The position numbers and the translations under genes are program-made. From assembly GCA_900316715.1 (NCBI GenBank), contig ONEC01000014.1, positions 1 to 35,889 on the forward strand: a stretch of DNA of 35,889 nt. Direction: 5' to 3'. Shown here one piece after another: positions 1 to 35,889 of the stretch. Within the stretch, counting starts at the first letter, position 1. The number at the start of each line of letters is the position of its first letter. The stretch is from an uncultured Eubacteriales bacterium (GTDB taxonomy: Bacteria; Bacillota; Clostridia; Lachnospirales; Lachnospiraceae). The notes beneath the pieces are model-generated. The model was not told the origin of the DNA. It searched no databases and saw only the letters and a program-made list of their open reading frames with translations.

Positions 1-2214
1 CTCTGATGTTTCTTCTTCAAATTCTGTATCAAGTTCAAAGGATGGATCCAGTTTATAACTTGATTCAGACTTATATTCAGCCTCATACTCTGATTTGTAT
101 AAATTCAGCTTAGTCATGAAATCCGTGTAAGTTTCATAACTTGATTTAGCTGGTGCCTCTTCTTCAGGCTCTTCATCTTCATCAGAGCTTGATTCATACT
201 CTGAATCAGCTTCGAAAGACTCTTCCTCATCGTAAGAAGTTTCTGCTTCTACTTCAGGCTCATATGATTCAGATTCTGTCTCATAAGACTCTTCTTCATA
301 CTCTGATTCAGCTTCGAAAGCTTCTTCTTCGTTGTAAGAAGTCTCTGCTTCTACTTCAGGCTCATATGACTCAGACTCGTATTCAGATTCTGTCTCGTAG
401 GACTCTTCCTCATACTCTGACTCTGCCTCGATGGTTTCCTCTTCATCGTAAGAAGTCTCTGCCTCGATGGTTTCCTCTTCATCGTAAGAAGTCTCTGCGT
501 CGAAAGTTTCCTCTTCGTCGTAAGAAGTCTCAGCTTCGAAAGATTCTTCTTCGTCGTAAGAATCCTCAGGCTCAAAAGCCTCCTCTTCTTCGTATTCTGC
601 TTCGAAGGATTCTTCCTCGTCATAAGATGTTTCAGCTTCTATCTTAGGAAGTGCATATTCATTTGCATCTTCCTCGTATTCAGATTCAGATTCCAGTGCA
701 TCTTCAGCCTCATATTCAGATTCATATTCATCCTCATATTCCTCTTCAGGTTCAGGCTCGATAACACTGTCACTTGAGCTGTATGTATTTCTATATTCAT
801 TCTTGGTTCTTTCGAACTCTTTATATGCGCTTATGCTGTCGAATGGATTCTCGAATACCTCTTCTTCCTCTTCTTCAAGATCCATGATCGACTCTGATTC
901 AGGAGCAAAGCCATCATCAAAATCATATGATATGAACTCTCTCTCAGGCTTGATCTCTTTCATATCAGCCTTTGATGGGCCGGACTGAGCAGGTGTTTCT
1001 TCAGCTTTTTCACCTGACTCTTCAGCTTCATCTCTCACAAGTGAAGAATCAAAATCTGCAGAACCTGCATTTGATACATTCTGCACTTCTTCACCTGAAG
1101 GCTCGCCAGCTCCAAAGAGTGAATCAGCCTTGATCGTATCTGATCCTTTATTATCTGATTCAACATTTTCTGCTTCTGAAGTCTCACCGGATTCAGTCTT
1201 ATCCTTAGACTCCTCAGAATCTGTTGTTTCCTTGTCTGTCTTTCCATCAGTTGCTTTATCGTCGGATTCTTCAGGTTTTTCTCCCTTACCAAACTTTCTC
1301 TTTATGAAAGCCTTTAATCCCTTTTCAACTGATGAACCATTATCTTCTGTCGGAGTCTCAGAAGGTGTTTCTTCTGAAACTTCTGCAGTTTCTTCAGCTT
1401 CAGTTAACTCAATGCCTGAATCATTACTGTCAGCTGACTTGTTCTTCCTCTTACCGCCAAAGAACTTTGAAGCGCCTGCACCATCATCCACCATCTCAGT
1501 AATAACTGCTTCCTGAAGATCCGGATTGTGTCTGATATAATCAGCTTTGAGAACATCCTTCTCAAAGGCTCTGACCTCTTCTTCATCAGGATTCTTATCA
1601 GGTACTTCTTCTTTACTGTATATATAAAAATATGTTTCTGCCGATTCGCTTCCGGCAAGTATATCACGGATAGTCTGTGTATAATATCCATCCTTAAATG
1701 TGGCAAGATAATCAGATGAGATAATATCATAATCCTCTTTCTTATCCATCAGATAAGTAACAAGGAAAAGTTCAAAGCTCCAATCCTCATCGAGATTATC
1801 TCTGTAATAAGGGTACAGCATGTCGAAGAGAACACCCATCTCAGCTCCGGTTGCCTTCTTGATAATATACTCGGCATCTTTGAGCTGCTGTCCTCCGGTA
1901 ACATCATTACTCTCAAATTCCTCAAAATATCTTTTAGCCAGGTCGAAATATCCAAGCTTCAGATAAAAGTTCATAATTGAGAAAATGATCTTGTTTCCTT
2001 CCGGTGCCATGGAATGTGCTTTCACATAAAGCTGTCTTGCTTCCTTGTGTCTGCCTACATTCTCATAAATCTCTGCACAGGAACGGAGGAACTGAGGATT
2101 GAGTGAACGCTCAAGATTCTGGGAATCGAGTATATCTATAGCAAGATTGTACTCGTGTCTCTCAGCCATCTGCTTGATCTTATTAACATTTGCCATGCTA
2201 AGTCCAGAACTCAA
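1..2214 (-). CDS. TPR-like protein with long acidic repeat tail (C-terminus outside window)
   Basis: The frame is open for 738 codons and runs off the left edge, so the C-terminus is missing. I chose the TTG at 2214 because AGAGG sits 8 nt upstream; the ATG at 2196 has no clear ribosome site but is a possible alternative and may match homologues better. Residues 1-250 are alpha-helical and TPR-like, with text such as NPQFLRSCAEIYENVGRHKEARQ. From about residue 260 the protein becomes almost wholly acidic (Glu, Asp, Ser, Tyr), with a poly-Glu stretch and, from about residue 539, tandem repeats such as TSYDEEETIEAE. No signal peptide or membrane segment is seen. It follows the YbjQ-like gene by 11 bp, so the two are probably co-transcribed. 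The function is unknown; a scaffold or multivalent binding role is inference only. Confidence 0.8.
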   Translation of the reverse strand, partial: MSSGLSMANVNKIKQMAERHEYNLAIDILDSQNLERSLNPQFLRSCAEIYENVGRHKEARQLYVKAHSMAPEGNKIIFSIMNFYLKLGYFDLAKRYFEEFESNDVTGGQQLKDAEYIIKKATGAEMGVLFDMLYPYYRDNLDEDWSFELFLVTYLMDKKEDYDIISSDYLATFKDGYYTQTIRDILAGSESAETYFYIYSKEEVPDKNPDEEEVRAFEKDVLKADYIRHNPDLQEAVITEMVDDGAGASKFFGGKRKNKSADSNDSGIELTEAEETAEVSEETPSETPTEDNGSSVEKGLKAFIKRKFGKGEKPEESDDKATDGKTDKETTDSEESKDKTESGETSEAENVESDNKGSDTIKADSLFGAGEPSGEEVQNVSNAGSADFDSSLVRDEAEESGEKAEETPAQSGPSKADMKEIKPEREFISYDFDDGFAPESESIMDLEEEEEEVFENPFDSISAYKEFERTKNEYRNTYSSSDSVIEPEPEEEYEDEYESEYEAEDALESESEYEEDANEYALPKIEAETSYDEEESFEAEYEEEEAFEPEDSYDEEESFEAETSYDEEETFDAETSYDEEETIEAETSYDEEETIEAESEYEEESYETESEYESESYEPEVEAETSYNEEEAFEAESEYEEESYETESESYEPEVEAETSYDEEESFEADSEYESSSDEDEEPEEEAPAKSSYETYTDFMTKLNLYKSEYEAEYKSESSYKLDPSFELDTEFEEETSE
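241..456 (-). repeat. Higher-order in-frame duplication, about 102 and 114 bp
   Basis: The block at 241-342 and the block at 343-456 both begin with a near-identical stretch encoding YEPEVEAE and both end in an ETSY(D/N)EEE unit. They are a larger duplication built on top of the 36-bp unit. The second block carries an extra 12 bp, so length changes occur in whole codons. Confidence 0.7.
421..600 (-). repeat. 36-bp in-frame tandem repeat, five units
   Basis: Five contiguous 36-bp units (421-456, 457-492, 493-528, 529-564, 565-600) encode 12-residue repeats of the type (D/E)AETSYDEEET(I/F). The first two units are identical at the DNA level and the others diverge progressively. They lie inside the acidic tail of the leftmost gene and keep the frame. 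Confidence 0.85.
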
Positions 2215-2225
2215 AAGTGTAACCT

Positions 2226-3326
2226 CTATTCTTCAGAATCTTCCTCGAAAAGTTTTTCAACTTTCTCGATAACGCTTTCTTTCATATTTCCTCTGGTCCT
2301 CTCATACTGAAGACCGGACTCCATAATCTCAAGAAGCGGTATACGATACTTTGTATCTATCTCCTTCAAATGTCCCATAAGGACATCCTTGATCTCAATG
2401 ACATATTCTTTACTGCGCATCTCATTGATCATGGCTTCATAGTCAAATGCAGCCTTGGTCGCGATGTCTATCTGCTTACGTCCACATACGATACACTCTT
2501 CTGAGCCCGCTTCGTTAACATGGCCGCAGTTACATGTCCAGATCATTCCGTCGGTTCTATACTTGGATACTGCATCGATTCCTCTATTTTCCTTCAGATA
2601 TTCGAGACGCTGATAACTCATATCGATGTTTATCGGCGTATCGTTGCAGGCAAGTATTCCTCTTGGAGTAACATACTTATTAAGGACAATCTTGGCATCC
2701 TTAAGTATCTGTATATCATTATATCCCAGCTGAGTCATAATATAATCAGACTCAATAACCGAGATATTGTTAGCTTTAGTAAAAACAAAATCAACATTCT
2801 TGATGATAAGATGCTCATCATACAGATTAGTGAACTCCACATCTGTACGGATAGAGATAATATCATCATTGTTGTAGTTATAACAGATGACCTTCATATC
2901 GATAACATCTCTGTTACCGCGAAGCACCACCTTAACGGGTCTTGGGACAACTCTTGAATAGTAATTGGTGACGTATAACTCCTTTCGTACCGTATCATCG
3001 ACCGTCTGCTTACGTCTTACTGTGACAGCATTTCCAGTCATAACAACTCCAAAGGAGCCGCCGCCAAGAGATGCGTATGTCATCTTAAGACCGATAATGG
3101 CATTGGCCTTTTTCTTCTCAGCCATCTTGAGAAGTCTGTCTGCGGCATCAGCACGGCACTTGTCCAGCTTTGCCATATCCTTCTCAGAAACATCTGCTAC
3201 TGCAGAAGTGATTCCACTAAGAAAATTCGAGCCTAGAAGCGACTGACTTGAGATAAACCCCAAATAATCCACAATCTCATATCCTTCAAAGCTCGAACCG
3301 GTACTGATCATAATACTATCAGCCAA
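2226..3326 (-). CDS. YbjQ-family (heavy-metal-binding-like) domain protein with zinc ribbon
   Basis: Residues 5-110 match the YbjQ/UPF0145 fold: the opening ISTGSSFEGYEIVDYLG, a central helix with many Ala/Lys, and the closing YASLGGGSFGVVMTGNAV. Residues about 150-250 form an unassigned domain. Around residue 275 there is a zinc ribbon (CNCG...CIVCG), followed by a helical tail. I chose the TTG at 3326 because GGGGAGGGG lies 8 nt upstream. An in-frame ATG at 3347 would add seven residues but places the ribosome site inside the coding region. The biochemical role of YbjQ proteins is not firmly established. The gene leads a two-gene operon with the acidic repeat protein, downstream of an extended -10 promoter. 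Confidence 0.85.
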   Translation of the reverse strand: MADSIMISTGSSFEGYEIVDYLGFISSQSLLGSNFLSGITSAVADVSEKDMAKLDKCRADAADRLLKMAEKKKANAIIGLKMTYASLGGGSFGVVMTGNAVTVRRKQTVDDTVRKELYVTNYYSRVVPRPVKVVLRGNRDVIDMKVICYNYNNDDIISIRTDVEFTNLYDEHLIIKNVDFVFTKANNISVIESDYIMTQLGYNDIQILKDAKIVLNKYVTPRGILACNDTPINIDMSYQRLEYLKENRGIDAVSKYRTDGMIWTCNCGHVNEAGSEECIVCGRKQIDIATKAAFDYEAMINEMRSKEYVIEIKDVLMGHLKEIDTKYRIPLLEIMESGLQYERTRGNMKESVIEKVEKLFEEDSEE

Positions 3327-3387
3327 TTTTTGCCCCTCCCCACACATCTTTCGATAGACATAGCAAAATTTATACTATGACCTATAA

Positions 3388-3396
3388 ATTATAGCA
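3388..3396 (-). promoter_or_regulatory. Extended -10 promoter for the YbjQ/TPR operon
   Basis: The minus strand reads TGCTATAAT here, a TGn-extended -10, about 60 bp upstream of the start of the YbjQ-like gene. No good -35 is visible. A second TATAAA lies slightly downstream. Confidence 0.5.
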
Positions 3397-3411
3397 CAAT
3401 CTACCAATAAA

Positions 3412-3915
3412 TTAAAGCGGTTTTGGGTTATTATTCCTATATGTCACATAATTATATTCAATGCTGAAATAGGTCTGCTCATCACTCTCATCGACAACTT
3501 CCCAATTGTCCATTTTATCGAGATTCGGGCAGAATGTATCAGCTTCATATCTGTAATTAAGCTTAGTGATATAAGCCGTATCACAGTAATCACAAAGCAT
3601 TTCATAGATAGAGCCGCCGCCAATAACATATATACTGTCGCTGTCATATTCCTTAAGCTTCTCTATTAGCTCTTCCTTCGAATGAACGACTTCAGCCCCA
3701 CGTACTGTGAAATCCTGATTACGTGTAACTACTACATTTGTACGCTGCAAAAGCGGAAGTCCGTTAGGAAATCCCGCCAGTGTCTTTCTTCCAAGAACCA
3801 CAACATTTCCTGTAGTAATCTCTCTGAATCTTTTCTGATCTTCGGGAATTCTGACGAGAAGATTATCCTTAAGTCCTATTCCCCAGCATCTGTCAACTGC
3901 TGCAATAAGTTTCAT
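3412..3915 (-). CDS. folA: Dihydrofolate reductase
   Basis: This 167-residue protein should reduce dihydrofolate to tetrahydrofolate with NADPH in the cytoplasm. The normal family order is present: MKLIAAVDRCWGIG at the N-terminus, IPEDQKRF with the catalytic acidic residue (D26), the NADPH-binding VVLGRKT, and VIGGGSIYE near residue 103. The usual active-site Trp of the PW motif is replaced by Arg (VRIPED). I chose the ATG at 3915, which has AGAGG 7 nt upstream; an in-frame TTG at 3930 is upstream of that ribosome site. It lies 34 bp behind thyA, and the pairing fits because thymidylate synthase generates the dihydrofolate this enzyme recycles. Confidence 0.95.
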   Translation of the reverse strand: MKLIAAVDRCWGIGLKDNLLVRIPEDQKRFREITTGNVVVLGRKTLAGFPNGLPLLQRTNVVVTRNQDFTVRGAEVVHSKEELIEKLKEYDSDSIYVIGGGSIYEMLCDYCDTAYITKLNYRYEADTFCPNLDKMDNWEVVDESDEQTYFSIEYNYVTYRNNNPKPL

Positions 3916-3949
3916 ATATAAACCTCTCAAATATGATCGTCATGACCGA

Positions 3950-4780
3950 TTATACAGCAACAGGTATATTCTTAACCTGTGGTCCGGCCTGATAATTCTC
4001 AATTGTAAAATCATCCGGAGTAAACTGATAGAAATCCTTTATATCCGGATTAAGTGTTACCTTTGGTGCAGGGAAAGTCTCTCTTTCTATAAGTTCCTTC
4101 ACGATAGGTATATGTCTGTCATAAATGTGTGCATCAGATATAACATGAACAAGTTCACCAGGCTTAAGTCCCGAAACCTGAGCTATCATCATGACAAGTG
4201 CGGCGTACTGACATACGTTCCAGTTTCCCGCTGCAAGTATATCCTGGGAACGCTGATTAAGAATAGCATTCAGCTTATCTCCCATTACATTAAATGTCAT
4301 GCTGTATGCACATGGATACAGATTCATCTCCCAGAGGTCCTGATGAACATAGATATTGGTCATTATTCTTCTGCTGTATGGGTTCTCCTTAAGATCATAA
4401 AGCACTCTGTCAACCTGATCAAAGTCGCCTTCCTTGTAGTGATGCTTTACTCCAAGCTGATATCCATATGCCTTTCCTATAGAACCGTTTTCATCTGCCC
4501 ATGAATCCCATATATGACTCTTCAGCTCATGTATGTTATTGGATTTCTTCTGCCATATCCAGAGAATCTCATCAACAGCATTCTTTATATATGTTTTTCT
4601 GAGTGTAATAGCCGGGAACTCTTCACTGAGATCATATCTATTAACAACTCCAAAAGTCTTTAATGTATAAGCATAACTTCCGTCTTCCCACTTCGGTCTT
4701 ACCTTCTCCCCCTCTGTGCTGATTCCCTCTTCGAGAACCTTTTTGCACATAGCTATATATATGTCATCCGCCTTACTCAT
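3950..4780 (-). CDS. thyA: Thymidylate synthase (clostridial-type ThyA)
   Basis: This 276-residue enzyme should methylate dUMP to dTMP using methylene-tetrahydrofolate. Recognised features are the phosphate-binding SRR at 136-138, the catalytic Cys157 in NLYPCAYS, and NQRSQDILAA around residue 175. Two positions differ from the E. coli type: the His after the catalytic Cys (PCH) is Ala, and QRSCD is QRSQD. I recall the same differences in other Lachnospiraceae, so it reads as a functional clade variant rather than a broken enzyme. The ATG at 4780 has GAGGA 6 nt upstream; the in-frame ATG at 4786 abuts that site. It is the first gene of the thyA-folA pair and is divergent from the XRE gene. 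Confidence 0.95.
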   Translation of the reverse strand: MSKADDIYIAMCKKVLEEGISTEGEKVRPKWEDGSYAYTLKTFGVVNRYDLSEEFPAITLRKTYIKNAVDEILWIWQKKSNNIHELKSHIWDSWADENGSIGKAYGYQLGVKHHYKEGDFDQVDRVLYDLKENPYSRRIMTNIYVHQDLWEMNLYPCAYSMTFNVMGDKLNAILNQRSQDILAAGNWNVCQYAALVMMIAQVSGLKPGELVHVISDAHIYDRHIPIVKELIERETFPAPKVTLNPDIKDFYQFTPDDFTIENYQAGPQVKNIPVAV

Positions 4781-4822
4781 AACCATTCCTCACTTTCAAA
4801 ACGTTAAAATAAACGCATTTCA

Positions 4823-4875
4823 CGGACAAATAACCACATTTCGTCCGGACAGCATACATAATGATAACATAAAAT
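4823..4875 (+). promoter_or_regulatory. Possible XRE promoter with CGGAC half-sites
   Basis: CGGACA at 4846-4851 and TAAAAT at 4870-4875 are separated by 18 bp and could be the -35 and -10 of the plus-strand XRE gene. A dyad of CGGAC (4823-4827) and GTCCG (4843-4847) and a direct repeat of CGGACA lie at and just upstream of it. Because the region is shared with the divergent thyA gene, it is a plausible autoregulatory site. The match is weak. Confidence 0.35.
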
Positions 4876-4906
4876 CATCAAATTGAATAGTTAAAGGAGG
4901 TATTTT

Positions 4907-5254
4907 ATGGGTGAAATAACAATCTTCTGGGGCACACTATTAAGACAGCTTCGTGAGAAGCACAAGCTTAATCAAGCTGACATTGCAGGCATTCTACATA
5001 TGAGCCGGGCCAGCTACAGCAACATCGAAACAGGACGAAAGAAACCATCCGCCGAAACACTTGCCATACTCTCCAACATTTACAACGTGGACCTGTTTCA
5101 ATACGCTCTGAACAACATGCCTGAACAGTTTGTCAGAGAACAGACAGAATTTAAGACCGAACGCACCGCCAAGATAAACAAAAAGGCGAGGCCCTCAGAT
5201 TCAGGGTCTCGCCACCATAGTTTAAGTTTCTATAATCCTGACGATGTTGAATAA
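4907..5254 (+). CDS. XRE-family HTH transcriptional regulator
   Basis: This 115-residue protein has a Cro/CI-type helix-turn-helix at residues 8-62 (LLRQLREKHKLNQADIAGIL, then MSRASYSNIETGRKKPS). The ATG at 4907 has a strong AAAGGAGG site 6 nt upstream. The C-terminal 40 residues are basic and polar with no family match. This tail includes the stretch encoded by the terminator hairpin of the convergent gene, so its sequence may be set by the RNA structure rather than by protein function. It is the only convincing plus-strand gene in the window, divergent from thyA and ending 1 bp before the stop of the REC-like gene. Target genes are unknown; autoregulation is likely. Confidence 0.9.
   Translation: MGEITIFWGTLLRQLREKHKLNQADIAGILHMSRASYSNIETGRKKPSAETLAILSNIYNVDLFQYALNNMPEQFVREQTEFKTERTAKINKKARPSDSGSRHHSLSFYNPDDVE
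5172..5213 (-). terminator. Rho-independent terminator of the REC-like gene, inside the XRE coding region
   Basis: On the minus strand an 11-bp stem (5203-5213 pairing with 5185-5195, one G-T pair) with a 7-nt loop is followed by TTTTTGTTTATCT. It lies 43 nt after the stop codon of the REC-like gene and wholly within the last third of the convergent XRE gene. Confidence 0.85.
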
Positions 5255-5255
5255 A

Positions 5256-6437
5256 CTAAATCGTTCTGAATATTTCTATAGCAAACTCCGTATCGGTATC
5301 CATAAGTCTGGAACCTCGATTAAGTTTACGTCTGATGAGATCATCAAAATCATACTCAAGAAGAAGTTTCATCATACTTGCAGCATATTCCTGATCGTCA
5401 TCAAGAAGAGCCGTGATAATATCTTCTACTCTTTCACGCATATCGGATTCTGATATCCAGATTCCATTGGACTTGATTCCTTCCTGCTCGAAAGAAGAAG
5501 GTACTATCTCAGGCTCGCCCAGCCAGTCAGCCATGCCTGTTACGACATAGCGCCACTCCTTAAGAAGTGTCTTCCAGTTTTTCTGGGCAACCTCGAAAGT
5601 ATCATCCTTCGCCATATTAACATGGTCATCGAATATATCAGCCAGATGAATAGCGCCGAGACTCCTTGCCTCTTCACGCATTTCTCTTACAGCTTCCATA
5701 TATCCAAGTTTATTATTCAGGAACAGACTGTCCATAGCCGCATTATATGCAGGCTCAAACTTCTTACAGAATTTTCTTGCTGCATCCTTATAAACATCAA
5801 GATTATTCTCATTGTTAGTAAGACCCCAGCTGAGTCTTACATCACATCTCTTTAATCTCTTTGTATCTTCGGCCATTTTCTTGATATACTCAAGAGTTCT
5901 CTCATCTTCAGGAAGCATCTTCTTTGGAGCATGATTAATAATAATATACTCCATGACACACTTCTCTGTAGGCTTTCTTATGATTCCATCAAAGCCTAGA
6001 TTCAGATAATACTGATCGCCTTTTTTATCAGTCTCTGCAAGTATAGCATAAATCTTAGAATCACGGCATTTGCTTACAGCACTGGCCTTAAGATTCTTAA
6101 GAGTCTGCTCACCATCCATTCTTGGAAGGTCCATAAATATCATGATCAGATCGTACTTATCCTTAGATACACGATCCAGCCCTTCTCCACCTGTAGATGC
6201 TGTAGCAACATTACAACCTGTTTCTTCAAGAATCTCCTGCTCACGCTCAAGATCATTGATATTACTGTCAATAATGAGCACATAGTAGAAACCCTCTCTG
6301 TTATACAGATGCAGATCCTTGTCCCATACGTCCTTCTTCTCATCCTCATCCGAGTTTCCCACGCCCGGAATAGGAAGGTTCTTTGGAACTACTCGTTCCA
6401 CAAAGCTTTTAAAACCATTAAGGATACCACCTGGCAT
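5256..6437 (-). CDS. Degenerate response-regulator receiver and HPt-like protein
   Basis: This 393-residue protein has a receiver-like domain at residues 52-170: the acidic pocket start is IIDSN (D57) and the conserved Lys is K155 in IIRKP. The phosphoacceptor loop reads FMDLPRMDG, two residues shorter than the usual D-x-x-x-P-x-x-D-G spacing, and the conserved Thr/Ser after strand 4 appears to be Ala134. Residues about 195-305 resemble a four-helix HPt domain ending in ARSLGA, but the position of the phospho-His is Arg251. Both phosphotransfer sites therefore look lost or altered. It starts at an ATG with GGGGAG 6 nt upstream, 21 bp after tyrS, and is probably co-transcribed with tyrS. Its partner and output are unknown. 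The HPt assignment is by pattern only. Confidence 0.75.
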   Translation of the reverse strand: MPGGILNGFKSFVERVVPKNLPIPGVGNSDEDEKKDVWDKDLHLYNREGFYYVLIIDSNINDLEREQEILEETGCNVATASTGGEGLDRVSKDKYDLIMIFMDLPRMDGEQTLKNLKASAVSKCRDSKIYAILAETDKKGDQYYLNLGFDGIIRKPTEKCVMEYIIINHAPKKMLPEDERTLEYIKKMAEDTKRLKRCDVRLSWGLTNNENNLDVYKDAARKFCKKFEPAYNAAMDSLFLNNKLGYMEAVREMREEARSLGAIHLADIFDDHVNMAKDDTFEVAQKNWKTLLKEWRYVVTGMADWLGEPEIVPSSFEQEGIKSNGIWISESDMRERVEDIITALLDDDQEYAASMMKLLLEYDFDDLIRRKLNRGSRLMDTDTEFAIEIFRTI

Positions 6438-6458
6438 AACTAACTCCCCATATATAAA

Positions 6459-7679
6459 TTATTTCATAATGATTTTTCTGAAATTTTTCTTACCCTTTTT
6501 AATTACGAATTCTTCGCTGAAATCTTCAGCCGCATAATCAGCATATACGTCAGTAACCTTTTCCCCATTTACAGTTACTCCGCCCTGCTCAATTGCACGT
6601 CTACCATCTGTCTTAGATGTAGCAAGACCAGCCTTAACAAGTAATGTCTGAAGATTTATACGTCCCTCAGTGAAATCTTCAGCTGTAATCTCTGATTCAG
6701 GCATGTTTTCTGTAGAACCCTGCATGAATATAGCCTTAGCAGCAGCATCTGCTTTATCAGCCTCTTCCTTACCATGAACAAGTTCTGTAAGATGGTATGC
6801 AAGAATCTCCTTAGCCTTATTAAGCTCAGCACCTTCCCAACTTTCCATAGGACGGATCTCCTCAAGCGGGATAAATGTAAGCATCTTGATACACTTGATA
6901 ACATCAGCGTCATCAACATTTCTCCAGTACTGGTAAAACTCGTATGGAGTTGTCTTCTCCGGATCAAGCCATACAGCCCCCTTAGCCGTCTTACCCATCT
7001 TCTTACCCTCTGAGTTAAGAAGAAGTGTAATTGTCATAGCATGAGCATCCTTACCAAGCTTCTTACGGATAAGCTCTGTACCACCAAGCATATTTGACCA
7101 CTGATCATCTCCACCGAACTGCATATTACAGCCGTACTTCTGGAAAAGCATATAGAAATCATAGCTCTGCATAAGCATGTAGTTAAACTCAAGGAAGTTA
7201 AGACCTCTCTCAAGTCTCTGCTTGTAGCATTCAGCAGCAAGCATCTTGTTAACACTGAACTGTGATCCGATATCTCTGATAAACTCTATATAATTAAGAT
7301 CTCTGAGCCAGTCGGCATTGTTAACCATCATGGCCTTGCCCTCGCCGAATTCTATAAAACGGCTCATCTGCTTCTTAAAGCACTCGCAGTTATGATCGAT
7401 CTGCTCTGTTGTAAGCATGCTTCTAAGCTCTGTACGTCCTGTTGGATCACCGATCATTCCGGTTCCACCACCAACAAGAGCTATTGGCTGATTACCAGCC
7501 ATCTGAAGTCTCTTCATAAGGCAAAGAGCCATGAAGTGTCCAACATGAAGGCTGTCTGCAGTAGGGTCAAAACCGATATAAAATGTAGCCTTACCGTTAT
7601 TAACAAGCTCTTTAATCTCATCTTCACTTGTCACCTGAGCGATAAGTCCTCTTTCAACCAGTTCCTCATAAATCTTCAT
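6459..7679 (-). CDS. tyrS: Tyrosyl-tRNA synthetase
   Basis: This 406-residue class I synthetase charges tRNA-Tyr in the cytoplasm. The HIGH motif is HVGH at 45-48, the tyrosine pocket includes MQSYDFYMLF and GGDDQWSNM around 170-197, and the KMSKS loop is KMGKT at 227-231. An S4 RNA-binding domain follows at about 340-400. Length and motif order are normal for TyrS. The ATG has AAGGAG upstream. Only 67 bp separate the start from the preceding gene, so no T-box leader fits here, unlike many Firmicute tyrS genes. A 15-bp palindrome lies in that gap. Confidence 0.97.
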   Translation of the reverse strand: MKIYEELVERGLIAQVTSEDEIKELVNNGKATFYIGFDPTADSLHVGHFMALCLMKRLQMAGNQPIALVGGGTGMIGDPTGRTELRSMLTTEQIDHNCECFKKQMSRFIEFGEGKAMMVNNADWLRDLNYIEFIRDIGSQFSVNKMLAAECYKQRLERGLNFLEFNYMLMQSYDFYMLFQKYGCNMQFGGDDQWSNMLGGTELIRKKLGKDAHAMTITLLLNSEGKKMGKTAKGAVWLDPEKTTPYEFYQYWRNVDDADVIKCIKMLTFIPLEEIRPMESWEGAELNKAKEILAYHLTELVHGKEEADKADAAAKAIFMQGSTENMPESEITAEDFTEGRINLQTLLVKAGLATSKTDGRRAIEQGGVTVNGEKVTDVYADYAAEDFSEEFVIKKGKKNFRKIIMK

Positions 7680-7707
7680 TGTATCGTCTCCTTAAAATTC
7701 TGTATGT

Positions 7708-7722
7708 AAAGGCAGTGCCTTT
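7708..7722. promoter_or_regulatory. Palindrome in the tyrS leader
   Basis: AAAGGCA and TGCCTTT are perfect 7-bp arms around a single base, about 29 bp upstream of the tyrS start. This could be an operator or a small RNA hairpin; nothing decides which. Confidence 0.4.
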
Positions 7723-7746
7723 AATCGGTCACAATAGTAACACATT

Positions 7747-9336
7747 TTAATTCTTCGGGCAATATACTTCTTGTATACGTTGTCGCCTTACATAGCCTAT
7801 TCCTGCCGCCATAAGAACAAAATAAAGCGGTGATGTAATAGGCTGATTAAGATACACAGTTCCCTGAACCGCATATCCGATAAAAGCTCCAAGCAGCGCT
7901 ATTGCCGCGCAGTTTCCTCTGTTATGTTTTATCATGTATATCGTACCGGTCACAAAAAGTGAAATATAACTTATCATTCCAAACAGACCGGTCGTTACAA
8001 GATACTGAAGAAGTTCATTATGAAGATTATCATATGTTTTACCCGTAATACTGACCATCTCTTCATTAAAGTTAGCCATCATCAGGGATCTTATGGTCTC
8101 ATTACCATATCCAAAAATCTTCTGACGAGGCGAGGCCATTTCAAACAGGCTTACGCCTCTTCTCCATATGTAACCTCTGTAGGTTCCCCAGTTATCATCA
8201 AACACAAAGAAAGATATCTTCTTTTTTACACCAATAGTAAATGCAGTCACACCGACAGCCAGGATCAAAAAGGTAAGTATCAGAAGAATGCTTACAAGAT
8301 CTCTTTTCTCCAGCTTATCCCCTATCTTTCTTCCAATGTACCATACTAATACAGTCGCAGCAGATGACGCCGCAAAAAGAAGGAACATTATCTTGGGATT
8401 CTCGATAATAACAGCAAGTCCGTTTATATGTTTCTGGCTTCCTGACATAGTATAGTTCATATAAGCCATTATCAGAAGGCCGGTAAAAGTTATAGCCGTT
8501 GACAACATAAACCAGAAAGTTTTTTTATAATAAATTGAAATGTAAAGGATAACAAGCATAGCCATACCTGCTCCGAGATAAACATTATCACTTTTTGCAG
8601 GTATTATACCGAGTGCTATTATAAATAATGTCACCCCGGCTACAATCTTGTTACAGAGTTTTTTTGAAAAGATAAACAGAGCTGCAGCAGCCGGAATAGC
8701 CATAGCAAGGAAAGATCCATATGTATTAAGGTTACCAAAAAGAGAAACAAACAGTTCTCTCTGTTTCTCGATTATTCCTTCTCTCAGTTTGAAGGGATCA
8801 AGTCCAAAATGCTGTTCACAAGCTACAATAGATGCGACTGATGCTGAAAATGCAAATATATATAAATGTCTTTCATCAACAAAACATCTTCTCGCCAGGA
8901 AAATAAACATTATCGCCAGTACCGCAACTATCTCAAGTCCAAAATATCTTCCGGATTCTCCTGTCCAGGCACTTACCTTATCCGGTGCATAGAAAAATGC
9001 AGCGAGGTTTGCAAAGAAGAAAAGTATCATGCTTATCTCAGGAAGAGATATGAAAGACTTTTCTCCGGCCTTTAGAAATTTCTTCACAGAACCAGTCCTG
9101 TCAAAATAAGTAATGAGAAATATTTCCAGAAGATAAGCCGCGAGAGCCAGCGCCACAAATACAAGGGTTCCTCTTATAAACACCATTGCCCTCGTATGAG
9201 TTATGTCAAAATACTTATCATTAAAATGAAAAAGATATATGGTCAAAATATAGATAATATATACATAGCTGATAACATCTACTATCAGACCCTGTTCTAA
9301 TTTATTACTATTATTTTTTTTGCTGTATTTACTCAT
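7747..9336 (-). CDS. O-antigen ligase/polymerase-like membrane protein
   Basis: This 529-residue protein has about a dozen hydrophobic helices. A large loop at about 375-440 reads NWGTYRGYIWRRG, then KIFGYGNE, then NLHNELLQYLVTTG, the pattern of the Wzy_C/O-antigen ligase family (WaaL and Wzy type). Members join or polymerise glycans on lipid carriers at the outer face of the membrane. In a Gram-positive background it may act in capsule, exopolysaccharide or cell-wall glycan assembly, which is inference. The start ATG has GGGA upstream. It follows the metallophosphoesterase gene by 22 bp. No glycosyltransferase genes are nearby, so it stands outside a recognisable polysaccharide cluster. Confidence 0.85.
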   Translation of the reverse strand: MSKYSKKNNSNKLEQGLIVDVISYVYIIYILTIYLFHFNDKYFDITHTRAMVFIRGTLVFVALALAAYLLEIFLITYFDRTGSVKKFLKAGEKSFISLPEISMILFFFANLAAFFYAPDKVSAWTGESGRYFGLEIVAVLAIMFIFLARRCFVDERHLYIFAFSASVASIVACEQHFGLDPFKLREGIIEKQRELFVSLFGNLNTYGSFLAMAIPAAAALFIFSKKLCNKIVAGVTLFIIALGIIPAKSDNVYLGAGMAMLVILYISIYYKKTFWFMLSTAITFTGLLIMAYMNYTMSGSQKHINGLAVIIENPKIMFLLFAASSAATVLVWYIGRKIGDKLEKRDLVSILLILTFLILAVGVTAFTIGVKKKISFFVFDDNWGTYRGYIWRRGVSLFEMASPRQKIFGYGNETIRSLMMANFNEEMVSITGKTYDNLHNELLQYLVTTGLFGMISYISLFVTGTIYMIKHNRGNCAAIALLGAFIGYAVQGTVYLNQPITSPLYFVLMAAGIGYVRRQRIQEVYCPKN

Positions 9337-9358
9337 TAGTCATTCCCGTATTAAATAT

Positions 9359-10192
9359 TTATTTTAGGTCGATTATTACAACCTCCGGATGGTTAAAAAA
9401 TCTTGGTGCTATAGTACTCTCTCTTGCGAGTCCTCGGCTAACTTCCATTATACTGCCATTAGAAAGAGTATAAGTACCATTTACATACTCTGCCATAAGA
9501 CCCTGATCAGGTGCATATACTCCCTTATTTAAAAATGGTATTCTTATCTGACCGGCATGCGCATGTCCGCACACCACAAGATCAAAATCATATTTTTCAT
9601 ACACATCAACTTTTTCCGGACGATGTGATATAAGAATTCTTACATGAGATTCATCTGTTTTAGAAAAAGCGTCATCTATCTGTTTTGTCCACTGTTCCAT
9701 AGTCAGATCATTCGGATCATCAACTCCGCAGATATCAAGAGTACTTCCATTAATTGTTACCGTCTCGCAGTCTCCCGCAAGGACATGAACACCTATGGAC
9801 TCCATATATTCTTTCATCTCGTCAGCCCTATGGCTCCAGTATTCATGATTGCCTGTAACATAGTAACATGGATACTTCTTAACAAGATCCTCCATAAGGA
9901 GCTTTGTATTCTTGTCCTTTAAAATATCATCAAATATATCACCGGCTAAAAGTATTATATCCGGATGTTCCTTGTCAATTCTCTTTATAAGCCAGTTCTG
10001 ATTCTTGCCATAATAGCAGGAATGAAGATCTGTTATAAGTGCTATCCTTACACCCGTTCCTGAATCCTTCAGCAGTTCGAGTTCTATTCTCTCTGTTACC
10101 GGAATCCATGACCACAGAGTCCAGACAATAAAAAAGATAAGGACTATCAAAAAGCCCTTTCTCATCTTAGGTTTATCGTTTTTCTTCTTCAC
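9359..10192 (-). CDS. Membrane-anchored metallophosphoesterase
   Basis: This 277-residue protein has an N-terminal membrane segment at about 12-30 followed by a calcineurin-like phosphoesterase domain. The metal-binding motifs appear in order: DLHS near 51, GDIFDD near 85, GNHEYW near 117, a SHRP His, and the closing CGHAHAGQ. This is the YaeI/YkuE type of anchored phosphoesterase that faces the outside or hydrolyses phospholipid or nucleotide substrates; the actual substrate is unknown. The start is GTG at 10192 with only a weak ribosome site, and the in-frame ATG at 10165 is an alternative that keeps the membrane segment. An extended -10 promoter lies upstream, and the ligase-like gene follows 22 bp downstream. 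Confidence 0.88.
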   Translation of the reverse strand: MKKKNDKPKMRKGFLIVLIFFIVWTLWSWIPVTERIELELLKDSGTGVRIALITDLHSCYYGKNQNWLIKRIDKEHPDIILLAGDIFDDILKDKNTKLLMEDLVKKYPCYYVTGNHEYWSHRADEMKEYMESIGVHVLAGDCETVTINGSTLDICGVDDPNDLTMEQWTKQIDDAFSKTDESHVRILISHRPEKVDVYEKYDFDLVVCGHAHAGQIRIPFLNKGVYAPDQGLMAEYVNGTYTLSNGSIMEVSRGLARESTIAPRFFNHPEVVIIDLK

Positions 10193-10257
10193 TTTTATCT
10201 ATTAAATCTCTCTTTCTTATCCAATAATCAAACCTGATAAAATCAAAGTCGAAGTTT

Positions 10258-10266
10258 ATTATATCA
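10258..10266 (-). promoter_or_regulatory. Extended -10 promoter for the phosphoesterase/ligase pair
   Basis: The minus strand reads TGATATAAT, a TGn-extended consensus -10, 66 bp upstream of the phosphoesterase start and at the 3' edge of the YgjP-like gene. The -35 is poor. Confidence 0.5.
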
Positions 10267-10269
10267 CAA

Positions 10270-10839
10270 TTAAGTAAAAGATTTAATCATATATACGTGT
10301 TCCTTCAGCCACTTCTCATATTTCTTATATTCAGGCATAACACGCTCCACTTCTTTCCAGTATACTTTAGAATGATTCATATGAAGTCTATGACACAGTT
10401 CATGTACAACTACATAATCCATTATTTCAAGAGGAGCTCTCATAATAGCCACATTAAAGTTCAGATTTCCCGCAGCTGTACAACTCCCCCATCTGGTTTT
10501 CTGATTTCTTATAGTTATATTCCCATAGTCAACTCCGACTATAGGAGCATAATAACGAACCCTTTCCGGAATAACTCTGCAGGCCGCTTCAGCCAGTTCT
10601 CTTATTTCAGCCTCAGTATATTTTCTTTCCTTTTTCTGTGCAGCTTCTAACTCCTTCATTTTAGAAAGATTTTTCTCTATCCACAACTTATGTTTATCGA
10701 TAAACCTCTCTATATCGACCATTGACATTCTATACGGACTTCTTACCACTACTTCATCAGAAGATGCAATCTGTATAGCTATAGTTTTTCTCTTTGATCT
10801 TATAATCTTCAACTTATAATATCGATTATCTAAACTCAT
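10270..10839 (-). CDS. YgjP/DUF45-type (WLM-like) zinc metallopeptidase
   Basis: This 189-residue protein has the SprT/WLM-like signature: TRWGSC near residue 115-120, the zinc-binding HELCH at 146-150, and a third ligand His in HMNHSKVYW. YgjP-family proteins are small cytoplasmic zinc peptidases of unclear substrate, sometimes linked to restriction systems, though none is visible here. I chose the ATG at 10839, which follows GGAGG by 4 nt; the longer frame upstream to 10884 runs through the stem-loop and has no ribosome site. It lies downstream of the sugar ABC operon, from which a strong stem-loop separates it. Confidence 0.9.
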   Translation of the reverse strand: MSLDNRYYKLKIIRSKRKTIAIQIASSDEVVVRSPYRMSMVDIERFIDKHKLWIEKNLSKMKELEAAQKKERKYTEAEIRELAEAACRVIPERVRYYAPIVGVDYGNITIRNQKTRWGSCTAAGNLNFNVAIMRAPLEIMDYVVVHELCHRLHMNHSKVYWKEVERVMPEYKKYEKWLKEHVYMIKSFT

Positions 10840-10857
10840 TCTGCCTCCAACAACAAT

Positions 10858-10888
10858 GGGGATGTTATACATAGAGTATAACATCCCC
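10858..10888 (-). terminator. Perfect 12-bp stem-loop after the sugar ABC operon
   Basis: GGGGATGTTATA and TATAACATCCCC pair perfectly around a 7-nt loop, 45 nt after the lipoprotein gene's stop. The following minus-strand bases (ATTGTTGTT) are only modestly T-rich. It may be a partial terminator or a 3' mRNA stabiliser rather than a full stop, and it lies just upstream of the YgjP-like ribosome site. Confidence 0.6.
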
Positions 10889-10932
10889 TGGACCTAAAAG
10901 TTATTAACTTTTTAAATTTTGTAAATTAATAT

Positions 10933-12723
10933 TTACTGAGCTGCCTTACGAGCATCAAGCATTGGCTGATACTTGTCTGTATCGAATGCTACAACGTCTG
11001 CATATCCGAGACCATCAAGCTGTGAAACCATCTCATCCCACTGAGCATCAAAGTCAGCTTCGTCACTTGCGAATACCATTCTCCAAGAAGCTTCCTTGAT
11101 AACGTCGCCGCACTGCTTACGCTCAAGGCTGATATCTGTAGTATCGATTGCAAGAGACATATTGATTGATGGAACAACTGTCATCATGTTGTTGTTAAGA
11201 AGGTACTCAACATCATCAGCTGCACCAAACTTCTCTGTCCATTCCTTTGTTGTCTTTGTCTCGTTCATCTTACGAGTTGTTGACCACATCTGATCTGAAT
11301 ATGGTTCGCCTGTATCAGGGTTGATATCACAAGAAGCAACGATCCACTGGTTGATCATGTTGTTACCATCATTCCAGTTTCCACCGCCCATGTCATCAGG
11401 AACAGTAACTTCTGCTGAGAATCTGTTAAGACCATCCTCTGTAGGTGTGTACTTACCATTCTCGACTGTGTATGTAAGTCCTTCTGTACCTGCATGCTGA
11501 ATCTGAACACCTTCAGGTGAAGCATACCAGTCAAGGAACTCCATAAGTCTAGCAAACTGCTCATCTGTAACCTGTGAACCAACACAGAGTACACGTCCAT
11601 CACCATAGTATGTATCTGATGGCTGATAAAGGTTTGTATCTGCTACAGGAATCTCTACGTAGTTAACGCCTTCCTCACCTCTAGCTGGGCTGTTCCAGAA
11701 GCCATACTGCCAGCTGTACCAGTAAAGATAGATTCTCTTATCCTGCATCTTAGAAACAACTGCATTCCAGTCCTGTGTAGCTGAGTCAGGATCTACGAGA
11801 CCCATCTGGTTAGCCTGGAAGAGGAATTTAAGCATCTTGTAGTAAGCGCCTTCCTTGTCAGTAAGTGGAGCGATTGAGTTATCTGTTCCGATAAGTACAG
11901 AACCGTTAACTTCCTGTCCATACCACTTTGTAAGCTGTGCTACACACTCCATGTAGTCACTATCCCAGTCCTTCCAAAGGCTGATAGCATAAGCTGAGTC
12001 GCCCTTGTCGTTTGTAGGATGAGCTTTCTGAATGTCCTGAAGACACTTAAGAAGGTCATCAAGATTTTTAAGTTCTGGTGCACCAACTTCATTGTACATA
12101 TCCCATCCCATACGAGGATAAGTATAAACGTGAAGCTGCTTGTAATCTGTAGGTCCATTGTTGTTCATTTCAAGAGGTATAGCATAGATGCCATTACCAT
12201 CGCCGATCTGCTTGTTGAACGCTTCGATCTGGCTCTGGAACTTCCAAAGATTTGGATAGTTCTCAATTGTTCCCTTAAGGTCCTTAATAAGACCAGAGTC
12301 TACACACTCAGATGCATCAGCGTTATCAAGGATGATAAGATCTCCAAGATTACCAGCTGCACAACGTGTCTGGTAAAGAGCTGCGCCATCACCAGAAACC
12401 TGAGGTGCGATGATGTTAAGGTTCATGTTGAACTTATCCTTAACAATCTTGCCATACCAACCAGGCTGAACACCCTGGAAGTTAGCTGCTACGTTGTAGA
12501 ACTCAACAGTATATTCTTCATCATGGTTTGCTGCAAGCTGTCCGCCGCCACCATTACCAGAATCTTCTGTCTTGTCCTCACCAGATGAAGCTTCAGTCTT
12601 TGCTTCTGTAGCTCCGCCTCCTGATCCTTCTGTGCTTCCTGTTCCTGTATCACCACAGCCAGCAAGTAATGACATTGTCATAGCTGAAGCGACTGCAAGA
12701 GAAGCAAACTTCTTAAACCTCAT
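10933..12723 (-). CDS. Oligosaccharide ABC transporter substrate-binding lipoprotein
   Basis: This 596-residue protein begins with a signal peptide ending in the lipobox LLAGC (lipidated Cys23), then a Gly/Ser/Glu-rich linker to about residue 65, then a family 1 extracellular solute-binding domain. The size and the partner permeases fit the LplA-type group that captures oligosaccharides outside the membrane. The sugar cannot be read from the sequence; the neighbouring GH120-like gene suggests xylo-oligosaccharides. A strong AAGGAGG site precedes the ATG. It is the last gene of the lacI-permease-permease-lipoprotein operon, and a palindromic hairpin just upstream may raise its expression over the permeases. 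Confidence 0.93.
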   Translation of the reverse strand: MRFKKFASLAVASAMTMSLLAGCGDTGTGSTEGSGGGATEAKTEASSGEDKTEDSGNGGGGQLAANHDEEYTVEFYNVAANFQGVQPGWYGKIVKDKFNMNLNIIAPQVSGDGAALYQTRCAAGNLGDLIILDNADASECVDSGLIKDLKGTIENYPNLWKFQSQIEAFNKQIGDGNGIYAIPLEMNNNGPTDYKQLHVYTYPRMGWDMYNEVGAPELKNLDDLLKCLQDIQKAHPTNDKGDSAYAISLWKDWDSDYMECVAQLTKWYGQEVNGSVLIGTDNSIAPLTDKEGAYYKMLKFLFQANQMGLVDPDSATQDWNAVVSKMQDKRIYLYWYSWQYGFWNSPARGEEGVNYVEIPVADTNLYQPSDTYYGDGRVLCVGSQVTDEQFARLMEFLDWYASPEGVQIQHAGTEGLTYTVENGKYTPTEDGLNRFSAEVTVPDDMGGGNWNDGNNMINQWIVASCDINPDTGEPYSDQMWSTTRKMNETKTTKEWTEKFGAADDVEYLLNNNMMTVVPSINMSLAIDTTDISLERKQCGDVIKEASWRMVFASDEADFDAQWDEMVSQLDGLGYADVVAFDTDKYQPMLDARKAAQ

Positions 12724-12749
12724 TTTGTATCCTCCTTTTTATAAAACCC

Positions 12750-12763
12750 CCCGGATATCCGGG
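12750..12763. other. Palindrome between permease and lipoprotein genes
   Basis: CCCGGATATCCGGG is a perfect 14-bp palindrome 26 bp upstream of the lipoprotein start. Intercistronic hairpins at this point in sugar ABC operons commonly protect the lipoprotein message or partly terminate; that role is inferred here. Confidence 0.5.
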
Positions 12764-12810
12764 TAATTAACATAAATAACAAGGCGTTGTACCTTATACC
12801 CAATAATACC

Positions 12811-13746
12811 TTAACCCTTTACAGCTCCGATCATGATACCCTTTACGAAGTACTTCTGGCATAAAGGATAAATTATAACGATAGGAATAACAACGATAAC
12901 AGTAATTGTCATACGTACTGATGTTGTTGTTGCCGTTGTTGCTGCAGCAGCTGCAAGTGATGCTGTACTTGTTGAACTCTTAGCAAGTGAAGCAAGTGAA
13001 CTTGCCTGATTCAGATACTGATACAGAAGGAACTGCAGCGGATAAAGCTTTGTATCTGTAACAAGAAGCAGTGTATCCTGGAATGCGTTCCACTGATTTA
13101 CAGCTGAGAAAATAGCAACTGTTGCAAGTATAGGCTTGATAACCGGAATAATAATACTCCAGAAAACCTTTAATACTCCTGCTCCATCGATCATAGCTGC
13201 TTCTGACAGCTCACGAGGAACGTTCTCTATAAATGTCTTAGTAAGAATTAAGTAGAACGGTGATACGATCGTTGGAAGGATGTATCCCCAGAAGTTATTT
13301 GTAAGATGCATGTTGTACATAACGAGGAACCAAGGAATGATACCTGCGCTGAAGTACATTGTTACAACTATTATTCTGTACCATACCTTACGTCCCCACA
13401 TCTTCTCCTGTGTGAACATGTATCCAAGGAATGCACATGATAAAACTGTAAGTGTTGTACCGATAACAGTTCTAAGTACAGAAATTAATGTTGCCTGTAA
13501 AAGTCCCGGAATCTTAAATGCCGAAGTATAGTTGTGTAAATGGAATCCCTTCGGCCAGAAAAGGACATCGCCCTTAGCACTAAGGTCATTAGCACTGATT
13601 GTATTAATTAATATGTAATAGAATGGGTAGAGGCAGATAAGTGCGCAAATTGAGAAAATGACATAACATGTGATCTCGAGAGCGCGGTCACCGCTGCTCA
13701 TCTTTATTCTATTAGCTTTGCTTGTTTTTACGTTTACTTTACTCAT
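12811..13746 (-). CDS. Carbohydrate ABC transporter permease (LplC/MalG-like)
   Basis: This 311-residue inner permease has six predicted membrane helices and the cytoplasmic EAA loop (EAAMIDGAGVLKVFWSIIIP) around residue 185. The terminal KYFVKGIMIGAVKG is typical of LplC-type permeases. The external loop at about 250-275 is an Ala/Ser/Thr-rich low-complexity stretch (SLAAAAATTATTTS), longer than I expect for the family. It pairs with the upstream LplB-like permease, whose stop is 11 bp before this start. No ATPase gene lies in the operon, so a shared MsmK-type ATPase elsewhere probably energises it, as is common for these transporters. Confidence 0.93.
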   Translation of the reverse strand: MSKVNVKTSKANRIKMSSGDRALEITCYVIFSICALICLYPFYYILINTISANDLSAKGDVLFWPKGFHLHNYTSAFKIPGLLQATLISVLRTVIGTTLTVLSCAFLGYMFTQEKMWGRKVWYRIIVVTMYFSAGIIPWFLVMYNMHLTNNFWGYILPTIVSPFYLILTKTFIENVPRELSEAAMIDGAGVLKVFWSIIIPVIKPILATVAIFSAVNQWNAFQDTLLLVTDTKLYPLQFLLYQYLNQASSLASLAKSSTSTASLAAAAATTATTTSVRMTITVIVVIPIVIIYPLCQKYFVKGIMIGAVKG

Positions 13747-13757
13747 CTCTCTCCCCC

Positions 13758-14675
13758 TTACAGAATGCTCTCGCCTCTAACAGACTTAGATATACGATTC
13801 AATACAAGTAACAGGGTAACACTTATGAAACTCTTCAACATACTGATTGCAACGGATACGGAGTAACCACCATTACCCATAGCAAGATGATAAACATAAA
13901 GGTCAAGAACCTGAATCTTATCCTTGTTGAAAGCGTTCTCAAATACGAAGTACTGCTCCATACCGTTGTTAAGGAAGTTAGCAACAGCGATAATTGTAAG
14001 AACAAAATATGTTGGAAGCAGACTAGGTATTGTAATATGTCTGATAATCTGCATTCTTGAAGCACCATCAACCTTAGCTGCTTCAATCATCTCATCATCA
14101 ATTCCTGAAATAGCAGCGATGTACATAACTGCTGCCCATCCAAGGTTCTTCCATGTCAGCCAGAACCACTGTGTAAGCCATACGTGATTTGACTGCTGAA
14201 GGAACAGTATAGGCTGATCTATCCAACCAAGCTTCATGAGGAATGAGTTCATCATACCATCACTGTTGAATAATGAGAATGCAATTGAGTATACAAGAAT
14301 CCAGCTGACGAAGTTAGGAAGTGTTGTAACTGTCTGTACAAACTTACGGAACTTAACGCCTCTGATCTCGTTAAGAAATACTGCGAAAAGCATTGGAAGC
14401 CAGTTTGTTCCAATTGTAAGACCACTCATTGCGAATGTGTTCTTCATAACCTGGGCAATCTGCTTAACTTTAACAGGATTGTTTACCAGAGATACAAACC
14501 ACTTGAAACCAACGAACTGACTGTTTGCCAGAGTTCTTGGCGGTTTGTAATCATAAAACGCATACATCCAGCCATAAAGCGGATAGTAGCTAAAGAGTAT
14601 TACCAAAATAAGAAATGGCAATATCATTAAAAAGAGTTTGAATGAATAGGATTTTTTCTTTGACTTTTGCACCAC
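13758..14675 (-). CDS. Carbohydrate ABC transporter permease (LplB-like)
   Basis: This 305-residue permease has six helices, the LplB opening ILVILFSYYPLYGWMYAF and YKP, and the EAA loop (EAAKVDGASRMQIIRHITIP) near residue 205. There are two adjacent GTG codons after AAGGAGG; the second (14672) has the better 7-nt spacing, so the true start may be one codon shorter. It lies 42 bp after the lacI-type gene and directly before the LplC-like partner, in one operon with the lipoprotein. Confidence 0.93.
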   Translation of the reverse strand: MVQKSKKKSYSFKLFLMILPFLILVILFSYYPLYGWMYAFYDYKPPRTLANSQFVGFKWFVSLVNNPVKVKQIAQVMKNTFAMSGLTIGTNWLPMLFAVFLNEIRGVKFRKFVQTVTTLPNFVSWILVYSIAFSLFNSDGMMNSFLMKLGWIDQPILFLQQSNHVWLTQWFWLTWKNLGWAAVMYIAAISGIDDEMIEAAKVDGASRMQIIRHITIPSLLPTYFVLTIIAVANFLNNGMEQYFVFENAFNKDKIQVLDLYVYHLAMGNGGYSVSVAISMLKSFISVTLLLVLNRISKSVRGESIL

Positions 14676-14717
14676 TACGCCTCCTTGCTTTTATATATAT
14701 ATGTGGGTTAGCATATA

Positions 14718-15767
14718 TCATTTTATCTTCCGGACTGAATCTCTGATTCGCATCTCACATGGAATCTTGATTACTTCCGGTTTGTCCGGCAACTGTATAT
14801 CTTCGGAACCTTCAAGCTTCTGCAGAAGCAGTTCTGCGGATGTCTTACCGATTAATCTGAGTGGTAATTCCGTGGTAGTAAGCTGTGGTCTAAAGAAAGC
14901 TGAAATGCTTTCATTATCAAATCCTGCAACCGATATATCCTTACCTATCGGAATGTTCATCTCATAGAGATAATCATATATACCACCGGTCATCAGATCA
15001 GAAATCCCGAACAATGCCGTAACATTCTTCTTGAGGAGCGCTCTTGCTCCTTCATAGCCAGACTTTCTGGACCAATCCCCATAATAGATCAGGTTCGGAT
15101 CAAACAGCAGTCCATGTTCGAACATTGCTTTCTGATATCCCATAAGTCTCTGAGCAGTATGGATATTCTCTATACGCCCACCTATAAGCCCGATCCTCTT
15201 GTGACCACATTCGATCAGATAAGAAACCATCTGGTAAGCACTCTCCTCATCATCAATAACCACAGAAGGAATATCGACTGATTCTGAAAATGCATAACAC
15301 ATAACAACCGGAAGATCAAAATCATTGTTAAACGTTTTAATCACTCTGGCATGTCCAGCCACATAGATGACTCCATCGATCTGAGCAGATTTAATATCTC
15401 TGAGTACCGGATTGATAACTGAGTAATATTCATCTTCTCTTCGATACCAGGTATCCTGCCATCTGTCATAAAGACGAAGGTTGTGAACGATTACTCTGTA
15501 ATCCTGATGCTCGCAGGTCTCCATAATACTTTCGATGATTGCCGGAGAAGAAAACTGTGCAAGATCTTCAGCAATAATAGCTATTGTCTTGGATCTCTTA
15601 CTTCTAAGTCCCTGAGCAATTACATTTGGTTTATAGCCTGTTTCATCGATAACCTGCATGATTCTCTGCTTGGTCTCTTCGCTAGTCTTGGCTTTACCAT
15701 TTATTACATTGGAAACGGTTGTAGGTGATACCCCACAAGCCTCTGCAATCTCTTTTAGAGTTACCAT
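14718..15767 (-). CDS. LacI-family transcriptional regulator
   Basis: This 349-residue protein has the LacI DNA-binding domain at residues 1-50 (TLKEIAEACGVSPTTVSNVING) and a periplasmic-binding-protein-like sugar-sensing domain to about residue 335. AAGGAG lies 5 nt before the second of two ATG codons (15767) and only 2 nt before the first (15770), so I used the second. It is the first gene of the sugar ABC operon. The promoter and the palindromes upstream suggest that it represses its own operon until an inducer, probably a transported sugar, binds. Confidence 0.94.
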   Translation of the reverse strand: MVTLKEIAEACGVSPTTVSNVINGKAKTSEETKQRIMQVIDETGYKPNVIAQGLRSKRSKTIAIIAEDLAQFSSPAIIESIMETCEHQDYRVIVHNLRLYDRWQDTWYRREDEYYSVINPVLRDIKSAQIDGVIYVAGHARVIKTFNNDFDLPVVMCYAFSESVDIPSVVIDDEESAYQMVSYLIECGHKRIGLIGGRIENIHTAQRLMGYQKAMFEHGLLFDPNLIYYGDWSRKSGYEGARALLKKNVTALFGISDLMTGGIYDYLYEMNIPIGKDISVAGFDNESISAFFRPQLTTTELPLRLIGKTSAELLLQKLEGSEDIQLPDKPEVIKIPCEMRIRDSVRKIK

Positions 15768-15796
15768 CATCTCTCCTTAAGCAATATGTTTAAAAT

Positions 15797-15812
15797 GGTA
15801 AATCGTTAAACC
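15797..15812. promoter_or_regulatory. LacI-type operator over the transcription start
   Basis: GGTAAATCGTTAAACC is a 16-bp imperfect palindrome centred on CG, the usual form of LacI-family operators. It sits directly downstream of the -10, where binding would block initiation. An adjacent half-site, GGTAAAC, lies at 15815-15821. Confidence 0.65.
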
Positions 15813-15819
15813 TAGGTAA

Positions 15820-15848
15820 ACTATAATGCATTAAGGTGTCGATGTCAA
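15820..15848 (-). promoter_or_regulatory. Near-consensus sigma-70-type promoter of the lacI/ABC operon
   Basis: The minus strand has TTGACA (15843-15848), a 17-bp spacer, and TATAGT (15820-15825). The expected transcription start lies near 15812, about 45 nt upstream of the lacI-type start codon. Confidence 0.8.
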
Positions 15849-15950
15849 CAATTTTAATAATTTTTTACTTCAGTTATCAGCTTTTTTATTTCAATTTGAA
15901 CAATTTGCCTAAACGCTAATATTTTCTTAATAATCTTAATAATTTCATCA

Positions 15951-15964
15951 GTTTATCGTTAAAC
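15951..15964. promoter_or_regulatory. Second LacI-type operator, upstream
   Basis: GTTTATCGTTAAAC is a 14-bp near-perfect palindrome with the same CG-centred core as the promoter-proximal site. It lies about 150 bp from that site, a spacing compatible with DNA looping. A weaker relative, TAAACGCTAA, lies between at 15910-15919. Apart from these sites and the promoter, I see nothing in 15771-15988. Confidence 0.55.
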
Positions 15965-15988
15965 CGAAGTCGAAAACCTTTAATATCC

Positions 15989-17149
15989 TTAAAAATTTCC
16001 TCTTTCGACAGGTATACCATTGACTGTCAGGTCATCTGTCATCTCGATTACCAAGCATTTCTTACCGTCAATTATCCTGGTTCCGATAATATCTGTTTTT
16101 CGACTCTTAAGTCTCAGAACCATATTGGCATTCTTAACTTCAAAGTTTCTGAGAGGTGCAACATTCTCAGCGCACAGCTTCTCTTCCACCTTCACAGCCG
16201 GACCTTCTTTAACAGTAAACTGTTCATCAAACTTACTATCAAAGGTTGTAAGCTTTTCAGCAGGTACGCCGCTTTTCTCAAACACATTTCTGACTTCCTG
16301 TTTTTCCAGGAAAATCGTTTCACCAGCCATTTCAGATTTCTTGTTCTCAACTGTTTCGTTCAGATTCTCATGGATTGATAATACAGTTTCAAAACTTGTA
16401 TCTTCTCCAAGAACCTCTGTTACAAACTCAGTAAAGCCTTCCTTCTGCTGTTTGGCCGGAAGTGTAATCGATACATTAAGAACTTTATCCAGCATAGAGT
16501 CCTGTAGATAATCAGATCTTTTTGAAGAGTAAAGAATGGAACCGTCATCTGAACTCCTCTCGTTAAATGCGGGATACAGGAATCCGGTCTCCGGAAGTTC
16601 CACCGCAAATATCTGTCTCATGGTATGTATCTCGCCAAGGTCATCGTCATAGCCAAGACCCGGTTTGGTAAGTTTCATAGGACATATGCTGCATAAGATA
16701 TATTTATAAACTTCGTCAGAAGCATCATCCATCTCTATGCCGTCGGTTGTCATACCCGGAACATCATATGCCTGATATATGAGAAGTATAAGGTAGTTGC
16801 CTACGTAGCTATAATTCTCAATAACCTTGTCATAAAAGATATCAAGTGCATCTTCATCCTTCAGTTCAGACTCTCTGATCTTATTCAGCAGTGCCTTCCC
16901 TGCATTATCAGGATTATCGTCTATAAATGCAGCGTCCATCAGATTCTTTCCAGGTGTACCGGAAAGAGTTCTTCTGAAAATCTCGAGATACTTGTACATT
17001 TCCTCTTCAGGAATGTTTGAAAATCTTTCGTTAAAGGTCTTCACTTTCATCTTCTCGCCGTTAACATAGCAGCCGGCAAGTCTTAAGATGTTGCACTCCT
17101 GAATAGTATCAAACAGTGACTTAATCTCGTTAATCTCTTTCTTAATCAT
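15989..17149 (-). CDS. DUF4317 domain-containing protein
   Basis: This 386-residue soluble protein matches the DUF4317 family as I recall it: KKEINEIKSLF with ILRLAGCYVNGE at the N-terminus, FRRTLSGTPGKNL near 60, the central DASDEVYKYILCSICPMKL near 145, and the closing motif with DGKKCLVIEM and VNGI. The family is common in Lachnospiraceae and has no assigned activity. The ATG has AAGGA upstream at a rather long spacing. It lies 21 bp after the GH120-like gene, so the two are probably co-transcribed; whether they work together is unknown. No convincing terminator follows it. Confidence 0.88.
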   Translation of the reverse strand: MIKKEINEIKSLFDTIQECNILRLAGCYVNGEKMKVKTFNERFSNIPEEEMYKYLEIFRRTLSGTPGKNLMDAAFIDDNPDNAGKALLNKIRESELKDEDALDIFYDKVIENYSYVGNYLILLIYQAYDVPGMTTDGIEMDDASDEVYKYILCSICPMKLTKPGLGYDDDLGEIHTMRQIFAVELPETGFLYPAFNERSSDDGSILYSSKRSDYLQDSMLDKVLNVSITLPAKQQKEGFTEFVTEVLGEDTSFETVLSIHENLNETVENKKSEMAGETIFLEKQEVRNVFEKSGVPAEKLTTFDSKFDEQFTVKEGPAVKVEEKLCAENVAPLRNFEVKNANMVLRLKSRKTDIIGTRIIDGKKCLVIEMTDDLTVNGIPVERGNF

Positions 17150-17170
17150 CGGTTAACTGTTCCTTTAACG

Positions 17171-19132
17171 TCAAATGTTTCGAGGATCGATGGAATAAAC
17201 CTTTGAAAACTCAAGTTCCTTAAGCGGTCCCGGTATTATCTTATTACCGGTCCTCTCTTCTCCCACAATATCAAGTGTTATTCTCTCGTCCTTATCGACC
17301 TTACTTATCTCAGCCGGATCATAAACAAACTTACGGTTTGGATCCATAGGGCCAAAGCTTGGCGGTGTTGTATTAACAGGCTTTAATTCCAGAGTGAGCT
17401 TCTCGGTATCAACTTCGATATCAAACCAGCCTTCACAGCCGGTAATATCAAAACCGTAAAACTCCCGCCATGATTTAAGATCAAGGCATACCTCAGGTGC
17501 CGGATACATAATCCTAAGATCTCCGCCTTTTAACTGATTGACGTAAGCATTGCCTTCTGCCTCGTTATCCTTTGTAGGGAAGCATACCGCACCCACGCCA
17601 CAGTCATAAATTATATTGTCCAGAAGTTTTGCATCTCTCGATGTACCACCTCTGTCACCCGGAACCAGTCGGAATGAAACAGGCTTCGCAAAGTAAGCAT
17701 AGCCACGGCACTTTCCGATGAGGTTATTAACTATATTCAGTCGATCGGTTCCTTCGCCATATATAGCATAACCATTTATGATTCCGTCTTCTTCTAACTT
17801 ATACCAGCCCGATGAACCCGGTTCATCAGGAACTGAAGCTTTGTCATATCTTCCTTCGACATTCCAGAAGATATTGTTATCTATCAGATTAACGCCTTCT
17901 CTGGTGCACTCGATAAAGATTGCTTCTCTCTGCTCGATTCCATCCAGGAAAAGGTTCTGGGTTATTCGATTATTCTTATTGCCACAGTCCAGCCAGAGAT
18001 GATCAGCTCTATATGTTCTCTTGAAGATATTTCTTCTGAAAAGTCCATCTACACTGTTATGGAACTTGAGTCCGGCAGCTTCCCAGGAAAGCTCCATCTT
18101 CTGCCAGCCTGTACCTTCAATCACATTATCTTCGATCAGCATCTTCTGTGCGAACAGTCCTGCGATTCCGCATACGCCCGCATCCTTGATGTGACATCTT
18201 CTGATAACGCTGTAACCTGTGGTTCTTTCAAAATCAAGGTTGTGATGCCAGCACTCATTGCCAATATCTATGGCCACTGCATTTGCCCAGTCAACTGTAC
18301 AGTCTTCGATCACCCAGTGATGACCTCTGTAAGCTGAAATAGCTCCACGCTGTGGAACCGGTGCGCCCATTGCCGCATGACTTGCGGTAATTCCCTTGAC
18401 CTTTATGTATGAGAGATATGGCTTTGTCGGTGCAAAGCACTGTTCTCTTACTGTTATCTCAATCTTATGATCAGCCGGATCCTCATCACCCGGAAGTCTG
18501 AAATGCACTGCCATTCCATTAGCTTCAACCCAGTAAGTTCCTGCCTCACCGCTCATAAAGTTATAAAGTGGAACCTGCTTTAATGGCTTGCCATCACAGA
18601 AGACACATCCTCTTCTGTTCAGGTAAGGTGTCATATCCGTTTTGTCATATTCTATAAAGAGTCTGTCATGTAAAATGTTTACTGCACAGAAAGGATTATA
18701 TCCTCTGAACATATCAGGACTTAACCTGTGGCACCAGATCTTTGCATCCAGGCCTTCAGAACTCGTAGGTCCTCCATGCCCCCAGCGTCTCCAATCAGTA
18801 CTTTCCTCAAAGTCAGTAACTACTTCCGACGCTTTAATTACTACAGTCCCCTTCTCTACTGCTTCGTAGCAGATCATACTGTCCGGTCCATCTCCACCCC
18901 TCATCGGAGATACGAACTCTCTGTACTCACCCGGTGCTATCCAGATATGAGTACCCGGGACAGCTATATCAGCTGCAGCCTGGATAGTCTTAAAAGGCTT
19001 ATCCCTGCTTCCATCGTTGTCATCAGAAGCCGCAGCAGAACTGCCATCAACGAAAAGTTCACTAGTGTACTTTACGTCCTGCTCCCAAAACTCAAATGGT
19101 TTCCCATCTGCCAGGGTACAAACTTGTTTCAT
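17171..19132 (-). CDS. GH120-like beta-xylosidase, right-handed beta-helix protein
   Basis: This 653-residue protein opens with a DUF1565-like stretch (FVDGSS, DKPFKTIQAAADIA near 45-57) and continues as a parallel beta-helix. The order of conserved blocks follows the GH120 beta-xylosidase XylC of Thermoanaerobacterium: YREFVSP near 70, the ITVREQCF block near 226, HAA near 252, WVIEDCTVDWANAVAIDIGNE near 273, LWLDCG near 379 and IFIECT near 405. The residues that act as nucleophile and acid/base in that enzyme correspond here to Asp382 and Glu408. No signal peptide is seen, so it should act in the cytoplasm on imported xylo-oligosaccharides. The exact substrate is inferred. GGAGAAGG precedes the ATG. 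Confidence 0.85.
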   Translation of the reverse strand: MKQVCTLADGKPFEFWEQDVKYTSELFVDGSSAAASDDNDGSRDKPFKTIQAAADIAVPGTHIWIAPGEYREFVSPMRGGDGPDSMICYEAVEKGTVVIKASEVVTDFEESTDWRRWGHGGPTSSEGLDAKIWCHRLSPDMFRGYNPFCAVNILHDRLFIEYDKTDMTPYLNRRGCVFCDGKPLKQVPLYNFMSGEAGTYWVEANGMAVHFRLPGDEDPADHKIEITVREQCFAPTKPYLSYIKVKGITASHAAMGAPVPQRGAISAYRGHHWVIEDCTVDWANAVAIDIGNECWHHNLDFERTTGYSVIRRCHIKDAGVCGIAGLFAQKMLIEDNVIEGTGWQKMELSWEAAGLKFHNSVDGLFRRNIFKRTYRADHLWLDCGNKNNRITQNLFLDGIEQREAIFIECTREGVNLIDNNIFWNVEGRYDKASVPDEPGSSGWYKLEEDGIINGYAIYGEGTDRLNIVNNLIGKCRGYAYFAKPVSFRLVPGDRGGTSRDAKLLDNIIYDCGVGAVCFPTKDNEAEGNAYVNQLKGGDLRIMYPAPEVCLDLKSWREFYGFDITGCEGWFDIEVDTEKLTLELKPVNTTPPSFGPMDPNRKFVYDPAEISKVDKDERITLDIVGEERTGNKIIPGPLKELEFSKVYSIDPRNI

Positions 19133-19179
19133 ATTACCTTCTCCTCTCGTTTTACCCCATACGCCCGTGAACCTTATGT

Positions 19180-19207
19180 ATTATATCAAAAGTTTCATAG
19201 TTATCAA
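19180..19207 (-). promoter_or_regulatory. Promoter of the GH120-like gene
   Basis: On the minus strand TTGATA (19202-19207), a 16-bp spacer and a perfect TATAAT (19180-19185) precede the gene by about 48 bp. An AATCGTTA core, also found in the LacI-type operator at 15797-15812, overlaps the -35 at 19206-19213. Confidence 0.7.
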
Positions 19208-19224
19208 TCGTTATAAGCCATTAT

Positions 19225-19260
19225 CGCAATTTTTGAAAACCCACCGCAAATTTTGAAAAC
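19225..19260 (-). promoter_or_regulatory. Tandem 16-bp direct repeat upstream of the GH120 promoter
   Basis: CGCAATTTTTGAAAAC (19225-19240) and CGCAAATTTTGAAAAC (19245-19260) differ at one position and are 20 bp apart start to start, about two helical turns. They lie 18-53 bp upstream of the -35, the usual place for an AraC-type or similar activator. Confidence 0.55.
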
Positions 19261-19265
19261 TCTTG

Positions 19266-19300
19266 GAAAATTAAAACGCCCTCTGAAATACCGAGGGCGT
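19266..19300 (-). terminator. Rho-independent terminator after the 77-residue protein gene
   Basis: On the minus strand a perfect 8-bp stem (ACGCCCTC with GAGGGCGT), a 9-nt loop and TTTTAATTTTCC follow the gene's stop by 34 nt. Confidence 0.8.
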
Positions 19301-19334
19301 AATGTTATGGTTTTGTCAAAAGCTTATAAGTAAA

Positions 19335-19568
19335 TCACTTACGCTTCAAGCTCGTATACTGGAAATAGTATTCCTTACCGCTGGAAGAATCGGTAACAAC
19401 CACCGAAAGATCCGGAGCTTCTTTTGCTTTACCAGCTGTTACCTTTTTAAGCTTAAACTTGTAAAGACCCATCAACGCCTGATCGATAAATTCCTCAGCT
19501 GCAGCTTTCGGATTCTTCGCAGCCATTGATTTTCCGTCAGAGGTTGACTTGCAAAAATACATTCCCAT
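19335..19568 (-). CDS. Small protein of unknown function, 77 residues
   Basis: I do not recognise this protein. It is basic and soluble-looking, with an Ala/Lys-rich helical part (KNPKAAAEEFIDQALMGL) followed by strand-like segments (PDLSVVVTDSS, KEYYFQYTSL). It has a ribosome site (AGGAAGGG), an extended -10 promoter upstream and a clear terminator downstream, so it is a genuine single-gene unit. The ATG two codons later is an equally possible start. A dyad lies between promoter and gene, hinting at regulation. Confidence 0.75.
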   Translation of the reverse strand: MGMYFCKSTSDGKSMAAKNPKAAAEEFIDQALMGLYKFKLKKVTAGKAKEAPDLSVVVTDSSSGKEYYFQYTSLKRK

Positions 19569-19613
19569 ATGCTTCCCTTCCTCTCACACACTTTTTTAGT
19601 AAAATATAATAAT

Positions 19614-19646
19614 TACCTTTGTGAATTATTTACAAAGATTATACCA
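19614..19646 (-). promoter_or_regulatory. Extended -10 promoter and downstream dyad for the 77-residue protein
   Basis: The minus strand reads TGGTATAAT, with TATAAT at 19638-19643. Just downstream, CTTTGTGAA and TTTACAAAG (19614-19634 on the plus strand) form a nearly perfect dyad with a 3-nt centre, placed at or after the start of transcription like a repressor site. Confidence 0.55.
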
Positions 19647-19693
19647 TTTTTTACCTCTTTTGCCTACCATTATTTGAAAAAAATTGTGAAAAA

Positions 19694-19725
19694 ATGTCAT
19701 ATTTCTTGTATTTTTTTAGAAATAT
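19694..19725 (-). terminator. Weak AT-rich hairpin after the hydrolase gene
   Basis: On the minus strand ATATTTCT and AGAAATAT pair perfectly (8 bp) around an 11-nt A-rich loop, followed by GACATTTTTT. The stem is nearly all A-T, so this is a weak terminator candidate. Confidence 0.35.
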
Positions 19726-19735
19726 TGACCATATT

Positions 19736-20497
19736 TTATGAAAGGTCGAAAAACTCTAAAATATATTTGATTGCGAGGTCCATTTTCAGCGGATCTGTGA
19801 ACCTGTGATCAGCTCCTTCTACGGAAATATACAGGATATTTTTATCATCTGCGAAGTCTGATACCATGTCCGGAGAAACCACTTCATCCTTAGTTCCCTG
19901 AATCAATATAATATTATCTGCATCATCTCCAAAATCATAATCTGACAGATCATGACTCTTTAAATCCTCAAGAAATGCATTTGTTATTTTTATCTTTTTG
20001 TCAAATCCGAGCATGATAGGTTTCCCCTTGGAAAGCAGTCTTCTCTCATCCTCTGTAATCATATGTGAATTTATCACATCATACATTTTTACAGCTGCAC
20101 ATCTGAGTGCAACAGATGCAAATGGATTGCCATGCTCATGAATATACTTAAGAACAAGATATCCTCCAAAGCTTGTTGCATAAGAATACAGTTCTTCTGC
20201 AGAATAGGTCTTCTTTGCATACTCTATCACAAGTCCGAGATACTTATCACAGTCTGAAAGCGCCAGCTGCTTTATGGCATCCTCTCCATGGCATGGCCAG
20301 TCAAAGCTTATAACAGCTATATCCTTATATTTGCTGAGGATTTTCTCTGCAAATTTCTCTGCTGATTTGTTATCTTTATGGCCTCCAAAACCATGACTGA
20401 AAATCACTATACGTTTATAAGTTCTGGCGTCAGTTCCATAGAATTTGCTTCTTATGCTGACCCCTACTTCGTTAATACTGAAATAACTTGTTTTCAT
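19736..20497 (-). CDS. Alpha/beta hydrolase
   Basis: This 253-residue protein has the alpha/beta hydrolase order: oxyanion-hole loop SHGFGGHK near 35, a nucleophile elbow YATSFGGYL with Ser109 (the first Gly of GxSxG is Ala), Asp204 in GTKDE and His231 in GADHRF. This is the general carboxylesterase/peptidase-like group; the substrate is unknown. No signal peptide is seen. The ATG at 20497 has AGGAG 5 nt upstream; the GTG two codons earlier overlaps that site. It follows the unknown membrane protein by 8 bp, so they form an operon. Confidence 0.9.
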   Translation of the reverse strand: MKTSYFSINEVGVSIRSKFYGTDARTYKRIVIFSHGFGGHKDNKSAEKFAEKILSKYKDIAVISFDWPCHGEDAIKQLALSDCDKYLGLVIEYAKKTYSAEELYSYATSFGGYLVLKYIHEHGNPFASVALRCAAVKMYDVINSHMITEDERRLLSKGKPIMLGFDKKIKITNAFLEDLKSHDLSDYDFGDDADNIILIQGTKDEVVSPDMVSDFADDKNILYISVEGADHRFTDPLKMDLAIKYILEFFDLS

Positions 20498-20505
20498 AAT
20501 CACTC

Positions 20506-21480
20506 CTAATGTCCATATGCCATATTGACTCTTAATTGTCTGATAAGCTTTCTTTCCAGATCAAGTTCCGCTTTTGAAAAAATCAGGCTTTCTTCATTTG
20601 TCAGCGCAGCTTCAGCTTCTCTGATAGTCTTATCAGCAAGCTCCGGATTCTTCATGATATAGTACTGATAATAGGCAAGTACCCTTCTACCGTTAGGATC
20701 CATATCCCTTTCAAGTTCATTTCTGATAATATTATAAAACTTCATGGCATTCTGAACATTCTGGTTAATGTAAGTCGAGAAGAACAGAATATGATAATAA
20801 CAACCTGTATAGGCAATATTTTTTGTATATTGATTATACGTCCACAGCATCTGATCCATATCATACATATATGCAGCCAGAAGGTCATAATTCCCTGTTT
20901 CAAGCGCTTTATTGCAGCAGAGACAACTATGTGTAGCGCGAATAGCTTTATTAATATTCTTGTCCCTGATACATGATGGGTCGAGATCCAGTTCACTATA
21001 AGAATCTCCTCCGCATAATTTATCCAATGCAATCTGATTCTTGATCAAAACTCTGCTGTTAGCCGGTTTAGCGTGAAGCACTATAAAGTATATAAGTACC
21101 ACAACAGAAAAAACCAAGCCGCCCTCGATCAAAGCTCTCACGCCCATTGCTTTTTCTGTCAATATCTGATTCCTATATGCAGCTACATGAATAAGAAACA
21201 GAGTCCCATATAGTATCAGCATCGAAAAAATATTAATGATATTCATTTTATAATATCCCTTTTCAGTCACATTTTTTCTGACAACAGAAGCCTCCGGAAA
21301 AACATGAAAATTCTGCATAGACCAATTCATCTTACTATCAGACTGACTTCTTTTCCCCTCCCATGCTAGTATATTAAGTCTATAAAGCTTAGCATCAACG
21401 GTTTTACCAGATAAAATAAACGAAAGGATATTAATATATGACGCAATATAAATTCCTACTAAATTTGCGCAAAAAATCAT
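20506..21480 (-). CDS. Membrane protein of unknown function with helical C-terminal domain
   Basis: I do not recognise this 324-residue protein. Hydrophobic segments lie at about 3-24, 80-102 and 119-136, and the C-terminal 180 residues are helical and rich in Tyr, Asn and Cys, with a weak TPR-like look (NAMKFYNIIRNELERD, ELADKTIREAEAAL). The ATG at 21480 has GAGG 6 nt upstream; the GTG at 21495 does not. It lies before the alpha/beta hydrolase gene and behind the terminator of the ABC-2 operon, so it begins a separate two-gene unit, though no clear promoter is visible. Confidence 0.7.
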   Translation of the reverse strand: MIFCANLVGIYIASYINILSFILSGKTVDAKLYRLNILAWEGKRSQSDSKMNWSMQNFHVFPEASVVRKNVTEKGYYKMNIINIFSMLILYGTLFLIHVAAYRNQILTEKAMGVRALIEGGLVFSVVVLIYFIVLHAKPANSRVLIKNQIALDKLCGGDSYSELDLDPSCIRDKNINKAIRATHSCLCCNKALETGNYDLLAAYMYDMDQMLWTYNQYTKNIAYTGCYYHILFFSTYINQNVQNAMKFYNIIRNELERDMDPNGRRVLAYYQYYIMKNPELADKTIREAEAALTNEESLIFSKAELDLERKLIRQLRVNMAYGH

Positions 21481-21512
21481 TTCTGACCTCACCACAATTC
21501 AAAATCATATAT

Positions 21513-21545
21513 CAAAAATCCGGCACCACCACATGTGATGCCGGA
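21513..21545 (-). terminator. Rho-independent terminator of the ABC-2 exporter operon
   Basis: On the minus strand an 11-bp stem (TCCGGCATCAC with GTGGTGCCGGA, one wobble) with a 5-nt loop is followed by TTTTTGAT. It begins 6 nt after the permease stop codon. Confidence 0.85.
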
Positions 21546-21551
21546 CATAAA

Positions 21552-22700
21552 TTATATCATAAAGACTAACGCAGCTTCAAGAACGAGAACCCCTGGAACT
21601 ATATACTTTCTTGGATGGTGCCAGAGATCAGGTTCTGCCTTCCACTTGGTAAGAGTAAACTTATCCTCAAGGATTACATTTGCTATGGCTGCCTCAAGCG
21701 AAAAGATCGGCGCCAGTATAATCGGCCTGATAAGGATTCCTCCCCTTATGGTAAAGAGTGCTCCCAGGAAAAGTGCGTAACAGATAATATAAAAAACAAA
21801 CAGGAATACTGCATACGGTACAAAAAACGCCTCAACCTTATTAGGCATTGATTCAAGCTTGTTTTTAAGAGTTCTGCTGGAGCTCACTATAGTACCGATC
21901 TGTGTGTTGATGACTATCAGTCCCATAGACATTCCTATGGTCATCGGAACACCCGACTTCTCGCCATTCCATGCAAAGAATACACCAAATGCCATAAGAA
22001 AAAGGCTGCTTACAAATGCACTTTTATTGATCAGCAGATATCTCATGAGATACCTTGGAACCAGGAACTTCGGTGCTTGGGAGTATTCCTCTCTGCTGCG
22101 TACTCTTTTGCTTTTAGACACTTCCACCACACGGAAATCATCCATTGATGAGAATAAAATGAGTACACAGACAATTATATCTGCCGCTGCAAGACCGGCA
22201 ACAGCTATCATTCCCTTAGGAAGAAGAAATGCCATAGCCACGCCTGCCGCACATATAAGAACAGAGACAATCGGAGCCCTCTTTTTATATGCGACCATAC
22301 ACATAACTCCAAACAATGCGTATAGGAAAGAAAGGCCGATCAGCACACCATCTAGTATGGTCAGCTTTGCAAATGCTATAAGGAGTCCGATAACTATTGA
22401 TGTTTTAGTAAAAAGCGTATATAAACCGATAACAGCCGCATATTCAATAAGCGATTTCCTGTCATCATACGGCATAGCAAAAAAGCCTTTCAGATATTTT
22501 GCATTATCCCTGGATGTAACACTCTGAAACACAATAATCCCTGCCGAACAGAGCATCGTGATAATAAGAACACTCTGTGCCATAGAAAATTTTACGTCAA
22601 GTCCCGACAATCCTCCTGCCATAACGCCGGCGATCATTATTCCTTGAATGATACCTCTATATCTTTCGCCAAAAAGTTTTCTGGATAAGAGCTTATACAT
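21552..22700 (-). CDS. ABC-2-type exporter permease
   Basis: This 382-residue protein has about ten hydrophobic helices and no clear soluble domain, the usual form of the membrane half of a small ABC exporter. The ATG at 22700 has AGGAGG 8 nt upstream and lies 1 bp after the ATPase stop, showing tight coupling. A longer frame starting at 22775 would overlap the ATPase gene by 74 bp and has no ribosome site, so I rejected it. With the ATPase, the XRE regulator and the small membrane protein it makes one operon. The exported substrate is unknown; peptides or antimicrobials are usual for this layout. Confidence 0.85.
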   Translation of the reverse strand: MYKLLSRKLFGERYRGIIQGIMIAGVMAGGLSGLDVKFSMAQSVLIITMLCSAGIIVFQSVTSRDNAKYLKGFFAMPYDDRKSLIEYAAVIGLYTLFTKTSIVIGLLIAFAKLTILDGVLIGLSFLYALFGVMCMVAYKKRAPIVSVLICAAGVAMAFLLPKGMIAVAGLAAADIIVCVLILFSSMDDFRVVEVSKSKRVRSREEYSQAPKFLVPRYLMRYLLINKSAFVSSLFLMAFGVFFAWNGEKSGVPMTIGMSMGLIVINTQIGTIVSSSRTLKNKLESMPNKVEAFFVPYAVFLFVFYIICYALFLGALFTIRGGILIRPIILAPIFSLEAAIANVILEDKFTLTKWKAEPDLWHHPRKYIVPGVLVLEAALVFMI

Positions 22701-22701
22701 T

Positions 22702-23430
22702 TTACTGTCCTCCTGCTCCCATCTCAGCAGCATCTGTTTCAAGAGATGCTCTGATGTTTTCAGCAGTGATCTCACTTCCGGAATATGTCTTTGCTATAAC
22801 TCCTTCTTCAAGAACAAGCACCTTATCAGAGGTAAGTGTTACACTTTCCAGAATATGAGAAGAGAATAACACCGTACCATATTTCTTATAATCAGATATC
22901 AGTGAATACAGTGTTTCTGTACTGTTGAAGTCCAGTCCGTTAACCGGTTCATCCAGAAGCAGAAATTCAGGACGAAGCGCGAAGCCTGCTATAAGATAAG
23001 CCTTACGGCGATTACCAAGAGAAAGATCTTTGATAAGTTTCGGGCGATGTTCCTCAAATCCAAAACGTTCTACCAGTTCATTTATATATTCCGGATTCTG
23101 AGTCTTCTTATATGCTTTAAAAACATATGCTATATATTCGTCAAATGTAAAGTATCCGAAGGACTCATCTTCCGAGAATACGATATATCTCTGCATCTTA
23201 AAGTTTTTGTCTGTAAAGCGGGCAGCCTTGCCGTCCATCTCTATCCCGGATGTTTCATAGCCCGGATGAAGACCACAGATTACATTCATAAGTGTAGTCT
23301 TACCTGCACCATTTAATCCTATCAGACCTATAACACTATTCTTCTCTAAGACGAGATCCAGTCCCTTCAGAACAGGACTCCCCTCTGTGTACCAAGCCTT
23401 TAAAGACTTGATGTTAAGTAACTCATTCAT
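22702..23430 (-). CDS. ABC transporter ATP-binding protein (ABC-2 exporter)
   Basis: This 242-residue ATPase has Walker A GLNGAGKTT at 38-46, a signature LSLGNRRK in place of LSGGQ, Walker B FLLLDEP and an SSHILE switch His. The degenerate signature is common in exporters of this type. The ATG at 23430 has AAGGAG upstream; the longer frame to 23514 would run into the XRE gene. It powers the adjacent permease. The gene order is small membrane protein, XRE, ATPase, permease. Confidence 0.92.
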   Translation of the reverse strand: MNELLNIKSLKAWYTEGSPVLKGLDLVLEKNSVIGLIGLNGAGKTTLMNVICGLHPGYETSGIEMDGKAARFTDKNFKMQRYIVFSEDESFGYFTFDEYIAYVFKAYKKTQNPEYINELVERFGFEEHRPKLIKDLSLGNRRKAYLIAGFALRPEFLLLDEPVNGLDFNSTETLYSLISDYKKYGTVLFSSHILESVTLTSDKVLVLEEGVIAKTYSGSEITAENIRASLETDAAEMGAGGQ

Positions 23431-23455
23431 TTTCAAAACTCCTTCACTAATGTTT

Positions 23456-23662
23456 CTAAAAATAAAACAGCTCTTCGAATTTCTTATCAAGAGCAATACA
23501 TATAACAAGCGCAAGCTTAGCTGTCGGACTGAACTGTCCGGTTTCTATGGAACTTATGGTATTACGGGATACGCCTACCATCTGTGCAAGCTGCGCCTGG
23601 GATATTCCCTGTGCCGTTCTTGCTTCTTTCAAACGATTCTTTAGTACAAGATTATCTTCCAT
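23456..23662 (-). CDS. XRE-family HTH regulator (68 residues)
   Basis: This protein is almost only a helix-turn-helix domain: RLKEARTAQGISQAQLAQMV, then GVSRNTISSIETGQFSPT at about 9-45, ending LFYF. It is the YozG-like small repressor often found in front of ABC-2 exporters. The ATG has AGGGG upstream, 6 bp after the preceding gene. The two palindromes over the operon promoter are its likely binding sites, so it probably represses its own operon. Confidence 0.92.
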   Translation of the reverse strand: MEDNLVLKNRLKEARTAQGISQAQLAQMVGVSRNTISSIETGQFSPTAKLALVICIALDKKFEELFYF

Positions 23663-23668
23663 AGGCTG

Positions 23669-23992
23669 TCACCCCTGAAATAACCGGTATATATAAATAC
23701 CGAGAAAAACCGCAGCAATAACAAGCTCTGCTATTCCGAATATAAGCTCATAAATCTTCTTCAGCTTTTTATACTTCATAACAAGCATGGTACCGGTCAT
23801 AGCCAGAAAAACAGCCCATAGATCAAAACGTGTATTATCTTTAAACACGCCCTCAAGGATCATTATCAGGCCGCATACTGCTGCTCCGACTGCACATGCC
23901 GTCTGCCCTGACTTATAGAACACAGACTGCTCCATCTCATCTCTTGTTTTATTATCTGCACGGCTTTTAGCCAAAATCTCTTCTTTCGTCAT
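23669..23992 (-). CDS. Small membrane protein of the DUF6442 type
   Basis: This 107-residue protein has a charged N-terminus (TKEEILAKSRADNKTRDEMEQ) and three hydrophobic segments at about 30-46, 53-70 and 80-100. I think it belongs to the DUF6442-like family that accompanies small XRE regulators and ABC-2 exporters; this rests on the N-terminal pattern and gene order. The ATG at 23992 has GGAGG 8 nt upstream. It is the first gene after the operon promoter. Its role is unknown; an accessory or signalling subunit is possible. Confidence 0.75.
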   Translation of the reverse strand: MTKEEILAKSRADNKTRDEMEQSVFYKSGQTACAVGAAVCGLIMILEGVFKDNTRFDLWAVFLAMTGTMLVMKYKKLKKIYELIFGIAELVIAAVFLGIYIYRLFQG

Positions 23993-24016
23993 AAGGATTC
24001 CTCCAATACAAAAAAT

Positions 24017-24066
24017 GACAAGCAAACTTGGCAAGGCATATTATATCAATGCCAAGTTTACTTGTC
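24017..24066. promoter_or_regulatory. Paired XRE operator palindromes over the promoter
   Basis: CAAGTTTACTTG (24053-24064) is a perfect 12-bp palindrome overlapping the -35, and CAAGCAAACTTG (24019-24030) is a one-mismatch copy downstream of the -10. Together they form a larger inverted repeat with 17-bp arms (24017-24033 and 24050-24066). The dimer-sized sites fit the XRE protein of the operon. Confidence 0.75.
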
Positions 24067-24068
24067 AA
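24040..24068 (-). promoter_or_regulatory. Consensus promoter of the XRE/ABC-2 operon
   Basis: The minus strand has TTGACA (24063-24068), a 17-bp spacer and TATAAT (24040-24045), all perfect matches, about 50 bp upstream of the first gene. Such a strong promoter usually needs a repressor, which fits the palindromes around it. Confidence 0.9.
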
Positions 24069-24105
24069 TATATGGGAGCTTTTTTAACAGAGTTTATCTA
24101 TAACT

Positions 24106-26703
24106 TTACTCTTCGCGAAGTCTGTCTACAACGCTTCTCTTACTAAGCCTGTGAAGTGCTGCAATTGGTATGATTGCAATAAGTACGAATAATATAGGAA
24201 GCACAACTACAATAGGAAGAAGGGTAAAATGCCAATAAAACATAGCAGTCTCCGCAAGGCACATTCTTACAACAGTTACACTAAGCAGTGTAGAAATAAT
24301 AAGTGATATAACCGTTGTCCAGGCAAAGTATGTAAAGCCTTCCTTCACCATCATGTTTTTCTGCTGCTTTTTTGTCATTCCAACAGCTTCCAGCATAGCA
24401 AGCTCTCTTCCTCTTGTAATGATGGATGTTACTATTGTATTTGCAAAATTCATGATACCTATAAAGCCCAGCAGAACAGCTAATACTATTCCTACTATTG
24501 CTATCATATTCTGAAAGGACTTATACTCTTCCATAACACTTTCTTTGGAAGTATAAACAAGCGTAGATCCTGATGCTTCGATATAATCGTTTATCCATTG
24601 TTCAACCGAAGCTTCCTTATCGTCTTCAACATTTACAAGAGTTCTCATAGGATTCCAGTCACCATTAAGCTTGAGGAATTCTTCTTCCGTGAGAATAAAA
24701 TCACACTCAAACAAATTGAAGTGTCTATATATCGTTGCCATAGGGATATCGACAACAGCATAAACTGTATACTCCTTAACCGGAGCATTATCGTAACTTT
24801 GAATCTCAAATTCTTCACCATTTTCAGCGGTTACTGTCTCCCATTCCTCGTATTTAGGATCATAACTCCTTATCTGAACCTTATCTCCCGGTTCAAAGAA
24901 ATTCATATGGAAATCATCTTCATATTCAAATCTTGTTGCAAGCACGTAATCTCCTGAATTAAACTTTTCCCAATCAATCTTGTCAGAACCATCAATAGTT
25001 TCTATTACTTTAAGCTTATCTACTGCAAGACGTCCCATACCATAAGTATTACCATAAAGACATTTCTCTTCATCCAGATTGTTCATATACTCATCCATAT
25101 CAAAATCCGGGAATGGATTATGCTCTGCAATTTTCTTTCTTACTGTCTCATCTGCAAGAAGTCCGCTTTTTAATTTCTCCCAGTTTTCATCTGAAAATTC
25201 CTGACCTTTATAAAAAACATTTATATATATATTCCCAATTTCCTCAACACCGTCACATTGTTTTAATCCGTCTAGAAACTCTTCTGTGACTGCCCTTGTA
25301 TCAGTATAAGACGCACTCATGTTATCTAATGTCGCATCCTGAACACTGAAATCGCTTAAGAGCACACTTGATATATAACCATCCATACTGAAGCTTTTAA
25401 TAATTGTAACCACTGTGTTGAGAACAACAAGCGAAAGTGCCAGAGAGAGAACAACAGTTACTATCTTCTTCTTAGGTTTACCATTCTTATCAGTCTTCTG
25501 TGTATACTTCACTGTCTCGATTGGTGAAACTTTGGAAGCCTTAAAACATGGTTTTACTGCACTTATCACAACAGTCAGATATGAGAACACTGCAGCAAAG
25601 AGTATAATCCATATATTTATATATATCTTACCCATATCAGCTTCAGACATTGTAAGATTGCCCGCTATAAGAGGAATGCATAATGCACCAACTCCTATTC
25701 CGATTATAAGACCGATCGGGATTCCGATAAGGCATACGATATTAGCTCTTCTGAATACGATTTTTCTAAGCTGTTTTCCTGTGGTACCAACAGTCTTAAG
25801 AAGTCCATATTCCTGTATATCTGAGACAATGTTAAGATCAAAAATATTATAGATTATCAGATATCCGGCAATGATAAATGTTACAAGCAGAAGTCCAAGG
25901 AACAGTATTGTTCCTGTATCCATAGATTCAGACATATATGCCCAGTTGACTCCGTAATCTATATTATCTCTGAGTCCGGATCTTTCTATAAGGCTCTGAG
26001 TCTTCTCTTCAATCTGAAAACTATTTTTAAAAACTATATCTGAATTAATCCAGCCGGCATACCCAATTTCTTCCTGCTGGTCCCATGTAACATGTCTTTC
26101 CGGAGCATATTTTTCCTGGAATACTTTTGATACCAGTGCCATCTGTGAAGCATTCAGCTTATCTCCCTTATAATATCCACATAATGTGAATTCCTGAGAT
26201 ACTATGTCTCCATCTATATTTACATCCAGATTTATCTTTTCTCCAACCTGAGCCGGAACCTCTAATGCTTTAAGAGTAACGTCACTGAGCATTATTTCAT
26301 CTTCCTTTACAGGAAAACGTCCGGCCTCAGGTTCGATAAAACACATCTTTGCGTCCAGTTCTTCAACATAACACACTTCATTTCGAAGCTTAAGAAATAC
26401 ATCACCTTCCAGATCTCCAACCAATATTCTGAAAGAGATTTCTTTAATCTCTTTATCATCCTTGATCTTATCGTATTCTTCAGGTGTCATATACTTAAAA
26501 CCTGAATGAGCATAGCCGCCGACCTGTCTCATAGTTGAACGCTGCATCTCATTTATAAGACTGCCGCTGATTGTAAAGAGTGACGAAAAAAGAACTGTAG
26601 TCAGAATCACGGCACATACGAGAACCATATATTTCTTTATATTTGACTTTATTCCTGAAACAGCCAGTTTATTTATAGCTTTTTTGTTATCTACCTTTAG
26701 CAT
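24106..26703 (-). CDS. MacB/FtsX-type ABC transporter permease
   Basis: This 865-residue permease has an N-terminal helix at about 25-47, a large external MacB-core-like domain to about 260, a first FtsX block at about 265-395, a linker helix near 415-435, a second large external domain to about 735, and a second FtsX block at about 740-860 ending with a basic tail. The double-FtsX layout is typical of Firmicute exporters for antimicrobial peptides or lipids. It follows its ATPase by 20 bp. The adjacent two-component system and the direct repeats upstream of the ATPase suggest induced expression, as in Bce-type modules. I see no convincing terminator after it. Confidence 0.92.
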   Translation of the reverse strand: MLKVDNKKAINKLAVSGIKSNIKKYMVLVCAVILTTVLFSSLFTISGSLINEMQRSTMRQVGGYAHSGFKYMTPEEYDKIKDDKEIKEISFRILVGDLEGDVFLKLRNEVCYVEELDAKMCFIEPEAGRFPVKEDEIMLSDVTLKALEVPAQVGEKINLDVNIDGDIVSQEFTLCGYYKGDKLNASQMALVSKVFQEKYAPERHVTWDQQEEIGYAGWINSDIVFKNSFQIEEKTQSLIERSGLRDNIDYGVNWAYMSESMDTGTILFLGLLLVTFIIAGYLIIYNIFDLNIVSDIQEYGLLKTVGTTGKQLRKIVFRRANIVCLIGIPIGLIIGIGVGALCIPLIAGNLTMSEADMGKIYINIWIILFAAVFSYLTVVISAVKPCFKASKVSPIETVKYTQKTDKNGKPKKKIVTVVLSLALSLVVLNTVVTIIKSFSMDGYISSVLLSDFSVQDATLDNMSASYTDTRAVTEEFLDGLKQCDGVEEIGNIYINVFYKGQEFSDENWEKLKSGLLADETVRKKIAEHNPFPDFDMDEYMNNLDEEKCLYGNTYGMGRLAVDKLKVIETIDGSDKIDWEKFNSGDYVLATRFEYEDDFHMNFFEPGDKVQIRSYDPKYEEWETVTAENGEEFEIQSYDNAPVKEYTVYAVVDIPMATIYRHFNLFECDFILTEEEFLKLNGDWNPMRTLVNVEDDKEASVEQWINDYIEASGSTLVYTSKESVMEEYKSFQNMIAIVGIVLAVLLGFIGIMNFANTIVTSIITRGRELAMLEAVGMTKKQQKNMMVKEGFTYFAWTTVISLIISTLLSVTVVRMCLAETAMFYWHFTLLPIVVVLPILFVLIAIIPIAALHRLSKRSVVDRLREE

Positions 26704-26723
26704 GATTGTCTATCCTCTTCTGA

Positions 26724-27392
26724 TTATTTTGCTACTATATGACCATCCTCAATTCTAATTGTTCTGTCTGCCATCTGCGCTATCTCATCATTATGTGTGA
26801 TCATAACGATCGTCTGATTAAACTTTGCACTTGTTGTCTTAATAAGACCTATAACATCCTGACTGGTTTTACTGTCAAGATTTCCAGTAGGCTCATCTGC
26901 AAGTATTATTGCAGGTTTTGATGCCAGAGCTCTTGCAATTGCTACTCTCTGCTGCTGTCCACCCGAGAGTTTCGAAGGCAGTCTGTTAAGCTTTTCAGAG
27001 AGACCCAGGATATCAACTACATTCTTTATATATTTCTTATCAGGTTTCTTTCCATCCAGCTGAATAGGAAGAACTATATTGTCATATACAGAAATTGATG
27101 GAACCAGATTAAAGCTCTGGAATATAAAACCTATCTTTCTTCTTCTGAAGATACAAAGTGCATCACCTTTCAGTTTTGAAATATCCTTGTCATCTATAAC
27201 TACTTTACCTGAAGTCGGATTATCAAGTCCTCCCAGCATGTGAAGCAGTGTTGACTTACCACTTCCACTAGTTCCTATGATACTTACAAACTCTCCACGC
27301 TCCACACTGAGGTTTACACCATCAAGAGCCTTAACAAGAGTTTCTCCTTCTCCATAATGTTTCTTTAAATCTTCTGCCACTAAAATGCTCAT
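26724..27392 (-). CDS. ABC transporter ATP-binding protein (LolD/MacB/BceA type)
   Basis: This 222-residue ATPase has Walker A GTSGSGKST at 40-48, a Q-loop FQSFNLVP near 91, the signature LSGGQQQR at 142-149, Walker B IILADEPTGNLDS and the switch His in MITHND. The QQQR and TGNLDS variants are typical of the MacB/LolD/Bce subfamily. The ATG has GAGGAG upstream. It is the first gene of the exporter pair, with the putative response-regulator site 75-120 bp upstream. Confidence 0.95.
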   Translation of the reverse strand: MSILVAEDLKKHYGEGETLVKALDGVNLSVERGEFVSIIGTSGSGKSTLLHMLGGLDNPTSGKVVIDDKDISKLKGDALCIFRRRKIGFIFQSFNLVPSISVYDNIVLPIQLDGKKPDKKYIKNVVDILGLSEKLNRLPSKLSGGQQQRVAIARALASKPAIILADEPTGNLDSKTSQDVIGLIKTTSAKFNQTIVMITHNDEIAQMADRTIRIEDGHIVAK

Positions 27393-27467
27393 CTTCTATT
27401 CTCCTCTATCTATGTCTCAGTTTTTTACCACTGCTCTTATCTTTAAGCATACTAAGAATAACATAGT

Positions 27468-27513
27468 ATTCTTTCAGGATTATTTCTGAATTCTTTCATT
27501 TTTGAAAGAATTC
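27468..27513 (-). promoter_or_regulatory. Putative response-regulator site upstream of the exporter
   Basis: ATTCTTTCA occurs at 27468-27476 and again at 27490-27498, exactly 22 bp apart, and a third inverted copy at 27503-27511 makes an 11-bp-arm palindrome with a 4-nt centre (27488-27513). A weak -10 (TATGCT on the minus strand) follows with no good -35, as expected for an activator-dependent promoter. Confidence 0.6.
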
Positions 27514-27523
27514 AAAAGTATCA

Positions 27524-27602
27524 ATAAAAAAGTCTCCTTCCGAGATGAAGCGCTGCAGCCGCCCACAAAGGGCTCTGCAGCACTCACTCGGAAGAAGACT
27601 TA
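27524..27602 (-). terminator. Large multi-stem terminator hairpin after the histidine kinase gene
   Basis: Directly after the kinase stop, the minus strand folds into a long rod: outer 14-bp arms at 27531-27544 and 27587-27600 (one mismatch), an inner 9-bp stem GTGCTGCAG/CTGCAGCGC, and a tip GCCC-TTTGT-GGGC, followed by TTTTTT. The core of this hairpin is also found in the intergenic element at 31411-31482. Confidence 0.85.
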
Positions 27603-28457
27603 TTAATTTCTTAAGTAAATTATAAACTCGCCGCCGGTTCTTTTATTGTTAGGGATTACTTTTAAGTATCCATCTTCTTTAGCTACTATTTCACGTGTCA
27701 GATACAGGCCGATTCCAACACCTTCTTCCTGCTGGACCTCTGTACTCCTGTAGAATCTTCCGAATATCTTTGCCATATCCTCTTCTTTGATTCCCGGGCC
27801 TTCATCGATTACATGAATTGCAGTATACATTTCATATTCATCAATGGTTACTTCGATCTTTCCACCTTTAGGAGAATACTTTACCGCATTATCAAGAATG
27901 TTAAATAAAGCTTCTGTTGTCCACTTCATATCAAAGAGAGCTCTTTTCCCTGAAGCCTCAGGCTTAATGATGGATATAGTCTTCACATCAGCCTTTGGCC
28001 TTATGGCTGAAACCGCTGTATTAATAAGCTTATCCAGATCATCATGTTTTCCAACGACTTCGAGAGTTCCGTTCTCCAGACGTGAAAGCTTAGTAAGCGA
28101 ATCGATAAGGAATTCCAGTCTTTCGTTCTGTCTTCCTATTTCACCAGCAAACTTCTGAATCTTTTCTATTGACGCAGCCTCTCCCAGAGAAGCCTCCTCC
28201 CTCAATAGTTCAGTATACATTTTTATAACAGTCATAGGAGTCTTCGTCTGATGTGATATATCAGATATGAACTGCTCCAATCTGTGTCTTTCACTTTCAA
28301 GATTTTTGTTAGATAAAGCTGAACTGCCGAGGAATTCCTTCCATCTGGATTCAAGACGTGAGAGTCTCGATTCATCATAATCACTCTCTTCGAAACGGCC
28401 CTCGATGGCAGAATCAAGCATTTCCTCTAATCTGGTAATAGTTTTATTCTCAAACAT
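27603..28457 (-). CDS. Histidine kinase without sensor or membrane region
   Basis: This 284-residue kinase has a short N-terminal helical stretch to about residue 55, a HisKA domain with the phospho-acceptor His69 in FISDISHQTKTPM, and an HATPase domain with the N-box ILDNAVKYS, the G1 box VIDEGPGI, the F-box GRFYR and the G2 box GVGIGLYL. There is no membrane segment or sensor domain, unlike the usual Bce-type kinases with two helices. AAGG precedes the ATG. It lies 42 bp behind the response regulator. It probably receives its signal from a partner, either the exporter or the small membrane protein of the operon; this is inference. Confidence 0.93.
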   Translation of the reverse strand: MFENKTITRLEEMLDSAIEGRFEESDYDESRLSRLESRWKEFLGSSALSNKNLESERHRLEQFISDISHQTKTPMTVIKMYTELLREEASLGEAASIEKIQKFAGEIGRQNERLEFLIDSLTKLSRLENGTLEVVGKHDDLDKLINTAVSAIRPKADVKTISIIKPEASGKRALFDMKWTTEALFNILDNAVKYSPKGGKIEVTIDEYEMYTAIHVIDEGPGIKEEDMAKIFGRFYRSTEVQQEEGVGIGLYLTREIVAKEDGYLKVIPNNKRTGGEFIIYLRN

Positions 28458-28499
28458 ATCTATGCCTTATAATCTACTCAAATTATCATCAGAACATAA

Positions 28500-29186
28500 T
28501 TACTCAAATCTATAACCCTGTCCATAGACAGTGTTTATATGCTTTGTATCACCTGTGTCGATCTTGCTTCTGAGACGGTTGATGGTAACTGACAATGCAT
28601 TTTCATCCACGAAGTCTCCATCATCACCCCAGAGTCTGTCCATAAGCGAATCTCTGGTAAGAACTCTTCCCTTATTATCGAGAAACAGTTTGAGAAGCTT
28701 CTGCTCATTAACACTGAGAAACAGCTCATCGCTGCCCTTCTTGAATATAAGCTTCTCGAAATCGAAGATCATATCATCAAGAGTATATACAAGACTGCTT
28801 GCAGGCTTTGTATCCTTTACCATTTTGCTTCTGCGGATAAGTGCACTTACTCTGGCACGAAGAACAGCAAGACTAAAAGGTTTCGTCAGGAAATCATCAG
28901 CTCCCATGGTAAGTCCCTTAACCTCATCCATTTCCATATCATTTGCAGTAAGTATAAGAACCGGAACATTGCTGGTCTCTCTTACTGTCTTCAGATAATC
29001 ATATCCGATACCATCAGGAAGATTAAGATCAAGTATGATCACTGCTATATCATCGCCGTAGTCTTTAAAGCCCTGTCTCGCATCAGTGATAGTATACTCC
29101 TTCCTAAACTCTGTCTCCGCATCCGAAAGAGTTATCTCAATTCCATCACTGAGTGCCTTATCGTCTTCTACAATCTGTATTACCAA
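28500..29186 (-). CDS. OmpR-family response regulator
   Basis: This 228-residue regulator has a receiver domain with acidic pocket VEDD at 7-9, phospho-acceptor Asp53 in ILDLNLPDG, Thr in LILTAND and Lys in FLTKPF, then an OmpR/PhoB winged-helix domain from about 130 (VNEQKLLKLFLDNKGRVLTR, NALSVTINRLRSKI). The start is TTG at 29186 with AGGGG 8 nt upstream, and the translation from there opens exactly at the receiver domain. Its gene lies between the small membrane protein and the kinase. The direct repeats upstream of the exporter fit the tandem binding of this family. Confidence 0.95.
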   Translation of the reverse strand: MVIQIVEDDKALSDGIEITLSDAETEFRKEYTITDARQGFKDYGDDIAVIILDLNLPDGIGYDYLKTVRETSNVPVLILTANDMEMDEVKGLTMGADDFLTKPFSLAVLRARVSALIRRSKMVKDTKPASSLVYTLDDMIFDFEKLIFKKGSDELFLSVNEQKLLKLFLDNKGRVLTRDSLMDRLWGDDGDFVDENALSVTINRLRSKIDTGDTKHINTVYGQGYRFE

Positions 29187-29201
29187 AACCTATACCCCTG
29201 T

Positions 29202-29543
29202 TTATTTCTTATTTTGCACTTTTTTCTCCACATAATTCATCATTTTGATATTTATAATAATATACGCGATTATAAGTGCAATAGAGTCCAGTATAAGCAC
29301 CGGTATCAGATTAAATACCTCACTTACACCAGCTATAATAAAATAACAGACTATAATAATTCCTACAACCCTAAAATTTTTATTGTTCCATTTTTTCTTA
29401 TAAAATGTAGTCAGGTCCCTCAGGCTTTCATCTCCCTTGATTATCTTATCTGTTCTGACCTTCATAATAACATATGATATTACAGCACATATAAAAAATA
29501 CTATTCCGATAAAAATGCAATAATCACTGATTGCCTTAAGCAT
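29202..29543 (-). CDS. Small three-helix membrane protein of unknown function
   Basis: I do not recognise this 113-residue protein. It has hydrophobic segments at about 8-27, 57-75 and 79-98 and a basic loop between the first two (KKKWNNKNF), ending in a basic tail. GAGGG precedes the ATG, and the stop lies 15 bp before the response regulator, so it heads the two-component operon. Since the kinase has no membrane part, this protein is a candidate sensor or membrane anchor for it, which is an inference from context only. Confidence 0.75.
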   Translation of the reverse strand: MLKAISDYCIFIGIVFFICAVISYVIMKVRTDKIIKGDESLRDLTTFYKKKWNNKNFRVVGIIIVCYFIIAGVSEVFNLIPVLILDSIALIIAYIIINIKMMNYVEKKVQNKK

Positions 29544-29565
29544 CTATCGTCCCTCACTTTCTGCA

Positions 29566-29611
29566 TAAAAAACCCAGCTTAACAAGCATATAATACGCTT
29601 ATTAAACCGGG
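29566..29611 (-). terminator. Rho-independent terminator of the DUF2130 gene
   Basis: A 15-bp stem (29573-29587 with 29597-29611, three wobbles) and a 9-nt loop are followed on the minus strand by TTTTTT. It lies about 50 nt after the DUF2130 stop and about 25 bp before the next gene's start. Confidence 0.85.
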
Positions 29612-29623
29612 CTCATGTCAAAT

Positions 29624-29655
29624 GTGTTGCGAACGGTGTTCATAGTGTCGTGAAC
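29624..29655 (-). other. Short direct repeat between DUF2130 and the two-component operon
   Basis: GTGTTGCGAAC (29624-29634) and GTGTCGTGAAC (29645-29655) match at 9 of 11 positions with a 21-bp period. They could be a tandem protein-binding site upstream of the two-component operon; no strong promoter is seen beside them. Confidence 0.3.
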
Positions 29656-29659
29656 AGTA

Positions 29660-30880
29660 CTATTTTATCTCTGTCCCACTTTCCTTAAACAGTTTCTGCA
29701 TGGTTTCATTATTCTTAGTTAATTTCTTGATCGTCAGATCCTCAAGTTTATTATTTGCAAGTCTCAGCTGATTATCCGATGCAAGCAGTTCTTCCTTAAC
29801 CTTCTGCAGGTGAGTTATAGTCTTATCTATCTCCTCAATGGCAGTATTAAACTTTTTGTTTGCAAGATTATAATTCCTTCCAAACTTATCCTTAAAATCA
29901 AGAAGTGATGCTTCAAATGTTGATACATCAATATTTCTATTCTGGATCTCAAGAAGCTCCTTCTTAACTGAAAGAGTATTCTTAGCTGCATTTCTCAGAA
30001 ATGTAATCACCGGAATAAAGAACTGCGGTCTGATGACATACATCTTCGGATATCTGTAAGATACATCGACTATACCTGTATTGTAGTATTCATTGTCGCT
30101 TTCAAGCATTGATACCAGAACTGCATATTCGCAGCCCTTTTCATTTCTGTCTTTATCTAATTCTTTGAAGAAATCCTCGTTCTTATGCTTGGTCTTAGTC
30201 TCATCATTCTCGTTCTTCATCTCGAACATGATGGATATATACTCTACATCATCAGCATAGTCCTTAAAGATATAATCGCCCTTGCTTCCGCTTCTTGCAT
30301 CATTATCCTTCTCAAAATATGCCGTCTGAAAACCGGTAGCACGAAGCTTATTAAACTCTGTCTCACAGTATTTCTCAAGGCTTTCACCTATCATTTTCGT
30401 AGACTGCTTTAACTTGAAATCCTTTATTCTTTCGATTTCTTCGTCTTTACGTTTAAGCTCTTCTACATGAAGCTCTTCTTTCTTGTTTAACTCAAGATCA
30501 TACTTTAATTTATTACTGCTGATCTGATTCTCTAAATCTTTTATCTTCTCCTGTTCATCACGGACTGCTTCCTTAACAGCAATCTCCTTTTCCTTTTTCA
30601 GCTCCTGTATTTCTGCATTTTTCTGTGTACTGAATATCTGTCCCTTAGTCTCCAGATCTTTAATATGCTCTTTTAATCTGGCAATCTCATTATCTGACTC
30701 ATTCTTAGCCTTAAGAACAGCATTCTGTATAAGAGATTCCTGTTTCTCTTCCAGATCCTTTTTATTCTGAGCTACCTGCTTATTGAACTCTTTATCTTTT
30801 ATCTGACTGACAATCGCTGCATAACCTGATTCATCTATTGTAAATATCTCTCCGCAATGCGGACATTTAATATTTTCCAT
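29660..30880 (-). CDS. DUF2130 domain-containing protein
   Basis: This 406-residue protein opens with a CPHCG knuckle, continues as a long charged coiled coil (about 25-165), then has a nuclease-like fold (about 165-300) with KGDYIFKDY and ISIMFEMKNEN, which recall a PD-(D/E)XK core, followed by YAVLVSMLES and a second coiled coil to the end. DUF2130 proteins look like RmuC-related nucleases, but no activity is established. The ATG has GGAGG upstream, and a second GGAGG lies further up. It follows the small coiled-coil gene by 46 bp and ends at a clear terminator. Confidence 0.9.
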   Translation of the reverse strand: MENIKCPHCGEIFTIDESGYAAIVSQIKDKEFNKQVAQNKKDLEEKQESLIQNAVLKAKNESDNEIARLKEHIKDLETKGQIFSTQKNAEIQELKKEKEIAVKEAVRDEQEKIKDLENQISSNKLKYDLELNKKEELHVEELKRKDEEIERIKDFKLKQSTKMIGESLEKYCETEFNKLRATGFQTAYFEKDNDARSGSKGDYIFKDYADDVEYISIMFEMKNENDETKTKHKNEDFFKELDKDRNEKGCEYAVLVSMLESDNEYYNTGIVDVSYRYPKMYVIRPQFFIPVITFLRNAAKNTLSVKKELLEIQNRNIDVSTFEASLLDFKDKFGRNYNLANKKFNTAIEEIDKTITHLQKVKEELLASDNQLRLANNKLEDLTIKKLTKNNETMQKLFKESGTEIK

Positions 30881-30926
30881 AAGCAGCCCTCCTATATCCT
30901 CCTATATGTACTTACCTGTTTAGGTA

Positions 30927-31205
30927 TTATTCATTGCCATTATTATACTTAAGTCTTTGTATCTCTTCTTCGAGTTTCTTATTTTCCTCCTGAAGTCTGA
31001 GCATCTCATATTCAGATTTCAGTTCTTCATTTCTCTTCTTTTCATCCTCATAGTTTGGCATGTTATACTTTTTTCTTAATCGCTCATCTTCTTTTTTGGC
31101 TTTTTCAACCGCATCATCTACATCACATTTATTATTTATTGAATAAGTCCCATGAGCAAGCCATAAATATGCACATAAAAAACCTATGACAATTATCGTT
31201 ACCAT
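30927..31205 (-). CDS. Small membrane-anchored coiled-coil protein
   Basis: I do not recognise this 92-residue protein. An N-terminal hydrophobic helix (TIIVIGFLCAYLWLAHG, about 3-19) is followed by a strongly charged helix that reads as a coiled coil from about 33 to the end (EKAKKEDERLRKKY, LRLQEENKKLEEEIQRLK). AAGGAG lies 8 nt before the ATG. It is co-oriented with and 46 bp ahead of the DUF2130 gene, which also has coiled coils, so the two may interact at the membrane; that is inference. Confidence 0.75.
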   Translation of the reverse strand: MVTIIVIGFLCAYLWLAHGTYSINNKCDVDDAVEKAKKEDERLRKKYNMPNYEDEKKRNEELKSEYEMLRLQEENKKLEEEIQRLKYNNGNE

Positions 31206-31263
31206 CTTTAACTCCTTATGATGTCACCGTTTCATGAATATCCGATTTTAATCACATAAAGAT

Positions 31264-31269
31264 ATTATA
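31264..31269 (-). promoter_or_regulatory. TATAAT -10 box for the coiled-coil/DUF2130 operon
   Basis: A perfect TATAAT on the minus strand lies about 60 bp upstream of the coiled-coil protein start. The -35 is poor, so this call is moderate. Confidence 0.4.
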
Positions 31270-31274
31270 ATACA

Positions 31275-31399
31275 TTAATCCTCTTCTTTGGATACCATTT
31301 CTTCTAATTTCTGCATTAACTCTTCGCTGTTTCTATGTCTCCACCTCCCATATATACATAGGTGTCACAGTTTCCGAGAATAGTTCTTGCATCGCTTTT
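31275..31399 (-). pseudogene. Decayed fragment of a VirD4/TraG-type coupling protein
   Basis: On the minus strand from 31399 a short frame without a start reads ILGNCDTYVYMGGGDIETAK, then stops at 31316. This resembles the GNCDT-x(4)-GG-x-D-x-x-TA block of VirD4/TraG type IV coupling ATPases of conjugative elements. Just downstream in another frame lies SEELMQKLEEMVSKEED, ending at 31275, which looks like the end of a once-coding region. There is no start codon, no ribosome site and an in-frame stop just upstream of the block, so it is a relic rather than a gene. Confidence 0.6.
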
Positions 31400-31410
31400 T
31401 CATAATTACA

Positions 31411-31482
31411 GCTCGGACAGGCTGGTGCGTGCTACAGAGCCCTATAATGGGCGGATGGAGCGCGACATCCAGATGTCCGAGC
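31411..31482. ncRNA. GC-rich structured hairpin element of unknown class
   Basis: In the 310-bp gene-poor gap, a 72-bp GC-rich element folds into a bulged rod: P1 GCTCGGACA/TGTCCGAGC (9 bp, perfect), then CTGG/CCAG, then GTGCT/AGCGC, and a tip GCCC-TATAAT-GGGC. There is no U-run on either side, so it is not an ordinary terminator. Its core (31425-31469) matches the core of the hairpin at 27544-27587 in about 35 of 45 positions, in the opposite orientation. I do not recognise the family. It could be an RNA, a dispersed repeat or an element end. Confidence 0.5.
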
Positions 31483-31515
31483 GTCCGTTATTATAACATA
31501 TTATATTATCTGATA

Positions 31516-32517
31516 TTAATATATAACTCTATTACGGCCGGATTCTTTGGCTGTATATAGGTGTTCGTCGGCCTTACTGATATTTTCCTCTATCGAGAGG
31601 TCCGGGTCGAAGAGTCTGCATCCGAAGCTCATGGTAACATTTATGGTATTGCCATCAGCTTCTATTGAAGATTCCATGATGGATATACGTATCTTCTCTG
31701 CCTTCTCAACACAGGCTTCCAGATCTGTATCGGGCATCATCATGATGAACTCTTCACCGCCCCATCTGTATACTGATTCATTATCTCCGCAGGCGCTTTC
31801 CAGCTTTGAAGCCACAAAGGCCAGAACGTCATCACCTGCGTTATGTCCATAGGTATCATTTACTCTCTTAAACTTATCTATATCACAGATAAACAGGCTG
31901 AGCGGTCTCTTATCATCAACAACCTTATTGAATCTTCTGGAGAAATCACTGTAGAAGCCCATACGGTTCTTCAGCTTAGTAAGCTTATCATGATGTGACT
32001 CCTCAAAGAAGCTTTCCGACTCCATGGCAAGTCCGGATATAATAGCCGCCATTGAAAGCTTTCTTACATCTTCAACTTCATCGAAGCCGCCATCGCCATT
32101 CTTATTTATAATCTGAAATGCACCGATAAAGGCTCCATTTATATCTGCAACAGGCATAACAAGCACAGACTTTGTCCTGTAGCCCGTCTTCATATCAACC
32201 TCTTTGTTAAAGTCCGGGTCATTATAAGGATCATTAGTCACAATAACCCTTCCCTCCTTCAGAGCTTTTCCTACAAGGCCTGTGTTATCCGGAATAACTA
32301 TCCTGTCAACTCCTGTAGCGGATGTTGTCCAGAGCTGATGCTTGTTCTTATCCCATTTCCAGAAGCTTGCTCTATCGGCATCAGCCATGGTTCTTCCAAG
32401 CTCAGTCATGTATTCGAATACAGCTTTGTGATCACTTTCCTCTACGCTGCACATTTCCGAATAAAGCTTTGTACTGATGTCACTTATATTCTTTAAAATA
32501 TCCTCTGCATTGTACAT
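31516..32517 (-). CDS. GAF-GGDEF diguanylate cyclase
   Basis: This 333-residue protein has an N-terminal GAF-like sensor domain (about 15-165, with DNTGLVGKALKEG and VLVMPVADINGAFIGAFQI) and a GGDEF domain from about 173. The active site is GGEEF at 253-257, with the metal site in ICDIDKFKRVND and the DTYGH motif. It should make c-di-GMP from two GTP. The RxxD inhibitory site five residues before GGEEF is absent (GDNE instead), so product inhibition at that site is unlikely. The ATG at 32517 has GGGGG 8 nt upstream; the upstream ATG at 32532 overlaps it. It is the last gene of the cyclase operon, 17 bp after the MBL hydrolase. Confidence 0.95.
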   Translation of the reverse strand: MYNAEDILKNISDISTKLYSEMCSVEESDHKAVFEYMTELGRTMADADRASFWKWDKNKHQLWTTSATGVDRIVIPDNTGLVGKALKEGRVIVTNDPYNDPDFNKEVDMKTGYRTKSVLVMPVADINGAFIGAFQIINKNGDGGFDEVEDVRKLSMAAIISGLAMESESFFEESHHDKLTKLKNRMGFYSDFSRRFNKVVDDKRPLSLFICDIDKFKRVNDTYGHNAGDDVLAFVASKLESACGDNESVYRWGGEEFIMMMPDTDLEACVEKAEKIRISIMESSIEADGNTINVTMSFGCRLFDPDLSIEENISKADEHLYTAKESGRNRVIY

Positions 32518-32534
32518 ATACCCTACCCCCATTT

Positions 32535-33254
32535 TTAAGCTAACGGAACCGGCTGATACGCCGTATCTTTAGTCTTTTCTAATATCTCACATTCTTCATC
32601 CATATGCATTAGATAGACCGTCACGCCTTTATTCTTAAAGTATGACTCCATCGCTACCAGATCATCCACGTATATATGGACCTCTGTCTTATAGGCAGAA
32701 CACTCCGTATAAAGCACTGTCCCCGGAGAAAGATAATCAAGATATGGATCCAGAGATCTGGTATCTCCGGTATAAATCACATTTGTCTTATCTATCTCGA
32801 GGTTATATCCAAAGCACCTTCCATCCAGCGCCGGTACATGCTTGGTCGGAATAACAGCCTTCATCCAGGACTTTCCCGCATTCTTCATATATTCTTCAGC
32901 TGTCACTATCTTATAATTCTCTTTGCTGCAGCCATCCAGAACATTAAGGAGATAATCCAGATTCTCCTGCACCTCTTCTGACGGAGCAACTACAGTAACA
33001 GGAATATTCCATACAAAATTTGCGAAATGAATCGTCAGCGCCAGTCCGCCGACATGATCACTGTGAGTATGCGTTATGACAGCCACCAGTTCTTCAACCT
33101 TATCACAGCCTGCGAACTTCTCCGGACCCTCATTCTTTAATCTTTTAAATGTAACCAGCGGGCAGTCCATAAGGATAAGTTTATTCCCAAGACCAAAGCA
33201 CGCCCCGTTATGTTCATCAGAGAAGCCTGCGCCTCTTCCCAAGAACTTCAGCAT
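32535..33254 (-). CDS. MBL-fold metallo-hydrolase (RNase Z/phosphodiesterase-like)
   Basis: This 239-residue protein has the metallo-beta-lactamase metal motif THTHSDHVGG (H62, H64, D66, H67), a later His in KHVPALDG, Asp in YTGDTRS and a C-terminal His in LMHMDEE. The order resembles the RNase Z/arylsulfatase-like branch, which includes some cyclic-nucleotide phosphodiesterases. Its start codon overlaps the stop of the adenylate cyclase gene by 1 bp (TAATG), so the two are translationally coupled. A role in degrading the cyclase product is a reasonable guess but not shown by the sequence. Confidence 0.88.
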   Translation of the reverse strand: MLKFLGRGAGFSDEHNGACFGLGNKLILMDCPLVTFKRLKNEGPEKFAGCDKVEELVAVITHTHSDHVGGLALTIHFANFVWNIPVTVVAPSEEVQENLDYLLNVLDGCSKENYKIVTAEEYMKNAGKSWMKAVIPTKHVPALDGRCFGYNLEIDKTNVIYTGDTRSLDPYLDYLSPGTVLYTECSAYKTEVHIYVDDLVAMESYFKNKGVTVYLMHMDEECEILEKTKDTAYQPVPLA

Positions 33255-35035
33255 TATCTATGCACCTCCGTTACTTCGTAAACAAATACACCTTTGCTCT
33301 TTCCCTTGAGTGGTATTTCACCGATTTCCTCTACTTCGATTCTATCCTTTACCCTCTCATAAAGAGCATCACTGATAAGCACCTGCCCCTTCTTTGCATT
33401 TGCCTCAAGACGGGCTGCTGTATTTACTGTATCACCGATGGCTGTAAAATCCATTCTGAAATCACAGCCGATATTTCCTACTACGGCAGGTCCAACATTT
33501 ACGCCGACTCCGAAGCCCACGCTTCTTCCGTATTTCGCCATCAGATCCTTCTCAAGGGCCTTACCACCATTTACTATATCCATGGCAGCGCACACTGCCT
33601 TAAACTCATAATCAGGCAGATCAAATGGTGAGTTAAATACTGCCATAGTTGCATCTCCGACAAACTTATCCAAGGTTCCAAGATTATCAAATATGGACTT
33701 GGAAGTAAGAGTCAGATATTCATTCAGGATTTCAACAACCTGTTCCGGCTCCAACGCTTCGGACATAGTTGTAAAACCTCTTATATCAACGAAAAGAACA
33801 GCTATATCTCTGTTCTCTCCACCGACCTTTATCTGGAAATCACCCTTCTTGGCAATTTCCTCCACAACCTGTGGAGCAACATACTTTCTGAAAGCGTTCA
33901 GTATCTTCTTCTTTTTCTTCAGCTCACGGAGATATCCAAGAGCAAGGGATGCTATGTATGATAAGATAAGCATCATCGGAAGATATATGATACTGTATGC
34001 TGTACCATGATTATTAAAGATAATAAGCACAAATACAAATGCTATTATAACAATTATCATTATTATCAGCGACAGCCATGGCTTAAGCCTTCTGAAAAGA
34101 ATATACATAAGCATAGCTATAACTGCTGATATAAGTCCAAATATATATTTATTTCCATTTACAGAGAATCTTCCCTGAATGTAGGACTGGAGAATATTTG
34201 CATGAACCTCTACTCCATACATCTGATGACTTCCGCCATTTGGAACTTCAAAGTCGTCCTGCATTCCCGGAGCATAAGCCCCCACCAGAACTATACTGTC
34301 TGTAAAGGCTCTCGCGTCGATATTTCCATTAAGAACATCAATCATGGAAACATATTCATAATCTCCCGGCTTGCCCGAATAGTTGATTATGGCACGGCCA
34401 TTCTTATCTACAGGGACTGCATTTGGAGTAATGCCCTTTCTATTGCAGTACTCCTCATAAAGAATATTTGAGAACATCTTCTGTTCAGAGCCTTCATAAA
34501 CCTCTGACGGAATGATTCGTCTTACTGTACCATCCGAATCCTGGGATACATTACTGTAACCCTTATTGCATACAGAGCTAAGGCTCTCAAAAGGTTCTTC
34601 AATTGATTCTACAGGATATGAAGCAAAGCCATCCTCATTCGTTGTTAGCTTTCTTCCATAGATGAGATGATCAACGATAACAACATTTCCCGACTCAGCT
34701 GCCGCCGCCGTAAAGTCATCATCTCCCGCATCTACATTCCCCGAAAATAGAACATCGAAGCCCACAAGAAGGGGCTTCGATTCTGCTTGTTCGTTAAGTT
34801 TTCTAAGGAGATTGGCATAGAAACTTCTGGACCAGGTCTGAATCGGTCCAAGTTCTGCCATAGTCTTCTCATCGATTCCAATGATCTTGATCTTACTGTC
34901 AATACCTCTTGGTATCTGATACAGACTATCCTTTGCCATATTATCAAAGAATCTGAATACATTTGTAACAGTAAGAATAAAGACCAGGAGCCCTACAAGA
35001 AGCGTCTCCGCTAATATCTGTAATTTTTTCTTCAT
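33254..35035 (-). CDS. CHASE2-domain adenylate/guanylate cyclase
   Basis: This 593-residue protein has an N-terminal membrane helix at about 8-26, a CHASE2 extracellular sensor domain (about 30-285), three more helices (about 297-315, 322-341, 348-367), and a class III cyclase domain (about 400-575). The metal-binding aspartates are D417 (FVDIRGF) and D461 (FVGDATM), the purine-selecting Lys is K457 (LDKFVGD), and the transition-state residues are N538 and R542 (TVNTAARLE). The Lys favours ATP, so cAMP is the expected product. The ATG at 35035 has GGAG 5 nt upstream. It lies between the Ig-like fragment and the coupled MBL hydrolase. Confidence 0.94.
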   Translation of the reverse strand: MKKKLQILAETLLVGLLVFILTVTNVFRFFDNMAKDSLYQIPRGIDSKIKIIGIDEKTMAELGPIQTWSRSFYANLLRKLNEQAESKPLLVGFDVLFSGNVDAGDDDFTAAAAESGNVVIVDHLIYGRKLTTNEDGFASYPVESIEEPFESLSSVCNKGYSNVSQDSDGTVRRIIPSEVYEGSEQKMFSNILYEEYCNRKGITPNAVPVDKNGRAIINYSGKPGDYEYVSMIDVLNGNIDARAFTDSIVLVGAYAPGMQDDFEVPNGGSHQMYGVEVHANILQSYIQGRFSVNGNKYIFGLISAVIAMLMYILFRRLKPWLSLIIMIIVIIAFVFVLIIFNNHGTAYSIIYLPMMLILSYIASLALGYLRELKKKKKILNAFRKYVAPQVVEEIAKKGDFQIKVGGENRDIAVLFVDIRGFTTMSEALEPEQVVEILNEYLTLTSKSIFDNLGTLDKFVGDATMAVFNSPFDLPDYEFKAVCAAMDIVNGGKALEKDLMAKYGRSVGFGVGVNVGPAVVGNIGCDFRMDFTAIGDTVNTAARLEANAKKGQVLISDALYERVKDRIEVEEIGEIPLKGKSKGVFVYEVTEVHR

Positions 35036-35059
35036 ACGTTCTCCAGGCAACAGGACATA

Positions 35060-35752
35060 TTAGTCAATCTTAGTAAATGTATACTGTCCCGTTCCGCTTA
35101 CATATATTTCAGTTCCACCGGTGTAAATTGTATTGTCACCGCTTATCTTCCACTTTCCGGCAGGAAGTGTATACGCTTCACCAGCTTCAAGGGTTATCTG
35201 CTTTCCGGTAGGAATAACCTTATCCTTAAGCCATGCAGCATACAGAGTCACTGTGGTAGAGAATTCATTTCCCGCTTCATCATAAGCTGTAATGTTATAA
35301 TTCTTCTTTCCACCATCTGCAGCAAGAGTTATAAGAGATTCTCCATTATTGATAGCCACCTCTTTTCCGTCCACGAACACCCGGCTTAAATGCTCATCAA
35401 GAAGATTAAAGCTGATTGCATCTGCATAGACTGTACCTGACAGATCAACACCATTACCATCCTGATCCATAGACATTTCACCAAATGCAGGACTGGCTCC
35501 ATCAATCTTTACATCATTCCTGACAGAAACGTAGTTAGTGATTCCTCCAGTTACTTTATGCTTCAGGCAAACCGATTTTACATTTTCTGTATATGGTATA
35601 GAGTCACTGAATGTTCCATCAAAGCTGGTAGAAACTAAGAATCCTTCCGGTGCTTTGATACTTACATCCGATGTATAATAACCATTTTCACCCATTGTAC
35701 CTACTAAGGAGTATGGATTATTCGGTGTAGGGTAATAATCTATAAAAATCAA
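35060..35752 (-). CDS. Ig-like-domain protein, probably 5'-truncated
   Basis: The protein reads like the C-terminal part of a large Gram-positive surface protein: an Ig-like repeat (VKIDGASP, then ISFNLLDEHLSRVFVDGKEV and NITAYDEAGNEFSTTVTL) and a final beta-rich tail (PAGKWKISGDNTIY, then GTGQYTFTKID). There is no signal peptide. The best start is TTG at 35752 with AGGA 6 nt upstream. The frame continues sensibly upstream (KISETEKYNEITGKS) to a stop at 35822 without any ATG. It may therefore be a truncated remnant, or a gene with a rare start at ATT 35815. It ends 24 bp before the cyclase gene. Confidence 0.6.
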   Translation of the reverse strand: MIFIDYYPTPNNPYSLVGTMGENGYYTSDVSIKAPEGFLVSTSFDGTFSDSIPYTENVKSVCLKHKVTGGITNYVSVRNDVKIDGASPAFGEMSMDQDGNGVDLSGTVYADAISFNLLDEHLSRVFVDGKEVAINNGESLITLAADGGKKNYNITAYDEAGNEFSTTVTLYAAWLKDKVIPTGKQITLEAGEAYTLPAGKWKISGDNTIYTGGTEIYVSGTGQYTFTKID

Positions 35753-35838
35753 ACTCTTTCCTGTAATCTCGTTATATTTTTCAGTTTCAGAAATTTTTAC
35801 ATTTACATTAATATTTACCTTTTAACAATAATTTAAAG

Positions 35839-35889
35839 TTAGCCTTCCTCTATTTTGGGATTAATTATTGCGTCAACTTCAGGATCTTG
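35839..35889 (-). CDS. C-terminal end of an unidentified protein (runs off the window)
   Basis: On the minus strand the window opens with QDPEVDAIINPKIEEG and a TAA stop at 35839. Too little is present to identify it. It is in a different frame from the Ig-like fragment 17 bp downstream. It could be the end of a separate gene, or the earlier part of one surface-protein gene broken by a frameshift. Confidence 0.5.
   Translation of the reverse strand, partial: QDPEVDAIINPKIEEG

Follow-up and report, generated by a model that had tools for sequence, protein, structure and literature searches.

A new dispersed family of gene-end hairpins, REP-like in form, with a conserved centre and variable paired arms in a Lachnospiraceae genome

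Why should two hairpins in one stretch of bacterial DNA, lying in opposite orientation, resemble each other in the centre and differ in their outer arms, which are nevertheless paired in both? The question is raised by a 35,889-nucleotide contig (ONEC01000014.1, assembly GCA_900316715.1) of an uncultured member of the Lachnospiraceae, hereafter the host; the contig at its full length is the window referred to below. A first-pass annotation had seen in the two hairpins either a dispersed repeat or an unnamed structured RNA. Both were found where it had placed them, with outer arms unlike in sequence and paired in each, and their kinship is borne out by the motif AGAGCCC-N3-8-GGGC, of which the window has one instance on each strand (shuffle mean 0.01). 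Hairpin A is read on the minus strand and comprises, from sequence and fold, a first outer arm (27530..27544), a conserved core (27545..27586) and a second outer arm (27587..27601); the covariance model described below, whose sense strand here is the minus strand, matches 27515-27604 with 78.8 bits. A U-run at 27526..27531, seen as an A-run on the plus strand, places six U after the stem on the minus strand. The ORF at 27603..28457 (minus strand), which we take from the first-pass label to be a histidine kinase, ends 1-2 nt before the hairpin; a putative ABC transporter has also been named among neighbouring ORFs. Hairpin B, on the plus strand, consists of a 5' edge ACAG with an outer arm (31408..31419), the conserved core with its inner arm and asymmetric loops (31420..31473; model match 31407-31498, plus strand, 96.2 bits) and a second outer arm with the edge GTCCGTT (31474..31489). 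Predicted RNA folds reach -53.7 kcal/mol for hairpin A (27525-27610, minus strand; z -9.6) and -47.1 kcal/mol for hairpin B (31400-31495, plus strand; z -6.0), with none of 200 shuffles doing as well in either case, and the opposite strands fold well too (-45 and -40.6 kcal/mol, respectively). The copy at 31411-31482 had been set apart from the first as lacking a U-run; it indeed has no good one, but it likewise stands at the 3' end of a gene, 33 nt from the stop codon of a minus-strand ORF (31516..32532). The conjugation-gene relic reported near hairpin B holds up at the level of sequence: 27 residues (31319-31399, minus strand) adjoining the hairpin match TraG-D_C, a conjugation coupling protein, with 21.6 bits, slightly short of the 22-bit cut-off.

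The two hairpins proved to be part of something larger. A strict pattern of the core occurs at 9 places in the host genome, a draft assembly of 195 contigs, and a looser one at 18, the reversed-pattern control giving 0 for each. The nine copies align in register over 28 pairs, 14 of which show two-sided change, and a covariance model built from them returned 52 host matches at E up to 0.1, that is, 51 distinct copies and one opposite-strand duplicate; one more copy came from further host sequence, bringing the total to 52, among which L032 and L036 lie at contig ends and may represent a single place assembled twice. The model search of the host thus recovered further copies with covarying arms, which strongly supports the dispersed-repeat half of the original proposal; the observation is confirmed and is larger than first described. 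Each element is an imperfect hairpin of about 80 nt, with an asymmetric conserved centre (GTGnGTGCnnCAGAG, a short variable hairpin, then CGGnTGnnGCnCnnCATC) and outer arms that are variable and mostly well paired. Most copies (44 of 52) lie outside every called ORF of at least 70 aa, the other eight being inside predicted ORFs of 74-96 aa. By eye, certain arm types are common to several loci, and positions place 24 of the 52 copies in 12 head-to-head pairs. Beside one host copy, tandem copies of a stretch starting AGCAACATTTTTCGGC can be seen by eye (L043:1620-1900). The window gave no Rfam 15 family at gathering score, and a search of eight of the first nine loci at E up to 10 gave seven Rfam matches, none at gathering score. 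Copy B and the exact core pattern had no matches in phage, plasmid and viral-contig sequences, and full-text literature searches for such repeats brought up, among the titles listed, no earlier description of the hairpins. Hairpins A and B belong to a new dispersed family of gene-end hairpins, REP-like in form, with a conserved centre.

The distribution of this family is patchy. Among the 61 genomes of the genus, five were matched with E up to 1e-6: the host (49), the Lachnospiraceae bacterium UBA2864 (14; G061 and G065 in the genus set), G001 (2), G022 (2) and G007 (1). The other 56 gave none at this threshold, under stricter filters by which weak matches are lost. In an order-wide model search of 392 genomes, with 10 candidates per genome scored, the host alone was matched. 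The exact core pattern was found in eight stretches of an 84,980-species collection, four of them in Lachnospiraceae; those in Streptomyces, Microbacteriaceae, Acetobacteraceae and Xanthomonas had no model match at E up to 1e-5 and were taken as chance. In G001, G007 and G022, all five copies are flanked by sequence matching occupied host loci (four loci; two of the five copies by one flank), so that the pattern in part reflects old inheritance and loss. Of the 14 UBA2864 copies, 10 likewise have flanks matching occupied host loci, the exceptions being L077, L083, L089 and L092.

The copies are tied to the ends of genes. According to simple ORF calls, an ORF reads into the copy in all 52 cases (in three, the other side is a contig edge), and none of the 52 lies between divergent genes, as compared with 94 of 552 control gaps of at least 60 nt in part of UBA2864. 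A called ORF has its 3' end within 60 nt of 42 of the 52 copies; relative to the nearer gene, the sense strand of the model runs in the opposite direction in 34 of them and in the same direction in eight. The copies are not independent, and the binomial p of 7e-5 for this bias serves as no more than a rough indication; copy-overlapping ORFs were excluded from the count. A run of at least five T in the 9 nt past the hairpin, on either strand, is found at 34 of 52 copies (fixed offsets, with no null for comparison), and many copies are thus not canonical intrinsic terminators. The gap that holds hairpin A could be read in 13 relatives, one more (L115) being unreadable, and the core is present in none of the 13; several of these core-less gaps hold an ordinary hairpin, as judged by eye. 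Together, the position at gene ends and the core-less gaps of the 13 relatives favour a putative role as terminators or 3'-end hairpins.

Comparison of sites between the host and UBA2864, counted by hand, covered about 1.9 million bases of the latter. UBA2864 carries the full element at eight host loci, an element with an interrupted centre at one (L049) and none at 12, three of which were matched by one flank; L048 and L051 were unreadable. At one of the 12, L050, UBA2864 carries a short terminator that shares its arms with the host copy and lacks the core, an observation that also counts towards the reading favoured below. No target-site duplication was seen by eye in the site pairs compared. 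Loss of elements also seems to occur, as L018 and L059 are occupied in G001 yet core-less in UBA2864. Copies nested in the arms of others were recognized by eye in the host at L013, L032, L017, L031, L038 and L041; at L031 a second element lies within the arms, and UBA2864 has those arms with a single element (by eye). A different repeat, made up of a series of small hairpins in tandem (L018:1298-1420, L148:6438-6514, L254:12268-12327), is inserted inside cores at L018 of the host and L148 of UBA2864, right after the core motif CTCTGCA. In UBA2864, the 3' half of one element is repeated in tandem two more times (L091:1501-1700; by eye).

How are arms that vary so freely kept complementary? In an alignment of 71 copies (52 from the host, 14 from UBA2864 and five from G001, G007 and G022), 96.3% of the cells that should pair do so, as compared with 71.3% in shuffled alignments, none of 500 being as high, and 27-44% when the partners are slid; the alignment was fitted to the model from nine copies, a fit that favours the structure, but the slid versions fall short of it by a wide margin. 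Two-sided change is seen in 24 of the 28 pairs. The variable arms of 59 copies hold 657 Watson-Crick cells, nine G.U, five A.C and 21 others, showing little strand preference, and an attempt to choose the functional strand from the G.U and A.C counts was not decisive. Compensatory change had originally been read from the differing arms of hairpins A and B; these are different loci, and the difference alone is no proof, but paired change does occur at the same locus between species. Over 11 same-locus comparisons, two-sided change was counted for 29 pairs, one-sided change for 12 and loss of pairing for 11, a sum from which six of 17 comparisons were left out: L047:1611 versus L065:6801 (6/0/2), not independent; four L026/L084 pairings, in which the copies of the two loci occur in both pairings; and L031/L086 (9/1/3), not the same copy. 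In a control of 1326 pairs of host copies at different loci, the corresponding numbers were 11,078, 927 and 2,313. The both-to-one ratio is therefore 2.4 at the same locus, and 11.9 (1326 pairs) or 8.3 (172 pairs of at least 0.75 identity) between loci; it rises with divergence, as ordinary two-step compensation predicts, and paired change alone is thus no proof of template switching. The two-sided excess at the same locus had been considered as such a proof, an argument given up in the light of the between-locus control. Paired arm change is frequent and not diagnostic of template switching.

A stronger sign comes from the centres. Flank alignment and pairwise identity indicate that copies have been turned in place between species at five loci. 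The copies of G001 (L066) and G007 (L068) are turned relative to each other, with an identity of 0.96-0.97 and both flanks collinear (80% and 74%); so are those of L022:1616 in the host and L080 in UBA2864 (identity 0.92, both flanks) and of L044 in the host and L090 in UBA2864 (0.82, one flank). Where two copies are present in each species, swapped and turned pairing gives identities of 0.85 and 0.86 at L047/L082, as against 0.51 and 0.51 for straight pairing, and of 0.83 and 0.78 at L026/L084 (one flank), as against 0.61 and 0.60. Orientation is kept in seven comparisons (L054/L093, L047:1611/L065, L047:3714/L065, L047:3846/L088, L059/L067, L045/L091 and L031/L086), the last of which does not concern the same copy. 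An orientation survey of 15 rows gave six inverted and nine same, with L026/L084 scored as same from the straight pairing then entered, although the later comparison favours the swapped one; L018 versus L066 (inverted) and L018 versus L068 (same) are not the same copy and were not counted. Multi-base paired change and inverted loops are both described as footprints of template switching in the part of PMC8794818 available to us. Turning in place is a predicted footprint of template switching during replication and is a stronger sign of it than paired change.

Several explanations for such a family can be weighed. That these are ordinary, fast-evolving intrinsic terminators which look alike by chance would agree with the unrelated sequence, often an ordinary hairpin (by eye), that relatives have at the same places; it is scarcely credible, and the copy number of the core refutes it: a single model accommodates 52 copies, and the asymmetric core turns up repeatedly where its reversed pattern gives 0. 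A REP/REPIN family mobilized by a RAYT (Y1) transposase, of the kind known from Pseudomonas and Escherichia coli, would account for some 50 mostly extragenic, palindromic copies, nearly half of them (24 of 52) in head-to-head pairs. We nevertheless consider it very unlikely: Y1_Tnp has no match in the host, UBA2864 or G022 (the first two being drafts, in which the gene could be missed), and it occurs in 36 of the 61 genomes of the genus, including G001 and G007, and not in the copy-rich ones. In addition, REPINs consist of two conserved regions and a spacer, at least in the accessible text of PMC3116915, whereas the present hairpins combine a conserved middle with variable arms. Matches to the Y1 transposase number up to 11 per genome in the genus.

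A structured RNA with a function of its own, for example a protein-binding element at mRNA 3' ends, selected at the RNA level, is possible but doubtful. It would fit the conserved bulges and internal loop, the 34:8 orientation bias relative to the nearest gene end and the way in which two-sided change gains on one-sided change as copies diverge, and at some loci the copies are more alike than their flanks (0.96 versus 0.80 and 0.74; 0.91 versus 0.82 and 0.77). At L059/L067, however, the copies are less alike than the flanks (0.52 versus 0.72 and 0.75), as they are at L044/L090 (0.80 versus 0.90 for the flank), the variable arms show little strand preference, 56 of 61 genomes of the genus have no match, and copies turn round in place. 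That a dedicated recombinase inserts the core into the loops of terminator hairpins already in place, the stems of those terminators becoming the outer arms, appears unlikely. The idea draws on L050, where the stem of the host copy recurs in UBA2864 with a 5-nt loop instead of the core, on the terminator-like stem and U-run of hairpin A and on the nested copies recognized by eye. Yet L050 is the one clean same-arm case (by eye) among the 12 core-less UBA2864 sites, a central deletion in UBA2864 accounts for it equally well, and the other congeners do not polarize the change. Arm types common to many copies imply that arms often travel with the core, and these common types (seen by eye) weaken the related idea that a target terminator invariably supplies the outer arms from its stem.

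On the comparison of sequences that establishes the family, with its pairing, gene-end location, patchy distribution, nesting, turning in place and paired arm changes, we favour, with a probability of roughly 55%, the reading that these are dispersed hairpins of about 80 nt which stand just past stop codons and probably serve as the stem of terminators or 3'-end hairpins. The copies would be those of a non-autonomous mobile palindrome that some enzyme or process has carried to new places, existing hairpins among them; we found no mobilizing gene for the family. Template switching at the replication fork, inside the hairpin, would then keep the arms complementary and flip the centres. It is tempting to go further and to suppose that no transposase is needed, template switching in hairpins being enough to copy, flip and re-pair the element, and that a nascent strand now and then lands in another terminator hairpin, so that the centre would spread from terminator to terminator as a self-templating parasite; these two suppositions, taken jointly, strike us as rather improbable. 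Because its members stay paired as their sequence changes and are at times turned in place, the family is naturally suited to the study of how DNA hairpins originate and are maintained. The 71 aligned hairpins form a natural series that lets paired arm change, and the turning of a large asymmetric centre, be followed at one locus across related species, and a gene-end repeat family exists in genomes without a detected RAYT.

Among known systems, REP and REPIN sequences, as presented in the available portion of PMC3116915, likewise consist of many short palindromes outside genes, frequently arranged as inverted pairs, whose stems show compensatory changes; the present hairpins differ in standing at gene ends and in having a conserved centre and variable arms, where REPINs have conserved ends and a spacer. 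A RAYT was, moreover, not found in the draft genomes of the copy-rich host and UBA2864. The mobile GC clusters of yeast mitochondria, for which the accessible part of PMC4478555 gives 42 bp as the commonest length and a debated mechanism of spread, resemble the hairpins as short, GC-rich, intergenic palindromes of sporadic occurrence that merge and shuffle, but the hairpin family is bacterial and chromosomal, located at gene ends and turned in place, with no target-site duplication seen. In the uptake-sequence terminators of Neisseria and Pasteurellaceae (the consulted section of PMC1852404), a repeated motif also forms terminator hairpins, with tail-to-tail regions favoured; there, a word of 9-11 nt is generally present in at least 1000 copies, whereas here a hairpin centre is repeated about 50 times. 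Template-switch hairpins likewise show both paired multi-base changes and inverted loops, a combination that the authors, in the excerpted text of PMC8794818, regard as the strongest support for the template-switch model and as extremely rare. Their loops typically measure 4 nt, some 7-8 nt, whereas in the hairpins described here a centre of about 50 nt turns.
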